A stretch of DNA of 64,000 nucleotides from Pseudomonas tritici (lineage in GTDB: Bacteria > Pseudomonadota > Gammaproteobacteria > Pseudomonadales > Pseudomonadaceae). The position numbers and the translations under genes are program-made. The stretch's first letter is position 1. Each line of letters opens with the position of its first letter. This document shows positions 1-64,000 of the stretch, piece by piece. Below the pieces are notes generated by a model, which saw nothing but the letters and a program-made list of their open reading frames with translations, was not told the DNA's origin and did not search any database. The stretch covers positions 2,356,001-2,420,000 of the forward strand of contig NZ_CP077084.1 in assembly GCF_014268275.3 (NCBI RefSeq), in the 5' to 3' direction.

Positions 1-1652
1 TAGCCCGGGTCCTGAATCGACGGAAAGGCTGATTTACCTCTACGCAGGATCGAGTCAGGCAACAGGTCAGCGGCAGCTGCCCGCAACAGCGCTTTGCTCT
101 CGCCGTTGAAGATCTTCATGGCCCACGGGATGTTGAATACGTACTCCACCAGGCGGTGATCGCAGAACGGGACTCGCCCCTCAAGGCCGCTGGCCATCCC
201 CATGCGATCTTTTTTGTCGAGCAGCATCGGCAGCCATCGGGTGAGTGTGAGGTAGTTCAACTCGCGAGTACGTCGCTCTTCCGCAGACTCTCCGTCGAGC
301 CTGGGGACCTCGGCCAACGCTGTGCGGTAGAGTTCGGCTTCATAGTCGTCCAGTTTCAGGTCATCGATAAACTGTTTATGAAACAGCGCTTTGGGGGACA
401 GCCCGCGATGAGCCCCGAGTTTTAGCCATGGAAAGGTTTGCGCCGCCCGAGCCTGCGGGTCAGAAATCCACAGGTAGCCCCCGAATAGTTCATCGGCAGC
501 CTCGCCGGAAAGCGCGACGGTGGCGTGTTGGCGCACGTTGGCAAACAGTTGATGCAGTGAGATGTCCAAGTCGCCAAAGTTGAAGGGCAAGTCCCAGGCA
601 CGCATGACTTTTTCACGCAGAGTCGGGTCAAGTAAACTTGCGCGATCCAGGACGATGTTGTGGTGCCGGCTGCCGATGTGGCGTGCGGCTTCGGCTGCGA
701 AAGGCGCGTCGGCGGAGGGCCGGACGGGATCCGGCCGATAGTTTTCAGTGTGTCCCACAAAGTCGATGCAGAACGTCGATAGTGGATCCTCGCCATTGGC
801 CAGACGCTTCTTTTGTGCGAGTGCAGCGACGGTACTAGAGTCCAACCCTCCCGATAGCAGTGCACACAACGGAACGTCAGCAATCATTTGTCGGGCCACA
901 ATGTCATCGAGTAGCTCGCGGATGGTGGCAATGGTGGTTTCAAGATCGTCTGTGTGCGGTTTTGCTTCGAGCGCCCAATAGCGTTCTTCGCGTATTTGTC
1001 CACGACGCACCCGCAGCAGGTGGCCAGGCTTGAGTTCTTTCATACCGCTGAAGGGCACTTGCCCCGGAGTACGTAAAAATAGGAGTGCGTCGCAGAGGCT
1101 TTCACGAGTGGAGAGTGCTTTGACGTCAGGGTTGGCCAGGAGCGCCTTGGGTTCCGAGCCGAAAAGAACGCCGTCGGCCGTTGGATAGTAAAACAGTGGT
1201 TTTACCCCAAGCCGGTCCCTGACCAAAATCAGTTCATCATTCGCGCTGTCCCAAATTGCAATTGAGTACATGCCGTTAAGGCGATGCACGAAGTCAGCGC
1301 CCCAGTGCAGGTATGCCTGCAGCACCACTTCGGTATCGCAATGCGTCGCGAATCGATAGCCCGCCTGCATCAGTTCAGCGCGCAGCTCGATGAAGTTGTA
1401 GGTTTCGCCAGCATAGGAAATGACGGCTCTGGGCAGATTGCCAGGGCCTGTCTGCTGGCTCTGCATCGGTTGCAAACCACGTTCTGGGTCAATGATCGAT
1501 AGCCTGCGGTGACCCAGGGCTACGTGCTTGTCGATCCAAACACCGCGTGCGTCAGGGCCACGCAGTTTCAGGGTGTCTGTCATCGCGTCGATGGTGGCTG
1601 TTTCGTGTCTCAGGTCGTGGGCAAAGTCAACCCAACCGGTTATTCCACACAT
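1..1652 (-). CDS. AsnB-type glutamine-dependent asparagine synthase / amidotransferase (3' end outside window)
   Basis: The reading frame starts at the complement of 1650-1652 with MCGITGW; Cys2 is the nucleophile expected of class II glutamine amidotransferases. A glutaminase domain (SYAGETYN and HCDTEVV motifs) is followed by an AsnB synthetase domain with the ATP-pyrophosphatase loop LSGGLDSS and the GEAADELFGGY motif. About 550 residues are visible and the C-terminus lies beyond position 1. A GGAG lies 9 nt before the ATG. It sits 84 bp downstream of isnB on the same strand, so it probably belongs to the isonitrile operon. Such enzymes activate a carboxylate with ATP and transfer ammonia from glutamine; in clusters they often amidate a product rather than make asparagine. 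Which applies here cannot be read from the sequence. Confidence 0.9.
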   Translation of the reverse strand, partial: MCGITGWVDFAHDLRHETATIDAMTDTLKLRGPDARGVWIDKHVALGHRRLSIIDPERGLQPMQSQQTGPGNLPRAVISYAGETYNFIELRAELMQAGYRFATHCDTEVVLQAYLHWGADFVHRLNGMYSIAIWDSANDELILVRDRLGVKPLFYYPTADGVLFGSEPKALLANPDVKALSTRESLCDALLFLRTPGQVPFSGMKELKPGHLLRVRRGQIREERYWALEAKPHTDDLETTIATIRELLDDIVARQMIADVPLCALLSGGLDSSTVAALAQKKRLANGEDPLSTFCIDFVGHTENYRPDPVRPSADAPFAAEAARHIGSRHHNIVLDRASLLDPTLREKVMRAWDLPFNFGDLDISLHQLFANVRQHATVALSGEAADELFGGYLWISDPQARAAQTFPWLKLGAHRGLSPKALFHKQFIDDLKLDDYEAELYRTALAEVPRLDGESAEERRTRELNYLTLTRWLPMLLDKKDRMGMASGLEGRVPFCDHRLVEYVFNIPWAMKIFNGESKALLRAAAADLLPDSILRRGKSAFPSIQDPG

Positions 1653-1736
1653 GGGAATGTACTCCGCTGAAAAAGAGAAATAATGGGTGTCCCTGACACC
1701 TCCCCTTGGGTTAGGACCAGGCGTCAGGACCAGGCG

Positions 1737-2612
1737 TCAGGCCTGAGATGGGATATGAGGGTTGAGCAATGGCGGATCGCTGTGGATATGAACCCGGCGC
1801 AGATGTCGACCATTTTTGCTGGTGAAGCTCTCTCGGCCGTGGAGCAGGCTGAAGTTGTCGGTGAGCACGACATCGCCGGTTTGCCACTGATGGGCGTAGT
1901 AGGCACGCGGGTCATGCAATGCGGCGCCAAGGCTATCGAGTAATGCGGCGTGCTCGCTGTCGTCGATCCCGCTGAAAGTGTATTGCGATGGATTTATGAA
2001 GTCAGTGTCCCCCGCAACCGGTTGTTCGCAATATCGCAGTACAGGGAATTCCCTCCGCGGATGTCGATTGATGATAGGTGCGCTGGCGCAGTTGCTGTAG
2101 AGCTCCACCGTTCGTCGGTACGTGCCTTGGGCCCGGCTCCATAAGTTGCGTGTTTCGGGCGTTGCGATGCGCAATGCAACGGGCGTGCAGGCGAACGTGG
2201 TGCGCCCACCGTGGGGACAATCGTCGGCTCTCACGCAATGAAATATCTGGAATTCGGGTACGCTCTCCAGATACATGCCGTCCCAATGCAGTGGTACGTA
2301 GCTGTTGGAGAAAATATGGTCGTCCGGTGCCAGTTGCTCCTGCAGCTCCAGTACAGCGCCAAAAGGCCACATCATGATTTCGCCGAACGTAGAGCAATAT
2401 CGCGTGAGGCTTTCTGCTGTATCAAAACTGTCAAAACCGCGAAGAATGACGAGCTGGTGGTTATGTACCAATATGCGGAGCCAGGCAGTCGATAGCTCCC
2501 CGAGATGGACGTCGGGATGCCGTGGTGTGATCATCACGCCGAATTCAGGTGGAGTGAGTGTGGCAGGCAGACGCGCCGTGGTGATCAAGTGTGACAGGTT
2601 CGGGTCCGTCAT
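1737..2612 (-). CDS. isnB: Fe(II)/2-oxoglutarate dioxygenase, PvcB/IsnB type (TauD/TfdA family)
   Basis: The product has 291 residues and the TauD/TfdA fold. The iron-binding facial triad appears as H109-x-D111 (LHWDGMY) and H258 (LLHGR), with arginines at 269-273 that could bind 2-oxoglutarate. In PvcB/IsnB proteins the enzyme acts on an amino-acid-derived isonitrile, usually by oxidative decarboxylation to a vinyl isonitrile or by ring formation. The ATG overlaps the stop of isnA by 4 bp (ATGA), showing translational coupling. The pairing with an isonitrile synthase is the main reason to prefer this role over taurine dioxygenase or another TauD-family function. Confidence 0.85.
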   Translation of the reverse strand: MTDPNLSHLITTARLPATLTPPEFGVMITPRHPDVHLGELSTAWLRILVHNHQLVILRGFDSFDTAESLTRYCSTFGEIMMWPFGAVLELQEQLAPDDHIFSNSYVPLHWDGMYLESVPEFQIFHCVRADDCPHGGRTTFACTPVALRIATPETRNLWSRAQGTYRRTVELYSNCASAPIINRHPRREFPVLRYCEQPVAGDTDFINPSQYTFSGIDDSEHAALLDSLGAALHDPRAYYAHQWQTGDVVLTDNFSLLHGRESFTSKNGRHLRRVHIHSDPPLLNPHIPSQA

Positions 2613-3598
2613 ACTGCAGCCGCCAGCAAGGAGGTCGTTTGGGATGAGTCAATCGCATAGTGGCTGCGCAGGTCATCTTGCATGATCAGGTGGGCTCCAC
2701 AGCGTTGTGCGTCCTTGCGGTTCATTAGCTTGAAGTCATCTCCCATACCTACCGCTACGCCATGCCAAGGCGTAATCCAGCTGTCCTGGGCCGGCATCAT
2801 ATGAATGCCTATCTTCAAGCTGCTAACTGGCTGCGGATGGATGGATAATCTGATGGCGTTGGGGAACTCCTGTGCCAAGAGTTCGCCCCACGCCCAACTG
2901 CGTTGAATGACCTCGACGGACAGCAGCTTGGCTTTCTTCTGTAGGGCACTTCGTGATCCTGAATAGCCGGGTATCAGGTTGTCTTCAAACATGAAGCGGG
3001 TGATTGCCCGATACAACTCAACGCCCTCTGGCGTTTTCATTAACGTTTTTTTAACTGTCGTCAGTGGTTCTGCATAGCCCTCGATCAATAGCCTACGCAA
3101 CTGGTCAAAGTCATCTGTTAACGCATTGAGTCGAGTGCAATCTTCGAGATTATAGAGCCGTAAATGATGGGCGTGTTTTTGCGCAATTATATGGCCGATT
3201 GCAGATTGATACCGACTCACATCTTCGTCATCGACACCTATCACATCGCTGAATACACGCCCATCTGAGCAGATGGTCAGCCGCGCGCCTGGCGCGTAGT
3301 GGGATTTTATATCGGTGCATAACTTATCCAGAGACTGTAAGGAAATTCTTTCCGCCAGATCAGGAAGTCGGCCGATCACTTTATCCGGATTAGGCGATTT
3401 GGCGGGAAAGGCAGGCAAGACCAATTCGATCGGTCTACCCGCTTCCACGAATCGTTGGATCCGTGGAATCTGAATGGAGTGGATTTGATCGGCTTCCTCG
3501 TCCAGCGCGATGGGCAAGGAGGCCCGCTCATCTCGCCGACGAATACGCAGAATTTCGTTCAGAATAATAGAGGACGTATCACTTGGCATGTTATGCAT
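2609..3598 (-). CDS. isnA: isonitrile (isocyanide) synthase, PvcA/IsnA/DIT1 family
   Basis: The product has 329 residues from the ATG at 3598, chosen because AAGGT lies 8 nt upstream; an upstream in-frame codon at 3685 would add an unlikely 29-residue leader. Family hallmarks are FPAKSPNP (residues 64-71) followed by GRLPDLAE, then the ICSDGRVFSDV block and the RSWAWGELLA / IRLSIHPQP block. PvcA/IsnA enzymes convert the alpha-amino group of Tyr or Trp into an isonitrile using ribulose 5-phosphate as the carbon source. Substrate choice is not evident here. It is the first gene of a minus-strand operon with isnB and the AsnB-like gene, behind AT-rich DNA that suggests horizontal gain. Confidence 0.9.
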   Translation of the reverse strand: MHNMPSDTSSIILNEILRIRRRDERASLPIALDEEADQIHSIQIPRIQRFVEAGRPIELVLPAFPAKSPNPDKVIGRLPDLAERISLQSLDKLCTDIKSHYAPGARLTICSDGRVFSDVIGVDDEDVSRYQSAIGHIIAQKHAHHLRLYNLEDCTRLNALTDDFDQLRRLLIEGYAEPLTTVKKTLMKTPEGVELYRAITRFMFEDNLIPGYSGSRSALQKKAKLLSVEVIQRSWAWGELLAQEFPNAIRLSIHPQPVSSLKIGIHMMPAQDSWITPWHGVAVGMGDDFKLMNRKDAQRCGAHLIMQDDLRSHYAIDSSQTTSLLAAAV

Positions 3599-4118
3599 CG
3601 GATGTACCTTTTTTGTAGTTGTTTGGTCATTGTTTTTAAGGCGCGGTTTTTTCTGTTTTGGATGGTATTGCCAGCTGCCGTGCACGGCGCTGGCGTAAAA
3701 AATAGTTAAAATGTTAGCGATGCCTCGAGCAAGCCTGTACTAACGTTTTGTTACTTTTGCTTTTTTTTGGGTTGGCTTTTGTTTATGTTTTTTCAAGGTT
3801 GAGAAAGTACTGGGGGCAGCATTCTTTTTACGCAGGGGTGGCTGAAGTGTCTGTGCTGTATGGCGTTGAGGATTTTTGATGGTGAATGAGTCGCGCGCTG
3901 AGGTGGTTTCTAAAGTATTTATATGTACGCATGTTTAAAGTTTCAAAGGGTTGTGTATATTTTTCTGTTTGTGTCGACATAATGATTTGTTATTTTTTTT
4001 GGCGTTTCTTCATTGGTAGGTAGGTTTTTCTTTATCTGTGCGTCGAAATTGGTTCGAACGCGTAGCGCAATGACTTACAGCAAAGTGTCGCCGAAGAGGG
4101 TAGGCATGTAGCACTGAT
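3599..4118. other. AT-rich intergenic region upstream of isnA
   Basis: About 520 bp with no convincing reading frame. It is rich in T runs and clearly lower in GC than the flanking genes. It must hold the isnA promoter (minus strand) and the end of the hydrolase transcript. A weak sigma70-like pair (TTGCTC, 17 nt, TTAACT on the minus strand, near 3708-3737) is possible but not compelling. No regulator gene lies beside the operon. Confidence 0.5.
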
Positions 4119-5048
4119 CTACTGCGAAAAAATCCTGCGTCCCTTGTCAAATGCGAGTAATTCCAATAGCGCGTCAAGGGTAGTCTGCGGCGCTTCCTGG
4201 GGGATATTGTGGCCCACGCCGGGCAGCACCTGGCGCCGGTAAAACCCGCTGAAATGCGCCACGTCATCATCCTCTTCGGGTGGCGGGCCCACCCCATCAT
4301 CGGCACCGCACAGCGAAATGCTTGGCACCGAAATCGGCGGCTGCAATACCAGGGCTTGCTCGATGGCTTCGAGTGCGGGGTCACCAGGCGCATACATAAA
4401 ACGGTGGCGATAGGAATGGATCACCACCTCGACAAAATCCGGGTTATCAAACGACGGCGCCGTCTGCTCATACAGCCCCGGTCCTTCGGTCCAGGACGGC
4501 GACCACAGTGACCACAGCAGTTCGCAGAGTTCGCGACGGTTGGCGGTCAAGCCGTCGACACCGCGCTGGGTATGAAAGTAGTACTGGTACCACAAGCGGT
4601 GTTCCGTCTCGGGTGCCCGTGGCGCCAGCGACTCGGCGATGTCCTGGATGTTGTAGCCGTCACCGGTCACCAATCCACTGACGCGATCGGGCCACAGCGC
4701 CGCGACGATACACGCGGCACGTCCACCCCAATCGTAGCCGGCGAGGGTCGCCTGTGGGATGCCCAGCGCATCCATGAAGTCCAGCAGGTCCTTGGCCAAC
4801 GCCGCCTGCTGTCCGGAGCGCATGACGTGTTCGTTGATAAAACGCGTCGGGCCGTAACCGCGCAGGTACGGCACCAGCACCCGCAAGCCATGCCCGGCCA
4901 GTACGGGCGCTATCGCGTCATAGGCGCGAGGGTCGTAGGGGAAGCCGTGCAGCAGGATCACAGGTTTTCCATCAGCGGGGCCGTGGGCTTCATACGCCAC
5001 ATCGAGCATGGACGTACGGACGTAAAGCAGCGGGGCAGTGGTGGTCAT
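4119..5048 (-). CDS. alpha/beta-hydrolase, epoxide hydrolase / haloalkane dehalogenase-like
   Basis: The product has 309 residues. The oxyanion-hole motif is LLHGFPYDPRAYD, the nucleophile elbow is GYDWGG (Asp nucleophile, as in epoxide hydrolases and haloacid/haloalkane-acting members), and the catalytic His is in GVGHNIPQE near the C-terminus. There is no signal peptide, so it should be cytoplasmic. The Asp nucleophile rules out a simple serine esterase. The substrate is unknown. It stands alone between the isonitrile operon and the GH15 gene, with 122 bp to the latter, and may be its own transcription unit. Confidence 0.85.
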   Translation of the reverse strand: MTTTAPLLYVRTSMLDVAYEAHGPADGKPVILLHGFPYDPRAYDAIAPVLAGHGLRVLVPYLRGYGPTRFINEHVMRSGQQAALAKDLLDFMDALGIPQATLAGYDWGGRAACIVAALWPDRVSGLVTGDGYNIQDIAESLAPRAPETEHRLWYQYYFHTQRGVDGLTANRRELCELLWSLWSPSWTEGPGLYEQTAPSFDNPDFVEVVIHSYRHRFMYAPGDPALEAIEQALVLQPPISVPSISLCGADDGVGPPPEEDDDVAHFSGFYRRQVLPGVGHNIPQEAPQTTLDALLELLAFDKGRRIFSQ

Positions 5049-5170
5049 GGTGAGCGTTCATCGGCTGGCCAGAGGTGCTGGAACTCTAGCCGAAAGCCGT
5101 GAACGGGAGGGGTGGAATTTAAGGCAATAGGCTGACGTGTGTAGCCCGAGGTCAGCGCCGTTCGGCGACC

Positions 5171-6994
5171 TCAGGGTTGCCAGGTGGTTTTTTCCCCGCT
5201 GAGCTTACGGTCCAGGAAGGTCGCAGCGCTGATCAACGCCAAGTGGCTCAAGGCTTGCGGCGTATTGCCCAAGTGGCGGGCCTGGCTGTCGAACTCTTCT
5301 GCGTACAGCCCCAGAGGGTTGGCGTAACGCAGCAGTTGTTCGAATTCCAGGTGGGCCTTTTCCACTTGCCCGGCGCGGGCCAGGCATTCGACGTACCAGA
5401 ACGAGCAGGCCGCAAATGCGCCTTCAGTGCCTTGCAGGCCGTCGATCTGGCTGTCGTCGTTGCGATAGCGGTAGACCATGCCGTCGCGCACCAGGCTTTT
5501 CTGGATGGCTTCCAGCGTTGAGAGCCAGCGTGGATCGGTCGCCGCGACGAAGCGCACCAACGGCATCAGTAGCATCGAGCCGTCGAGCGCAGTGCTGCCG
5601 ATATGCTGCACAAAATGTCCGCGTTCTTCGTTCCAGAAGTTGCTCCAGATGTCGGCATAGATCGCTTGGCGGGTCTGGTCCCAACGTGCAAAAGGCGCCG
5701 GCAGCGAACGCTTGGACGCCAGGCGGATGGCGCGGTCCAGCGCGACCCAGCACATCAGTCGCGAGTGCAGGAAGTGATGCTGCTCGCCGCGCATTTCCCA
5801 GATGCCTACGTCTTTGGTGTTCCAGATCTCGCAGACCTGATCGGCGACTTCTACCGTATGTTTCCAGCCCTCATGAGAGATGGCTTCGCCGTACTTGTTG
5901 ACCAGGTACACCGCGTCCATCAGTTCGCCGTAGATGTCGAGCTGGATCTGGTCGAACGCCTCGTTGCCAATGCGCACCGGCTTGGCGCCGCCGTGGCCGC
6001 TGAAGTGGTCCAGCTCGGCTTCCGGCAGCTCCTGGCGACCATCGATGCCGTAGAGAATATTGATTTTGGTCGGCTGGCCGCAGCAGTCACTGACCCGGCC
6101 TTTGAGCCAGCGCATATAAGCGTTGGCTTCTTCGACAAACCCCAGGCGCATAAAGGCGTAGACGGTGAACGAGGCGTCGCGGATCCAGGTGTAGCGGTAG
6201 TCCCAGTTACGTTCGCCACCGGGCGTTTCCGGCAGGCTGAAGGTGGCAGCGGCGATGATTGCGCCGTGTTTGCGCGAGGTCAAAAGCTTGAGCGCCAGGG
6301 CCGAGCGGTTGACCATTTCGCGCCAGCGGCCACGGTAGTTCGACTGCGCGATCCAGCCGCGCCAGAACTTCAAGGTGTGGGACAGCGCCAGGTCGGTGCA
6401 GCCGCCGTCGACGCGTTCATCCTCCTGGCCGCCCAAGACGAACTCGGCACCTTCTTCCTGGTCCAGGGTAAAACTGGCCACGGCGGCGCCGTCCTTGATC
6501 TGCAACGGCTGGCTGCTGGCCAGGCGCAGGCCAGGTTGGCCGTCGGCGCTGAAACACACCTTGCCGTTGTCGAGGCTGGCGTGGGTAGGCGTGCGTGCGT
6601 AGTCGTGGCGCACCGCGCAACGCAGATGAAGGGTGGCCTTGCCACTGACCACGCGCACTCGGCGGATCAGCAGCGGCAGGTCTTCGATTTCTTCGCTGAT
6701 GACCAACAGATCAGTGATCTCCACCACGGCTTCGTCGCTGAGCCAGCGGGTCTGCAGCACGTTGGTGTCGGGCAGGTAAATTTGTTCGCGCCGCGCGTTG
6801 GGCAGGTCCGGGGCGAGTTGGAAAATGCCGGCGTCGGGGCTGTCCAGCAGCGAGCAGAAGATCGACGGGCTGTCGAATTCCGGCCAGCAGAAGAAGTCGA
6901 TGCTGCCTTTATCGTTTACCAAGGCCGCACTGCGCATATCGCCGATGATGCCGTGGGCATCGATGGCGCTTTGTTGTTCGTTCAAATCAACCAT
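5171..6994 (-). CDS. glycoside hydrolase family 15 protein (glucoamylase/trehalase-like)
   Basis: The product has 607 residues from the ATG at 6994 (a GTG at 7000 is an alternative). The N-terminal beta domain (GIIGDMRSAALV, residues 16-28) is followed by an (alpha/alpha)6 barrel with RNWDYRYTWIRDASFT (264-279), the WEMRGEQHHFLHS block with the catalytic Glu (about 401-413) and a second acidic motif YAEEFD (566-571). GH15 enzymes hydrolyse alpha-linked glucose from maltodextrin or trehalose by inversion; bacterial proteins of this length are often trehalases or glucoamylases of unknown preference. The start overlaps the SDR gene by 8 bp, so the two are co-translated. Confidence 0.9.
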   Translation of the reverse strand: MVDLNEQQSAIDAHGIIGDMRSAALVNDKGSIDFFCWPEFDSPSIFCSLLDSPDAGIFQLAPDLPNARREQIYLPDTNVLQTRWLSDEAVVEITDLLVISEEIEDLPLLIRRVRVVSGKATLHLRCAVRHDYARTPTHASLDNGKVCFSADGQPGLRLASSQPLQIKDGAAVASFTLDQEEGAEFVLGGQEDERVDGGCTDLALSHTLKFWRGWIAQSNYRGRWREMVNRSALALKLLTSRKHGAIIAAATFSLPETPGGERNWDYRYTWIRDASFTVYAFMRLGFVEEANAYMRWLKGRVSDCCGQPTKINILYGIDGRQELPEAELDHFSGHGGAKPVRIGNEAFDQIQLDIYGELMDAVYLVNKYGEAISHEGWKHTVEVADQVCEIWNTKDVGIWEMRGEQHHFLHSRLMCWVALDRAIRLASKRSLPAPFARWDQTRQAIYADIWSNFWNEERGHFVQHIGSTALDGSMLLMPLVRFVAATDPRWLSTLEAIQKSLVRDGMVYRYRNDDSQIDGLQGTEGAFAACSFWYVECLARAGQVEKAHLEFEQLLRYANPLGLYAEEFDSQARHLGNTPQALSHLALISAATFLDRKLSGEKTTWQP

Positions 6995-7787
6995 TGCCAC
7001 GAAACTCCGGATAAAGGCTCATGCCGCCATCGATAAAGAGCGTGCTGCCCACGACGTAGTCGGAAGCATCACTGGCCAGCCACACCACGGCGTTGGCTAC
7101 ATCTTCTACATCGCCGACGCGGCCATAGGGAATCAGCTTCAGCAACTCCTTCTCTGCGGCACCTTCAGTGGCCGCACGGTTGATCGCCGTACGAATCGCG
7201 CCGGGCGCAATGCCGTTGATGCGGATGCGCTGTTCGCTGACTTCCTGGGCGAGAGTGCGCATCAGCATTTCCACGCCACCTTTGGACGCCGCGTAATTCA
7301 CATGCCCGGCCCAGGGGATCAACTGGTGCACCGAGCTCATGTGGATGATTTTGCCTGCCGCCCGCGACACACCCTCGCGCACGCCCTGGCGATTGAAGAT
7401 CCGCACAGCCGCCCGCGCACACAGAAACTGGCCGGTGAGGTTGACGCCGATCACTGCGTTCCAGTCGTCGAGGCTCATGTCGACCAGGTTGGCGTCCTTT
7501 TGCATGCCGGAATTGGCCACCAGGATGTCCAGGCGGCCAAAGGCATCCAGCGCCTGGGCAAACAGCCGCTCCACGTCCGCTTCTTTAGACACGTCGGCGC
7601 CGATCGCAATCGCCCGGCCGCCGCTGGCATTGATCTGTTCGGCAAGGGCTTCGGCGGGCGCCGCCTGGGCATTGTAATTCAGCACCACGGCCGCTCCGGC
7701 CTGTGCCAGAGCCTTGGCCGCGCCGGCACCGATGCCGGAACTGGCGCCTGTCACCAGTGCCACTTGTTGTTCCAACGAAATATGCAT
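6987..7787 (-). CDS. short-chain dehydrogenase, glucose 1-dehydrogenase-like
   Basis: The product has 266 residues. It has the classical SDR cofactor motif TGASSGIGAG (14-23), NSGM (the NAG position), a catalytic Ser in IIHMSSVHQ, and NYAASKGG giving the Tyr-x3-Lys pair. C-terminal FIDGGMSLYPEF is typical of glucose 1-dehydrogenase-like SDRs. Coupling to the GH15 gene fits a role on the glucose released by it, but SDR substrate specificity cannot be read from motifs. The start codon faces the promoter region of the sulfation operon (divergent). Confidence 0.85.
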   Translation of the reverse strand: MHISLEQQVALVTGASSGIGAGAAKALAQAGAAVVLNYNAQAAPAEALAEQINASGGRAIAIGADVSKEADVERLFAQALDAFGRLDILVANSGMQKDANLVDMSLDDWNAVIGVNLTGQFLCARAAVRIFNRQGVREGVSRAAGKIIHMSSVHQLIPWAGHVNYAASKGGVEMLMRTLAQEVSEQRIRINGIAPGAIRTAINRAATEGAAEKELLKLIPYGRVGDVEDVANAVVWLASDASDYVVGSTLFIDGGMSLYPEFRGNG

Positions 7788-7945
7788 TGCTCACCCAGCC
7801 TTAAATCCGTGAGTTCAAGTAGCTGACTGATAGCGCGCAAGGGAAGTTCACCCGTGTGAAATTAGCGACTACAACCATGGTGAAAAATGGAATAACAGAA
7901 CTATAAAAAATAACCATAAGATACTAAAAAACCGCTCAAAAGCGT

Positions 7946-7974
7946 TTGACAGGCTTTTTCGCCCCGTGTCTTAT
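7946..7974 (+). promoter_or_regulatory. candidate sigma70 promoter for the sulfation operon
   Basis: TTGACA at 7946-7951, a 17-nt spacer, and TCTTAT at 7969-7974 (4 of 6 matches to the -10 consensus), about 67 nt before the HAD gene. The surrounding 254-bp divergent region (7788-8041) is AT-rich on its left half. Confidence 0.45.
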
Positions 7975-8041
7975 AGGCACACCTCAACCCGCTCCGTTGG
8001 TAGTTCGGAAGTCATCGCGGGGCCAGCAATAAGAGATATCT

Positions 8042-8746
8042 ATGTGCCTCTCGGCCGATATAGGGGAACAGCCCGTTCAGGAAACAGCCGCTGCCTTAGT
8101 TGGCGTGCCTAAGTTAGTTATCTTCGATTGCGACGGTGTGCTTGTCCAAAGCGAAGAAATAACCCTGTCTGTGTTGATCGCCCTGCTAAATGCGTTAGTA
8201 CCGGACGACGCGATGTTAGATGCCACACGTTTTATCGAACACTTCCGTGGGCGCAAGGTTGTTGAGTGTTTACGCGAGGCGGAACAGCTTTTAAATGTTC
8301 GCCTGGACAGTGAGTTTGAACAGCGCTTTCGAAAGCAGGCATTGGACGCACTGACAAAACGTTTAAAAGCCACTGATGGAATGATTGAAGTACTGCAAGC
8401 GCTGACCGTTCCTTTTTGCGTAGCGTCCAGTGCGCCACGTGACAAGATAGAACACTGTCTGCGCCTTACCGGGCTGCTCTCTTATTTCGAAGGGCGAATA
8501 TTCAGTTGTTATGAGTTGGGCAGTTGGAAGCCTGATCCCTTAGTGTTTCTGACGGCGTGTGATGCTTACGGTATTGATGTGAGTGATGCATTGGTTGTTG
8601 AAGACAGTGTGACCGGTATTCAGGCTGCTGTTGCCGCCCATCTACGTGTCTTGGGCTTTGGCCCTCCGCATCGGCATCCGCAGTTAGTGGCTGCCGGCGC
8701 ACGGCCGATTGCCGATATACGTGAAATGCTGGCCGTTTTTAATTGA
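8042..8746 (+). CDS. HAD-superfamily phosphatase, beta-phosphoglucomutase-like
   Basis: The product has 234 residues. Motif I is FDCDGVLVQSEE (nucleophile Asp about residue 29), motif II is in CVASSAPRDK, the lysine is in LGSWKPDPLVF, and motif IV is VVEDSVTGIQAA. This is the HAD subfamily I layout of beta-phosphoglucomutase and small sugar-phosphate phosphatases. It is the first gene of the operon and 25 bp ahead of the transaldolase-like gene, so it most likely removes a phosphate from the sugar-phosphate intermediate made there. The Shine-Dalgarno sequence is weak (AAGAGA). The exact substrate is unknown. Confidence 0.85.
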   Translation: MCLSADIGEQPVQETAAALVGVPKLVIFDCDGVLVQSEEITLSVLIALLNALVPDDAMLDATRFIEHFRGRKVVECLREAEQLLNVRLDSEFEQRFRKQALDALTKRLKATDGMIEVLQALTVPFCVASSAPRDKIEHCLRLTGLLSYFEGRIFSCYELGSWKPDPLVFLTACDAYGIDVSDALVVEDSVTGIQAAVAAHLRVLGFGPPHRHPQLVAAGARPIADIREMLAVFN

Positions 8747-8771
8747 TCTTATTACTCAGGGAGGAGGCGTC

Positions 8772-9995
8772 GTGAATATACGTGGTTACGTAGAACGGCT
8801 TAAACGCAACAATCATTATTCAGAAGTGTGGTGGGATTCATCGCCTGCCGTGTACCTGCCTTATAAACAGCACTTGTTGGAAAAGTACCCGGCGGCGACG
8901 ACTTATATAGATGCGTTGATGCCGGATGATATCGCCCAGCCCAGAGGCTTGTGCAGTGTGACCACCAACCCGCGGTTGGTGACGGCCGTTATCCTCGAAA
9001 AGCGCGAGTATTGGTCATCGCGTTTCAACCTCGCGAGCCTGTCTCCCAGTGAGCTGCGCAAGCAGTTGTACAACGAAGTCATCCTCGAAGGCGCCGCGAC
9101 GCTCAAGCCGCTGTGGGTTCAATCGGCGCAGGTCGAGGGCTGGATTTCCGCCCAGGTCGACCCGGTGGATGTGCGCTGCACCGAGCGCATGACCGCCAGG
9201 GGCCTGGAACTGCATCGCCTCGCACCTAACGTGATGGTCAAGGTGCCGGGCAGCCTCGAAGGGATGGCGACTGTAGAACAGCTGGTCGCCCTGGGCGCGT
9301 CGGTGAATATCACCTTCTGCTTCACGGTGGCGCAGTTCCAGGCCGGTATCCAAGCCATCGAACGCGGCCTGGCGACTGCACGCCGCAACGGTATCGACAC
9401 CCGTCGCTGCAAGTACGTCATCACCTTCATGATTGGGCGTTTCGCCTGCCAACCTGAGTTCACGTTGCAGGCGGCGGAGCGTGGTCTGGTCTTGAGTGCC
9501 GAGGAACTGCGCTGGGCTGAATTGATGATCTACGAGCAGGTCCAGGCGCTGGTCGCGGCCTCGACCGTGCCGGTCAAAACCTTGCTTTCCAGTATAAAAA
9601 TCGACGTGGACGAGCGTGGCAACAAGCACTGCTGGCACTTGGAAAAGACCGGGCAGACGGCGACCTGCTACACGCTGACGCCGGAGGTGGTGGAGTTTCT
9701 GATCGAGCGCGAGAGCCATGGCAAGCCGGTGGTGCCTGCGGTGGAACCCCAGAAGCCGCCTGCGTCGACCTTCGCCAAGCTGATCCGCATCCCGTATTTC
9801 TACGAAGCCTATTTCATCGACAGCATCGAGCCGTACGACTTTGGCAACCACGAGGCGTTTATCAACGCCTGCAATGAAGCCAACAGCGCACACCGGCGCC
9901 TGGCGGACTACTGCGTGCGGCTCTGCCCGGTAACCAAACCCTTCAAGCGCGCGCTCAACGCGCTGCTGGCCGCCGAATTCGGGGTGATCGCATGA
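8772..9995 (+). CDS. transaldolase-like protein
   Basis: The GTG at 8772 is chosen because GGAGG precedes it at about 6 nt; it gives 407 residues. The barrel shows transaldolase features: GLCSVTTNPRLV (the TTNP motif), VMVKVPGSLEG with the likely Schiff-base lysine, and GASVNITFCFTVAQF. It is longer than TalC-type proteins (about 220) and even TalA/B (about 317), with roughly 90 extra C-terminal residues of no recognised domain. Neighbouring HAD phosphatase and dehydrogenase genes suggest that it builds or trims a sugar-phosphate skeleton for a specialised metabolite. A housekeeping pentose-phosphate role is unlikely given the setting. Confidence 0.8.
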   Translation: MNIRGYVERLKRNNHYSEVWWDSSPAVYLPYKQHLLEKYPAATTYIDALMPDDIAQPRGLCSVTTNPRLVTAVILEKREYWSSRFNLASLSPSELRKQLYNEVILEGAATLKPLWVQSAQVEGWISAQVDPVDVRCTERMTARGLELHRLAPNVMVKVPGSLEGMATVEQLVALGASVNITFCFTVAQFQAGIQAIERGLATARRNGIDTRRCKYVITFMIGRFACQPEFTLQAAERGLVLSAEELRWAELMIYEQVQALVAASTVPVKTLLSSIKIDVDERGNKHCWHLEKTGQTATCYTLTPEVVEFLIERESHGKPVVPAVEPQKPPASTFAKLIRIPYFYEAYFIDSIEPYDFGNHEAFINACNEANSAHRRLADYCVRLCPVTKPFKRALNALLAAEFGVIA

Positions 9996-10720
9996 ACCGG
10001 ATGATCGGGTTGTGGGCCCACCCACGTTCGCGCTCCACCGTATTGGAGCGCGTGTTTATCGAGCGGGGGGATTTCGAGGTCTTCCACGAGCCCTTTGCGC
10101 ATATGGCGTTTTCAGAGGACTCGGCGATCCCTTCGGATGAGTGGGATCACAGTTTGCCCACCACTTACCAGGGCATAAAAGAACACTTGGTCACGGCGCG
10201 CGAACGAACTAACGTTTTTCATAAAGATATGTGTTACCACTGTTTGGATGATTTGAAAGTTGATGTCGGCTTTCTGGCGCAACAGGATAATATCTTTCTT
10301 ATTCGCGAACCCGCCAGCAGCATTATTTCCCATCATCGAGTCCACCCCGATATGCCGTTGCAGGCCATCGGGCATAAAGCGCTGTACGACATATTCTGTG
10401 TGGTCACTAAACTCACAGGCCACGTTCCTTATGTCATTAATGCAGATGATTTGGCCGCCGAGCCGGAGCGGGTGATTCGCAAACTGTGTGATCACTTGGG
10501 TATTGAATTTCTGCCGCACGCAATGACCTGGAAACGCGAGTGTCCACAACAATGGAAAACCTGGCGGAGTTGGCATGTGGCTGCGGAAAATAGCGATCGC
10601 ATTGTTTCGCCGGATCATCACACTATCGATATCGAGGCTTTCGAACAGTACCCAAAGTTAAAGAAAATGTATGAATACCATCGGACTTTTTACGCGCGCA
10701 TGAATGAGTTTTGTCAATAA
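9992..10720 (+). CDS. PAPS-dependent sulfotransferase family protein
   Basis: The product has 242 residues. The 5'-phosphosulfate-binding loop is visible as AHPRSRSTVLERV (about residues 9-21), and FLIREPASSIISHH supplies the 3'-phosphate-binding region. The size fits small-molecule sulfotransferases. The start overlaps the preceding stop by 4 bp (ATGA). The acceptor is unknown; an APS kinase in the same operon would supply PAPS, which strongly supports a true sulfation step rather than a diverged nucleotide-binding protein. Confidence 0.85.
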   Translation: MNRMIGLWAHPRSRSTVLERVFIERGDFEVFHEPFAHMAFSEDSAIPSDEWDHSLPTTYQGIKEHLVTARERTNVFHKDMCYHCLDDLKVDVGFLAQQDNIFLIREPASSIISHHRVHPDMPLQAIGHKALYDIFCVVTKLTGHVPYVINADDLAAEPERVIRKLCDHLGIEFLPHAMTWKRECPQQWKTWRSWHVAAENSDRIVSPDHHTIDIEAFEQYPKLKKMYEYHRTFYARMNEFCQ

Positions 10721-10730
10721 GGATATTTGT

Positions 10731-11456
10731 ATGAAGAAGCTGATTATCACCGGAGCGGCCAACGGAATTGGTCGAGCGACTGTCGAGATGGCTATTCAAC
10801 AGGGTTACTTTGTTATCGGCGCCGACAAAGATGCCGGGGGGCTGAAAGTGTTGCAGGACCTTTACAGCGCGGACGTGTTTGAAGCACAGGTTGCCGACTT
10901 TTCTGATATGACCGTTATCAAAAGTTTTATCCCAACCCTGTATGAGCGCCACGCGACTGTTTATGGACTGGTCAATAACGCCGGCCTTTATCACGGCAAA
11001 AGTGTCTACGCCTATTCCGATGAGCAAATAGACGAGATCCTCAACGTCAACCTCAAGGCGCTGGTCTATCTCTCCAAAGACTTCGCCGAACGGGAAATGA
11101 AGCACGAGGCCCCGCGCAGCATCGTCAATATCGCCTCGGTGGCCGGTGAAGTCGGCAGCTGCGATGCCCTCTACGGTGCCACCAAGGCAGCGGTGATCGG
11201 CCTGACCAAGGCCAACGCCTGGAATTTCGCACCGTTTGTGCGGGTGAACGCGGTGTCCCCGGCGCTGATCCACGAAACCGCCATCTACGACACCATCCCT
11301 GAATACCGGCGTGCCGAGTACGCACGCCAGGAAGTCCTCAAGGACCCGATCCTGCCCAGCGGCGTTGCCGAGGTCATCATGCTGCTGGTTGGCGATGCAA
11401 TGCGCCACATCACCGGCAGGGTCATTCCGGTCGACAACGGAGCCTACCCACGATGA
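10731..11456 (+). CDS. short-chain dehydrogenase/reductase
   Basis: The product has 241 residues from the ATG at 10731, chosen for the AAGGAT just upstream. Motifs are TGAANGIGRA, VNNAGLYHG, Ser in NIASVAGE and YGATKAAV (Tyr-x3-Lys). It is a classical SDR acting with NAD(P). Inside this operon it could oxidise or reduce a hydroxyl or keto group of the intermediate. The stop overlaps the next start (ATGA). Confidence 0.85.
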   Translation: MKKLIITGAANGIGRATVEMAIQQGYFVIGADKDAGGLKVLQDLYSADVFEAQVADFSDMTVIKSFIPTLYERHATVYGLVNNAGLYHGKSVYAYSDEQIDEILNVNLKALVYLSKDFAEREMKHEAPRSIVNIASVAGEVGSCDALYGATKAAVIGLTKANAWNFAPFVRVNAVSPALIHETAIYDTIPEYRRAEYARQEVLKDPILPSGVAEVIMLLVGDAMRHITGRVIPVDNGAYPR

Positions 11457-12589
11457 GCCAGTCGATGCCCAGGAAAAAACTGCTGCTGGTCGGCGCCGGC
11501 AACCTGTGCCTGCAGATCCTCAAGATTCTCGGCCCCAAAAACGCTTTCGACTTTGTAGTACTGGGCCGCAATGAAGAGTCGACGATTCGGCTGTGTAACC
11601 TGGTAGAGCTGTCGTGTGCGCAATTAGGGCAATTCATTGCCATCAAGCCGGTGGTCGCCGACCTGACAGATATCGCGACAGTCGCGCAATTGCTGCGTGA
11701 AGAAGCGCCGGATATGCTGGTGAACTGCGCGTCGCTGCAGTCCTGGCGGGTTATTACCGGGTTGCCCAAGCTGTCGTTCGAGAAGCTTGACCAAGCTCAG
11801 TTCGGTCCCTGGCTGCCCATGCACCTGACGCTGATGCATTGCCTGATGCGAGCGGTAAAAGCCTCGGGCATCACCACTAAAACCGTTAATGCAGCGTTCC
11901 CCGATGCGGTCAATCCGATTCTGGCGCGCATTGGCCTGGCGCCGGATATCGGCGTGGGCAATGTGGCCAACCTGGTTCCCGCTGTGCGGTTTTCCATCGC
12001 CCGCTTGCTCGAATGCGCGCCCGCTGATGTGCAAGTGCAGCTGTATGCCCAGCATTACTTCAGCCACTACGTGCCGCGTGGTGGCTTGCCCCCGCGTGCC
12101 AGTTACCGGTTGTTGTATGAGGTGCGCGATCGGCCGGAGCTGGCTGGTCCGTCGGCCGAGGCGATTTTCTCTACGGTGAAATCCGAATTCCGTCGCCTGG
12201 GCGGGGTGGATGGGCAGTTCCTCACGGCATGTTCCGCCGTCACCGTCATCGAAGGGCTGTTCTCACCCACGCCGGTTGTGGTGCACGCACCAGGCCCCCT
12301 CGGGCTTCCGGGCGGTTACCCGGTGTTGCTGCACGAGGGGCGGATCGAGGTGCAGTTCTCCGAGGCTTGTCCAAAGGACGAAGCGGTGCGCATCAACACC
12401 ATTTGCCAGAGCCAGGATGGCATTGACGAAATCCATTGTGACGGCTCAGTCAGCTACAACCCCCAGTGCATGGCCGTCATGCAATCGATGCTGGGGTATT
12501 CCAAGAACACCATGTCTATCGAGCAGTCCGCCGAGTTCGCCCTCGAGTTGGCGAGCAAGTACCTGTCCTTCAAGAATTCAACCTGGTAG
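11453..12589 (+). CDS. saccharopine-dehydrogenase-like NAD(P)-binding protein
   Basis: The product has 378 residues. An N-terminal Rossmann fold starts at LLLVGAGNLCLQIL (about 10-23) and continues with a beta strand reading FDFVVLGRN; the MLVNCAS segment is typical of saccharopine dehydrogenase/homospermidine-synthase-like proteins. The C-terminal two thirds match no family I recognise. Such folds reduce imines or act on amino-acid-like substrates, so this gene points to a nitrogen-containing product. It is coupled to the SDR by a 4-bp overlap and lies 7 bp before the methyltransferase. Confidence 0.65.
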   Translation: MSQSMPRKKLLLVGAGNLCLQILKILGPKNAFDFVVLGRNEESTIRLCNLVELSCAQLGQFIAIKPVVADLTDIATVAQLLREEAPDMLVNCASLQSWRVITGLPKLSFEKLDQAQFGPWLPMHLTLMHCLMRAVKASGITTKTVNAAFPDAVNPILARIGLAPDIGVGNVANLVPAVRFSIARLLECAPADVQVQLYAQHYFSHYVPRGGLPPRASYRLLYEVRDRPELAGPSAEAIFSTVKSEFRRLGGVDGQFLTACSAVTVIEGLFSPTPVVVHAPGPLGLPGGYPVLLHEGRIEVQFSEACPKDEAVRINTICQSQDGIDEIHCDGSVSYNPQCMAVMQSMLGYSKNTMSIEQSAEFALELASKYLSFKNSTW

Positions 12590-12596
12590 GTGTGTG

Positions 12597-13367
12597 ATGA
12601 ATCAGATTTCCGAGCGCAAGCACAACGAAGTTGCCAGTTATTCCACGCAGTACTCGGCGGATTTCGTCGAGCGTTGGGATGAGTTGATCGACTGGGAAAA
12701 ACGCAAGGCAGGGGAGGGCGGGTTCTTTGAAAACCTGCTGCACAAGCACGGCGTGCGCTCGGTCATAGACGTATCGACGGGCAGTGGTTTTCATGCGGTG
12801 CAGCTCAAGCAGGCGGGCTTTGATGTGGTCGCCACGGATGGCAGCAGCACGATGTTGACCAAGGCGCGGGCGAACTTTCGCAAACACGGGCTGGACATTG
12901 AGTCCAATTACCGCGACTGGCACTCACTGGACCCGCAGGAGCTGGGCCAATTCGACGCCGTGGTGTGCCTGGGCAGTTCGCTGTGCCATGTGTTCGCCGC
13001 TCACGACCGATTGAGCGTGTTGGCGAAGTTCAGGGCATTGCTCAAGCCGGGTGGCCTGTTGATTGTGGACCAGCGTAATTTCCTGGCTATTCGCGCAGGT
13101 AATTTCAAGGCCAGCGGCAATTATTATTACTGCGGTACAAACGCATCCGTGAGCTTGGGGCAGGTCGATGAGCACCTGTGTGAGTTCATCTACAACTTTG
13201 ATAACAAAGAACGCTACACGTTGAAGGTTTACCCGTTGTTGCCGGGCGAGTTGGCCACTGAAATGCTGGCTTCCGGGTTTCGCGCCCATGAGAGCTACGG
13301 TGATTTCAAGTCTGTCTACGACATGATGAATTGCGATTTCGTCATCCACACCGCGGGCGCTGAATGA
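12597..13367 (+). CDS. class I SAM methyltransferase, glycine/sarcosine N-methyltransferase-like
   Basis: The ATG at 12597 follows the previous stop by 7 bp and gives 256 residues. SAM motif I is VIDVSTGSGFHAVQL (about 55-69), with ATDGSSTM after it as motif II. The WDELIDWEKR start and the LIVDQRNF block resemble glycine/sarcosine N-methyltransferases that make betaine or sarcosine. I infer N-methylation of an amine in the pathway product. O-methylation cannot be excluded. The frame is open further upstream, but that part overlaps the preceding gene and has no ribosome-binding site. Confidence 0.75.
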   Translation: MNQISERKHNEVASYSTQYSADFVERWDELIDWEKRKAGEGGFFENLLHKHGVRSVIDVSTGSGFHAVQLKQAGFDVVATDGSSTMLTKARANFRKHGLDIESNYRDWHSLDPQELGQFDAVVCLGSSLCHVFAAHDRLSVLAKFRALLKPGGLLIVDQRNFLAIRAGNFKASGNYYYCGTNASVSLGQVDEHLCEFIYNFDNKERYTLKVYPLLPGELATEMLASGFRAHESYGDFKSVYDMMNCDFVIHTAGAE

Positions 13368-13377
13368 GAGGTCGATG

Positions 13378-14607
13378 ATGAGCACACTGGTTCAGAGCAA
13401 TACCCGCCCCTTGGACAGCGTCGTATTGGCGGTCGTCCTCACTGGCTTCGTGGCCAGCACCTACGGGTTTGGTGTCTACCTGTTCGCCAACCTCGTGGTG
13501 GACATGCGCCGCGACATCGGCTTCGACTACACCACGGTGGGCTTGATCACCGGCGGCGCGCAGATCGGATTCCTGCTGTTCTCGTCGGTGACAAGCGTAA
13601 TCAGCCGGTTTTTCGAGGGCTGGAAAATCAGCCTGGTGTCCACGGTGATGACCTCCCTGGCGCTGCTGGGCCTGAGTATCAGTGACAGTATCTGGTTGTC
13701 GGGCGCTCTTTTGATCCTGCTCGGTGGCTGTTCCGCCTCGGTGTACATCCCGTTGGCGGAAATCGTCACCAAGGGTTTCAGCCCGGGTAATCGCTCCCGG
13801 GTCATGGGGCTGATTTCCAGTGGCACCAGCTACGGCGTGTTTATCAATGGCTTGCTGGTGTCGTTCCTGACATTGAATGGCGGCTGGCGCTCGATCTGGC
13901 TTACCGCAGGCCTGATATCGGTTGTGCTGTGCGTGGTGGCGTGGTTTCTGTTGCGCACCCTGGCCACGAGCCGGGACACCGGATTTTCCGGGGAGCGCGC
14001 CGCTGCATTTGACAGTCAACGACCCTGGCTCAGCCGTTCGTTGTACCTGACGTGGGCCATCGCCTTTCTCAATGGCATGGCACTGCTGCCGTTCCAGACG
14101 TACCTCGCGCCGTTCCTGCGTGATGAATTGGGCGTGTCGGTACAAGACGCCGGGTTTATCTGGACCACCATCGGTGCCGTGGGCATGGCGTCGGGCTTTC
14201 TGGTGGGGTGGATTGCCGACAAGGTCGGTGTGCGGGCGTCGCTGGCGATGTGTTTTCTCAGTGCCGGGCTGGCCGCCACCCTGGTGTTCAGTTTCAACAG
14301 CCTCCCGCTGTTCTACCTGGCGGCGTTTCTGTTTGCACTGGCGTTTTACCCCATCTTCGGGTTGGTCCCCAGTTACATCGGGCAAATCGTGCCGGTCAAC
14401 CGGTTGACCCAGGCCTTTGGCATCGCCAACGTTCTGATCGGCTTGGGTGGGGTGTGCGGCAACTTCCTGGGCGGCTTTTCCAAGGACCTGACCGGGTCGT
14501 TCTCGACGGTCTACTGGGTGGTTGCGCTGTTGCTGTTCGTGCAATGCGTGATGGTGTTCATGTTGGGTAAACAGCCTGTTTCGGTCGAGGAGGGCGAGCA
14601 GTCATGA
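13378..14607 (+). CDS. MFS transporter, probable product exporter
   Basis: The product has about 409 residues in twelve hydrophobic segments (for example VVLAVVLTGFVASTYGFGVY and VLCVVAWFLLRTLA). ATG codons occur at 13375 and 13378; the second is 6 nt from AGAGG and is preferred. Its position between the methyltransferase and APS kinase genes, with an overlap into the latter, argues that it moves the pathway product or precursor. It resembles YbfB/oxalate-formate-type MFS proteins only in general pattern; the substrate is unknown. Confidence 0.85.
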   Translation: MSTLVQSNTRPLDSVVLAVVLTGFVASTYGFGVYLFANLVVDMRRDIGFDYTTVGLITGGAQIGFLLFSSVTSVISRFFEGWKISLVSTVMTSLALLGLSISDSIWLSGALLILLGGCSASVYIPLAEIVTKGFSPGNRSRVMGLISSGTSYGVFINGLLVSFLTLNGGWRSIWLTAGLISVVLCVVAWFLLRTLATSRDTGFSGERAAAFDSQRPWLSRSLYLTWAIAFLNGMALLPFQTYLAPFLRDELGVSVQDAGFIWTTIGAVGMASGFLVGWIADKVGVRASLAMCFLSAGLAATLVFSFNSLPLFYLAAFLFALAFYPIFGLVPSYIGQIVPVNRLTQAFGIANVLIGLGGVCGNFLGGFSKDLTGSFSTVYWVVALLLFVQCVMVFMLGKQPVSVEEGEQS

Positions 14608-15218
14608 GTTATTTTCCAAACAGTCAAAACCAGAATCTGCATGCGTTTGCGTTCAGCCACCGGCGCGCCGAACACGTGCGGATGAACCACAAGCCTGCCG
14701 TCATCTGGATGACCGGTATCTCTGCTTCCGGCAAGTCGACCATCGCTGATGCGTTGGACATTGCCCTGCAGGAACAGGGGCGGATCACGGCCATTATTGA
14801 CGGCGACTCGGTACGTGGTGGGCTGTGCCGGGACTTGGGTTTTACCGACAGCGACCGCGATGAGAATATCCGCCGGGTCGCCGAGGTCGCGCGGCTGATG
14901 CTCGACGCGGGGCTGATGGTGATTGTCGCGCTGATTTCACCCTCGTCGGCCAGCCGGCACTACGCGCGCTCGATTATCGGCAATGAGTACTTCGTGGAAG
15001 TGCATGTGGACGCGCCGCTGGAAACCGCCGAACAGCGTGATCCTAAAGGCCTGTATAAAAAGGCCCGCGCGGGGTTGATCAAGAACTTCACCGGTATTGA
15101 CTCCAATTATGACGTGCCGGTGTTTCCGGAAGTGCACTTGAACACCCAGGCGCTTTCCGTGGCGCAGTCTGTGGCGGCTATCCTTGATTGGGTGGCGCAT
15201 AACGACAAGCGCACCTAG
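14604..15218 (+). CDS. cysC: adenylylsulfate (APS) kinase
   Basis: The product has 204 residues. It carries a P-loop GISASGKST (the usual family form is GLSGSGKST), IDGDSVRGGL, DLGFTDSDRDENIRRVAEVA and ALISPSS, all in CysC order, plus FTGIDSNYDVP near the end. The reaction is APS + ATP to PAPS + ADP. It is a stand-alone kinase, not a CysN-CysC fusion, and is the last gene of the operon, overlapping the MFS stop by 4 bp. Its likely job is local PAPS supply for the sulfotransferase five genes upstream. An N-terminal extension of about 25 residues is unusual; an internal ATG at residue 27 is an alternative start. Confidence 0.9.
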   Translation: MSYFPNSQNQNLHAFAFSHRRAEHVRMNHKPAVIWMTGISASGKSTIADALDIALQEQGRITAIIDGDSVRGGLCRDLGFTDSDRDENIRRVAEVARLMLDAGLMVIVALISPSSASRHYARSIIGNEYFVEVHVDAPLETAEQRDPKGLYKKARAGLIKNFTGIDSNYDVPVFPEVHLNTQALSVAQSVAAILDWVAHNDKRT

Positions 15219-15325
15219 CCGTCTGTCTTTGCGTCGGGTTTGCGCCGGGATCGCAATGTCTGCCATTCGAAAAAACAAGGTAATCTGCGCCATCGCAAGG
15301 AGAATGCGTTTTTTCGGGAGCAGGC

Positions 15326-15970
15326 ATGACACATTTTACGGGCACTGCAAAATCGATCCGTCTGATTGGTGGGGCTCGGGTATTGGACTTTATCAATACC
15401 ACCAATGGTCGTCGTCCCGGCACCGGACTCAAGGTCCTGGAAGAGCGACTCACGAGCTTTCAGTTCTTCTTTGAATGGGCATTCCATGCGTCGTTGATCT
15501 CGGCCCAGGAGTTTGCGGACTACAAGCCGATGGTGCTTGGGTCATCGATCGCCTACCAACCGGACCTGGACGCCGTTATCGCATTCAGGGAGTGCCTGTA
15601 CGAGGTGTTCTATCCGTTGTCGTTGCGCGGCGCTGCACCCGATGAGGCGTTGCAGCAGATTAACCAAACGTTCCAGCACGGTGTTGCACGGCGCGTGCTG
15701 CGTACTGTCGACGGCAAGCCTACCTGGGAGTGGAAGCCTTGCAGTACGGCACAGGAACTGACGGCCACGGTGCTGGGGCGCCTGGCGATAGACGCCACGC
15801 AATTGCTGGTATCGGGTGATTTGCAGGCGTTGCGCAGTTGCACCTCGACTGACTGCGATTGGGTGTTTCTGGACATCTCCAAGAACAAACAGCGCAAATG
15901 GTGCCAGATGAGCGTGTGCGGCAGCCGCGAAAAACTCAGCCGACTCAAGCAGGTTGGCGGCGCGCAGTAG
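15326..15970 (+). CDS. ABATE-domain / CGNR zinc-finger transcriptional regulator
   Basis: The product has 214 residues, with GGAG 5 nt before the ATG. The N-terminal region (GGARVLDFINTT) is the ABATE domain; the C-terminus has the zinc ribbon CTSTDCDWVFLD...RKWCQMSVCGSREK, the CGNR motif here reading CGSR. Proteins of this kind are putative DNA-binding regulators, often stress-linked. It lies 107 bp after cysC on the same strand, so it may control the sulfation operon, but could also be an independent gene. Confidence 0.8.
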   Translation: MTHFTGTAKSIRLIGGARVLDFINTTNGRRPGTGLKVLEERLTSFQFFFEWAFHASLISAQEFADYKPMVLGSSIAYQPDLDAVIAFRECLYEVFYPLSLRGAAPDEALQQINQTFQHGVARRVLRTVDGKPTWEWKPCSTAQELTATVLGRLAIDATQLLVSGDLQALRSCTSTDCDWVFLDISKNKQRKWCQMSVCGSREKLSRLKQVGGAQ

Positions 15971-16007
15971 TTTCGAGGTCATACGGCGGGTAGCAATTGC
16001 TCCACTT

Positions 16008-16026
16008 AATAGGAAGCATTACTATT
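16008..16026. promoter_or_regulatory. possible Fur box upstream of fecI
   Basis: A 19-bp partial palindrome with AATAG and CTATT ends matches the 19-bp Fur consensus at about 10 positions and lies 29 bp before fecI. Fur control of fecI-type sigma genes is established in enterics and pseudomonads; this site itself is an inference. Confidence 0.4.
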
Positions 16027-16054
16027 CACGCCCCGCCTCACCAGTGCACCCGCA

Positions 16055-16555
16055 ATGATCCCTCAGCCGCCCCGCAGAACAGGCTTTTTCGAACACTACG
16101 AAGAGTTGATCGGGACCTGGACGCGCCGCCTGAGAAACCGTCAGCAGGCCGAAGACCTGGCCCATGACACCTTTGTGCGGGTCCTTGAATCAACCGCCTC
16201 CGAGGTTGCGCAACCGCGCGCCTACCTGCATCAAACTGCGCGCAATATCGCCGTGGACGCCTATCGACGCGAAGACCGTCGCGAGGCCCTCACGCTGCAA
16301 GCCTGTGATCAGCGTTCGCCGCACAGTGACGACCCGGAGCATTTCATGCACGCGATCCAGTTGGCGGACTCTATCGAGCGGGCCCTGGCGGAGCTGCCGC
16401 TCAACTGCCGCCGAATTTTTATCTGGCAGAAAATCGAGGGCCTGACTCAACAGGAAATCGCCGAACGCCTGGGGCTGTCTAAAAACATGGTGGAAAAGTA
16501 TATGATCCGCACCCTGCGGCATTTGCGCGACCGCCTGGACGCGATGGCGCCATGA
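16055..16555 (+). CDS. fecI: ECF sigma factor, FecI type
   Basis: The product has 166 residues, with sigma region 2 (RNRQQAEDLAHDTFVRVLE) and region 4 (LTQQEIAERLGLSKNMVEKYM) as the helix-turn-helix. It lies 25 bp before fecR, the standard fecIRA arrangement. It would direct RNA polymerase to the fecA promoter when FecA signals ferric citrate binding through FecR. Confidence 0.92.
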   Translation: MIPQPPRRTGFFEHYEELIGTWTRRLRNRQQAEDLAHDTFVRVLESTASEVAQPRAYLHQTARNIAVDAYRREDRREALTLQACDQRSPHSDDPEHFMHAIQLADSIERALAELPLNCRRIFIWQKIEGLTQQEIAERLGLSKNMVEKYMIRTLRHLRDRLDAMAP

Positions 16556-16580
16556 CCGCCCGTTTGAAACAGGATCTTCC

Positions 16581-17534
16581 ATGACGGATAACCGTGCCCG
16601 AGACGAAGCCGCGCAATGGTTTGTGCGCCTGCAAGACGCCGAGTTGAGCGCTACCGAGCGCCAGCACTTCGACGCATGGCGCAATGCGCATCCCGACCAC
16701 CAATACGAATTCGATGTGCTGCAAGGCGTGTGGCGCGCTACCGATTTGCTGCCCAAAGCGCATCTGCAAGCGCTGTGCGAAGCCCCGGTGGTGCGGCCCA
16801 AGCGTCGCACCGCTTTGCGTTACGCGGTGGCGGCCAGCGTGGTCGGTGTTGCTCTGGGATTGGGCCTGTTCAGCGGGCTTGGTGATCCCAAGCCTTTCAG
16901 CGCGGAGTTCAGTACACGCTTGGGCGAGCATCGTCAGGTGGCATTGCCCGATGGCTCGGTGATGGACCTCAATAGCCGCAGCATCGTCGCGGTGCACTAT
17001 GAAAAAGGCCGGCGCGGTGTGGAGCTCAAGCGGGGCGAAGCGATGTTCAGTGTCGAGCATGACACCCGCCGGCCTTTCGTCGTGGCCGCCGGGGCAGGGC
17101 AGGTGACAGTGACCGGCACGCGGTTCGATGTGCGCCGTGATGAAGATCAGACCCGCGTCATGGTCGAAGCCGGTACGGTGAAGGTGCAAGGTAGTGCGCC
17201 GGACAACGTGGTGACGCTGACGGCGGGCCTGGGCACCCATGTCGACAATAAGGGGATGGTAGCGGCAGCTTACTCAGTGAATACCGAGGAACTGACCGCC
17301 TGGCGCACGGGCAAGCTGGTCTTCAATAACGCTACGTTGGGCGATGTGGCGCGGGAGGTCTCGCGTTACCGCGAGCAACCGCTGCGGGTCAGCACGCCGG
17401 CCGTGCGCGACCTGCGGCTGACCAGCGTGTTCAAGGCCAACGATACCGACGCCTTGCTCAAAGCCTTGCCGCACATCCTGCCGGTGGCCCTGCGAACCTT
17501 GCCAGACGGCAGCCAGGAAATTATTTCACGCTGA
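16581..17534 (+). CDS. fecR: FecR anti-sigma / sigma regulator
   Basis: The product has 317 residues. The cytoplasmic N-terminal DUF4880-type part (EAAQWFVRLQDAELS) is followed by one membrane segment at about 76-98 and a periplasmic FecR domain (GEHRQVALPDGSVMDLNSRS, FVVAAGAGQVTVTGTRF), then the C-terminal signalling part (LRLTSVFKANDTDALLKAL). It carries the FecA signal to FecI across the inner membrane. Confidence 0.92.
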   Translation: MTDNRARDEAAQWFVRLQDAELSATERQHFDAWRNAHPDHQYEFDVLQGVWRATDLLPKAHLQALCEAPVVRPKRRTALRYAVAASVVGVALGLGLFSGLGDPKPFSAEFSTRLGEHRQVALPDGSVMDLNSRSIVAVHYEKGRRGVELKRGEAMFSVEHDTRRPFVVAAGAGQVTVTGTRFDVRRDEDQTRVMVEAGTVKVQGSAPDNVVTLTAGLGTHVDNKGMVAAAYSVNTEELTAWRTGKLVFNNATLGDVAREVSRYREQPLRVSTPAVRDLRLTSVFKANDTDALLKALPHILPVALRTLPDGSQEIISR

Positions 17535-17631
17535 CATTCAGGTTTTTTCCACGTTCTTCGTCTTCTCCTGCAACTGCAACTGGTTTGCATTAACAGCCGC
17601 GCACTCTTGCGATCACAGGACTGGGTTCGAC

Positions 17632-20037
17632 GTGAAAAAACTTGCCGTCAACAACAATAAAATCTCCCGATGGGCGCCACTGGCCCTGGCGCTCGCGGTC
17701 AGTGCCGCGCTTCCTGCGGCTTATGCCGCCGACGCCATTCATATCGAGGCCCAGCCCCTGGGCGCGGCGCTGAGCCAATTGGGCCAGCAGACGGCCCTGC
17801 AAGTGTTCTTCAGCCCCGACATGGTCGCTGGCAAACAAGCGCCAGCGGTAGACGGCAACCTTTCCCCTGAACAAGCCCTGCGCCAGTTGCTGCAAGGCAG
17901 TGGCCTGGATTACCGGATAGATGCAGGCTCCGTGACGCTGCGCCCGCTGAGCGTTGGCAGTGGTGAGACCGGCTCCCCGCTGGAACTGGGCGCCACTGAT
18001 ATCAAGGTGGTGGGCGACTGGCTCGGTGATGCCAACGCCGAAGTGGTGCAGAACCACCCCGGGGCACGCACGGTGATCCGCCGCGAAGCCATGGCGGAGC
18101 AGGGCGCAATGAACGTCGGCGACGTGCTGCGGCGCGTGCCCGGTGTGCAGGTGCAGGAATCCAACGGCACCGGCGGCAGTGATATTTCCCTCAACGTTGG
18201 TGTACGTGGCCTGACGTCGCGCCTGTCGCCACGCTCCACCGTGCTGATCGATGGCGTACCGGCTGCATTCGCGCCGTACGGCCAGCCACAGCTGTCGATG
18301 GCGCCGATTTCGGCGGGTAACCTCGATAGCATCGACGTGGTACGCGGCGCCGGTTCCGTGCGTTATGGGCCACAAAACGTCGGCGGTGTGATCAACTTCG
18401 TGACCCGCGCCATTCCCGAGAAATTCTCCGGCGAAGTCGGCACTACCCTGCAGACCTCCGCCCACGGTGGCTGGAAGCACGTCGAGAACGCCTTTATTGG
18501 CGGCACTGCCGACAACGGTATCGGCGTTGCGCTGCTGTACTCCGGTGTCAATGGTAACGGGTACCGTACCAGCAACAATTCCAACGACATCGACGATGTG
18601 ATGCTCAAGACCCACTGGGCGCCCACCGATCAAGACGACTTCTCGCTGAACTTCCACTACTACGACGCCAGTGCCGACATGCCCGGCGGCCTGACCCAGC
18701 GGCAATTCGACGCCAACCCTTACCAGTCGGTACGCGACTGGGACAACTTCAGCGGCCGCCGCAAGGATGTGTCCTTCAAGTACATCCGTCAGATCGACGA
18801 CCGCACCCAGGCAGAAGTACTGACCTACTATTCCGACAGTTTCCGCGGCAGCAACATCGCTAACCGCGACTTGCGCACCGTTGGTTCTTATCCGCGCACC
18901 TACTACACCTTCGGCATCGAACCGCGAGTGTCCCATGTGTTCGATCTGGGCCCGAGCACCCAAGAGGTCAGCGTGGGTTATCGCTACCTCAAGGAAGGCA
19001 TGCATGAGCAGGCCAGTAGCCTGGGCCTGGTCAACAACGTACCGACGCCGGTCGGTCGCAGTGATGGCCATGTCTACCAGGACCGTACCGGCGGCACCGA
19101 GGCCAACGCCTTTTACGTCGATAACAAGATCGATATCGGCAAGTGGACTATCACGCCAGGCATCCGCTTCGAGGATATTCGAACCGAATGGCACGACCGT
19201 CCGGTCATCCCTTTGACCGGTCCGCGCACCCTGGAAAAACGCCGCGAAGTCCACAACAACGAGCCGCTGCCGGCGTTGAGCGTGATGTACCACGTCTCTG
19301 ATGCCTGGAAACTGTTCGCCAACTACGAGACTTCGTTTGGTAGCCTGCAATACTTCCAGCTGGGCCAGGGCGGCACCGGCGACCAGACCGCCAACGGTTT
19401 GAACCCGGAAAAGGCCAAGACCTACGAGGTCGGCACGCGCTACAACGACGCTGTCTGGGGCGGTGAGCTGACGTTTTTCTACATCGACTTCTCGGATGAG
19501 TTGCAATACGTCAGCAACGATGTGGGCTGGACCAACCTCGGTGCTACCAAGCACACGGGTATCGAAGCCTCGGCCCACTACGACCTGGCAAACCTGGACC
19601 CACGCCTGGACGGCCTGACCGCGAACGTCGGTTTCACTTACACCAAGGCCACCTCCGAAGGCGACGTACCGTTCAAGGGCCGTGACCTGCCGTTGTATTC
19701 CCGTGAAGTGGCGACGTTGGGCCTGCGTTACGACGTCAACCAGTGGACCCACAACCTGGATGTGTACGCCCAGTCAGGCCAGCGTGCGCCAGGTACAACG
19801 AGCACCTACATCACCCAAGGTACCGCCGATGGTCAATTTGGCGATATCCCCGGCTATGTCTCGGTCAACGTGCGCAGTGGCTATGACTTTGGCGAGCAGT
19901 TGTCTAACTTGAAGTTGGGAGTCGGCGTGAAAAACGTTTTTGATCAACAGCACTACACCCGTTCGAGCGACAACAATGCCGGGCTGTACCTGGGGGAGCC
20001 ACGTACGTTCTTTGTACAGGCAAGCGTCGGGTTCTAA
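17632..20037 (+). CDS. fecA: TonB-dependent ferric citrate receptor FecA with signalling domain
   Basis: The product has 801 residues from a GTG start. A signal peptide is followed by a secretin/TonB N-terminal signalling domain (IHIEAQPLGAALSQLGQQ, about 37-54), the plug, and a 22-strand barrel ending in VQASVGF. The LIDGVPAAFAPYGQPQLSMA plug segment is very close to E. coli FecA, which supports ferric dicitrate over other siderophores. It imports the iron complex through the outer membrane with TonB energy and starts the FecR-FecI signal. It is 97 bp from fecR. Confidence 0.9.
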   Translation: MKKLAVNNNKISRWAPLALALAVSAALPAAYAADAIHIEAQPLGAALSQLGQQTALQVFFSPDMVAGKQAPAVDGNLSPEQALRQLLQGSGLDYRIDAGSVTLRPLSVGSGETGSPLELGATDIKVVGDWLGDANAEVVQNHPGARTVIRREAMAEQGAMNVGDVLRRVPGVQVQESNGTGGSDISLNVGVRGLTSRLSPRSTVLIDGVPAAFAPYGQPQLSMAPISAGNLDSIDVVRGAGSVRYGPQNVGGVINFVTRAIPEKFSGEVGTTLQTSAHGGWKHVENAFIGGTADNGIGVALLYSGVNGNGYRTSNNSNDIDDVMLKTHWAPTDQDDFSLNFHYYDASADMPGGLTQRQFDANPYQSVRDWDNFSGRRKDVSFKYIRQIDDRTQAEVLTYYSDSFRGSNIANRDLRTVGSYPRTYYTFGIEPRVSHVFDLGPSTQEVSVGYRYLKEGMHEQASSLGLVNNVPTPVGRSDGHVYQDRTGGTEANAFYVDNKIDIGKWTITPGIRFEDIRTEWHDRPVIPLTGPRTLEKRREVHNNEPLPALSVMYHVSDAWKLFANYETSFGSLQYFQLGQGGTGDQTANGLNPEKAKTYEVGTRYNDAVWGGELTFFYIDFSDELQYVSNDVGWTNLGATKHTGIEASAHYDLANLDPRLDGLTANVGFTYTKATSEGDVPFKGRDLPLYSREVATLGLRYDVNQWTHNLDVYAQSGQRAPGTTSTYITQGTADGQFGDIPGYVSVNVRSGYDFGEQLSNLKLGVGVKNVFDQQHYTRSSDNNAGLYLGEPRTFFVQASVGF

Positions 20038-20167
20038 GCCTGCATTGACTCGACATGTCCGCTCATCCTGGCCAGGTTGGGCGGCCACCCATGCCGATGG
20101 TGTGGTTTGTCTCTCACGCCTTCAGACGTTCTTCCTACCTCGATTCTGGAAACTTTCAGCGGCCTCA

Positions 20168-20196
20168 GGAACCGGCTCCCACAGTTATGCCACACA
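20168..20196 (+). promoter_or_regulatory. hrp box (HrpL-dependent promoter) 1
   Basis: GGAACC at 20168-20173, a 16-nt spacer, and CCACACA at 20190-20196 exactly match the HrpL consensus GGAACC-N15/16-CCACNNA. It lies about 100 bp before the gene at 20299. Confidence 0.8.
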
Positions 20197-20298
20197 GGAT
20201 ATGCCTGCCTCCACTGGTTTCCCTGACGACTCATTAAGCGCCGGGGTCGCTGGAACAGTGAGGCCAGGCACCTGAATACACCGAACTGGAGAACTAGA

Positions 20299-21198
20299 AT
20301 GTCGGTATCAGCATACAACCAGAGCGTCGCTCCTTCCCTCGATAACGCCTCCCTCGCAGATGCAAAGCCCAGCACCGAGCGGTCTGCTACCGCGTCTAGT
20401 GCCCAGGTCACGATAGGCGTCAACTTCAGCTCGCAGCCTGATCAATGCGGCCCAGTATTCGGTGGCCCGCCGCCGCGCCCAGTCCCAGAAAACGTGCGCC
20501 CCAATCCCGGCCCGCCGCCGCGCCCAGTCCCAGAAAACGTGCGTCCCAATCCCGGCCCGCCGCCGCGCCCAGTCCCAGAAAACGTGCGTCCCAATCCCGG
20601 CCCACCTCCGCGCCCGACCCCCACGTTGCCAGACCCTTACTACTCCAAGCAAAGCAATGAGCAACTGGCCCAGGGGCTTTTGAATAATTATGACGCGTTC
20701 AAGGGCCGCTGGCCTTCGCGCGAGGTCACGCGCCAGAGCTTGCAGAAAATGGCCGATCAACCGTTAACGGGCAACCCCTATAAGGACCCGAACATCCGAC
20801 TGGCAAACGAGGTGCTGCGGCGTCCCGGGTTGCTGCAATCGCTTGACCGAAATGGCAGCACCGGTGCATTGGATGGCCGTTTGTCCAAGGACGATATCCG
20901 GAGCTTTGTTCGTTCAGATAACCCCTTGAAACTGAATGACGACAAGCAGATCGTCCAAGACGTACTGAATAATTTCAACGCATTGAAAGGTGGCTACTTC
21001 AGCAGCACGATAAAGCTCAGGGAACTCAACGCACGCGCCATGCAGCCGTTGACGGGCAACCCTTACACCGACCATCTCACCCAGCTGTCGAGGGAAGTCA
21101 TGTCCCGTTCAGATCTGAGGTCGGCGATGGACAATATTGTCAGTTGGCAACGCGATGGCAAGATCTCTCGACAGGAACTGTACGCGCTGCTTCGTTAG
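20299..21198 (+). CDS. probable type III secretion substrate with HrpK/HrpF-like repeats
   Basis: The product has 299 residues; GGAG is 7 nt before the ATG. The N-terminal 50 residues are rich in Ser, Ala and Thr with no signal peptide, as in type III substrates. Residues 56-107 hold a proline-rich tandem repeat (GPPPRPVPENVRPNP three times). Two related copies follow (120-204 and 213-298), each with LLNNYDAFKG- or VLNNFNALKG-type starts, PLTGNPY, a leucine-rich RxxL segment and a DGxxSxxxL end, reminiscent of repeats in HrpK/HrpF/NolX proteins. The upstream hrp box supports HrpL control. Whether it is a translocator, effector or helper is unknown. Confidence 0.65.
   Translation: MSVSAYNQSVAPSLDNASLADAKPSTERSATASSAQVTIGVNFSSQPDQCGPVFGGPPPRPVPENVRPNPGPPPRPVPENVRPNPGPPPRPVPENVRPNPGPPPRPTPTLPDPYYSKQSNEQLAQGLLNNYDAFKGRWPSREVTRQSLQKMADQPLTGNPYKDPNIRLANEVLRRPGLLQSLDRNGSTGALDGRLSKDDIRSFVRSDNPLKLNDDKQIVQDVLNNFNALKGGYFSSTIKLRELNARAMQPLTGNPYTDHLTQLSREVMSRSDLRSAMDNIVSWQRDGKISRQELYALLR
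20464..20598 (+). repeat. three tandem 45-bp repeats encoding a proline-rich segment
   Basis: Three near-identical 45-bp units begin at 20464, 20509 and 20554, each coding GPPPRPVPENVRPNP; the first differs from the others by one silent base (gcgccc against gcgtcc). A partial fourth unit starts at 20599. The near-identity at DNA level indicates recent expansion. Confidence 0.95.
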
Positions 21199-21275
21199 AC
21201 CTGGCTGTCTTCTGCCGTGCACACGCGGCAGAAGTTGGCAGGCGTTTGATGCAGTAAATACAACCCAGGCGTGCA

Positions 21276-21303
21276 GAAACCGTTTACGAAAATGCACCAC
21301 CAA
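21276..21303 (+). promoter_or_regulatory. hrp box 2 (one mismatch)
   Basis: GAAACC at 21276-21281 (one mismatch to GGAACC), a 15-nt spacer, and CCACCAA at 21297-21303. It lies 63 bp before the small gene at 21367. Confidence 0.6.
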
Positions 21304-21366
21304 GAAAATATCCACCGGTCATTGATTACCGGTGGGGGCCTTCATCTACCGGATTAGGTCTGGACC

Positions 21367-21621
21367 ATGAATTCGACATCATTTGAATCCCGTCACTCCC
21401 AGTACAACGCCTCGGCCCTGGTCGGGCTTGCGCAGGAGGCAGAAAGCCCAACAGCATCCCGGCTACAGGGGCTCAACCTCACATCCTCGCCCAAGTCCAG
21501 CTTCAAGGCGCCCACCGCCGAAGATTTTGACAAAGGCTCTCGGGTGTTCATGGAAGAGCCGGCGCCCAGCCCTGTACTTTCGATGTTTGCCAGCTTTTGG
21601 AGCAAGTTGTCCCGCCGCTAG
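21367..21621 (+). CDS. small Ser-rich protein, possible type III secretion substrate
   Basis: The product has 84 residues with a serine-rich N-terminus (MNSTSFESRHSQYNASALVG), no signal peptide and no domain I recognise. The C-terminus ends FASFWSKLSRR. AGGT lies about 8 nt before the ATG. The hrp box 63 bp upstream and its place between two repeat proteins with their own hrp boxes are the reasons to call it real. It could be a small effector, a remnant or a chaperone; its basic end argues against an acidic chaperone. Confidence 0.55.
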   Translation: MNSTSFESRHSQYNASALVGLAQEAESPTASRLQGLNLTSSPKSSFKAPTAEDFDKGSRVFMEEPAPSPVLSMFASFWSKLSRR

Positions 21622-21718
21622 CAGGCCGTTCCAGGCCATGGATGGCCCACAAAACTGAGGCGGTTACAAACGCTCAAGGTTCACCGGGGCATATCGGGCG
21701 TCTTGGACGACCGTCTGC

Positions 21719-21746
21719 GGAACCATTGTTTTCTGAGAGCCACTCA
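21719..21746 (+). promoter_or_regulatory. hrp box 3
   Basis: GGAACC at 21719-21724, a 15-nt spacer, and CCACTCA at 21740-21746 exactly match the HrpL consensus. It lies 92 bp before the gene at 21839. Confidence 0.8.
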
Positions 21747-21838
21747 GTCGGTGCTTGTGCCATGTTGATTTCGAGGCGTTTTCGAGGATCAGGCAATCAG
21801 GCCCAGGCTACGGAATCTAGATAGGGTGGAGGTGAATC

Positions 21839-22753
21839 ATGATTGGTAGTGTCAATAATCCGGGCTTTACGCAAATGGCGGCGCCAGCGACATCAGGGTC
21901 GGCGGGAAGCGGTCACTCTCGTTTTGAGGTCGATGCTCGCGCATTAGGTAAACCGCTGCCAGCGGCGCAGCCAATCAACTCCCGATTCGCGAATGGCGCC
22001 GACCGGCACTTTGACGGTCAGAATCTGTACGGAGGCATGACGAAGGTTGGTAACCCCTTTGTCAGCTCAGACGATCATCTGTTGGCGACTGACCTGAAGA
22101 ACAACCTGCCATTGCTGGACGCCTTCAAAAAAGAGGGACGACTGACCCAAAGCTCTTTGCAGGAGATTGCCAAAGAGGAACCCAGCAGCAGTAAGGTCTC
22201 CGAGCGCACGATTATGTTGGCGCGAGAGATACTCAACCGCCCCCGGCTGAACGATGCCATTACTGCAAAGGGCGGTGAAATCACCCATGAAAGCCTTACC
22301 TCGGCGAGCGACTCACAGATCGGTAATACCAACCCCAACACGCAGAGCGCGGATCCGTTCCATGGGAAAACTAACGCGCAGGTCGTCCAGGCATTCAAGG
22401 GGAAATTCAATGATTGGCGGGACAAGTCACAAGACAACGATATTTTGTTTGGATTAGAAAAACATCGCTACGTTCGAAGGGAGACAATTATTGAGATTAG
22501 CAAGGACCCTAACGTAACGGATGCTAAGGGTGAGGTTGTGCGGGATCCGCGCACCGGGTTCCCTTTGAAAAAATACAGCGAGGATGAGGTATATCTGGCC
22601 AAAAATCTTGTGGGGAGACCAGGCTTATTGGACTCTCTGGACAGTTACAAGGCTAACGGTTACAACATCTTCGGTAGCCGTAACGACGATGGGTGGTTGA
22701 AGAACTACAGCATTGATCGCTGGCTGGAGAACGACAAGAAAGAGAGAGGGTAA
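21839..22753 (+). CDS. probable type III secretion substrate, second HrpK/HrpF-like repeat protein
   Basis: The product has 304 residues with a strong ribosome-binding site (GGAGGT, 5 nt). The N-terminus (MIGSVNNPGFTQMAAPATSG) is polar and Ser/Gly/Ala-rich without a signal peptide. Two copies of the repeat seen in the 20299 gene occur at about 78-155 (LLDAFKKEGRLTQSSL, LAREILNRPRL) and 178-300 (LAKNLVGRPGLLDSLD). It lacks the proline repeat. The two proteins are probably paralogues that have diverged; both would be induced by HrpL. Confidence 0.65.
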   Translation: MIGSVNNPGFTQMAAPATSGSAGSGHSRFEVDARALGKPLPAAQPINSRFANGADRHFDGQNLYGGMTKVGNPFVSSDDHLLATDLKNNLPLLDAFKKEGRLTQSSLQEIAKEEPSSSKVSERTIMLAREILNRPRLNDAITAKGGEITHESLTSASDSQIGNTNPNTQSADPFHGKTNAQVVQAFKGKFNDWRDKSQDNDILFGLEKHRYVRRETIIEISKDPNVTDAKGEVVRDPRTGFPLKKYSEDEVYLAKNLVGRPGLLDSLDSYKANGYNIFGSRNDDGWLKNYSIDRWLENDKKERG

Positions 22754-22762
22754 TTAAAGAAG

Positions 22763-22814
22763 CGCACAGCGGCATGAGCAGCTGAAAGACTCAAGCTGCT
22801 CATGCCGCTGTGCG
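22763..22814. terminator. strong hairpin, probable bidirectional terminator
   Basis: Arms of 21 bp (22763-22783 and 22794-22814) are fully complementary around a 10-nt loop. It lies between two convergent genes (22753 and 22816). No long T run follows, so it may act as a transcript-end stabiliser as well as a terminator. Confidence 0.7.
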
Positions 22815-22815
22815 G

Positions 22816-23967
22816 TCATACCCGCAGTATTTTCCCACTGACCGCCACTGCCGCCAGCAACATGCCTATCAACAGGAAGGCGGTTGCCAGGCTGCTGCCA
22901 TGGGCGATAAATCCAATCACGGCAGGCCCGGCCAATATCCCCGCGTAGCCCAGGGTTGTAATGGCCGGCACGGCAATGTGTTCTGGCATGACATTCTGTT
23001 TGCCAACCGCGGTATAGAGCACCGGGACAATATTGGAGCACCCGGCACCTACGAGTGCATAACCCAACAATGCCACTTCCCAGGCTGGGGATAATGTGGC
23101 GAGGAATGTGCCGGCGGCGGCGAGGGCGCCACCGGCCACGATGACCCAGGTCGCGCCCAGCCGGCGCACGATTGCGTCACCGGTCAACCGCCCGGCAGTC
23201 ATGGTCAAGGCAAATGCCGCGTAACCCAGGCCAGCATAGGCTTCGTCAAGGCTGCGCTCGTCACTGAGGAACACTGCGCTCCAGTCGAGCACCGCACCTT
23301 CGGCAAGAAACACGATAAAGCACAGGCAACCGATGAACAGCACCACGCCGTGGGGCACGGCAAAAGCCGGGCCCGAACTCTCACTGCCATAAGGCAACAG
23401 ATGCGGTGCGGCCTTGAGCAGCGCCGCCAGCGTAATGACGATCACCACGAGGGTTGCCTGCAGCGGCGACAGGCCCAGCCCCAGCAATGCCGAAACCCCC
23501 GCCGCGCCGACGATTCCTCCCAGGCTGAACAGCCCGTGAAAGCCAGACATCATGGTTTTGCCGCTGGCCCGCTCCACGATCACCGCCTGCAGGTTGACGG
23601 TGGAATCCACCGTGCCCAAGCCAGCACCAAACAGAAACAAGCCCGCCATCAGTAACGGAATTGAACTGACCGTCGCCAGCATCGGCAACGCCAGGCAAAT
23701 CATGATTGTCCCGGCGCTCAACACCTTTCGGCAGCCATAGCGCGAAGCCAGCGCACCCGCTGCGGGCATGGCGATGATCGAGCCGACACCCAGGCACAAC
23801 AACAGCAGGCCCAGCGTACCTTCGCTCAGCCCGGCGCGCGCCTTGGCATACGGCACCAGTGGCGCCCAGGCCGCGATGCCGAAACCGGCGATAAAGAAAG
23901 CGATACGGGTCGACATTTGCTCCAGCCGCCCGGGAACCACGGGCGCTGAGGTGGGGATGGCAGTCAT
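22816..23967 (-). CDS. MFS transporter (YbjJ-like)
   Basis: The product has 383 residues and about twelve membrane segments. The pattern FIAGFGIAAWAPLVPYAKAR near the start and GAGLGTVDSTVNLQAVIVE are typical of the YbjJ/sugar-type MFS branch. The substrate is unknown. It is transcribed alone, toward the terminator it shares with the 21839 gene, and has no evident link with the type III genes. Confidence 0.85.
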   Translation of the reverse strand: MTAIPTSAPVVPGRLEQMSTRIAFFIAGFGIAAWAPLVPYAKARAGLSEGTLGLLLLCLGVGSIIAMPAAGALASRYGCRKVLSAGTIMICLALPMLATVSSIPLLMAGLFLFGAGLGTVDSTVNLQAVIVERASGKTMMSGFHGLFSLGGIVGAAGVSALLGLGLSPLQATLVVIVITLAALLKAAPHLLPYGSESSGPAFAVPHGVVLFIGCLCFIVFLAEGAVLDWSAVFLSDERSLDEAYAGLGYAAFALTMTAGRLTGDAIVRRLGATWVIVAGGALAAAGTFLATLSPAWEVALLGYALVGAGCSNIVPVLYTAVGKQNVMPEHIAVPAITTLGYAGILAGPAVIGFIAHGSSLATAFLLIGMLLAAVAVSGKILRV

Positions 23968-24138
23968 GAATAATCCTTGGTCTTGCGTTCAACGAACGAT
24001 GTCCGGCGCGACATCGTTGCATATCAGGCCGTGGCACGCGAGCCGGGCTCCCCTGGGATTCTGCTGGTCGTGGATTTTGTTTTAAAAACCTGGAACGTAA
24101 GGGCAGTTTGCAGCCACGTATGCCGTATCGAGTGTGTA

Positions 24139-24226
24139 GGAGGCGGTCTGGAAGGTGCGTAATCCCTGTGGGCGCTTTTGAACCCCTGGGTGCTCACGGT
24201 GGATTACCACCTTCCAGCCCGCCTCC
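24139..24226. repeat. large imperfect inverted repeat in an intergenic region
   Basis: Arms of 26-27 bp (24139-24165 and 24201-24226), both built on GGAGGCGG.CTGGAAGGTG..TAATCC, surround a 35-nt loop. It lies in the 349-bp gap between the MFS gene (ends at 23967 on the minus strand) and the DapF-like gene. It does not match the REP families elsewhere in the window. It could be an RNA structure or a small mobile palindrome. The rest of the gap shows nothing else. Confidence 0.7.
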
Positions 24227-24316
24227 CATCATCGGTAGGTTCTGTAATACGCTGTTGTCTCAATAGGTAGGCAAGCGCACGGACTCATCGATGAAACACT
24301 TCAGGCAAACAACGTC

Positions 24317-25303
24317 ATGACCCTGTTCTATGACGCCCGCGGCAATATCTACGGCGTGGTCAGCCCGGCCTCATTAAGAAGCAAGGGTATTGATCTGCCC
24401 GAAAGCGCTGCCTTGGCCGCGCAGACTCGTGACCGTTGGGCAACATCCGCCATCGCCCGCGAATGCGATTGGGGCTCGACACCGCGCCCGGCCGGCGCAA
24501 AGGCCCACCGCAGCGACGGTCTGCTGGTCGGCCCGTTCCAGGCCGAGCCGCCGTTTGACCTGCTGATCGTTAACACCGACGGCTCTTTGGCCGAGCGCAG
24601 TGGCAATGGCTTGACGATTTTCGCCCAGGCGCTCACTGACCAGGGCCTGATGACTGGAGCCAGTGAGTTGCGGGTGCATCACGACAAGTCGGATGCGTTG
24701 ACACCGGTACCGACACGGGTTGAGCCGGCAGTCCACGAACAGGTTGCCGGGTTCTGGCTTGAGCTGGGTTTTCCAGCTTTCGGGCCCATGGCGGTGGGGG
24801 CGCAGGCCGTTGGGCGGACGATGCTAGGCGCAACTGAACTGAGCCACGTGAGCGCGTTGGCGGTGATCAACCCACAGTGGGCAACCAGTCAGTTTGTGCG
24901 GGTGGGCAACCCTCATTGTGTGACGCTGGTCGAGCACGTTTCGGCATTGCCGGATAACGCACAGATGCGGCAGCCAGCCCTGTTCGAACCCTTGAAAGCG
25001 ATTGCCTTCGCGCCCCCAGCGGGTGGCGGTGAACCCTGTGTGGCCGGTATCAACTTGCAATGGGCGGCGCGCCAGCCCGGCAACCGAGTCATCGCACGGG
25101 TGTTTGAGCGCGGGGAAGGGCCCACTGCGTCTTCCGGAACCAGCGCCAGCGCTGTGGCTTGCGCGGCATGGCGTGCTGGATGGGTTGAGAGCGGTGAGGT
25201 TGCCGTGGTGATGCCGGGTGGCATTGCGCCGGTGCGTTTGCACGCTCAGGGCGAGACGTTGCTGAGTGTCAGTCTCTTCGGGGCTGCACAGCCGCAGGCG
25301 TGA
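24317..25303 (+). CDS. diaminopimelate-epimerase-fold protein with Ser in place of both catalytic Cys
   Basis: The product has 328 residues. DapF signatures are visible: VNTDGSLAERSGNG (86-98), RVGNPHCV (195-202) and RVFERGEGPTASSGTSAS (261-278). In true DapF the first motif has CGNG and the last has ACGTG; here both cysteines are serine (Ser95 and Ser273), while His200 and Glu264 are kept. A thiol-based epimerase reaction is therefore unlikely. It may be a related isomerase, dehydratase or hydratase, or an inactive homologue. It stands alone upstream of the vgrG gene. Confidence 0.75.
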   Translation: MTLFYDARGNIYGVVSPASLRSKGIDLPESAALAAQTRDRWATSAIARECDWGSTPRPAGAKAHRSDGLLVGPFQAEPPFDLLIVNTDGSLAERSGNGLTIFAQALTDQGLMTGASELRVHHDKSDALTPVPTRVEPAVHEQVAGFWLELGFPAFGPMAVGAQAVGRTMLGATELSHVSALAVINPQWATSQFVRVGNPHCVTLVEHVSALPDNAQMRQPALFEPLKAIAFAPPAGGGEPCVAGINLQWAARQPGNRVIARVFERGEGPTASSGTSASAVACAAWRAGWVESGEVAVVMPGGIAPVRLHAQGETLLSVSLFGAAQPQA

Positions 25304-25608
25304 GGTTGTTCAGCCGCTGACGCTGCGATCCGGTGTCAGCTGTTTCTCTATCAGTTAGTCATTCCAGCGAAAGTTTGCGTAGGGCATTTCTTATTGTTAG
25401 GAAGTGGCTCATTGACTCATTTTCTTATTTTGTAAAAGACACTTCCAACTTCGTCGTACGAAACTTCTTTTTTATTTTAAAACGGCCGATTTTTGCCTGG
25501 AATCGCTAAGCTTCGAGGCGTTCAAGGACTTTTTCTCAGCAACTTATTCCATGTTTAGCGAGAGGAAGTATCTCAGGGCGCTCATTCATTAACGGCGGGT
25601 AACAACGG
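25304..25608. other. AT-rich intergenic region upstream of vgrG
   Basis: About 305 bp without a convincing gene. It is AT-rich and should hold the vgrG promoter. A TTGACT at 25412-25417 with TAAAAG 15 nt later is a weak candidate. No sigma54 consensus is clear. Confidence 0.5.
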
Positions 25609-27627
25609 ATGGTTAACGCGTTTGTTTCGTCACGTTTCAATCTGATTCTTCCACGCATAAATATCGACTTACAAGTACTGGCATTCAAAGGCAGTGAGGT
25701 CCTTGATCAACCGTTCTTTATCCACGTGCAGGTGGTCAGTGAAAACCCTTCCCTTGATCTACAGGCGTTGCTTCACCAACCCGCCTACCTGGACTTCGGC
25801 GAAATCAACGAAGGCCTGCATGGTCAGGTTTACGCCGTGGGCCGGGATGACCCGGGCCGGCGCATTACTCGTTATCACCTGACCCTGGCGCCCCGCCTGG
25901 CTTACCTTGCACACCGGCATGACCAGCGGATTTTCCAGCAGCGCAGCGTGCCGCAGATCATCGCGGCGGTCCTGGAACAGCATGGCATCCTGGCGGACGC
26001 CTATGCATTCGAGCTAGGCCCTGTGGTTTATCCGCCGCGCACGTTCTGTGTGCAGTACGCGGAAAGTGACTTGCACTTCATCCAGCGGCTGTGTGAAGAG
26101 GAGGGTATTCACTACCATTTTCGTCACAGCGCGGACGCTCACCTGTTGGTCTTTGGTGATGACCAGACCGTGTTTCGCCGCTTGCCCGTGCAGCGCTACT
26201 GCCCTGACGGCGGGCTGCAAGCCGATACAAAAGTGATCCAGCGTTTCGACCTGCGCTTGGCCATCCGTAGCCAAAAGACGGTGCGCCGGGATCACGACTT
26301 TGAACATCCCTCGTTGCACCTGCAGGACAGCGCTGGTTCTGCTTCGATACTCCCGCTTGAGGACTATCGGTACCCCGCAGGTTTTGCCGGCCATGCCCGC
26401 GGCAGGCAATTGGCGCGTCGAGGGCTGGAGCGTCACCAACGCGACCGGCATCGGGCATTGGGCAAGAGTGATCAACCCGCACTGCGCAGTGGGCATTTCC
26501 TTGAACTGCGTGATCATCCCGACCCCTCCTGCAACGACCTTTGGCTGATCACTTCGGTGCGTCACGAGGGTTATCAACCGCAGGTGCTGGAGGAGGCTAC
26601 ACCTGCGGCTGACGTGTTCCGGGGGTATCGCAATCGCTTTATCGCGACACCCTGGCAAGCTGTGCATCGGCCGCCCCTCAAGCACCCCAAACCGACCATC
26701 AATGGCAGCCAGACCGCAACCGTGACGGGGCCAGACGGTGAGGACGTGCATTGCGACGCCTATGGCCGGGTGAAGGTGCGCTTTCACTGGGACCGCCTGG
26801 ACAAGGCGGACGACAAAAGCAGTTGTTGGGTTCGGGTTGCGTCCGGGTGGGCCGGAGACGGGTTCGGCGCAACGATGATCCCGCGCGTGGGCATGGAAGT
26901 GCTGGTGACCTTCCTGGAAGGGGACCCGGACCGGCCGCTGATCAACGGTTGCCTGCCGAACGCGCTGCATCGGCCGGCCTATCCTTTGCCCCAGCACAAG
27001 ACCCGCAGTGTTTTGCGCAGCCGCAGTTCCCTTGGCGGCGAGGGCTCCAACGAAATGTACCTGGAAGACCGTCGTGGCGAAGAGCTTGTTTACCTGCGTG
27101 CGCAGCGCGACCTGGAGCAACGGGTCGGTCATGACAGTCGGTTGGAGGTCGCGGGGGAACGGCGAGAAGTTATCCATGGTTTAAGCACGACTCACGTTGA
27201 AAGTGAAGAGCATCGTCATGTCACCGGCGATCGCAAAGTCGTGCTCAAGGCGAGCGATTACCTTGATGTGCAAGGCGATAGCCGGACCCACGTGACTCAG
27301 AACTTGGTCATTGAGGCGGGGCAGCAGCTTCACCTCAAGTCCGGTGCCAGCCTGGTGATCGATGCCGGTGCGCAACTGAGCCTCCGAGCGGGAGGAGAGC
27401 ATCTGGTCATCCAGGCGGGCGGCATCTTCAGCAGTCGCCCTATCACCCAGGGGGGCTCACCGTCAGGGGGCCTACTGGAGAACACCTTTACGGTGTCCGA
27501 TGTGCCACGGGTCTCCAAGGTACAAAGCAGCATCATGAACCTGTCCAGGCACCTGGGGGCGGATTACTGCCCGGTGTGCGAGCGCTGTCGTGAAGGCCAG
27601 TGTGAGCTGCCGGGGAGGGCTGCCTGA
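25609..27627 (+). CDS. vgrG: type VI secretion spike protein VgrG (TssI)
   Basis: The product has 672 residues. The gp27-like N-terminal domain (FEHPSLHLQD, YRYPAGFAGHARG) is followed by the OB fold (DVHCDAYGRVKVRFHWDR, SCWVRVASGWAG, PRVGMEVLVTFLEGDPDRP) and a beta-helical needle rich in V/T/G/D repeats. The C-terminal tail ends with a Cys-rich segment (DYCPVCERCREGQCEL). VgrG sits at the tip of the T6SS tube and carries effectors. The next gene overlaps by 1 bp (TGATG), marking a vgrG-effector operon. Confidence 0.95.
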   Translation: MVNAFVSSRFNLILPRINIDLQVLAFKGSEVLDQPFFIHVQVVSENPSLDLQALLHQPAYLDFGEINEGLHGQVYAVGRDDPGRRITRYHLTLAPRLAYLAHRHDQRIFQQRSVPQIIAAVLEQHGILADAYAFELGPVVYPPRTFCVQYAESDLHFIQRLCEEEGIHYHFRHSADAHLLVFGDDQTVFRRLPVQRYCPDGGLQADTKVIQRFDLRLAIRSQKTVRRDHDFEHPSLHLQDSAGSASILPLEDYRYPAGFAGHARGRQLARRGLERHQRDRHRALGKSDQPALRSGHFLELRDHPDPSCNDLWLITSVRHEGYQPQVLEEATPAADVFRGYRNRFIATPWQAVHRPPLKHPKPTINGSQTATVTGPDGEDVHCDAYGRVKVRFHWDRLDKADDKSSCWVRVASGWAGDGFGATMIPRVGMEVLVTFLEGDPDRPLINGCLPNALHRPAYPLPQHKTRSVLRSRSSLGGEGSNEMYLEDRRGEELVYLRAQRDLEQRVGHDSRLEVAGERREVIHGLSTTHVESEEHRHVTGDRKVVLKASDYLDVQGDSRTHVTQNLVIEAGQQLHLKSGASLVIDAGAQLSLRAGGEHLVIQAGGIFSSRPITQGGSPSGGLLENTFTVSDVPRVSKVQSSIMNLSRHLGADYCPVCERCREGQCELPGRAA

Positions 27628-28463
27628 TGCAGAACTTGCCAGGCCAATGGATGGCTCAACAGCAGCAGGCTGGGCGACAGCTGTGTTTGATCCTTGAGGG
27701 GCACAGTAACGCGCGACAGCCGCTGCTGGCGGCGCGCAGTTTGTCAGAGTATCGCAGCCTCTATGGCCAGACCGTGCTGGCGGAACTGGCGGTGGAGGGC
27801 CCGGTGATCCTTCTGTTGAAACAGATGAGCGAGCCCGCGCTGCTCAACCTCTTGCAACAGCCCGAAACGAACTGGGGCTGGCTGGGCGCTTTGCCATGCG
27901 AGGACCTGACAGGCGTGGCTCAACACTGGCGCGACCGTTTGCTGGTGGGGCAGGAAGGCGAGCAATCGCTCTACCGTTTTCACGACAACCGCACTCTGGC
28001 GCGTGCATTGGCCTATCTGTGCCTGGAGCACTGGCCGGTATTCCTCGGCCCGTTGATCAGCGTGTGCTACTGGCACGAAGACCGCTGGCGCACGGCTGAC
28101 AACCCAGCCCCCGGTGAGCATTCGCTGCCTGACCCGGTCCCTTGGCTGAACACGCCCAACCCAAACGCCGAAGCCATCCTGCACGCCAATATCCTGCGTT
28201 ACCTGTTGACCGAACACAGCGAAGACTTGGTCGCACTGGTGGAATTCCAGGACCCGAGAATCTGGCTGACACAGGTGCTGGAACAGGCGCGGGCCTGGCA
28301 ATGGCAGGGGCCGGAGCAGTTGGAGTTTTTGGTGGTACGCAGGTTGGAGGAGGCCACAAGGAACAGCTTTATCCGGTGGCAACCGAAAGTGGGAGAAACA
28401 CCGCAGGATCATTTTCAACGGATGGTGGAGCAGTGGGAATTGATGGGGGAAAAGGATGGGTAG
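27627..28463 (+). CDS. DUF4123 T6SS effector adaptor/chaperone (Tap/TEC type)
   Basis: The product has 278 residues. The N-terminal half (ARSLSEYRSLYGQTVLAELAVEGP, then SLYRFHDNRTLARALAYL) matches the DUF4123 pattern of proteins that load effectors on VgrG. It lies between vgrG and the effector genes, which is the standard place. The stop overlaps the start of the lipoprotein gene by 8 bp. Confidence 0.85.
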   Translation: MQNLPGQWMAQQQQAGRQLCLILEGHSNARQPLLAARSLSEYRSLYGQTVLAELAVEGPVILLLKQMSEPALLNLLQQPETNWGWLGALPCEDLTGVAQHWRDRLLVGQEGEQSLYRFHDNRTLARALAYLCLEHWPVFLGPLISVCYWHEDRWRTADNPAPGEHSLPDPVPWLNTPNPNAEAILHANILRYLLTEHSEDLVALVEFQDPRIWLTQVLEQARAWQWQGPEQLEFLVVRRLEEATRNSFIRWQPKVGETPQDHFQRMVEQWELMGEKDG

Positions 28464-29223
28464 GCGAAGTGTTGGAGTGTTGGTCGCGCTGGGTCTAATG
28501 GGTTGTGCGGGAGAGCCGGTTGATAGCGTTACGTTGGAGGTGGATTTACCAGCGGAATTTGAACTCAAAACGGCTGCGAATTATCTGCCCGCGACTGGTG
28601 AGACCTGCACTTTGCCGCGACGTCGAGGCAAGGGTTCGGAACGGAAAGTGTTCTTTACTGATTACAAATCTTTGCCAAGTCGGGTGAGCTATGAACTACC
28701 GCTGAGTGAAAAAATCGAGGGTTGCCCTTCGGTGCTGCGAAGTCTGGAGTTTGAGTTTTATGCGAAGTGGGGTAAGCGTGATACGGACGTAGGTGGGGAT
28801 CGTGCAGGTATTGCCATTCGAGATGGCTGGAATGATCAACCTGGTATGCCTGAGTCGGGTGTACAGGAGCTAATCGGGCAATGTCAGTGGCGGTTCAGGA
28901 CGGTGGGGCCGTTTCATGCGATCAGGAAGCTTCTGCGATGTCGCTCGATGAATGAAAGGGGAGAGTTGCAGAATTCTCTGGCCGGTGGTGTTGCTCAACG
29001 TGATCAGTTAGCAGGGAAAACGCTCAGGATGGTGCTGACGGTCACTGATGAGGAAGAGCCAGCTGTTGGGGATAACTGGGTAGTCGTACCAGGAGGCTGG
29101 AGGCGTTGTAAAGGTAAAAACTTTGAGGACCTTTACGGCTTTTGTGACGGCAATACCACCGACTTTAAGCCTATAAAAATGCCGGATGGTCGTGTTTGTG
29201 ATGTCTATCCATCGTGTAAATAA
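28456..29223 (+). CDS. lipoprotein, probable immunity protein for the T6SS lipase
   Basis: The product has 255 residues. The N-terminus MGRRSVGVLVALGLMGCAG has basic residues, a hydrophobic stretch and a lipobox ending in Cys17, so it should be a lipidated periplasmic protein. There is no domain I recognise; it has many Cys (about ten), which suggests disulfides. It sits between the adaptor and the lipase, and immunity proteins of periplasm-acting lipases are usually exported lipoproteins. This role is an inference from position. Base composition is lower in GC than its neighbours. Confidence 0.65.
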   Translation: MGRRSVGVLVALGLMGCAGEPVDSVTLEVDLPAEFELKTAANYLPATGETCTLPRRRGKGSERKVFFTDYKSLPSRVSYELPLSEKIEGCPSVLRSLEFEFYAKWGKRDTDVGGDRAGIAIRDGWNDQPGMPESGVQELIGQCQWRFRTVGPFHAIRKLLRCRSMNERGELQNSLAGGVAQRDQLAGKTLRMVLTVTDEEEPAVGDNWVVVPGGWRRCKGKNFEDLYGFCDGNTTDFKPIKMPDGRVCDVYPSCK

Positions 29224-29237
29224 CAAGGAGCAAGTTC

Positions 29238-31388
29238 ATGACGCTGGATGCATGGAAGCAATCTTTTTTCAGTGATAGAAAGCCGGCCTGTTCAGTGCGT
29301 GGGCATTGGGTGAGCTTTTGCCTCGTCGATGAACTGGGCGTGGGAACGGCATACGGTGGCCTGCCTTACACTGTCCACGATAGTGCAGGGCAGCAGTACA
29401 AAGGCAGGTTAGATGGAGAAGGGTTTGCCAAGTTGCAAGATATTTATTGTGGGCCTGTGGTGCTTGTTTTTGATGACCTGTATTCAGGTACAGAGCAGCC
29501 CTATCATTGGCTGATGTTGCGTTCCACCTACAAGCTACCTATCACCGAGCTTCAAATTCGGGCGGAGCAGACTCGGTTTGCTGCTTCTGATGGCCGGCGG
29601 CCCGACAGTAATCCTGCTCAGCAAAAGGCCAACCGGTTTTATCAAGTTGAAGTGCGTGATTTAGTCCGTCATGTCGCCCACTTGCCACCGATTATGCGAC
29701 GGACTTATCAACCCCAGCAGCATGCATTGAAAATGATGGGTGACTTGGGATTCGGGCCCCCTCAGTCGATCTTGGCAGGAATCGTGTTGTTTCCCAACAA
29801 CCACACCGCTATGGAGGTTCGACCACTGCGGGCCTTACGCCCGATGCTTTCAACGGCAGACAGTTTCTGTGCCTTGAACCTTTATCAGCTGGCACTGATG
29901 GCCACCTTGAGTTATTGCCATTTCGGCCAGGAGCCACCTAAAAAGCCTCACGACCAGGTTCAATTCCCCCTCAACCCAAGCGTCGGCCATCTATTTGCCG
30001 AAGAGCTATCGGGTTACCACGAGGCTTGGCGATTTGATGCAGAGCAAGTGGACCGTTTCTACCCCCTTTACGAAGAGGTCCCTTACTCCCGGCGTTTTGA
30101 GATTCTACCTTTCGATCCTGAGTTATACCCACAAAACCAACCGGAGCTGGAGGATGAGCAGGAGCACCCAGCCAATTTGCACTTTTTCGATGATGAAAAG
30201 TTTGGGACGGATACCCAGGCTTTTATCACCCATCACGATGACGTAATCCTGATTGCCGTGCGTGGTACCGCGAGCGCTGCAGACGGGTTGCGAGATGCCA
30301 ACGCCCATCAGGTGGATTTTCTCGAGGGTGTCGGCAAGGCTCACGAAGGTTTTTATGAGGCCTACCGGGCAATGCGTAATTTCGTGCTGCGCTACCTAGA
30401 CCAATTCCACACCGACCAACGAATAATCATCTGCGGCCACAGCCTGGGCGGCGCAATCGCTTTGCTTTTGGCAGAAGGCCTACGCCGAGCACCGGATGCC
30501 AACTACAACATCCTCCTCTATACCTACGGCGCCCCCCGCGCCGCTGATGCCGAATTCACAGCAGGCGCCTCCACCTTGGTCCACCACCGCATCGTCAACC
30601 ACAACGACCCAGTTCCCAGCGTCCCGGCGCCATGGATGAACACCACCGCCAAACTCTGGGTCCCTGGTGCCGTCACCCTGTTCAGTGCCCCTGCACCGGG
30701 CGGCCTGCTGTTCGCCGCCGGTCTGGTTCGTTTCGGTGGGAACCCTTATCAGCACCATGGCGAACAACAACACTTCATGCCGATCATGCTCGCGGATGGC
30801 ACGCGTTCTTCGGTGCTTTGGAAGCCCGGTTGTGAATCCATTCAAGAAGCGGGTTGCAACCGAGCGTTGCAAGTCCACGGCGACATGCCCGACCGCGAAA
30901 ACCTGCTAAAACAGCTGTTCCAGGCCAACCAGCACTTCATGACCGCCAGCTACATCCCGGCTGCCTGGGCGACGTTGCGTCGCTGGCAACAAACCCAGGA
31001 AAGCGACGGCCCATTGGTCACGCCAAGAGAGTTTGAATTACTTGATCATGCACTGGAGGGCATGCGCCAGCAGTTGCGAAACAAACGCAGGGAACTGGCC
31101 CGGCTAAGACCTGCCAACGACCGTGGCTATGAACACAACGAAGCCTTGAACGCCGAGATCGATCGCTTGCACACCAGCCGCGAGCGCCTTGCCACCCTGC
31201 GCTGGCGCCGTCTGGACGCCCGTGATGTCTACGGCAGTCACGCCCACGGCGCTCATTTGCAACCCAGCCTCAAGCGCTGGTTCAGCCACCGTGAAAACCG
31301 TGAACCGGCCCAGGTCGCCAGTATCCCTCCCGCCACGCAAACCGAATGGGGGAGGGCGCAAACGCTGGATATCGACTCGATCGTATGA
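29238..31388 (+). CDS. T6SS class 3 lipase effector (Tle-type)
   Basis: The product has 716 residues, with AAGGAG before the ATG. The first 330 residues match no domain I know. The alpha/beta-hydrolase core begins at DVILIAVRGTAS (about 335-346) and has the nucleophile elbow CGHSLGGA with Ser402, and HNDPVPSVP downstream as in class 3 lipases. The last 150 residues form a charged, coiled-coil-like tail. Placement after vgrG and a DUF4123 gene marks it as an antibacterial phospholipase effector. It resembles the class 3 lipase effectors (such as TseL) rather than Tle1, which uses GFSRGA. Confidence 0.85.
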   Translation: MTLDAWKQSFFSDRKPACSVRGHWVSFCLVDELGVGTAYGGLPYTVHDSAGQQYKGRLDGEGFAKLQDIYCGPVVLVFDDLYSGTEQPYHWLMLRSTYKLPITELQIRAEQTRFAASDGRRPDSNPAQQKANRFYQVEVRDLVRHVAHLPPIMRRTYQPQQHALKMMGDLGFGPPQSILAGIVLFPNNHTAMEVRPLRALRPMLSTADSFCALNLYQLALMATLSYCHFGQEPPKKPHDQVQFPLNPSVGHLFAEELSGYHEAWRFDAEQVDRFYPLYEEVPYSRRFEILPFDPELYPQNQPELEDEQEHPANLHFFDDEKFGTDTQAFITHHDDVILIAVRGTASAADGLRDANAHQVDFLEGVGKAHEGFYEAYRAMRNFVLRYLDQFHTDQRIIICGHSLGGAIALLLAEGLRRAPDANYNILLYTYGAPRAADAEFTAGASTLVHHRIVNHNDPVPSVPAPWMNTTAKLWVPGAVTLFSAPAPGGLLFAAGLVRFGGNPYQHHGEQQHFMPIMLADGTRSSVLWKPGCESIQEAGCNRALQVHGDMPDRENLLKQLFQANQHFMTASYIPAAWATLRRWQQTQESDGPLVTPREFELLDHALEGMRQQLRNKRRELARLRPANDRGYEHNEALNAEIDRLHTSRERLATLRWRRLDARDVYGSHAHGAHLQPSLKRWFSHRENREPAQVASIPPATQTEWGRAQTLDIDSIV

Positions 31389-31397
31389 CCGAGACGT

Positions 31398-32633
31398 TTA
31401 CATAAACTCCACCTGCGCTGGCTGACGCTTCATCAACACGTTGCCATTGCGGATCGAGTACAGCGGCAAGCCCTGGCTGCGGATGACCTCGTAGTCGCTG
31501 TCCGCCGACAGGATCAACAGGTTGGCTGGCCGTCCAGGCTCCAGGCCGTAGCGGTCACCCAGGGCCATGGCCTTGGCGCTGTTGTCGGTGACCAGGTCGA
31601 GGGCGCTTTGCAGGTTGCGGTAGCCGAGCATGTGGCAGATGTGCAAACCGGCTTCGAGCACCCGCAGGATGTTGCCGTTGCCCAGGGGGTACCAGGGGTC
31701 GACGATGGAGTCCTGGCCGAAGCACACGTTCATGCCGGCTTCCAGCAGTTCGTTGACCCGGGTGACGCCGCGGCGTTTCGGGAAGGTGTCGAAGCGGCCT
31801 TGCAGGTGAATGCTCTCGGTGGGGCAGGAGACGAAACTGATACCTGAGTGCCCGAGCAAGCGAAAGAGTTTGGCGCAATAGGCATTGTCGTAGGAGCCCA
31901 TGGCCGTGGTGTGACTGGCGGTGACGCGGGCGCCCATGTCGCGGCTGCGGGCTTCTTCGGCCAGCACTTCGAGAAAGCGCGAGTGCGGGTCATCGGTTTC
32001 GTCGCAGTGCACGTCCACCAGGCAGCCGGTCCGTTCAGCCAGGTCCATCAGGAACTTCACCGAACTCACGCCTTGGTCGCGGGTGTATTCAAAGTGCGGG
32101 ATACCACCGATCACGTCGGCGCCCAGGCGAATGGCTTCTTCCATCAGCTCGCGGCCGTTGCGGTACGACTCGATGCCTTCCTGGGGGAACGCGACGATCT
32201 GCAGGTCGATCAGGTGCGTGCTTTCTTCACGCACTTGCAGCATGGCCTTGAGTGCTGTGAGGTCCGGGTCGGTGACGTCGACGTGGGTGCGCACATGCTG
32301 GATACCGTGGGCGGCGAGGGTCTGGATAGTCTTTTTGGCGCGGGCCTTGGTGTCTTCCTGGGTGATGGTGGCTTTGCGTTCGCCCCAGCATTCGATGCCT
32401 TCGAACAGGGTGCCGCTCATGTTCCAGCGCGGCTCGCCGGCGGTCAGGGTGGCGTCGAGATGGATATGCGGTTCGACAAAGGGTGGAATCACCAGGTTGC
32501 CGGCGGCGTCCAGGGCGTCGGCCGCCGCACTCGGTGCGCCCGATTGTGGGGTGATGCTGGCGATCCGGCCATGTTCCAGGTGCAGATCATGCAGGCCTTC
32601 ACGGTTGCGCAGGCGGGCGTTGATGATGTGCAT
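31398..32633 (-). CDS. codA: cytosine deaminase
   Basis: The ATG at 32633 is chosen (an upstream TTG at 32639 is less likely), with AGAGGA 8 nt before it, giving 411 residues. Amidohydrolase metal motifs are PFVEPHIHLDA, HCDETDD and SHTTAMGSYD, with FGQDSIVDPWYPLGN typical of CodA. It converts cytosine to uracil and ammonia. It is last in the codB-pucR-codA operon. Confidence 0.9.
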   Translation of the reverse strand: MHIINARLRNREGLHDLHLEHGRIASITPQSGAPSAAADALDAAGNLVIPPFVEPHIHLDATLTAGEPRWNMSGTLFEGIECWGERKATITQEDTKARAKKTIQTLAAHGIQHVRTHVDVTDPDLTALKAMLQVREESTHLIDLQIVAFPQEGIESYRNGRELMEEAIRLGADVIGGIPHFEYTRDQGVSSVKFLMDLAERTGCLVDVHCDETDDPHSRFLEVLAEEARSRDMGARVTASHTTAMGSYDNAYCAKLFRLLGHSGISFVSCPTESIHLQGRFDTFPKRRGVTRVNELLEAGMNVCFGQDSIVDPWYPLGNGNILRVLEAGLHICHMLGYRNLQSALDLVTDNSAKAMALGDRYGLEPGRPANLLILSADSDYEVIRSQGLPLYSIRNGNVLMKRQPAQVEFM

Positions 32634-32660
32634 GGGCAAGTTCCTCTTGGCTAAAAACAG

Positions 32661-33866
32661 TCAGGCAGACAGCCGCCAGATCATCAGCGCAATGCCGATG
32701 TCCAGGCGATCATAAGCATTATCCAGCGTCAGCCCGCACAGGGCTTCGATGCGCTGGACGCGGTGCGTCAGGGTGTTGCGGTGCACGGCCAGGCGCTGGG
32801 CGGCGGCCACAAGGTTACCATTCTCGTGAAACCAGGCTTCCAGCGTGGGCATGAGGCTGGGGCCATGGTGCCGGTCGTGGCGCAGCAAGGGGCCGAGGCG
32901 TTCATTCAGGAATTGGTCGAGCAGGGCGCGATCACGCACGCCGCTGAGCAGCTTGAGCACGCCCAGTTCGTCGTACACGCATAGCCCGGCGCGTTCGCTG
33001 AAACGCCGCGCAGCCGCGAGTGCCTGGCGTGCTTCCTCCTGCGCCTGGGCCAGGCGTGCGGGTGGGTGAGCGGCGGCGCTGAGGCCAATAAACAATTTAA
33101 GCGGCGACAGGCGCAGATTCAGTGGGTTGAGCCAGTTGGCCAATTGCTGGCGGTTGGCCAATGCTGCGGCAGCGTCCTGTGCCGGCAGCAGCAACGTCCA
33201 TTGGCCGGCTCGACCCTGCACCGGCAACCCGGCCGAGAACTGACGTAAACGGCGGCTGATGGCGTCGTGTTGTCGGGCCAGTTGCGCCTCCACAGAAGCC
33301 GCATCACCCTGGGCAAACAGCGATTCACTGCCTTCCAGTTGCAGTTGCACCACCTGCCAATGCCCGGCCAGCGGCATGCCCAACTGCGTGGCCCGGTGCA
33401 ACAAGAGATCCAGGGATTGGTAGTCGCCGGTCAGCAAGCGTTCCAGTACGTCATGCCGCGAGCGCCCCAACTGCTCGGACTGGATCAGCGCCGAACCGAT
33501 AGCTTGGGTCACCAATACCATTTTCAGCGAGTAGGGCTGTTCGACCAGCGGCATGCCGGCGGCTTCGGCAGCGTCGAGTAAGCGCTGGGGGATCGCCTGG
33601 ATATAGGACGGCCCGGTCAGAACCACCAACCCAGCCACTTGACGCTCGCAGGCTTCCTCCAGCAATTGCAGCAGGTTGGCTTCGTCGCGCGGGTGATTGA
33701 TCCCGGTGACGAATACCAGTTCGCCGCCCAGCACCCATTCGGCGATCCCGCTGTTTTCCGCCACATAAGGCCAGCGCACGCCGTTATCCAGGCCCGCCTC
33801 GCCCGCGCGCAGGCGCATGGACTCCAAGCCTGGCAGTGCGAGCACATCGGCAAGGGTCAGGCTCAT
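32661..33866 (-). CDS. PucR-family transcriptional regulator
   Basis: The product has 401 residues: an N-terminal PucR purine-catabolism sensing domain (residues 1-125) and a C-terminal PucR helix-turn-helix (FHENGNLVAAAQRLAVHRNTL, then LDNAYDRLDIGIALMIW). It overlaps the end of codB by 4 bp and precedes codA by 27 bp. Such regulators respond to purine- or pyrimidine-related compounds, so it probably controls this operon. Confidence 0.9.
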   Translation of the reverse strand: MSLTLADVLALPGLESMRLRAGEAGLDNGVRWPYVAENSGIAEWVLGGELVFVTGINHPRDEANLLQLLEEACERQVAGLVVLTGPSYIQAIPQRLLDAAEAAGMPLVEQPYSLKMVLVTQAIGSALIQSEQLGRSRHDVLERLLTGDYQSLDLLLHRATQLGMPLAGHWQVVQLQLEGSESLFAQGDAASVEAQLARQHDAISRRLRQFSAGLPVQGRAGQWTLLLPAQDAAAALANRQQLANWLNPLNLRLSPLKLFIGLSAAAHPPARLAQAQEEARQALAAARRFSERAGLCVYDELGVLKLLSGVRDRALLDQFLNERLGPLLRHDRHHGPSLMPTLEAWFHENGNLVAAAQRLAVHRNTLTHRVQRIEALCGLTLDNAYDRLDIGIALMIWRLSA

Positions 33867-35131
33867 GCTTGAGCGTCAGCCAACGGCGCTCGCACCCGTA
33901 GTACGGCGGTGAGCGCGATGTAGGTCAACGACGCGGCGACGATACCCACCAATGGCGCGACCCAGGGCGAGTTGAACGCCAGCACCGTGCCCACGGCATA
34001 GGCGACCAGTCCTGGCCAGTTGAACGCAGGCAGGCGGGCGTCGGCCAGGCGTGGATAGTGGCCGCGATAGCGATAGAAGAAGTCCGCCATGATTACCCCA
34101 CCAATCGGCGGGATCACCGTACCCAGCACAATCAAATAGGGCACCAGCAAGTCGTACATGCCGAGTAACGCCAGCAGGGTGCCGATCACCGCACCGGCCA
34201 GGGTCACGGTCTTGCGCCGTTTGGTGCGCAGCAAGTTGCAGCCGGCCACGGCGAAGTTGTAGATGGTGTTGTCCTGGGTACTCCAGATATTGAGTAGCAA
34301 CATGGCCATCGCCGCCATGGCAAAGCCTTGCAGCAACAACACTTCGACTACGTCCGGTTGCTGGTAGACGATGGCACCGTAGGCGCCGATCAGCACCATC
34401 AAGCCGTTGCCGATAAAGAAACCGATCAGGCTCGCCAGCACCGCCACCTTGGCCGAACGCGAAAACCGCGTCCAATTGGTGGCCTGGGTCGCACCGCTGA
34501 CAAAGGTGCCGAACACCAGGGTAATCGCCGTGGACAAGTCCAGCTCAGCGGTCGGTACCACTGCCAGCAGTCCGTCCAGTCCACCGACTTTCACTGTGGC
34601 TACCCACATCGACAGAAACAGCAGAATGCCCATGGCCGGCACCGCGATATAGGACAGAATTTCCAGCCCACGATAACCAATGTAGGCCGTGGCGCAGAAC
34701 ACCAGACCAAACAACACCATCAACGCAAGCACACTGCCCTGGCTCAGTTCGAAATACTTGCCAAGCACTACGGCAGCAGTGGCAGTACCCCAGGCATACC
34801 AGCCGATTTGAGTGAAGCCGAGGATCAAGTCGCTGAGTTTGCTGCCCACTTCGCCAAAGCAGAAGCGCCCCATCAACACTGAATTCAGCCCGCTCTTGAA
34901 GGCGATGTAACCCAGGCCTGCGGCGTACATACCCAACAAAAGGTTACCCAGGGCCACCACGCCGAGCATGTCGACGAAACTGAACGCCACCCCCAGCTTG
35001 CCGCCGGCAAACATGGTCGCGGTAAAAAAGGTAAAGCCCAGCAGCACCATGGCGGTTGATGCCAGACCCTTGCGCGCATGCATGGGGACTTCGCTGAGGG
35101 GGTAGTCGTTGCCCGGTTCTTGCTGCGTCAT
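33863..35131 (-). CDS. codB: cytosine permease
   Basis: The start at 35131 is chosen for GGAGCAAGG just upstream; it gives 422 residues. About twelve membrane segments are visible, with the NCS1 family pattern (FFTATMFAGGKLGVAFSF, then IVLGTVIPPIGGVIMADFF). It imports cytosine with a cation. First gene of the codB-pucR-codA operon; the downstream permease-regulator-enzyme order is compact. Confidence 0.9.
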   Translation of the reverse strand: MTQQEPGNDYPLSEVPMHARKGLASTAMVLLGFTFFTATMFAGGKLGVAFSFVDMLGVVALGNLLLGMYAAGLGYIAFKSGLNSVLMGRFCFGEVGSKLSDLILGFTQIGWYAWGTATAAVVLGKYFELSQGSVLALMVLFGLVFCATAYIGYRGLEILSYIAVPAMGILLFLSMWVATVKVGGLDGLLAVVPTAELDLSTAITLVFGTFVSGATQATNWTRFSRSAKVAVLASLIGFFIGNGLMVLIGAYGAIVYQQPDVVEVLLLQGFAMAAMAMLLLNIWSTQDNTIYNFAVAGCNLLRTKRRKTVTLAGAVIGTLLALLGMYDLLVPYLIVLGTVIPPIGGVIMADFFYRYRGHYPRLADARLPAFNWPGLVAYAVGTVLAFNSPWVAPLVGIVAASLTYIALTAVLRVRAPLADAQA

Positions 35132-35322
35132 GTGCCTTGCTCCCTGAGTGAGTGACGCAGCCCTGTTGCACCGTGCGTGCCAAATCGGCAGCAGTGACAA
35201 ACGCACGGTGGGCGCTGTGCACCGTGCACAGTTTTTATAGCGAAAGAGGGGGGAAGCACAGCAAGGAATGGTCGCAGTGCCCAGTCGGGCACGAAAGCAG
35301 TGCAGCAGTGATACAAAGTGGA

Positions 35323-35946
35323 TCAGTCAAACAGCGTCTGAGTCGTCTCGCCGCGATGGAAGGCAAAGGCGGCCTCCAGATCACTTTCGATGGTGCGCCC
35401 ACGGGACAGCGGCGGCAGTGCACCGAGGCGGAAAAAGCCCACGTCAGTGGTTTCGAACCCGGCCATCGGTGCCGACTGATCCACCGATTCACACAGGAAG
35501 TACAGCTTGTAGAAATCCCGCACATCCGGTCGATACAAGCCTTTGGCCTTGTGCGTCACGCTGTACAGTGCCCTGGCGGTTACCGTCAGCCCGGCTTCCT
35601 CGCGAATCTCTTTGACGATGTTTTCGGCTGCCGACAAGCCGATATCCGCATACCCACCCGGCAACGCCCAGCAGCCATCGGTCAACTCCCGCACCAACAA
35701 AATCCGGTCGCCTTCGATAACCGCACCGCGCACGTCAATCATTGGCGTCGAATAACGCTGGGCAAAATCTGTGACCAGCCCGCAGATACGTTCCAACGGG
35801 ACATTGCCCAATTGCGCCAGCATGCTGTGGGCAATCTCGGCAATTTCTTCCAGGCGCTCGCGCTCGAAATCATCAGTGCAAAAGTGCAGCCCCGTGGACG
35901 CCAGCGCCTGCAAGCGTTTGGCTTGGGCCAGCCAGATGTTTTCCAT
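35323..35946 (-). CDS. Nudix hydrolase with N-terminal NUDIX_N domain
   Basis: The product has 207 residues. A helical N-terminal region (about 1-65) of the kind seen with CDP-choline/ADP-ribose-acting members precedes the Nudix box GGYADIGLSAAENIVKEIREEAGL's core. The Nudix consensus Gx5E has Leu where Glu is usual, a change common in this subfamily, while REEAG is kept. Substrate is unknown. It ends 3 bp from the next gene downstream of itself in reverse order, that is the GNAT stop at 35950 precedes its start closely, so GNAT and Nudix are one transcript. Confidence 0.85.
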   Translation of the reverse strand: MENIWLAQAKRLQALASTGLHFCTDDFERERLEEIAEIAHSMLAQLGNVPLERICGLVTDFAQRYSTPMIDVRGAVIEGDRILLVRELTDGCWALPGGYADIGLSAAENIVKEIREEAGLTVTARALYSVTHKAKGLYRPDVRDFYKLYFLCESVDQSAPMAGFETTDVGFFRLGALPPLSRGRTIESDLEAAFAFHRGETTQTLFD

Positions 35947-35949
35947 GGG

Positions 35950-36396
35950 TTACTCCTGGAGAGGCTTGGTCATGTACACGCGCCGCAGGCCGTGTTCCTC
36001 GGCGCGATGGGTTTCAACATAGCCGCGGCGATGGTAGAGCGCGATGTTCTCGGTCATGGCTTCATTGGTGTACAGGCGGATCACAGCGAAACCTGCGTCG
36101 ATCGCCTGCTGTTCGGCAAAATCCAACAGCAACCGCCCGAAACCCAGGCCCTGGGTCTCAGGGGCGGCGGCCAGGTTATCCAGCAACAGCGCGCAGTCGG
36201 CCTCCAGCAGGACAATAAAGCCCTGGACTTGCCGGGCGTTTTCCAGCACGTGCACGTCGCCGGCTTCCACCCGTTGGCGATAATCCTCGAGCATCGGCCC
36301 GGGCTTACGGCCGATCCGTGCGATATACGGCGAGTAAGCTGCCTGGACGATGGCCTCGATGGCTGCAACATCATGGACAGTGGCGGGGCGCATCAT
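35950..36396 (-). CDS. GNAT-family N-acetyltransferase
   Basis: The ATG at 36396 is chosen for AAGGAG 9 nt upstream (148 residues); the longer frame to 36459 would run into the terminator hairpin. The acetyl-CoA-binding pattern QGLGFGRLLLDFAEQQA and the final strand with LYHRRGYVE are typical. The acceptor is unknown. It is separated by 3 bp from the Nudix gene and co-transcribed with it. Confidence 0.85.
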   Translation of the reverse strand: MMRPATVHDVAAIEAIVQAAYSPYIARIGRKPGPMLEDYRQRVEAGDVHVLENARQVQGFIVLLEADCALLLDNLAAAPETQGLGFGRLLLDFAEQQAIDAGFAVIRLYTNEAMTENIALYHRRGYVETHRAEEHGLRRVYMTKPLQE

Positions 36397-36448
36397 TGCC
36401 GCGTGCTCCTTGTGGCAGGGAAGCCACGACTGTAAGGGAGGCAGGCAC

Positions 36449-36476
36449 AAAAAAACCACCGCGTGGGTGGTTTTTT
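36449..36476 (-). terminator. rho-independent terminator after queD
   Basis: Arms 36450-36460 and 36466-36476 (A-tract, ACCACC / GGTGGT, T-tract) around a 5-nt loop give a stem followed by a U run on the minus strand, directly after the queD stop at 36489. Confidence 0.85.
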
Positions 36477-36488
36477 CATATCGCAGGC

Positions 36489-36845
36489 TTACTCGCCGTG
36501 ATAAATGCAGCCGCTGGTGCAGGTCTCGTGGATGCGAATCGCACTGAGCTCAGGCAGCAAGGGTTTCAGCTCATTCCAGATCCACTTGGCGAGCACTTCG
36601 CTGGTCGGGTTTTCCAGGCCAGGGATGTCATTCAAGTAGTTGTGGTCGAGGCGTTCATAGAGCGGCTTGAAAATCGCCTTGATCTCCGAGAAGTCGCGAA
36701 TCCAGCCGGTATGGGGATCCAGGTCGCCGCTCAGGTGGATCGCCACCTTGAACGAATGCCCATGCAGGCGCCCGCATTTGTGGCCTTCCGGTACGTGGGG
36801 CAGGCGGTGGGCGGATTCGAATGTAAATTCCTTGAAGATTTCCAC
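36489..36845 (-). CDS. queD: 6-carboxytetrahydropterin synthase
   Basis: The product has 118 residues from a GTG start. The zinc site is seen as [10 protein letters not shown] with LHGHSFKV, and the catalytic Cys in GHKCGRL. It converts dihydroneopterin triphosphate to 6-carboxytetrahydropterin in queuosine synthesis. The length matches QueD. It is a single-gene unit with its own terminator. Confidence 0.93.
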
Positions 36846-36920
36846 AGTGTTTTCAGCTCGGTCGGTGTCTGGCAGGCGGCGAGTTTAACAGCTTGATCCC
36901 TTGCCGCGCATACCGCTTGG

Positions 36921-38000
36921 TCATAGCGCCAGTAAGTGCTCGCCCAATTTGCCGTTATCCGCCAGCTCAAGAAACTCATCCCCCAACCGCCGGCTTTCGC
37001 TCATCGCGGTCTGCCAATATCTGTTGCGGCTCGGGTCGTCGCCCATAAAGCGCTTGAAGTCGCTGCGGTCCGGCAGTTTGCCGTGGGGCAGGCGGGCGAG
37101 GTAGTCCTTGGACGGCGCCAGCAGCAACACGTCCTGCAAACCCTGTGGATTGCTGCGCCGCCACGGCAGGCCTTTGTCGAACCAGCCGGGAATGACCCGG
37201 TCAGTAAAGTGCGGGTACAGCACAATGTCATCGCCTTGATAAGGCAGGTCGAGGTGGTAGTCGAGCAGGCCGCCGTCGCGGTAGGTGCCGGCGCCCGCGC
37301 CGGGCAGGTCGCGTACGCCTTGCATCACCATGGGAATCGAGCCCGACGCCAGCAGCGCCTGGCGCAGGTTGCCCAATTCCAGGGCGAGGAAGCGTGACGG
37401 GAAATCCTTCAACGGATGCACTGGCGGCGCCTGGCGCGGGTCGTGGATGATCAGCCGTTCGAAGTGCCGCGACAGCCGTGCGCGGCCACGCAAATTATCG
37501 GCAATCACCGACGACAGGCCCAGCCCGAGGCGCCCACGGTGATCATCGGCAAGCAGTCCGTGGCTCTTGACCACCATGATGTTGAGGCGATAGTTGGGGT
37601 TTTCCAACACCTGCGCATCGCGGCCGGCCAGCAGGTCGTCGAGCATGCGCTGGCAGCTCTGGCTGACCGCAGCCATGGTCACGCCTTTGGCAAAGCTTTG
37701 TTCGTTATACAGGCGCCCGAGGTCCAGCAGACCTTGCACCGGGTCCGGCAGGCACGCACTGGCAAACCGCCAGGAGCCGATGGACGCGCCGATCAGCGCG
37801 CGTTCCCGTGGTGCACGCGGCAACCAATCGCCAAACAGCGCCAGGTCCAGGCCTTGGATACCCAGCGCCTTGGGGCCGCCGGCCGCGCCAGGCAGGATGC
37901 CAACGTCGGCAGACGCCAGGCCCTGTTCGCGAATGCGCGCAAAGGCGCGTTTACCGGCCTTTAAGGTCAGGGCGGAAAACTTGATGTGAATCGCTGTCAT
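36921..38000 (-). CDS. patatin-like phospholipase family protein
   Basis: The product has 359 residues from the ATG at 38000. The serine hydrolase elbow is GASIGSW and the paired acidic motif is YRDGGLLDYH, the Ser-Asp dyad expected of patatin-like lipases. PGAAGGPKALG near the start resembles the oxyanion loop. The substrate is unknown. No signal peptide is seen with this start; a longer frame to 38081 adds a doubtful hydrophobic leader. Confidence 0.75.
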   Translation of the reverse strand: MTAIHIKFSALTLKAGKRAFARIREQGLASADVGILPGAAGGPKALGIQGLDLALFGDWLPRAPRERALIGASIGSWRFASACLPDPVQGLLDLGRLYNEQSFAKGVTMAAVSQSCQRMLDDLLAGRDAQVLENPNYRLNIMVVKSHGLLADDHRGRLGLGLSSVIADNLRGRARLSRHFERLIIHDPRQAPPVHPLKDFPSRFLALELGNLRQALLASGSIPMVMQGVRDLPGAGAGTYRDGGLLDYHLDLPYQGDDIVLYPHFTDRVIPGWFDKGLPWRRSNPQGLQDVLLLAPSKDYLARLPHGKLPDRSDFKRFMGDDPSRNRYWQTAMSESRRLGDEFLELADNGKLGEHLLAL

Positions 38001-38158
38001 ACCGGTCTCTGTGGAAGCGAGCAGGGTTGTATAGGAAATCTCGCACAATAACTGGGGAAGGAGGATGTCGGAAATTGCCATGGTGGCAATTCAGTTTCAA
38101 TTAAGTTGCTACAGGTACGGTGGCCGACGTAGGAAAAATCTTGAAACGGAGACTCCCC

Positions 38159-38461
38159 ATGAAGCGCCTTACAGGGCTGGTCGCCGCCGGTATCATCGCC
38201 TTCACGGCGATCCAGGCCCAAGCCGTGGACCCCGACAAACCACTGAAAGTGCCTGCCACTGTTACAATTATCGCCTTTGATCAGCTGGAAGCTACGGCCC
38301 TGGCCTTGCACCCGGGTTCAACACTGCTGGATACCGACCTGGACGAGGAATACGGCAAGTATCTTTACCAAGTTGAACTGGAGGATACCGACGGCATCGA
38401 GTGGGAGGTTGAATTGGACGCGCTCACCGGGCAGGTTCTCAAGAATCATCAGGAAACGTAA
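38159..38461 (+). CDS. periplasmic PepSY-domain protein 1
   Basis: The product has 100 residues from the ATG at 38159. A signal peptide (MKRLTGLVAAGIIAFTAIQAQA) is followed by a single PepSY domain ending in WEVELDALTGQVLKNHQ. It overlaps the next gene by 1 bp (TAATG). PepSY proteins beside two-component systems are usually periplasmic and may modulate the sensor or be its target. Confidence 0.85.
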   Translation: MKRLTGLVAAGIIAFTAIQAQAVDPDKPLKVPATVTIIAFDQLEATALALHPGSTLLDTDLDEEYGKYLYQVELEDTDGIEWEVELDALTGQVLKNHQET

Positions 38462-38772
38462 TGAAGGTAAATTTATACGCCGGCAGTCGAATGGCGTTGC
38501 TGCTCCTGGTTTTTTGCTCAAGCCTGGCAGCCCGCGATCTTGATCAGGACGAGGCCTTGGTCCTGCGCCAGAACGGCGTGATCCTGCCGCTGGAGCAGTT
38601 GCTGGAACAGGCCATGGCGCGTCATCCGGGTTCGCGCCTGCTGGAGGCCGAGCTTGAGAAAAAGCACGGTAAATATGCCTATGAAGTGGAACTGGTCACC
38701 GCCGAAGGCGTGGTGCGTGAGATCAAGTTGGATGCATCCACGGGTGCGCTGATCAAAGACGAGGAAGACTGA
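38461..38772 (+). CDS. periplasmic PepSY-domain protein 2
   Basis: The product has 103 residues with a signal sequence ([20 protein letters not shown]) and a PepSY core ([36 protein letters not shown]). It is a clear paralogue of the preceding protein, likely from tandem duplication. The stop overlaps the response regulator start by 1 bp. Confidence 0.85.
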
Positions 38773-39440
38773 TGCGCCTGCTTTTGGTGGAAGACAACGT
38801 ACCTCTGGCCGATGAACTGTTGGCCGGCTTGCAGCGCCAGGGCTATGCCGTCGATTGGCTGGCTGATGGCCGCGATGCTGTGTACCAGGGACGCAGCGAA
38901 CCCTATGACCTGATCATCCTCGACCTTGGCCTGCCCGGTTTGCCTGGGCTTGAAGTACTCGCGCAATGGCGCGCCGCCGCGCTGGCCATCCCGGTACTGA
39001 TTCTCACCGCGCGCGACTCCTGGGCCGAGCGCATCGAAGGGCTCAAGGCTGGCGCCGACGATTACCTGAGTAAACCGTTCCATCCCGAGGAACTGCACCT
39101 GCGCATCCAGGCACTGCTGCGCCGCTCCCATGGGCAGACCAACCAGCCCACCCTGCAGGCGGCCGGCCTGCACTTGGATGAAGGGCGTCAGTGCGTGTTG
39201 CGTGATGGCGCAGAGATCCAGCTGACCGCCGCCGAATTCCGCCTGTTGCGCTACTTCATGCTGCATCCCGAGCAAATCCTGTCGAAAAGCCACCTGGCCG
39301 AGCATTTGTATGATGGCGAAACCGAGCGCGACTCCAATGTGCTGGAAGTCCACGTCAACCACCTACGCCGCAAGTTGGGGCGCAGCGTGATCGAAACCCG
39401 GCGCGGCCAGGGTTACCGGTTTGGCGCCAGCGCCGAATGA
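38772..39440 (+). CDS. OmpR-family response regulator
   Basis: The product has 222 residues. The receiver has the acidic pair (VEDN), the phospho-Asp in [10 protein letters not shown] and the Lys in DYLSKPF. The C-terminus is a winged helix ([18 protein letters not shown]). It overlaps the kinase gene by 4 bp and is the third gene of the PepSY operon; the PhoP/QseB-type is likely, target unknown. Confidence 0.92.
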
Positions 39441-40750
39441 GGTCGATCCAGCGGCGCCTGAGCCTGGGCCTGGTCAGCGTGATGGTGATTGTCGGCGTTG
39501 CGTTGGCGCAAACCAGTCTGTGGTTGTTCGAAACGGGTTTGCAGCGCTACCTGGAAGCGGGGCTGCGCAACGACAGTGAGAGCCTGCTGGTGGCGCTGGT
39601 ACGCGGCCCGGATGGCTTGCAACTGCATGAAAAGCGCCTATCGCCAGCGTATCAACGGCCGTTTTCCGGGCACTATTTCCGGATTGATTTCGCCGATACG
39701 CACTGGCGCTCCCGCTCGCTGTGGGACCAGGACCTGCCGCAACTGCCCGAGGCCGGCCTCAAGGGCAACCTGCAACTGGGGCCGGAAGGTCAGCAACTGT
39801 TGGTGTTGCGCGAGGACTACAAGCGCTTCGGGCAGTCGATTTCCATCAGCGTGGCCCAGGACTACACGCCGGTGCGGGAAAGCTTTCGCCTGATGCGTCA
39901 GATCGGGCTGGTGCTGGGGCTGGCGGCGCTGCTGCTGGTGTTGATCCTGCAACGGCTCACCGTGCGCCGCGCCTTGCGACCCTTGGAAACCGCGCGTAAC
40001 CAGATTGCTCAACTGCAACAGGGCCAGCGTTCGCAACTCGACACCCAGGTGCCACTGGAGCTGGAGCCGCTGGTGGCGCAGATCAACCACTTGCTGGCCC
40101 ACACCGAAGACAGCCTCAAGCGTTCGCGCAATGCCTTGGGCAACCTCGGACACGCCCTCAAGACCCCGCTGGCGGTACTGTTGAGCGCGGCGTCAAGCGA
40201 AGCGCTGAAGGATCACCCTGAACTGAGCAAGCTGCTGCGTGATCAGTTGGAACACGTGCAGCAACGTCTCAACCGTGAACTCAACCGCGCGCGCCTGGCC
40301 GGTGAAACCTTGCCGGGTGCGTTGTTCGACTGTGACAAGGAATTGCCGGGCCTGCTCGCCACCTTGAACATGATCCACGGGGAGCACCTGGACCTGAGCT
40401 ATCACGCCGCGCCCGGGCTGCAACTGCCCTGGGACCGTGAAGACCTGCTGGAGCTGCTGGGCAATCTGTTGGATAACGCCTGCAAATGGGCGGATGCCGA
40501 GGTGCGCCTGACCGTCACAGAGACTGCGCACAGCTACGTGCTGGCGGTGGAAGACGACGGTCCCGGTATCCCCGAAACCCAGCGCGATCAAGTCTTCAGC
40601 CGCGGTGCACGACTGGATGAACAGATTGATGGGCATGGCCTGGGATTGGGCATCGTGCGGGATATCGTCGAGGTGTGGGGCGGGGTGTTGCAGTTGCAGG
40701 AAAGTGCGTTGGGCGGTTTGAAAGTAACGATTGAGTTGCCCAAGCGTTAG
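39437..40750 (+). CDS. membrane sensor histidine kinase
   Basis: The product has 437 residues with two membrane segments (about 10-30 and 155-175) around a periplasmic part of about 120 residues. The H box is [14 protein letters not shown] box and G boxes are [19 protein letters not shown] and GHGLGLGIV. It pairs with the response regulator immediately upstream. The signal is unknown; PhoQ-like arrangement and the PepSY genes suggest a cell-envelope cue. Confidence 0.92.
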
Positions 40751-40771
40751 TGCTGACACACCACAATCAAA

Positions 40772-40861
40772 ATGTGGGAGCGGGCTTGCTCGCGAATGCA
40801 GTGTGTCAGTCACTGAATATGTCGACTGATGTACAGCATTCGCGAGCAAGCCCGCTCCCAC
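40772..40861. repeat. REPIN element 1 (two inverted REP sequences)
   Basis: The left arm TGTGGGAGCGGGCTTGCTCG and its inverted copy at the right end (reading CGAGCAAGCCCGCTCCCACA) surround a central part. This is the REP family common in fluorescent pseudomonads, placed between the convergent kinase and chemoreceptor genes. Confidence 0.9.
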
Positions 40862-40879
40862 ATTGGATCTATTAAACCT

Positions 40880-43027
40880 TCAGACCCGGAACTGATCCAT
40901 CAACCCCTGCTGCTGATTCGCCAGGCTATTCAGCGCCTGGCTCACCCGCGCTGATTCATTCGCCTGTTCCGACAGCGATTCGGTCACATCGCGAATCGTC
41001 GCCACATTGCTGTTGATTTCCTCGGCCACCGCGCTTTGCTCTTCGGCGGCGCTGGCGATTTGCAGGTTCATGTCGCTGATCACCGTGACGGCCTCGCCGA
41101 TCTGGCGCAGGGCGGTCACCGCCTCGCCAACTTGTTCGACGCTGCCCTGGGCCTGGCGATAGCTGTTGCCCATGGCGCTGACGACCTCTTCGGTGCCGCC
41201 TTGCAACTGCTCGATGACCTGGCGGGTTTCTTCGACCGACTCCTGGGTGCGTCGCGCCAGGTTGCGCACTTCATCAGCCACCACCGCAAAGCCACGTCCA
41301 GCCTCACCGGCGCGGGCTGCTTCGATGGCGGCGTTGAGCGCCAACAGGTTGGTCTGTTCGGCAATACCGCGAATCACTTCCAGCACCGAACCGATTTTTT
41401 CACTATTGGCAGCCAGGCCTTCGACCTGGTTCATGGCCGTGCTCATATCCGCCGCCAACTCCCCGATATTGCGGGTGGTGCGGTCGATTACTGTGAGGCC
41501 GTCGCGGGTCGCCTGGTCGGCATCGCGTGCAGCTTGGGCCGCCTGCGCAGCGCTGCGCGCCACATCCTGGGCGGTGGCACTCATTTCGTGGGACGCGGTG
41601 GCCACCTGGTCGACCTGACGATATTGCTGTTCCATGCCGGCACTGGTTTGCGTAGCAATCGCGGCGGACTGGTCGGCGGTGCCACGGGCGTCCTGCACCG
41701 AGCGCTTCACCTCGGCGATAATCGGTTGCAGCTTGTCCAGGAAGCGGTTGAACCAGCCGGCCAGTTGGCCCAGCTCGTCCTGCTTGTCGTAGGCCAGGCG
41801 GCGGGTCAGGTCGCCTTCGCCGCTGGCAATGTCTTCGAGCATCTGCGCCACGCCGAGGATCGGCCGGGTCACGCTGCGTGCCATCAGCCACACCAGGATC
41901 AGGCCGACCACCGCCGCCAGCAGGCCCAGGCCCAGTTCCAGCAGGGTGCCGCGCGTGTTATCGGCGTCCAGTTGCGCCTTGAGCGCTTCGGCCGGGCCTA
42001 CCAGGACTTTTTCCGGCACATCCAGCAACACGCCCCACGGCTTGCCATCCGGGATCGGCGCGAACGGCGCCAGCACCTTGAGTTGGTGGTCGCTACGCAG
42101 GCTGCGGATGTGGGTGCTGCCAGACAGGGCGCTGATCAATTGCGCGCCGTTGGCGCTGTCGACCTGGTCCAGGCGCTGACTGAGCTTGCTGGCGTCCGGG
42201 CTGTGGCCGGCGAGCAAACCTGTAGGGCTGAGGATGCTGACCTGGGTCTGGCCGTCATACAGCTTGTGGCTGGCCTGTTGGCTCACGGCCTGCAGGCTGT
42301 TGAGGTTGATGTCGACCGATAACGAGGCGATGACTTTGCCATCGACCATCAATGGGAAAACGATGCTGGTCATCAGCACGTTTTGCCCGTCGATCACATA
42401 AAAGTAGGGTTCGATCACGCACGGCTTGAGGGTGGTGCGCGGGCAGGTGAACCAGGCGTTGGCCTTTTCACCGCTGGGGCCGACGCTGGCGTCGGTCATG
42501 TCGCTTTCCGGCAAGGCCATTGAGGTCAGCTTGCCGGGTGTCGGCTGCGACCAGTACAGGGCGAAGCGGCCTTTGTCGTTACTGCCCAACTCGGCTTGGC
42601 CGGCGAACAACTCATCCTTGCCATCCAGGGCATTGGCTTCGAACACCAGGGACAAACCGAGCAAGTCCGGGTTGGCCTGCAACGCGGCCCTGACCTGGCG
42701 GGTCAGGTCTTCGCGGGTGTCGAAGGCGTCGAGAAAGCGTTTTTCCGCCTGTTCGCGCAAGAACAGCACCTGACGGGAAAAACCATGGCCGTACTGATAG
42801 GCGTCCATGAACTGCTGCCGAATACCCAGCGCCTGCACTTCGCCTTGGGCTTCGATGCGCGCTTGGGCGGCTTCATCCAGCATCTGCATGCTGGACGCCT
42901 TGACCTGCTGCGAACTCTGCTCCATGCGATACAGCGACAGACCCACCAGCAGGGTCACGATTCCCAGCAGGCACAGGCCGGCGAGCAGGGTGATTTTCCA
43001 TTGAATGGAGAGCTGCCTAAGCGACAT
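40880..43027 (-). CDS. methyl-accepting chemotaxis protein with large periplasmic sensor
   Basis: The start at 43027 follows AAGGAT and gives 715 residues. A first membrane segment ([21 protein letters not shown], residues about 13-33) precedes a dCache-like ligand domain of about 340 residues, then a second segment ([20 protein letters not shown]), HAMP, and the signalling domain with the conserved hairpin tip ([20 protein letters not shown]). The ligand is unknown. Confidence 0.9.
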
Positions 43028-43263
43028 CGGTACATCCTTACCTGAAAACACATAGAGCCCGGTTATCGGCTGATTTCACATTTTCTTAATTCAAACGATC
43101 AATTTAACCCTGAAAGCGGCGCCGCTTTTTGACATGCGCGCCCACCTGCTGCAAAGTGCGCGCCCTCTAATAAGACCTCCTTCAAGCCTGTACGCCGGCT
43201 GCCGCCCGATGGCCGCCCGGGCGCAGGCATGCCTGTTGTTTACGTTTTTTGCTTGAGGTAACC

Positions 43264-44586
43264 ATGATTAACGCAGTTATTGCCGCGGTCGGCACCATGC
43301 TGGTGCTCAGCCTGTCCCGCGTGCATGTGGTCATCGCCATCATTGTGGGCGCGCTGGTGGGCGGCCTTAGCGGTGGGCTGGGCATCGAGGCCACGCTCAC
43401 GGCCTTCAACGGCGGTTTGGGCGGTGGTGCCACCGTGGCCTTGTCCTACGCCTTGCTCGGCGCTTTCGCGGTGGCAATTGCCAAGTCTGGCCTGGCCCAC
43501 GCCCTGGCCGACAAGGCGCTGCTGCTGGTGGACCGCCAGGAAGCCAGCGGTGGCAGTCACGTCAAATGGCTATTGATCGGCCTGCTGTGGGTGGTGGCGA
43601 TTGCCTCGCAGAACATCCTGCCGATCCACATTGCGTTTATCCCGTTGCTGGTGCCGCCGCTGTTGTATGTGCTGACCAAGCTGCAACTGGACCGCCGCCT
43701 GATCGCCTGCGTGATGACCTTCGGCCTGATCACGCCCTACATGTTCCTGCCGGTGGGCTTTGGCAATATCTTCCTCAACCAGATCCTGCTGGCCAACGTG
43801 GCCAAGAGCGGCGTGGACATCAGCCAGGTCAACGTCACTCACGCCATGAGCCTGCCGGCCCTGGGCATGGTGGTTGGCCTGCTGGTGGCGGTGTTTATCA
43901 GCTACCGCAAAAAGCGTGTGTACGACCTGGAAAAAATCGAGCGCGTCGAGCAGGTAGCGGTGCAGTACAACCCGTTGACCCTGCTGGTGGCCGGCGTGGC
44001 GATCGCCTCGGCGTTCATCATTCAGCTGTGGCTGGACTCGATGATCATCGGCGCGCTGGCCGGCTTCCTGATTTTCTCGGTGTCGGGCATCGTGCGCTGG
44101 CGCGATACCGATGACCTGTTCACCGAAGGCATGAAGATGATGGCGATGATCGGCTTCATCATGATTGCCGCGTCGGGGTTTGCCGAAGTGCTCAAGGCCA
44201 CGGGCGATGTGCGCTCGCTGGTGGAAACGTCGGCGGCGTTCATCGGCCACAGCCGTGGCGTGGGGGCATTGCTGATGTTGCTGGTGGGGCTGCTGGTGAC
44301 CATGGGCATCGGTTCGTCGTTCTCCACCGTGCCGATCCTGGCCGCGATCTTTGTGCCGCTGTGTGTGCAACTGGGCTTCAGCCCGGTCGCCATCGTGTGC
44401 ATCGTCGGCACGGCGGGTGCCTTGGGTGACGCCGGCTCACCGGCCTCGGACTCCACCCTCGGCCCAACCTCCGGCCTGAATATCGACGGCCAGCACCACC
44501 ATATCTGGGACACCGTGGTGCCGACGTTCCTGCACTACAACCTGCCATTGCTGGCGTTTGGCTGGCTGGCGGCGATGACGCTCTGA
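43264..44586 (+). CDS. Na+/H+ antiporter family protein (NhaC/Na_H_antiport_2-like)
   Basis: The ATG at 43264 is chosen for GAGGT 4 nt upstream; it gives 440 residues with about ten to twelve membrane segments. VVAIASQNILPIHIAFIPLLVPPL and GDAGSPASDSTLGPTSGLN are the typical conserved segments of this branch. It probably exchanges sodium for protons, or transports an organic anion as some members do. Confidence 0.8.
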   Translation: MINAVIAAVGTMLVLSLSRVHVVIAIIVGALVGGLSGGLGIEATLTAFNGGLGGGATVALSYALLGAFAVAIAKSGLAHALADKALLLVDRQEASGGSHVKWLLIGLLWVVAIASQNILPIHIAFIPLLVPPLLYVLTKLQLDRRLIACVMTFGLITPYMFLPVGFGNIFLNQILLANVAKSGVDISQVNVTHAMSLPALGMVVGLLVAVFISYRKKRVYDLEKIERVEQVAVQYNPLTLLVAGVAIASAFIIQLWLDSMIIGALAGFLIFSVSGIVRWRDTDDLFTEGMKMMAMIGFIMIAASGFAEVLKATGDVRSLVETSAAFIGHSRGVGALLMLLVGLLVTMGIGSSFSTVPILAAIFVPLCVQLGFSPVAIVCIVGTAGALGDAGSPASDSTLGPTSGLNIDGQHHHIWDTVVPTFLHYNLPLLAFGWLAAMTL

Positions 44587-44658
44587 CCGGATCGTCCTAC
44601 AGAAACTCGACCATTGGCCGTTAACCTCTCAAGTCGCCACTAATAAGAGAGAAAAGCC

Positions 44659-46338
44659 ATGCGTCTGAGCCTCAAGGCCAAAGTCCTGTCCCTCGCCGTA
44701 GTGCCGGTGTTGCTGTTTGCGGTGGTCATCAGCCTGACCACCGTGTGGATCTTGCAAGGACAGGCGCGCAACGAGGTGGATGAAACCCGCCAGCGCCTGC
44801 TCAACGACGCCAAGGTTACCCTGCAAAGTTATGTAGAAGTGGCCATGAGCACCGTCAAGCCGCTCTACGACGCGGCTGCGCCCGGTGATACCGCCGCGCG
44901 CGCAGAGGTGGTCAAGTTGCTCTCCAACACCAGCTACGGCAAGGACGGCTACTTCTTCGGCTACGACTCCGAGACCATCCGCCTGTTCAAGGGCAACAGC
45001 CCAGACGGCGTGGGCAAGAGCTTCAAGGACAACCGCGACCCCAACGGCGTCTACGTCAACCGCGACCTGGTCAAGGTCGGCAAGGACGGCACCCACTACC
45101 TGCAATACAGCTCGACCCAACCGGGGCAGACCGAACTCGTGCCCAAAATGGGCTACACCGAATACCTGCCTAAATGGGAAATGGTCATCGGTACCTCCGT
45201 CAACCTGGACGGCATCGAAGCCCAGGTCGCGGTGGTCGAGGCCAAGGTGCAGAAACGCATGGAAGGCGTGTTGCTGAGCATCCTCGGCGTGGCCGTGGTG
45301 GTGCTGCTGGTGATCGCTGCCGTCGGCTTGGTGCTGGCCAATACCATCCTGCGTCCGCTGAACTTGATGAAAGCCAACCTCGACGACATCGCTGCCGGCG
45401 AAGGCGACTTGACCCGCCGGCTGGCCATCACCAGCCAGGACGAGCTGGGCGATCTTGCCGGCGCGTTCAACCGCTTTGTCGACAAGATCCATGGGCTGGT
45501 GCGCCAGATCACCGAGATGACCACCCAACTCACCGGCCTGGTCAGCCAGGTCTCCGACCAGGCCCAGCGCTCCGAACAGGCCATGGAACGCCAGCGCCAC
45601 GAGACCGACCAGGTGGCGACTGCGATCAACCAGATGTCGTCCGCTGCGCAAGAAGTGGCGCGCAGTGCCCAGGGCGCCTCGGTGGCTGCCCAGCAAACCG
45701 ATGCCGAAGGCCAGGCCGCCAAGCGCGTGGTGGACGGCAGCATCGCGCAGATCCATGCGCTGGTGAACGACATCCGTAGCAGCGGCGTGTCCCTCGACAG
45801 CTTGCAGCAAGACGTGTCCTCCATCGTCAGTGTGCTCAGCGTGATCCGCTCCATCGCCGAGCAAACCAACCTGCTGGCGCTCAACGCGGCGATCGAAGCG
45901 GCGCGGGCAGGGGAGGCCGGGCGTGGTTTTGCCGTGGTCGCCGATGAAGTGCGTGCCCTGGCCAGCCGCACCCAGACCAGCACCCAGGAAATCCAGGGCA
46001 TGATCGACCGCCTGCAAAAAGGCACCGAAGCCGCCGTGGAGGCCATGCGCCGTTCCAGCGATGCCGGGGACGGCACCTCGGCCCAGGCCAACCAAGCCGG
46101 CGCGTCGCTGGACACCATGGCCCAGTTGATTGGCACCATCAATTCGATGAACGCCCAGATCGCCAGCGCCGCCGAAGAGCAGACCGCCGTGGCCGAAGAG
46201 ATCAACCGCAGCGTGCATCAGATTGCCGTGGCGGTGGACAGCGTGGCCGACGAGACCCAACTGGGTGCGCAGACCTCACGTAGCCTGGCGGATTTGGGGC
46301 AACGGTTGGGGCAATTGGTCGGCCAGTTCAAAATCTGA
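44659..46338 (+). CDS. methyl-accepting chemotaxis protein with sCache_2 sensor
   Basis: The product has 559 residues. Membrane segment 1 is at about 12-32, then an sCache_2-type domain ([36 protein letters not shown]), segment 2 ([16 protein letters not shown]), HAMP and a 40-helical-heptad signalling domain with the tip ([20 protein letters not shown]). sCache_2 receptors often bind small carboxylates. It follows the antiporter gene on the same strand, 72 bp away. Confidence 0.9.
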
Positions 46339-46344
46339 CCCCTT

Positions 46345-46435
46345 CGTAGCAGCTGTCGAGCTTAAGCGAGGCTGCGTCAGCGGCGCGCCTGACACTCCGC
46401 AAACGCAGCCTCGCTTAAGCTCGACAGCTGCTACG
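46345..46435. repeat. long inverted repeat of a second REP-like family
   Basis: The left arm starts CGTAGCAGCTGTCGAGCTTA and the right arm ends with its inverted copy; arms of about 31 bp enclose a central part. It differs in sequence from the other REP elements here and lies between two convergent genes, where it may also end transcripts. Confidence 0.85.
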
Positions 46436-46483
46436 CAAGCTGACACCACCCATGCTCGGCGGTGTTAAGCCGGTATACAGCGG

Positions 46484-47806
46484 CTATAAGACATCACGCA
46501 TCAGCAAGCCAAAGCGCACCTCCATCTCCGCCGGGACCGGTACATACACCGTGTGCCCATCTCCCGGCGCCACCTCGACAGCCTCGCCCCGGCTGTTGTG
46601 CATCCTCTCCAGATCAAAGTGAAAATTGCCGGCCGGGGTCATCAATTCCAGGTGATCGCCCACCGCAAAGCGGTTCTTCACCTTGACCTCGGCCAACTCG
46701 CCCCTACGCTCGCCGGTCAGTTCTCCGACGAATTGCTGGCGCTCCGACACCGAGCTGCCGTTCTGGTAGTTCTGGTACTCATCGTGCACATGGCGGCGCA
46801 GGAAACCCTCGGTGTAGCCGCGTTGGGCCAGGGATTCGAGGTCGTTCATCAGGCTGCGGTCGAAGGCGCGACCGGCCACCGCATCATCGATTGCCCGGCG
46901 ATACACCTGGGTGGTGCGCGCGCAATAGAAGTGGGACTTGGTGCGGCCCTCGATCTTCAGCGAATGCACGCCCATGTGGGCCAGGCGCTCCACGTGCTGC
47001 ACCGCGCGCAGGTCCTTGGCGTTCATGATGTAGGTGCCGTGCTCGTCTTCGAAGGCGGGCATCTGCTCATCGGGGCGGTTGGCCTCTTGCAGCAGGAACA
47101 CCTGGTCGGTTGGTGTGCCAATGCCCAGGGTCGGTTCCGGTTGAAACACCTGGACGATATCGCCCGTGGCGTTTTCCACTGCCGGCGTGGCCTGGTATTT
47201 CCAGCGGCACGCGTTGGTGCAGGTGCCCTGGTTGGCATCGCGCTTGTTCATATAACCGGAGAGCAGGCAGCGCCCTGAATACGCCATGCACAAAGCGCCG
47301 TGCACAAACACTTCCAGTTCCATGGCCGGTACTTGCTGGCGGATCTCGCCGATCTCTTCCAGGGACAGTTCCCGCGACAGGATCACCCGGCAGATCCCTT
47401 GCTGCTGCCAGAACTCTACGCTGGCCCAGTTCACGGTATTGGCCTGCACAGACAGATGGATCGGCATCGATGGGAAGTGTCGGCGCACCAGCATGATCAA
47501 CCCGGGGTCGGACATGATCAGCGCATCCGGGCCCATGGCGATCACCGGGGCCAGGTCCTTGAGGAAGGTCTTCAACTTGGCGTTGTGCGGCGCGATGTTC
47601 ACCACCACGTAGAAACGTTTGCCCAGCGCGTGGGCTTCCTTGATACCGAGAGCCAGGTTGGCGTGGTCGAACTCGTTGTTGCGCACGCGCAGGCTGTAGC
47701 GCGGCTGGCCGGCGTAGACCGCATCGGCGCCGTAGGCGAAGGAGTAGCGCATGTTTTTCAGGGTGCCGGCAGGGGCGAGCAGTTCGGGGGCGAGGATGGG
47801 AGGCAT
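46484..47806 (-). CDS. trhP: U32-family tRNA hydroxylation protein TrhP (YegQ)
   Basis: The ATG at 47806 is used (TTG at 47821 is the upstream option); 440 residues. PELLAPAGTLKNMRY and YAFGADAVY-like opening, the cysteines in HGALCMAYSGRCLLSGY and GTCTNACRWKY, and SLKIEGRTKS match E. coli YegQ closely from memory. It is part of the prephenate-dependent pathway for 5-hydroxyuridine in tRNA. It stands alone. Confidence 0.88.
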   Translation of the reverse strand: MPPILAPELLAPAGTLKNMRYSFAYGADAVYAGQPRYSLRVRNNEFDHANLALGIKEAHALGKRFYVVVNIAPHNAKLKTFLKDLAPVIAMGPDALIMSDPGLIMLVRRHFPSMPIHLSVQANTVNWASVEFWQQQGICRVILSRELSLEEIGEIRQQVPAMELEVFVHGALCMAYSGRCLLSGYMNKRDANQGTCTNACRWKYQATPAVENATGDIVQVFQPEPTLGIGTPTDQVFLLQEANRPDEQMPAFEDEHGTYIMNAKDLRAVQHVERLAHMGVHSLKIEGRTKSHFYCARTTQVYRRAIDDAVAGRAFDRSLMNDLESLAQRGYTEGFLRRHVHDEYQNYQNGSSVSERQQFVGELTGERRGELAEVKVKNRFAVGDHLELMTPAGNFHFDLERMHNSRGEAVEVAPGDGHTVYVPVPAEMEVRFGLLMRDVL

Positions 47807-48043
47807 GGGCACGGGTCGCAAAAGGTCGCGAAGGTAGCCGAGCGGTCACGACGGTTTATTGATCCAGGTCGTCGTTTGGGCTTTTTGTATCGCTGTGCAT
47901 CGACAGGCGCTGTTGATACGTATCGATTTGCCCGCGCGGGTTCTCGACACAGGCGCGATACCTCAGGGGCATTTAATTGACTCCAACGAGGCACACACCG
48001 CCTCCACTCCTGAAACCTGGCGTCAATCCATAAGGTGAACATC

Positions 48044-49252
48044 ATGCTGATTATCGCGTTCCTGGGCGGCATCCTGACCGTCCTCAGCCCTTGCATCCTG
48101 CCAGTGGTGCCGTTCCTTTTCGCCGGCGTTGACCGCACTCGCCGTTCGGTCCTGCTGACCCTTGGTGGCATGGTCCTGACCTTCGCGTTGATATCCAGCC
48201 TGGCCGTGGTCAGCAGTGAGTGGGTGGTGCAGGCCAATGACACCGGTCGCCATGTGGCACTGGTCGTGATGGTGCTGTTTGCGCTGTCGTTGATCTCGGC
48301 GCGGGTCGGCAGCTGGCTGGCACGCCCGTTTTTACGGTTGGGCAACCACATCGATCCCGACAGCCGCACACTGTCCGGGCCACTTAAATCGCTGTTGATC
48401 GGCGTCGCCACCGGCCTGCTGTGGGCGCCGTGCGCCGGGCCTATCCTGGGGGTGATCCTGACCGGTGCGATGCTGCAAGGCGCCAGCGCGCAAACCAGCT
48501 TGCTGCTGGTGGCGTACGGCCTGGGCAGCGCGTTGTCCCTGGGCACCTTGCTGTTTGCCGGACGCGGCCTGGTCAATCGGCTCAAGCGCTCGATTCCCGT
48601 CACCGGCTGGCTGCGCCGTGGGGCTGGGGTGGCGGTACTGGCGGCGGCGGTGGTGATCTCAACCGGTACCGACAAAACCTTGCTGGCCGGTACCTCATCC
48701 GAAGGTGTCAGCAGGCTGGAAAAAGGCGTGCTGGAAAGCGTCCCCAAGGCGGTCGATTACGTGGTGAGCAAGATCAAGGCCGAGCCGGCGCCGAGTGAAG
48801 AACAGGGCGCCATGCCATCGCTGGCCGGTGCGGTCGAATGGCTCAACTCGCCGGAACTGACTTCGCAGGCTCTAGAAGGCAAGGTGGTGCTGGTGGATTT
48901 CTGGACCTACGACTGCATCAACTGCCAGCACACCCTGCCCTACGTGAAAGCGTGGGCAAAAAAGTACGAGAAGGACGGTTTGGTGGTGATCGGCGTACAT
49001 ACCCCGGAATACGGCTATGAACGCATCATCGGCAACGTCAAGGACCAGGTGCGCAAGCTGGGCATCACTTACCCTGTGGCCATCGACAACAACTACGCGA
49101 TCTGGCGCAACTTTGAGAACCAATACTGGCCCGCCCATTACTTGATCGACGCCAAGGGGCAGGTGCGTTACACGCATTTTGGCGAAGGCCGCTATGAGGC
49201 CCAGGAGCAGATGATCCAGGCGCTGTTGAAGGAGGCCAAAGCCCTTCAGTGA
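48044..49252 (+). CDS. DipZ-like CcdA-thioredoxin fusion protein
   Basis: The start ATG at 48044 follows AAGGTG; a GTG at 48035 is an alternative. The 402-residue product has an N-terminal CcdA/DsbD-type membrane part with LSPCILPVVP and WAPCAGP, then a periplasmic thioredoxin-like domain with FWTYDCINCQHT (CxxC). It moves reducing power from the cytoplasm to periplasmic thiols. The fusion is known as DipZ in actinobacteria and some proteobacteria. Confidence 0.85.
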   Translation: MLIIAFLGGILTVLSPCILPVVPFLFAGVDRTRRSVLLTLGGMVLTFALISSLAVVSSEWVVQANDTGRHVALVVMVLFALSLISARVGSWLARPFLRLGNHIDPDSRTLSGPLKSLLIGVATGLLWAPCAGPILGVILTGAMLQGASAQTSLLLVAYGLGSALSLGTLLFAGRGLVNRLKRSIPVTGWLRRGAGVAVLAAAVVISTGTDKTLLAGTSSEGVSRLEKGVLESVPKAVDYVVSKIKAEPAPSEEQGAMPSLAGAVEWLNSPELTSQALEGKVVLVDFWTYDCINCQHTLPYVKAWAKKYEKDGLVVIGVHTPEYGYERIIGNVKDQVRKLGITYPVAIDNNYAIWRNFENQYWPAHYLIDAKGQVRYTHFGEGRYEAQEQMIQALLKEAKALQ

Positions 49253-49355
49253 GGCGGTCTATGCTTGTTCGATAACCGAGGGCACTCCCAGGTTTCGCTG
49301 CGGACTAAGCAACAGGGCCTACACGAGGCCACTGCTTTTCTGACATGGACCGGAC

Positions 49356-50423
49356 ATGAATCAAACCAACCTGCAATTCAAAACCCTGCTGTTGCTGCTG
49401 GTCCTGGTGACCATTGCCTTTATCTGGATATTGCTGCCGTTTTACGGCGCGGTGTTCTGGGCGGTGATCCTTGGCATTATCTTTGCCCCGATGCAGCGCC
49501 GCCTGCAGCAACGCTTTGGCTGGAACCGCAACCTCACGTCCCTGGCCACCTTGAGTGCCTGCTTGATCATTGCGATCCTGCCGGTGATCTTCACCAGCGC
49601 CTTGCTGGTGCAAGAGGGCGCGACGCTCTATAAAAACGTCGAAAGCGGTAAGTTGGACGTGGCGGGGTATATCGAGCAGTTCAAAAACGTGCTGCCGCCG
49701 TATTTCCAGCACCTGCTCGACCGCTTCGGCATGGGCAACCTGGAAGGCTTGCGCGAAAATATCGTCAAGAGCGCGATGCAGGGCAGCCAGTTCTTTGCGA
49801 CCCAGGCGTTCAGCTTCGGCCAGGGCACGTTCGATTTCCTGGTGAGTTTTTTCATCATGCTGTATTTGCTGTATTTCCTGCTGCGCGACGGCCCGGAGCT
49901 GGTGCGCAAGGTGCGCACGGCGGTGCCGTTGGCCGAGCCGCAGAAGCGCCGGTTGCAGCTTAAGTTCAATCGGGTGGTGCGTGCCACGGTCAAGGGCAAT
50001 GTGCTGGTGGCCGTGACCCAGGGTGCGCTGGGCGGGTTGATCTTCTGGTTCCTCGATATCCCGAGTGCGTTGCTCTGGGCGGTATTGATGGCGTTTCTGT
50101 CATTGTTGCCGGCGGTGGGCGCGGGGATTGTGTGGGGGCCGGTGGCCGCTTACTTCCTGTTGAGCGGCTCGATCTGGCAGGGCGTGGTGCTGGCGCTGTT
50201 TGGCGTGTTTGTGATTGGTTTGGTGGACAACGTGCTGCGCCCGATCCTGGTGGGCAAGGACACCAAAATGCCGGACTACCTGATCCTGATCTCGACCCTG
50301 GGCGGGCTGTCGGTGTTTGGCTTGAACGGCTTTGTGATCGGGCCGCTGGTGGCGGCGCTATTCATGTCCAGCTGGGCGTTGTTTGTGGAAAGCAAGCCGC
50401 GGGTCAAGTTGCCATTACCCTGA
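49356..50423 (+). CDS. AI-2E family transporter (PerM-like)
   Basis: The product has 355 residues and about seven to eight membrane segments, with the family pattern VSFFIMLYLLYFLLRDG and LVDNVLRPILVGKDTKMPDYLI. Function in this family is variable (autoinducer-2 export, ion transport), so no substrate is given. It stands 103 bp after the DipZ-like gene. Confidence 0.88.
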   Translation: MNQTNLQFKTLLLLLVLVTIAFIWILLPFYGAVFWAVILGIIFAPMQRRLQQRFGWNRNLTSLATLSACLIIAILPVIFTSALLVQEGATLYKNVESGKLDVAGYIEQFKNVLPPYFQHLLDRFGMGNLEGLRENIVKSAMQGSQFFATQAFSFGQGTFDFLVSFFIMLYLLYFLLRDGPELVRKVRTAVPLAEPQKRRLQLKFNRVVRATVKGNVLVAVTQGALGGLIFWFLDIPSALLWAVLMAFLSLLPAVGAGIVWGPVAAYFLLSGSIWQGVVLALFGVFVIGLVDNVLRPILVGKDTKMPDYLILISTLGGLSVFGLNGFVIGPLVAALFMSSWALFVESKPRVKLPLP

Positions 50424-50426
50424 GCC

Positions 50427-50609
50427 TCAGGCGTGCAACCTGAAGGTCGAGGCGTGTTGCAGCTGTTTTTCGGCGGCGGACAAGGACGTGAGCGGGCCGC
50501 TGATGGCTTCGCCATCGCGTACTACGTACCAGCAGGCGAGCAAGCCCAGCTCTCGAAGAGGGGCGGGGACGGCGCTGCCGATGACGGACATGATCTGAAC
50601 AGTGGGCAT
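50427..50609 (-). CDS. small conserved-looking protein of unknown function
   Basis: The product has 60 residues (MPTVQIMSVIGSAVPAP...), with GGAGGT 4 nt before the ATG, a very strong signal for so small a gene. It has no membrane segment or domain I recognise. The stop lies just past the end of the convergent transporter gene. Confidence 0.6.
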   Translation of the reverse strand: MPTVQIMSVIGSAVPAPLRELGLLACWYVVRDGEAISGPLTSLSAAEKQLQHASTFRLHA

Positions 50610-50699
50610 AAGGACCTCCAATCGCTATGGAGGTCACCTTACGGGGCTGGGCGGCGTAGGAAAAATCAACTGTCTCGATAGTCGACATCAACGCGAGCG

Positions 50700-50894
50700 T
50701 CAGTCCACCACCTGATCAAGCATGTTCACCACTTCCTGCTCACTGAGCAGACCCTTGCGCACCAGGTTTTCTGCCAGCAGTGCGAGGAATTTGGCGCTGC
50801 GGTGGCCTTCCAGGTGCTTGAGCTCGGTGAGGGCGCTGTACACCTTGCTGGACGTGCAGAGGCCAGCGGTGCGGTGTGGGTTTTGCGTAGGCAT
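50700..50894 (-). CDS. small protein of unknown function
   Basis: The product has 64 residues; AAGGAC lies 8 nt before the ATG. The C-terminal helix pattern (FLALLAENLVRKGLLSEQEVVNML) suggests a small helical domain. It is hydrophilic and has no signal peptide. No function can be given. Confidence 0.6.
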   Translation of the reverse strand: MPTQNPHRTAGLCTSSKVYSALTELKHLEGHRSAKFLALLAENLVRKGLLSEQEVVNMLDQVVD

Positions 50895-51072
50895 GGTCAG
50901 TCGTCCTTGTTGTTATTGGGTGGACAGGCTCGATAGTGGGAGTGTGTCGTGACACAAACATGACAGCGTGAGGCCCGGTCGAGCAAGTAGACATTGGTGT
51001 TGATGATGTGCGATTACGCGGCGGGCATTGTCCTCGGAGCGACCTTTGCAGGATGAATCCAGACTTTTCAGG

Positions 51073-51104
51073 CAAAAAAAAAGGCCCCGCAACCTGCGAG
51101 GCCC
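51073..51104 (-). terminator. rho-independent terminator
   Basis: On the minus strand a GC-rich stem (GGCCTCGCA / TGCGGGGCC, one mismatch) around a short loop is followed by a run of nine T. It is directly downstream of the 51121-51489 gene. Confidence 0.85.
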
Positions 51105-51120
51105 GTTTCAGCGGGATCAA

Positions 51121-51489
51121 TTACCAGCCGCGGCCGTAGTAGCCGTGGGGAGGGCCGTAGCCGCCGCGCGGTGGGCCGTAATAGCCACGCGGTGGACCGT
51201 AATACACCGGCGCCGGGCGGTAGTAGACCTGTTGTTGCACATACACCGGTGGCGGCGGTGCGTAGTAGACCGGCGGCGGCGCGGCATACACCGGCTGCGG
51301 TTGCACATACACCGGCTGCTGCACATAGACCTCACGTGGCTGGCTGGCAACCACGGAGCCCACGACTGCTGCGCCGACCAGGGCACCCAATACGGCCGGG
51401 CCACCCCAACCACCACCGTGGGCGGAGGCTTGGCCTGCCATCGCGAGTGCGCCAACAAGCAAGGCGATCTTGGGGATTGTACGAATCAT
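51121..51489 (-). CDS. secreted Pro/Tyr/Gly-rich protein
   Basis: The ATG at 51489 has GAGG 7 nt upstream and gives 122 residues. A signal peptide (MIRTIPKIALLVGALAMAGQ and on) is followed by a glycine-zipper-like hydrophobic segment (GGPAVLGALVGAAVVGSVVA) and a C-terminal half of repeated YV/QP/PP/YY units. It is probably an envelope protein; function unknown. Confidence 0.8.
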   Translation of the reverse strand: MIRTIPKIALLVGALAMAGQASAHGGGWGGPAVLGALVGAAVVGSVVASQPREVYVQQPVYVQPQPVYAAPPPVYYAPPPPVYVQQQVYYRPAPVYYGPPRGYYGPPRGGYGPPHGYYGRGW

Positions 51490-51650
51490 GGTCATTCCTC
51501 GGTTAGCCCCTGCGCTTGTGGTCTGCAATCAATAGACTCAAGTAATGTCGCGGGGATACTTTTAAGACAACGTATTTCTGAAAAACAGCACAGCCGCTAG
51601 GTAAAGGTTGTGTAAGGTCTGTATCGAATCGCTTACTCAAGGAGTTACCC

Positions 51651-52469
51651 ATGCAGATGCACCCCAACAAGGACACTCGGCTGTGCATGTCACTGTCGGC
51701 GCGCCCCGGGAATTTTGGCCTGCGTTTTCATAACCACCTGTACGAACAGTTGGGTCTGAACTTCTACTATAAAGCCTTCAGCAGCCAGGATTTGCCCGGT
51801 GCGATCGGTGGTATCCGCGCGTTGAACATCCGTGGTTGCGGGGTTTCCATGCCGTTCAAGGAGGCCGCCATTGCCTTAGTGGACGAACTCGACGATTCAG
51901 TTCAAGCCATCGACTCGCTGAACACCATCGTCAACACCGATGGGCATCTCAAGGCCTACAACACCGATTACATCGCCATCGAGCAACTGCTGAAACAGCA
52001 CGCCGTGCCGCAGTCATCCACATTCGCCCTGCGTGGCAGCGGCGGCATGGCCAAGGCCGTGGCCAGTGCCTTGCGCGATGGCGGCTACGCGAATGGCGTA
52101 ATAGTGGCGCGTAACCAAGCCGCAGGCCGCGCCTTGGCGCAGAACCTGGGCTATGAGTGGTTGCCCGAGCTAGGGGACTTGCGCCCGCAGATGCTGATTA
52201 ACGTGACACCTATCGGCATGACCGGTGGGCCTGAGGCGCACGCCCTGGCGTTTGATGCTGAAGCCGTGGATGCTGCCGAAACGGTGTTCGATGTGGTAGC
52301 GATCCCCTCTGAAACCCCATTGATCGTGCGCGGCCGTGCCAAAGGCAAACGGGTAATTACCGGCTTGGAAGTGATCGCGATCCAGGCGTTGGAGCAATTT
52401 GTGCTCTATACCGGTGTGCGTCCGACCCCAGAGCAATTCGAGAAAGCCGTGGTGTTTGCGCGTGCCTGA
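51651..52469 (+). CDS. shikimate 5-dehydrogenase-like protein (SdhL type)
   Basis: The product has 272 residues. It has the catalytic Lys in GVSMPFKEA and Asp in NTDYIAIE, and a Rossmann motif in RGSGGMAKA (GxGGxxxA). The N-terminus (CMSLSARPGNFG) differs from AroE (which has SxSxxxHN) and resembles the HI0607-type shikimate dehydrogenase-like branch. Those have weak shikimate activity; true role is not known. Confidence 0.85.
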   Translation: MQMHPNKDTRLCMSLSARPGNFGLRFHNHLYEQLGLNFYYKAFSSQDLPGAIGGIRALNIRGCGVSMPFKEAAIALVDELDDSVQAIDSLNTIVNTDGHLKAYNTDYIAIEQLLKQHAVPQSSTFALRGSGGMAKAVASALRDGGYANGVIVARNQAAGRALAQNLGYEWLPELGDLRPQMLINVTPIGMTGGPEAHALAFDAEAVDAAETVFDVVAIPSETPLIVRGRAKGKRVITGLEVIAIQALEQFVLYTGVRPTPEQFEKAVVFARA

Positions 52470-52564
52470 AACCTCATCCCATCGCATCCCCCACCCAGTA
52501 CCCAAGTAGCATAGGTCTCCCCCCTGGCCCTTCGTACACTTGTGTCTCAGAGGGGGAGCCAACG

Positions 52565-53710
52565 ATGCACAACAGTGAAGGCGTAGTCAGTGCCATGTCC
52601 CAGGCCACCGATGCCGGGCAGGCCGCCGAAGAGCTGGCGCGGCAACTGTTGCATCCGTACCTGGGTTTCGTGCTGTTTTTCTGCTCTGCCTCCTATGATT
52701 TGCAGGCCCTGGGCCACGCGCTGCAACAGTGCTTCGGCAGCGTGCGCGTGGTCGGCTGTACTAGCGCCGGCGAGATCACGTCCCAAGGCTATGGCCGCAA
52801 CTGCATCACGGCGGTGGGCTTCAACCACGCGCACTTTTCCATCGCCACTGAGCTGATTGACCAGGTGGAACACTTCAGCCTGATCAACGCCCAGGACATG
52901 GTCGAACGCCTGGTCGGCGGTTGCCGCAGCAATACGCTGGCGCCGATCAAGGGCAACACCTTCGCCCTGACCCTGCTCGATGGCCTGTCCAGCCGAGAAG
53001 AAATGGTACTCGCGGCCCTCAGCGCCGCGTTGGGTGATATCCCGCACTTTGGCGGTTCAGCGGGTGACGACAACTTCCTCACGCACACCCATGTCTACTT
53101 CAACGGCGTGTTCCACAGCGGCGCAGCGGTGGTGGTACTGGTCAATACCTGGCTGGATTTCGAGGTGTTCACCACCCACCACATCCTGCCGCGCTCGGAA
53201 AAGCTGGTGGTCACCGGCGCAGACAGCCCGTCGCGACGGGTCTTCGAACTCAACGCCGAGCCTGCCGCCGAAGAATACGCGCGGCATATCGGTGTGGCCG
53301 TGGCCAACCTCGACCACCGCACCTTCGCCGCGCACCCGCTGGCGGTGCGCATCCACGACCAATACTACGTGCGCGCGATCCAGCAGGTGCACGAAGACCT
53401 GAGCCTGAGTTTCTACTGCGCGGTGGAAAACGGCATCGTCCTGACCGCGATGAAGCCCGGCCCGATCCTGCCGAACCTGCAAACCCTGTTCGACGGCCTG
53501 CAGTCGCGCCTTGGCGACCTGCTGCTGACCATTGGCTGCGACTGTTTCCTGCGGCGCCTGGAACTGGAAGACAACGGCACCCTCGAGCAGATCGGCAGCT
53601 ATCTGAGCGACCAGCGGGTGATGGGCTTCAACACCTACGGAGAACAGTTCAATGGCATGCACATCAACCAGACCTTCACCGGGGTCGCCATTGCCCGAGG
53701 CCGACGCTGA
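52565..53710 (+). CDS. nosP: FIST-domain protein, probable NosP nitric-oxide sensor
   Basis: The product has 381 residues with FIST_N (about 25-220) and FIST_C (about 230-365) regions, for example VVGCTSAGEIT and FGGSAGDDNF. In P. aeruginosa the FIST protein NosP (PA1975) is a heme-based NO sensor encoded just before the kinase NahK, the same arrangement as here. The heme ligand cannot be confirmed by eye. The stop overlaps the kinase gene by up to 59 bp. Confidence 0.78.
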   Translation: MHNSEGVVSAMSQATDAGQAAEELARQLLHPYLGFVLFFCSASYDLQALGHALQQCFGSVRVVGCTSAGEITSQGYGRNCITAVGFNHAHFSIATELIDQVEHFSLINAQDMVERLVGGCRSNTLAPIKGNTFALTLLDGLSSREEMVLAALSAALGDIPHFGGSAGDDNFLTHTHVYFNGVFHSGAAVVVLVNTWLDFEVFTTHHILPRSEKLVVTGADSPSRRVFELNAEPAAEEYARHIGVAVANLDHRTFAAHPLAVRIHDQYYVRAIQQVHEDLSLSFYCAVENGIVLTAMKPGPILPNLQTLFDGLQSRLGDLLLTIGCDCFLRRLELEDNGTLEQIGSYLSDQRVMGFNTYGEQFNGMHINQTFTGVAIARGRR

Positions 53711-55595
53711 CCTGCTCGCCCAGGTGGCGCGACTGCAACAGGACAACCACAAGCTGGCGCGGATCAATGCGGCTCTGATCGAGCGCATCGAGTCCGGCAT
53801 GACCCAGGGCAACAACCCCTACACCACCTTCCAGCATTCGGTGGTATTGGCCGAGCAAGTACGCGAACGCACTGATGCGCTGAACCAGGCGATGGCTGAA
53901 CTCAAGGCCAGCAACCACCTGCTGATCAACGCCCGGCTGCGCGCCGAAGCCCTGCGCGGCGAACAGGCAGCGGCGCAAAAGGCCCAGGAAAGCGAACGCT
54001 GGATCCGCCTGATCACCGACAACGTGCCGGCGCTGATCGGCTACCTGAACGCTGAGCTGGTCTATGAATTCACCAATAAAGTCTATGAAGAATGGTACTG
54101 CTGGCCGCGCGGCATGATGCTCGGCCAGAGCCTGCGCGAAGTGCACAGCGAGCAGCATTGCCAACGCCTGGATGCCTACGTCGCCCGCGCCCTGGCGGGG
54201 GAAAGCGTGACGTTCGAATTCGCCGAAACCAACATCAACAACCAGGAGCGCTACATGCTGCGCTCCTATGTGCCGAACCTGTTGGCCAGTGGCGAAGTGG
54301 TGGGGATCTTCGTATTGATCCGCGACATCACCGAACGTCGTCGCACCGCTGAGGCCTTGCACCAGGCCTACCAGCACCTGGAGCAACGCGTGGCCCAGCG
54401 CACCTCGGAACTCACCTCGCTCAACGACCAGTTGCTCAAGGAAATCGACGAGCGCCGGCGCATGGAAACCCGCTTGCGCGAAGCCAAGCGGGAGGCCGAA
54501 CAAGCCAACCTGTCGAAAACCAAATTCCTCGCCGCCGTCAGCCATGACCTGCTGCAACCGCTGAACGCCGCGCGCCTGTTTACCAGCGCATTGCTCGAAC
54601 GCCCCAGCGAAACCCTGGTGCGCAACGTCAGCAATTCCTTGGAAGACGTGGAAAACCTGCTCGGCACCCTGGTGGATATTTCCAAGCTGGATGCCGGGGT
54701 GATCAAGGCCGATATCGCGCCGTTTGCCCTCCGTGAGTTGCTGGACAACCTCGCCGTCGAATACACCGAACTGGCCCGCGCCGAGGGGCTGGCGCTGCAC
54801 TTTATCGGCTGCTCGGCGCTGGTGCGCAGCGATATCCAGCTGCTGGCGCGGATCCTGCGCAACCTGCTGAGCAATGCGATCCGCTACACCTACAAGGGCC
54901 GCGTGGTGCTGGGTTGCCGACGCCAGCATCAGCGCGTGTTGATTCAGGTATGGGACAGCGGCATGGGCATTGCCGAAGAGCGTCTGGAGGAGATTTTCCA
55001 GGAGTTCAAGCGCGGCGACGTGCAGCGCCCCGACCAGGATCGCGGGTTGGGCCTGGGCCTGGCCATCGTGGAAAAGATCGCCGGGATTCTCGGCCATCGC
55101 ATCAGCGTCAAATCCTGGCCGGGTAAAGGCTCGATGTTTTCGGTAGAGGTGCCGTTGAGCGCCACCGCGCCCAAGTCCTTGCCGGCGCCGTGCATGAGCG
55201 AGCCGATGCTCGAACGCTTGCAGGGCGCGCGCGTGTGGGTGCTGGATAACGACGCGGCGATTTGCGCGGGCATGCGCACGTTGCTCGAAGGCTGGGGCTG
55301 CCGGGTGGTCACCGCGCTGTCGGAGCAGGACCTGGCGCGACAGGTAGACAACTACCATGCCGAGGCGGACTTGCTGATTGCCGATTACCACCTCGACAAC
55401 GACCAGAACGGCGTTGACGCGGTGGCCCGCATCAACGCGCGACGGGGCCGAGCGATACCGGCGATGATGATTACTGCCAATTACAGCAATGAGTTGAAAC
55501 AGCAGATTCGTGAACTGGGGCATACGTTGATGCATAAGCCGGTGCGGCCGATGAAGCTGAAGACCGCGATGAGTCATCTACTCAGTCGGCCCTGA
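53652..55595 (+). CDS. nahK: hybrid sensor histidine kinase NahK/ErcS'-like
   Basis: The product has up to 647 residues. A coiled-coil start is followed by a PAS domain (about 110-230), a second coiled coil, the kinase core with FLAAVSHDLLQPLNAARLF, GMGIAEERLEE and DRGLGLGLAIVEKI, and a C-terminal receiver with phospho-Asp in LLIADYHLD. There is no membrane segment, so it is cytoplasmic. The ATG at 53652 is in the FIST gene; a TTG at 53691 is another possible start. In P. aeruginosa this kinase acts on HptB in biofilm control and has been linked to ethanol oxidation. Confidence 0.82.
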   Translation: MACTSTRPSPGSPLPEADADLLAQVARLQQDNHKLARINAALIERIESGMTQGNNPYTTFQHSVVLAEQVRERTDALNQAMAELKASNHLLINARLRAEALRGEQAAAQKAQESERWIRLITDNVPALIGYLNAELVYEFTNKVYEEWYCWPRGMMLGQSLREVHSEQHCQRLDAYVARALAGESVTFEFAETNINNQERYMLRSYVPNLLASGEVVGIFVLIRDITERRRTAEALHQAYQHLEQRVAQRTSELTSLNDQLLKEIDERRRMETRLREAKREAEQANLSKTKFLAAVSHDLLQPLNAARLFTSALLERPSETLVRNVSNSLEDVENLLGTLVDISKLDAGVIKADIAPFALRELLDNLAVEYTELARAEGLALHFIGCSALVRSDIQLLARILRNLLSNAIRYTYKGRVVLGCRRQHQRVLIQVWDSGMGIAEERLEEIFQEFKRGDVQRPDQDRGLGLGLAIVEKIAGILGHRISVKSWPGKGSMFSVEVPLSATAPKSLPAPCMSEPMLERLQGARVWVLDNDAAICAGMRTLLEGWGCRVVTALSEQDLARQVDNYHAEADLLIADYHLDNDQNGVDAVARINARRGRAIPAMMITANYSNELKQQIRELGHTLMHKPVRPMKLKTAMSHLLSRP

Positions 55596-55609
55596 CACAG
55601 GCAATCTAA

Positions 55610-55700
55610 ATGTGGGAGCGGGCTTGCTCGCGAATGGGGTGTATCAGACAGCACATCTGATACTGATGCACCGCATTCGCGAGCAAGCCCGCTCCCACAT
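55610..55700. repeat. REPIN element 2 (same family as element 1)
   Basis: Ends are the same inverted REP pair as at 40772-40861, with a different loop (GGGGTGTATCAG...). It lies between the convergent nahK and erbR genes. Confidence 0.9.
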
Positions 55701-55725
55701 TTGGTTTTGTGTTCTGTCTGGAGGT

Positions 55726-56391
55726 TCAGCGCCGCAGGTAGGAGCCGAAATCAATATCCCCGGCACTGAGTATCGCCTGCACCCGATTATGCACATTCAA
55801 CTTGCGCAGGATCGCCGACACATGCGCCTTCACCGTGGTCTCGGCAATCTCCAGGGTGTACGCAATCTGCTTGTTCGACTCGCCCTTGGTCATCCGTTCC
55901 AACACCAGCAGTTGCTTGCGCGTCAGCGCCTGCAACAGTTCCGGGGCGAAACCGGGGTTGTCGTTCATGCGCCGTTGCCCGGTGTTTTTCTGGGAGCGGA
56001 TGATGTCCGGCGGCAGGTACACGTTGCCGTTGAGAATCTGCTGGATCGCCTCGGTCATTTGCAGGCGTGGCGAGGACTTGGTGATAAACCCCACGGCGCC
56101 ATACGTGATGGCTTGCAGCACGATTTGCTTGTCCTGTTCGGCCGAGACAATCACCACCGGGATGGTCGGTGACTCGTTGCGCAGGTTGATCAAACCGTTG
56201 AGGCCGTGCATGCCGGGCATGTTCAAATCCAGCAGGATCAGGTCGAGGTCGTCGTGTTCCTGGGTCAGGGCGAGGGCACTCTCCAGGTCGGCGGTTTCCA
56301 TCACCTCGCTGCCGGGAAAGCCGTCGCTGATAACGTTGTGGATCGCCTCGCGAAACAGCGGGTGATCGTCGGCAATCAAAATTTTGTACAT
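55726..56391 (-). CDS. erbR: LuxR-type response regulator ErbR/AgmR
   Basis: The product has 221 residues. The receiver has DDH and the phospho-Asp in [10 protein letters not shown] with Lys in GFITKSS; the C-terminal LuxR helix-turn-helix is [22 protein letters not shown]. In P. aeruginosa this gene (PA1978, agmR/erbR) activates the ethanol-oxidation genes and sits beside them, as here. Confidence 0.88.
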
Positions 56392-56418
56392 GGCCGTTCA
56401 CCTTCTTGTTGTGGTTTT

Positions 56419-56958
56419 TTATTCAAAGGGTTCGGGTGTCGCAGCCATCACTGGCAGGTTTGCCGCTTCCCATGCATCCAAGCCATCGCGATACCAGTAC
56501 ACAGAGGTATAGCCCAGCTCGGCGGCTCGTTTTACCGCGTTCCAACTCAGCCAGCAATCGGAGCGGCAGTAGAACACCAGCGGGCGTGCCAGGTTGCCGC
56601 CGGTGAACTTGTACAGATGTCGCACGAGATAGCCTTGCCATTCCGGTGAGAGGTCACCGTCGCCGGTGTTGGCCAGCCAGTGGCTGCCGGGCAGGTTGGC
56701 GTGGGGCTGGTCTTCGATGAAACGGCCTTGCAGCCACTGGCGCCGGTACACGTCGATCAGAACCGGTGCGGGCGTCTGGTTGAGCAGGGCTTGCAGGGCC
56801 GGGGTGTCGACGATGGTCGCACCGGGCAGTTGATCGGGCGTAGGACTGCGGTACAGGCTGATGCGGTAGCCGTCGGCGGAAAACAGGGGTGGGTCGGCGT
56901 GTACGTGCGTGATGAACAGGCACAACAGGGCCGCTAGGGGCAGTCGAACGGGCAGCAT
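56419..56958 (-). CDS. PQQ-dependent catabolism-associated CXXCW-motif protein (rhodanese-like)
   Basis: The product has 179 residues with a signal peptide (LPVRLPLAALLCLFITHVHA) and a rhodanese-like fold with the marker VFYCRSDCWLSWNA (two Cys, then Trp). Members are found beside PQQ alcohol dehydrogenases. It probably acts in the periplasm; exact role unknown. It ends 27 bp after erbR on the same strand. Confidence 0.85.
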   Translation of the reverse strand: MLPVRLPLAALLCLFITHVHADPPLFSADGYRISLYRSPTPDQLPGATIVDTPALQALLNQTPAPVLIDVYRRQWLQGRFIEDQPHANLPGSHWLANTGDGDLSPEWQGYLVRHLYKFTGGNLARPLVFYCRSDCWLSWNAVKRAAELGYTSVYWYRDGLDAWEAANLPVMAATPEPFE

Positions 56959-57113
56959 GGTGGGTCCAGTCGTTATCGTTATGCACCTATTACACGCCAG
57001 TCCCGCTGCCTTGGGAATGCGACGATAGACAGCAAAACCAGTACCAAAGTAGTAGGTCGCGGCGCGGCGCGGGGTTCTAGCATGGGACGAGAGCCGCTGC
57101 CATTGGAGGCATT

Positions 57114-57740
57114 ATGAATATCCTGTTGGTCGATGATCACGCCGTGGTCCGCCTGGGCTATGCCGGACTGTTGCGCAGCGGCCTGCCGGGCGTGGTGGTG
57201 CGTGACGCGGCCAGTGGCGAAGAAGCCCTGGCGCGCGTGCATGAGGCGGTGCCCAACCTTGTGATCATCGGCTTCGGCCTGCCGGGCATCAGCGGCCTGG
57301 AAACCACCCGCCGCCTGCGCCAGCGCTTGCCGCAGTTGCGCGTGCTGTTTTTCAGCCAGCACGCCGAGTTGCCCCTGGTGCGCCAGGCTCTGGAGGCGGG
57401 CGCATCGGGCTACCTGACCAAAAGCGCGTCGCCTGCGGTGATGCTGGATGCGGTGGAGCGCATCCTCGACGGTCACACCTATATCGAACAGGACTTGGCG
57501 ACCCAACTGGCCTATCACCCCACAGACCGCCGTTTGCAGAGCATGACCCAGCGCGAACTGGAGATTTTCCTGATGCTCGCCAGAGGTACCCCGGCCCGCT
57601 CGATTGCGGCCCAGCTGAGTATCAGCAGCAAGACCGTGTCCAATTACCTGACCTTGCTCAAGAGCAAGCTGCAGGTGAGTTCCCATGCTGAGTTGGTGCA
57701 TTTGGGGATTGATATGGGGGTGGTGCGGGTGGCGGGATGA
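57114..57740 (+). CDS. exaE: LuxR-type response regulator ExaE (EraR) with non-phosphorylatable receiver
   Basis: The product has 208 residues; GGAGG is 4 nt before the ATG. The receiver has VDDH (residues 6-9) and Lys in YLTKSA, but the position normally held by the phospho-Asp reads VIIGFGLPG, that is Gly53 (codon GGC at 57270-57272). The LuxR helix-turn-helix (RGTPARSIAAQLSISSKTVSNYL) is intact. In P. aeruginosa ExaE pairs with the kinase ExaD next to it; no such kinase gene is here. Activity without phosphorylation, or loss of function, are the two possibilities. Confidence 0.85.
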   Translation: MNILLVDDHAVVRLGYAGLLRSGLPGVVVRDAASGEEALARVHEAVPNLVIIGFGLPGISGLETTRRLRQRLPQLRVLFFSQHAELPLVRQALEAGASGYLTKSASPAVMLDAVERILDGHTYIEQDLATQLAYHPTDRRLQSMTQRELEIFLMLARGTPARSIAAQLSISSKTVSNYLTLLKSKLQVSSHAELVHLGIDMGVVRVAG

Positions 57741-57760
57741 CAGTGGCGACGCAAATCCCC

Positions 57761-57865
57761 TGTGGGAGCGGGCTTGCTCGCGAATGCAGTGTGTCAGTCA
57801 CCCAATCCATTACTGATCCACCGCATTCGCGAGCAAGTCGAATCGTCGCACCGCCGCTCCCACAT
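57761..57865. repeat. REPIN element 3 with altered right arm
   Basis: The left arm is the same REP as in elements 1 and 2. The right arm carries about 16 extra bases (TCGAATCGTCGCACCG region, 57838-57853) between GAGCAAG and CCGCTCCCACA, breaking the stem. It lies between exaE and the pentapeptide-repeat gene. Confidence 0.85.
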
Positions 57866-57880
57866 TTGGATTGCGTTGTC

Positions 57881-58528
57881 TCAGCGATCCCAAGTTGTGG
57901 GGCAGTCCGTGCAGCCCTCCATATTCGCATCCTGAAAGTTCGCATAGTGCTGGCGACTCCCCGTGAGCGTGGCCTTCTCCAGGTTGCTTTCACCGAACTT
58001 GGCCTCCTGCAGATTGGCATCACTGAGGTCCGCGCCTTGCAGGTCGGCCTTGCTCAACCACGTCATTTCCAGGTCAGCCGCACGAAGGTTGGCCTTGTGC
58101 ATCTTCGCCCCTGACAACCGAGCAAATTGCAGGTAGGCCGCGCTGAGGTTGGCGTTTTCGAATTGCGCGCCCTGGGCAAACATCCCCCAGCCTTGCACGG
58201 CCATCAACGTGGCACCGGTAAAGTCGGCCAGGCGCAGATTGGCTTGCTGCAGGCTGGCGCGGGTCAGGTTGGCGCCTTGCAGTTGGGCTTTTTCCAGATT
58301 GGCGAGGTCCAGGTTGGCGTGGCGCAAATCCGCATCGCGCAAATCGGCACCGGCCAGGTTCATTTTGCTCAGGTTCTGGTTGCGCAGGTTGGCGCCCTTG
58401 AGGTTGGCGCCGGGGCACTGGCTGTGTTCGGCGATGGTGCAACCGTTGATGATCAGGGGGGCGTCGTCGCCGTCGTCGGCATGGGCGAAGGGTAGGGACA
58501 GTAGCAGTAATAAAGGCAGGTAGTTCAT
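57881..58528 (-). CDS. pentapeptide-repeat protein
   Basis: The product has 215 residues: a signal peptide (MNYLPLLLLLSLPFAHA) and then about twenty-five A(D/N)Lxx-type repeats (GANLKGANLRNQNLSKMNLA and on). It should form a right-handed quadrilateral helix in the periplasm. In P. aeruginosa a pentapeptide protein also lies by exaA (PA1981). Role unknown. Confidence 0.85.
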   Translation of the reverse strand: MNYLPLLLLLSLPFAHADDGDDAPLIINGCTIAEHSQCPGANLKGANLRNQNLSKMNLAGADLRDADLRHANLDLANLEKAQLQGANLTRASLQQANLRLADFTGATLMAVQGWGMFAQGAQFENANLSAAYLQFARLSGAKMHKANLRAADLEMTWLSKADLQGADLSDANLQEAKFGESNLEKATLTGSRQHYANFQDANMEGCTDCPTTWDR

Positions 58529-58537
58529 CTCGAAACC

Positions 58538-58673
58538 TTGTAGTGAGCGGGCTTGCCCCGCGCTGGGCGGCGAAGCCGCCCCAACAGGGACGGCGCCGTG
58601 TTTCAGAGAGACCGAGACGCCTGTGTTTGGGGCCGCTTCGCAGCCCAGCGCGGGGCAAGCCCGCTCACTACAA
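58538..58673. repeat. long inverted repeat, third REP-like family
   Basis: The ends read TTGTAGTGAGCGGGCTTGCC and its inverted copy; further inside, GGGCGGCGAAGCCGCCCC adds a second stem. It lies between the pentapeptide gene and the end of exaA, and differs in sequence from the other two families. Confidence 0.85.
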
Positions 58674-58695
58674 AGGCGGTCTCGTATTCACAAGG

Positions 58696-60588
58696 TTATT
58701 TCTGGGCGGTCTTGTTATCCCAACTCGGGATCTTGAACACCCAGAACGATCCACCCTGTGCCACCGGCTTGGTCAGCTCGGCCATGTCGCCGCCCCACAG
58801 CGGCACCGCGCCGCCATAGCCGACCGTCACGCCGACGTACTGCTCGCCATCCTGTTCCCAGGTGATCGGCGGCGAGACGATGCCGCTGCCGGTCTGGAAC
58901 TTCCACAGTTCCTTGCCGGTTTTTGCGTCGAAAGCCTTGAAGAAACCGTCGCCGGTCCCGGTGAACACCAGGTTGCCCTTGGTCGCCAGCACGCCGGCCC
59001 ACAGCGGCAGGGCTTCCTTGTGTTCCCACACCACCTTGCCGGTGGTCGGGTTCATCGCACGCAGGGTGCCAACGTGGTCGTCATACATACGCTTGATGCG
59101 AAAGCCCATCCCAAGGTAAGCCGAGCCTTTCTTGTAGTTGACCTCTTCGGTCCAGTACTCCTCTTTCCACTGATTGCCCGGGATGTAGAACAGGCCGGTG
59201 TCCTGGCTGTAGGCCATGGGATTCCAGTTTTTGCCACCAAGGAACGGCGGCGAGACTTCCACCGGCTTGCCCTTGGTTTCACCGGGCAATGGCTTGGCCG
59301 GACGCTGGCCTTCGTTCTCCACGGGGCGGCCGGTCTTCAGGTCGATGTGGCTGGCCCAAGTGATGTTGTCGACAAACGGGAAGGCGTTCTGCAGCTTGCC
59401 GTTGTTGCGGTCCACCACATAGAAGAAGCCGTTGCGGTCAGCGTGGCCGGTGGCCTTGATGACCTTGCCGTCCTTGTCCTTGTAGTCGAACAGCACCAGT
59501 TCGTTGTTGCCGGAGAAGTCCCAGGCATCGTTCGGCGTGTGCTGGTAGAACCACTTCACTTCGCCTGTGCTGGGGTCGACGCCGACCTGGCCCGAGGTGT
59601 AGAGGCTGTCGAAATCGTGGGGGTTGCCGTCCTTGGAGGTGCGCGCCCAGGTGTTCCATGGGCCAGGGTTGCCGGCACCGACGATGATGGTGTTGGTCTC
59701 GGCATCAAAGCTCGCGCTCTGCCAAGGCGCGCCGCCGCCGTGGCTCCAGGCCTCGACTTTGCCGGTTTCGGTGGTCGGGTCATCTGGCCACGAAGGAGCC
59801 TTGACGTCGCCGGTCGGGGTGCTGTCCTTGCCGTTCAGGCGGCCCATATGGCCTTCCACGAACGGACGCATCCAGACCTCTTCGCCGGTGTCCGGGTCGC
59901 GCGCAAACAACTGGCCGACCACGCCAAATTCATCGCCGGAGCTGCCGTGGATCAGCAGCACCTTGCCGCTGACCTTGTCTTTGACCAGCACCGGGGCGCC
60001 GGTCATGGTGTAGCCGGCGGCGTGGTCACCAAACTTCTTGTTCCACACCACTTTGCCGGTGTTTTTGTCGAGGGCAATCAGGCGCGCGTCGAGGGTGCCG
60101 AAGTAGATCTTATCGCCAAAGATCGCCGCGCCACGGTTGACCACGTCACAGCACGGGCGAATGTTGTCGGGCAGGCGGTGGTTGTAGGTCCACAGGCGCT
60201 TGCCGGTCTTCGCATCAAGGGCGAACACACGGGAATACGAGCCGGTGACGTAGACCACGCCGTCATTGACGATGGCCTGGGATTCCTGGCCGCGTTGCTT
60301 CTCGTCGCCGAACGAGTAGGACCAGGCCGGGGTGAGCTTGAACACGTTCTTGTCGTTGACCTGGGCCAGGGGGCTCCAGCGTTGGGCGTTGGTGCCCATG
60401 CCGTATTGCAGCACGTCCTTGGTCGTCAGGTGGTCGTTGGCGATGTCTTCCCAGGTGACGTTGTGGGTTGGCTTCGCAGGTTCGGCGGCAGCAGAGCTTG
60501 CAGCACTGAGGGACAGGCTGCCCACCAGCAGAAAGGCTTGCACGGCAAGGCTTAGGGGTGAGCGGGCGGGTAGCGATCTTATTGTCAT
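58696..60588 (-). CDS. exaA: PQQ-dependent ethanol/methanol dehydrogenase
   Basis: The ATG at 60588 gives 630 residues with a signal peptide to about residue 35 (GSLSLSAASSAAA). The eight-bladed propeller is visible by repeated W-docking motifs (TGKRLWTYNHRL, TGKVVWNKKFG, TGKELWKFQTG), and the vicinal disulfide ring is in IRPCCDVVN. It oxidises ethanol to acetaldehyde in the periplasm with PQQ and Ca2+. The gene is divergent from exaB. Confidence 0.95.
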   Translation of the reverse strand: MTIRSLPARSPLSLAVQAFLLVGSLSLSAASSAAAEPAKPTHNVTWEDIANDHLTTKDVLQYGMGTNAQRWSPLAQVNDKNVFKLTPAWSYSFGDEKQRGQESQAIVNDGVVYVTGSYSRVFALDAKTGKRLWTYNHRLPDNIRPCCDVVNRGAAIFGDKIYFGTLDARLIALDKNTGKVVWNKKFGDHAAGYTMTGAPVLVKDKVSGKVLLIHGSSGDEFGVVGQLFARDPDTGEEVWMRPFVEGHMGRLNGKDSTPTGDVKAPSWPDDPTTETGKVEAWSHGGGAPWQSASFDAETNTIIVGAGNPGPWNTWARTSKDGNPHDFDSLYTSGQVGVDPSTGEVKWFYQHTPNDAWDFSGNNELVLFDYKDKDGKVIKATGHADRNGFFYVVDRNNGKLQNAFPFVDNITWASHIDLKTGRPVENEGQRPAKPLPGETKGKPVEVSPPFLGGKNWNPMAYSQDTGLFYIPGNQWKEEYWTEEVNYKKGSAYLGMGFRIKRMYDDHVGTLRAMNPTTGKVVWEHKEALPLWAGVLATKGNLVFTGTGDGFFKAFDAKTGKELWKFQTGSGIVSPPITWEQDGEQYVGVTVGYGGAVPLWGGDMAELTKPVAQGGSFWVFKIPSWDNKTAQK

Positions 60589-60659
60589 GGTTGCAGTTCC
60601 CAGTGGAGGTTTTGGCCTGCACAGGTTGCTGCCTGGACGGGTTGGCGAATACGGAAAAA

Positions 60660-60678
60660 GTCCCGGTGTTGCCGGGAC
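60660..60678. promoter_or_regulatory. palindrome in the exaA-exaB divergent region
   Basis: GTCCCGG at 60660-60666, TGTTG, and CCGGGAC at 60672-60678 form a perfect 7-bp inverted repeat 72 bp from the exaA start. It could be an operator for ErbR or ExaE, or an mRNA leader hairpin of exaA. No known motif is matched. Confidence 0.4.
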
Positions 60679-60842
60679 AATTTCCCGAACCGCCTCTGAT
60701 TTAGCAGTGCCCCACAAGGCCTGCTACCAACGGATGAGAACCCGCCCACCAAAGCAGCATTCGGGTGCTGCCGGGCGCTTCCTAAGATGGTTGCCATAGC
60801 CTCTGCCAAGAGGTTTTGCGTGCACTCCTGAGGGAAAAAATA

Positions 60843-61304
60843 ATGACAACAAAACGCAACGCCTTGCTGACCGCCTGCCTCCTTACCGCTGCGATAGGTG
60901 CCGGTTCCGCCTGGGCCCACGGCAACGTGACCCCAACGGCCGTGGAAACCAAAGGCCTCACCCCGATCAAGGAGGCCGGCGTGCCGCTGGACGCCGATGG
61001 CTGGGCCGCGACCAACCCGTATCGCACCTCCCCAGAGCATGACAAGGCCGTCGAAGTCGGTGCCTCGGCGTACAACCAGAACTGCGCGGCGTGCCATGGC
61101 CTGGAAGCCAAGTCCGGTGGGATCGCCCCCGACCTGCGCATGCTGGATGCCGGTGACGCCGGGGATGAGTGGTTTGTCGAGCGGGTCCGCCACGGCGCCG
61201 TACGCGATGGCCGGGTGTACATGCCGAAAATGGCTGACTACCTGAGCCAGGAAGCCCTGTGGGCGGTGCGCACCTACCTCGACAGCGTGCACGTCGAGGA
61301 GTAA
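60843..61304 (+). CDS. exaB: cytochrome c550
   Basis: The ATG at 60843 gives 153 residues with a signal peptide (LLTACLLTAAIGAGSAWA). The single heme site is NCAACHGLEAK (Cys81, Cys84, His85) and Met is in RVYMPKM. It takes electrons from ExaA. It is first in an operon with the SoxYZ-like and metallohydrolase genes. Confidence 0.93.
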   Translation: MTTKRNALLTACLLTAAIGAGSAWAHGNVTPTAVETKGLTPIKEAGVPLDADGWAATNPYRTSPEHDKAVEVGASAYNQNCAACHGLEAKSGGIAPDLRMLDAGDAGDEWFVERVRHGAVRDGRVYMPKMADYLSQEALWAVRTYLDSVHVEE

Positions 61305-61307
61305 GCC

Positions 61308-62039
61308 ATGCTTCTGCGCGGGTGGTGGGTCTGCTGTTTGCCGATGCTGGCCTGGGGCGCGCCCGTCGACCCGGTGCCCTCGGTGATGTGGGGCTACTAC
61401 CACCAGCGTTTCCTCGACAATGCGCCGTTCGTATTCGACGCGCGCGTGAAGCTCTTGGCGCCGCCGTTCGCCGAGGACGCGCGCCAGGTGCCGCTGGAGA
61501 TTGATGCTCGTGCGTTCAAGGGCGAGGTGGTGAAGATCCTTGCCTGGGCCGAACTCAACCCGCTGCCACAGATTGTCGACTTCCAGCCGGTGCAGCGCGT
61601 GCTGCCGTGGCTGTCGATCCGGATTCGCATCGAACAGGCCACGCCGTTGCGCGCAGCGGTGTTGACCCGGGATGGCATGTGGCACGTCGTCGATGCCGCC
61701 GGCGGCGGTTGCACGGCGCCGAGCGTGGTGCGCACGCAAGCGGGTTGGGAAGACCACCTCGGCGAAGTGCTCGGCGGGCGCTACCCGCGCGCCGAATTCA
61801 GCCGGGTGAAGCTGCAAGTTGCCCATCCGATGGATAACGGCATGGTCAGCGGTATCCCCGAGTTCTTCATCAACAGCGCTGAGTTGCGCGGCGCTGATAA
61901 CGCCGTCTTGGCGCGCCTGGAACTGTTCCCCGCCGTCAGCGAAAACCCCAACCTGGCCTTCGACATCGAAGGCACCGGCCCCACGCGTTTGACCTTGCGC
62001 GACACCAGCGGCAGTCAATTCGAAGCGGTCATCCCATGA
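61308..62039 (+). CDS. quinoprotein dehydrogenase-associated SoxYZ-like carrier
   Basis: The product has 243 residues with a signal peptide (WWVCCLPMLAWGAP). The SoxY-type carrier segment is VVDAAGGGCTAPS with the Cys near the end of the SoxY half; a SoxZ-like half follows. Members accompany PQQ dehydrogenases. It lies 3 bp after exaB and overlaps the next gene by 4 bp. Confidence 0.85.
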   Translation: MLLRGWWVCCLPMLAWGAPVDPVPSVMWGYYHQRFLDNAPFVFDARVKLLAPPFAEDARQVPLEIDARAFKGEVVKILAWAELNPLPQIVDFQPVQRVLPWLSIRIRIEQATPLRAAVLTRDGMWHVVDAAGGGCTAPSVVRTQAGWEDHLGEVLGGRYPRAEFSRVKLQVAHPMDNGMVSGIPEFFINSAELRGADNAVLARLELFPAVSENPNLAFDIEGTGPTRLTLRDTSGSQFEAVIP

Positions 62040-63001
62040 CCCGGCGCTGGATTCTGCTCTGGCTGATCATGCTCAGCCAGCCGGTGCTGGCCGAGCTGGA
62101 TTACGGCCTGAAACCCCGCCTGATCGCCGACGACACCTGGCTGCTGGAGGGCAGCACCGACAATTTCGGCAAGGACAATGGCGGCAACATCGTCAACGTC
62201 GGGTTCATCGTCACCGAACCCGGTGTGGTGGTGATCGACACCGGGCCGTCCAAGCGCTACGGCGAAGCCTTGCGACAGGCCATCGCCAGCGTCACCGATA
62301 AGCCGGTGATCCAGGTGTTGCTGACTCACCACCACCCCGACCATGCGCTCGGCAACCAAGCGTTCAAGGCGGTGCCCATCGGCGCCCTGGCCGGCACCGC
62401 CGAGTTACTGCACGAGCAGGGCGACAGCATGGCCGAGAACCTGTACCGCAGGGTTGGCGACTGGATGCGCGGCACTGAAGTGGTGTTGCCGAGTGAAGTG
62501 TTGCAAGCGGGTGTAAAAACCTTCGGCAGCCACGACCTGCAACTGCTGCACCTGCGCGGCCATACCGGTGCCGACCTGGCGATACACGACCGGAAGACCG
62601 GCGTGCTGTTTGCCGGTGACCTGGTGTTCTACCAGCGCGCGCTCACCACGCCCAATTCACCGGGCCTTGCACTGTGGCTGGCGGATATCGCCACCCTGCA
62701 AGGCTTGCCCTGGACCCTGATCGTGCCCGGCCACGGCCCTATTGCGGCGGATGCAAAACCCTTCGAACAGATGCGCGACTACCTCACCTGGCTCGACCAG
62801 CTCCTGCGTGACGGCGCCGTCCAAGGTCGCGATATGCCTGAGCTGATCCGCAGCCCGATCCCCGAACGTTTCGCGGCGATCAACCTCAGCCGCTACGAAC
62901 TGATCCGCAGCGTGACCCACCTGTACCCGCAGTACGAACGCGAGCAGATGCAACGCCTGCACCCCAGACAACACCCACAACAAACAGAGGCCTCACCATG
63001 A
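62036..63001 (+). CDS. quinoprotein relay system zinc metallohydrolase
   Basis: The product has 321 residues: a signal peptide ([14 protein letters not shown]), then a metallo-beta-lactamase fold with [24 protein letters not shown] and VPGHGP. The family is found beside PQQ dehydrogenases with the SoxYZ-like carrier, with which it likely acts. It overlaps the exaC start by 4 bp. Confidence 0.88.
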
Positions 63002-64000
63002 TCTACGCACAACCTGGCACCCCCGGCGCCATCGTCAGCTTCAAGCCGCGCTACGGCAATTACATCGGCGGTGAGTTTGTCGCGCCGATCAATGGCGAGT
63101 ACTTCACCAATACCTCGCCGGTCACCGGCGAAGTCATCGCCGAGTTCCCGCGCTCCAGCGCCGCCGATATCGACAAGGCCCTCGACGCCGCCCACGCCGC
63201 CGCTGATGCCTGGGGCAAGACATCGGCCCAGGACCGCTCGCGGGTGTTGCTGAAAATCGCCGACCGCATCGAGCAGAACCTCGAAGTGCTGGCCGTGGCC
63301 GAGACCTGGGACAACGGCAAGGCCGTGCGCGAAACCCTCAACGCCGACGTGCCGCTGGCTGCTGACCATTTCCGCTACTTCGCCGGTTGCATCCGCGCCC
63401 AGGAAGGCGGCGCCGCCGAGATCAACGAACTGACCACCGCCTATCACTTCCACGAGCCATTGGGTGTGGTCGGGCAGATCATTCCGTGGAACTTCCCGCT
63501 GCTGATGGCTGCTTGGAAACTTGCGCCGGCGTTGGCCGCCGGTAACTGCATCGTGCTCAAGCCGGCTGAGCAGACGCCGCTGTCGATCATGGTATTTGCC
63601 GAGCTGATCAATGATCTGCTGCCGCCGGGCGTGCTCAACATCGTGCAAGGCTTTGGCCGCGAAGCGGGGGAGGCGTTGGCCACCAGCAAGCGCATCGCCA
63701 AGATCGCCTTCACCGGCTCCACCCCGGTGGGCGCGCACATCATGCACGCGGCGGCCGAGAACATTATTCCGTCCACCGTAGAGCTGGGCGGCAAGTCGCC
63801 GAATATCTTCTTTGAAGACATCATGCAGGCCGAGCCGCAATTTATCGAAAAAGCCGCCGAAGGCTTGGTGCTGGCGTTCTTCAACCAGGGCGAAGTGTGC
63901 ACCTGCCCATCGCGGGCGCTGGTGCAGGAGTCGATCTACGATGCGTTCATGGCCGAGGTGATGAAGAAGATCGTCAAGATCAAGCGCGGCAACCCGCTGG
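62998..64000 (+). CDS. exaC: NAD+-dependent aldehyde dehydrogenase (3' end outside window)
   Basis: 334 residues are visible of about 506. [23 protein letters not shown] (catalytic Glu in the same strand) and [13 protein letters not shown] (catalytic Cys) are the AcoD/ExaC-type motifs. It oxidises acetaldehyde to acetate in the cytoplasm. The ATG overlaps the metallohydrolase stop. Confidence 0.93.

Follow-up and report, generated by a model that had tools for sequence, protein, structure and literature searches.

A cassette of nine genes in Pseudomonas tritici probably directs the synthesis, from a sugar phosphate, of a small polar molecule that is both sulfated and methylated, as judged from the encoded proteins. 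The DNA analysed here (the window) is a stretch of 64,000 nt covering positions 2,356,001–2,420,000 of the forward strand of contig NZ_CP077084.1 (assembly GCF_014268275.3). The gene set listed in a preliminary description is present at 8042–15970 of the window, with all nine genes on the + strand and all open reading frames intact. Eight of the nine proteins carry Pfam domains above the cut-off, the exception being a 378-aa dehydrogenase. As that description had held, no PKS, NRPS, RiPP or terpene domain was found in the nine proteins by the Pfam scan.

The HAD phosphatase gene (8042–8746, 234 aa) is separated by 25 bp from the gene of a transaldolase-fold, putative Schiff-base aldolase (8772–9995, 407 aa). 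The start of the latter was placed at GTG 8772, where the Met of its homologues aligns; 8769 is also GTG. The sulfotransferase gene (9992–10720, 242 aa) overlaps the transaldolase-like gene by 4 bp. The genes of an SDR-family oxidoreductase (10704–11456, 250 aa) and the 378-aa dehydrogenase (11453–12589) overlap by 4 bp, and the latter overlaps the methyltransferase gene (12579–13367, 262 aa from ATG 12579) by 11 bp. The MFS transporter gene (13375–14607, 410 aa) begins after a 7-bp gap and shares 4 bp with the APS kinase gene (14604–15218, 204 aa). The CGNR/ABATE regulator gene (15326–15970, 214 aa) follows after 107 bp and so falls outside the run of genes spaced by 26 bp or less, yet it lies inside the cassette. 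Neither promoter-like sites (2 vs 3.5 in shuffles) nor terminator-like sites (13 vs 8.7 in shuffles, sd 3.0) gave a clear signal.

The nine genes behave as one cassette, because one relative, L127 (genome G040), has both flanks and no cassette between them. Its blastn match to the window runs up to 7850 and resumes at 15984, with 35 bp between in L127, which sets the cassette, regulator included, at 7851–15983 (no strand). The regions of seven relatives were compared, and L127 alone shows the empty site. The other six (L128–L133) have the upstream SDR gene and no match to a cassette gene or the downstream sigma gene in the stretches compared (only 6.5 kb for L129); they neither support nor refute the empty site. 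No mobile-element domain was found in the nine proteins by the Pfam scan, no direct repeat flanks the cassette ends among the 20 repeat families listed of 21, and the cassette had no DNA-level match on plasmids.

A homologue of the transaldolase-like gene was found in 42 of 398 Pseudomonas genomes, the P. tritici genome counted, at 44 places; two of the 42 genomes hold only a third, unlinked family of homologue. The 44th place is the second piece of a split gene in G182, which leaves 43 neighbourhoods that were read: 30 short loci, L056–L062, L064–L067, L068 and L069 (L063 is a longer form of L053). The sulfotransferase gene comes next after the transaldolase-like gene in 40 of these 43, with two partial matches (L044 and L056). 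A further 19 named loci, partly from the same genomes, were kept out of these counts; all nine genes occur in identical order in 18 of them, which argues that the set is not a chance association. The nineteenth, L020, ends within the operon, and in L009 the CGNR match is split in two pieces. Pairwise distances of the nine families are correlated (r 0.92–0.99, 231–561 pairs each, L068 and L069 left out), a pattern that could also arise by common descent alone. The shared order, the empty site in G040 and the pairing of sulfotransferase with transaldolase support the claim that the genes form one pathway.

Named species with a homologue include P. simiae, P. marginalis and P. salomonii. Two further names attached to loci, P. 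syringae and P. viridiflava, are treated as doubtful producers, because the flanks found there are 84–96% identical to those of the window. The set is not whole everywhere. L070 keeps the sulfotransferase and has no match to the APS kinase or HAD phosphatase, L056 has only the HAD and transaldolase-like genes and a sulfotransferase fragment, and among 12 second-clade loci, nine lack both a HAD and an MFS match and seven lack a CGNR match.

Within Pseudomonas the homologues stay linked and not scattered; outside the genus, the dehydrogenase and transaldolase relatives examined lack the other cassette genes. On a Shinella plasmid, a transaldolase of 32% identity that shares the Lys, Gln and Met is grouped with genes of sugar uptake and of the 2-oxoacid-dehydrogenase type. 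Dehydrogenase relatives lie beside alanine racemase and C45 peptidase genes on the three rhizobial plasmids examined, with a DMT transporter gene as well on two of these, and near glycosyltransferase genes in two other gammaproteobacteria (L076 and L077).

Could a transaldolase relative serve as the starter enzyme of this pathway? The protein belongs to the Transaldolase/FSA superfamily (PF00923, TAL_FSA, 79.8 bits against a cut-off of 27). Its Schiff-base Lys158 is kept in 20 of 20 aligned homologues, and so is Gln129, which aligns on a Glu of the Corynebacterium glutamicum transaldolase 3r5e; in a larger set each residue is present in 35 of 37, L068 and L069 being the exceptions for both. 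The acid-base Glu of a true transaldolase (EC 2.2.1.2), Glu96 in TalB, is thus replaced by Gln. E-to-Q variants of transaldolase are named in PDB titles, and an excerpt of PMC13259622 describes the roles of Gln59, with Tyr131, in fructose-6-phosphate aldolase (FSA). The family resemblance lies in the fold, the Schiff-base Lys and the acid-base residue, which is Gln in FSA as well. On the other hand, identity to the solved members listed is 15–25%, and in the alignment Met221 falls on a Phe of 3r5e. That position is presumably the place of FSA Tyr131 and TalB Phe178; the aldolase reading is not secure, because Met221 matches neither. In a class sample, the transaldolase profile matched 44 of 302 other genomes (73–99 bits, in the middle of the protein); these were set aside as ordinary transaldolases by score, none approaching the operon family in this respect.

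The HAD protein (PF00702, 80.8 bits) is nearest, among NCBIfam profiles, to 6-phosphogluconate phosphatase (123 bits, under its cut-off). It is fused to the transaldolase-like enzyme in 4 of 30 short loci, and five listed proteins of 628–645 aa (P0025, P0031, P0036, P0037 and P0044) have both domains. L037 has a 648-aa open frame, yet was not called fused by the fusion test.

The preliminary description had placed a PAPS supply beside the sulfotransferase, and both genes are indeed in the operon. The small sulfotransferase fits the profile of PAPS-dependent enzymes (Sulfotransfer_5, PF19798, 56.5 bits against 23.2), and the APS kinase scores 221.8 bits on TIGR00455 (cut-off 138.7) and 205.9 bits on PF01583. 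The kinase is one of five family matches in its own genome, three of them at E < 1e-40. A PDB sequence search with the sulfotransferase returned noise (E 0.039 and worse), the known sulfotransferase CurM appearing at E 0.062. In genome G347 (L066), both sulfation genes are absent from the operon: no sulfotransferase gene separates the transaldolase gene from the SDR gene, which share 4 bp, and a 1.24-kb acyltransferase block occupies the position of the APS kinase in its relative L062. Consequently, sulfation looks like a separable step. A capping module would carry sulfate in most loci read and perhaps an acyl group in one.

The methyltransferase (Methyltransf_25) belongs to the glycine/sarcosine N-methyltransferase (GSMT) group and matches 5h02 at E 8.4e-60 over residues 17–259 of 262, and its score on the curated profile NF051855 is 248.6 bits against a cut-off of 350. 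In GSMT, as described in PMC5146677, Arg167 and Tyr206 bind the carboxylate and Asn134 contacts the amine; Tyr26 and Tyr185 also have roles. Arg167 and Tyr206 are kept in 33 of 33 homologues and Tyr26 and Tyr185 in 32 of 33, and Asn134 is Ser in all 33, so that the full GSMT residue set is absent. For the proposed N-methylation, then, the carboxylate pocket holds and the amine contact does not. N-methylation by this GSMT-like enzyme is likely. Because no amine-forming enzyme is encoded, the nitrogen may come from elsewhere or the methyl group may go onto another atom.

The 378-aa dehydrogenase had been called saccharopine-dehydrogenase-like, a name that the results do not support. It has no Pfam or NCBIfam match at E 0.001, and its predicted fold is that of the malate/lactate dehydrogenase (MDH/LDH) superfamily, to which all fold matches shown belong. 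The PDB match to saccharopine dehydrogenase reached only E 0.8, PF03435 was found on 2 of 120 listed relatives, and the UniRef name of some relatives is "saccharopine dehydrogenase NADP binding domain-containing". The suggestion that the enzymes add or reduce an amine is accordingly not supported either; there is no aminotransferase among the nine proteins. The catalytic residues of LDH are His195, Asp168 and Arg171. In a weak profile alignment, His201 fits (34 of 34), Arg179 is present in 32 of 34 and the place of the Asp is taken by Pro176 (34 of 34). The SDR protein scores 130.1 bits on PF13561 and has an adh_short domain. The MFS transporter (MFS_1, PF07690, 152.5 bits; PF06779, 88.9 bits) has its best NCBIfam matches among lactate and galactonate carriers, all under the cut-off, and we assume that it exports the product. 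The regulator carries zf-CGNR (PF11706, 54.7 bits) and ABATE (PF07336, 53.1 bits) domains, the latter described by Pfam as a putative stress-induced transcription regulator.

The gene set, the cassette as a unit, its co-inheritance, two protein folds, the conservation of catalytic residues and the joint absence of the sulfation genes from one operon are directly computed. The substrates, step order, nitrogen source, transport direction and regulation in the following scheme are inferred. Lys158 of the transaldolase-fold enzyme would hold a ketose donor as a Schiff base, for example dihydroxyacetone (either free or derived from a sugar phosphate), and the enzyme, closer in behaviour to an aldolase than to a transaldolase, would make a new carbon-carbon bond. 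The HAD phosphatase would remove the phosphate, and the SDR and MDH/LDH-fold enzymes would alter alcohol or ketone groups, one of them probably adjacent to a carboxylate. The acceptor methylated by the GSMT-like enzyme would be gripped through its carboxylate group and would most likely be an amine. The APS kinase would provide PAPS, from which the sulfotransferase would place sulfate onto a hydroxyl. The MFS protein would then carry the product, probably outward, and the CGNR protein would regulate the gene set.

Could the product be a sulfated betaine of the amino-acid type or another compatible solute? The methyltransferase would then supply a methylated amino acid that sulfation turns into a charged osmolyte, which would stay inside the cell or be exchanged through the MFS protein. 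The kinship of the methyltransferase to makers of betaine, its conserved carboxylate Arg and Tyr and the stress annotation of ABATE would fit such a compatible solute. However, an aldolase, a phosphatase and two oxidoreductases are superfluous for glycine betaine, the amine-contact Asn is replaced throughout, and presence in 42 of 398 genomes suits accessory metabolism more than core osmoprotection. We consider this explanation unlikely.

A role in sulfating a surface glycan or lipid, for which the remaining genes would provide a sugar precursor, is quite improbable: a transaldolase-like enzyme and a phosphatase would suit a sugar, and glycosyltransferase genes lie near the dehydrogenase relatives in L076 and L077, but in the Pfam scan all nine proteins were free of glycosyltransferase, polymerase, flippase and nucleotide-sugar domains, and the carrier is an MFS protein with carboxylate-type nearest matches. 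Moreover, the sulfotransferase has five relatives on plasmids, and the two that were examined lie in Streptomyces NRPS clusters and not in polysaccharide or lipid loci. The least probable explanation, to our minds, is a catabolic or detoxifying set that imports a sugar acid or sugar amine, cleaves it by an aldol reaction and inactivates an intermediate by sulfation. The lactate and galactonate carriers nearest the MFS protein, the Shinella gene group and the rhizobial neighbours of the dehydrogenase relatives point that way, whereas a dedicated APS kinase and a SAM methyltransferase would be costly for catabolism, and the cassette encodes no dehydrogenase complex or route into central metabolism.

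Returning to the biosynthetic reading, we propose tentatively, with doubt slightly outweighing confidence, that the sulfated product represents a new class of metabolite in Pseudomonas, with a skeleton made by a transaldolase turned aldolase, a detachable capping module and an 8.1-kb cassette that moves as one and is easily missed by PKS, NRPS, RiPP and terpene finders. If so, a transaldolase relative would join the natural-product starter enzymes that form a carbon-carbon bond, and an MDH-fold oxidoreductase unnamed by the Pfam and NCBIfam libraries would be added. To our knowledge, Pseudomonas gene clusters have been linked to few small molecules that carry sulfate. The set had been thought undescribed, and no paper on it was found in literature searches, with most subscription journals outside their coverage. 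Two candidates were rejected on the parts consulted: PMC8719888 matches only by citing a title on threonine transaldolase and by a sulfotransferase-NRPS unconnected with this set, and PMC3639832 matches through phaseolotoxin only.

How does the cassette compare with known systems? Glycine sarcosine N-methyltransferase (5h02, 5gwx) shares the carboxylate Arg and Tyr and the catalytic Tyr with the cassette enzyme, which differs in the Asn134-to-Ser replacement and in scoring below the NCBIfam cut-off. The Streptomyces clusters (NZ_CP108363.1 and NZ_CP139176.1) contain a sulfotransferase of the same family (31–32% identity over 95–98% of the query), and NZ_CP108363.1 has its own APS kinase (cysC) next to cysD. 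In contrast to the cassette, both have NRPS genes at the core, the stretches shown name neither a transaldolase nor a methyltransferase, and the APS kinase is absent from the stretch of NZ_CP139176.1 shown. The bulgecins (Burkholderia, formerly Pseudomonas mesoacidophila), compared by description, are likewise small natural products with a sulfotransferase step, and PMC5472815 proposes, as one option, that their core amino acid arises through a carbon-carbon bond step of the transketolase type; they differ in their NRPS and glycosyltransferase parts and in an unsettled gene location. The phaseolotoxin (Pht) cluster of P. syringae pv. phaseolicola, also compared by description, resembles the cassette in having its own adenylylsulfate kinase, phtS, but the rows of PMC3639832 seen list no transaldolase, sulfotransferase or methyltransferase.

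Nine open frames on the + strand span 8042–15970 of the window, in the order HAD phosphatase, transaldolase-like protein, sulfotransferase, SDR, 378-aa oxidoreductase (predicted malate/lactate dehydrogenase, MDH, fold), glycine/sarcosine N-methyltransferase-like methyltransferase, MFS, APS kinase and CGNR/ABATE regulator, with 107 bp between the last two genes. Pfam domains scored above cut-off in eight of the nine proteins; the 378-aa oxidoreductase had no family match in Pfam and NCBIfam profile searches. GC content is 57.1% in the operon vs 60.0% in the window. The P. tritici genome, a single contig of 6.24 Mb, encodes three strong members of the APS kinase family, including the one in the cassette.

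Do these genes form a discrete unit? In G040 (locus L127), 167 bp separate the sequence matching the upstream SDR gene from that matching the downstream sigma-factor gene. Similarity to the window DNA ends at 7850 and restarts at 15984, with 35 bp intervening in L127; therefore, the block that differs comprises the nine genes and their leader. This empty site was seen in one of the seven relatives whose regions were examined, the stretches read in the other six being without the downstream sigma gene. The nine genes form one cassette. The genes directly downstream (16055–20037) encode a sigma factor, a FecR-type regulator and a TonB-dependent receptor; they are outside the cassette because they are also found at the cassette-free site.

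In the first clade (operon loci close to the window), the flanks were mostly alike, and both sides were located in 14 of the 19 loci with species names; of the remainder, L020 stops inside the operon and the L023 stretch has the upstream SDR only in part. The downstream flank genes were not found within ~4 kb past the operon in L008, L009 and L010, indicating that the cassette site differs among some loci. Flanks 84–96% identical to those of the window were observed in L012, L013, L014, L018 and L023, labelled P. viridiflava or P. syringae; these species labels look doubtful.

A transaldolase homologue (E 1e-20 or better) was present in 42 of 398 Pseudomonas genomes, P. tritici's own included, at 44 places, 43 of which had their neighbourhoods read. 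A sulfotransferase followed in 40 of the 43 (30/30 best places and 10/13 others), counting two partial matches (L044, 149 residues; L056, 89 residues); the exceptions were L066, L068 and L069. HAD lay upstream in 29 of the 30 best places and was fused with the transaldolase into a single frame in four. APS kinase was matched in 12 of the 15 longer unnamed operon loci (L055–L067, L070, L071), the match being absent in L056, L066 and L070. The second clade, which is more distant and comprises 12 loci with transaldolases 39–49% identical, retained the middle genes; neither HAD nor MFS was matched in nine of these loci, and CGNR was unmatched in seven. Correlations between the distances of the nine families are 0.92–0.99, values that shared descent alone could produce. 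The cassette genes are inherited together, and the gene set itself is real. Incomplete operons were also observed: L056 (G126) is reduced to HAD, transaldolase and an incomplete sulfotransferase, and L063 (G182) has its transaldolase split over two frames, G182 also carrying a second-clade operon copy (L062).

Could sulfation be a separable tailoring step? In L066 (G347), the sulfotransferase is missing and the transaldolase gene runs directly into the SDR gene with a 4-bp overlap. The APS kinase position of the related locus L062 is occupied here by a 1.24-kb block that carries an acyltransferase-3 gene (PF01757; L066:4872–5999). Thus, this operon lacks both sulfation genes and encodes a different enzyme, of acyl type, at that position. 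An 83–86%-identical acyltransferase gene is located elsewhere in G182, G385 and G020 (surroundings compared in two of the three); G347 has no second copy as close. Such an arrangement would be expected of a separable tailoring step but, being known from one genome, may instead be a chance rearrangement.

L068 (9147–10439) and L069 (9248–10480) carry a third transaldolase-like family, 29–30% identical, in which the Schiff-base Lys is replaced by Ser and Gln129 by Glu. The gene precedes heme oxygenase and bacteriophytochrome kinase genes in L068 and a bacteriophytochrome kinase gene in L069, with TonB-receptor or FecR genes upstream. This family may therefore lack catalytic activity and be linked to light sensing.

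Outside Pseudomonas, the MDH-fold protein was found in 2 of 368 other genomes of the class sample and in five of the phylum sample (398). In the seven loci examined, transaldolase, sulfotransferase, methyltransferase and APS kinase all went unmatched, the sole cassette-type matches being two weak SDR matches in L076. Twenty plasmid records also matched the MDH-fold protein, 11 of them from Rhizobium, Sinorhizobium or Mesorhizobium, and an alanine racemase gene was divergent from the MDH-fold gene in all three rhizobial plasmid loci inspected. A set of alanine racemase, DMT/EamA transporter, HAD hydrolase, MDH-fold protein and C45 peptidase/AAT recurs, in some cases only in part, in L147, L148 and L149 (rhizobial plasmids), L085 and L086, and is perhaps D-amino-acid related. 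The sulfotransferase matched five plasmid records (four Streptomyces, one Dolichospermum); both loci inspected were NRPS neighbourhoods, one containing cysC and cysD. A Shinella transaldolase relative (32% identity; Lys, Gln and Met all kept) is grouped with genes for sugar uptake and of 2-oxoacid-dehydrogenase type. This gene (L146:8986–10206, Shinella sp. H4-D48 plasmid p1) lies between the E1 and E2 genes of a 2-oxoacid/acetoin-dehydrogenase-type complex, near phosphatase, triose-phosphate isomerase and sugar ABC transporter genes, a group resembling an operon for sugar catabolism, of an unusual kind. These lone-gene relatives indicate that single families exist without the set, the full set being seen in Pseudomonas only.

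The nine genes are most simply read as a biosynthetic cassette whose predicted product is a methylated and sulfated small acid or amino acid, with an aldol step that would build the skeleton from a sugar phosphate. No published description of the nine-gene set was found in the literature searched. The novelty lies in the gene combination and the proposed aldolase-type starter enzyme rather than in the individual families.
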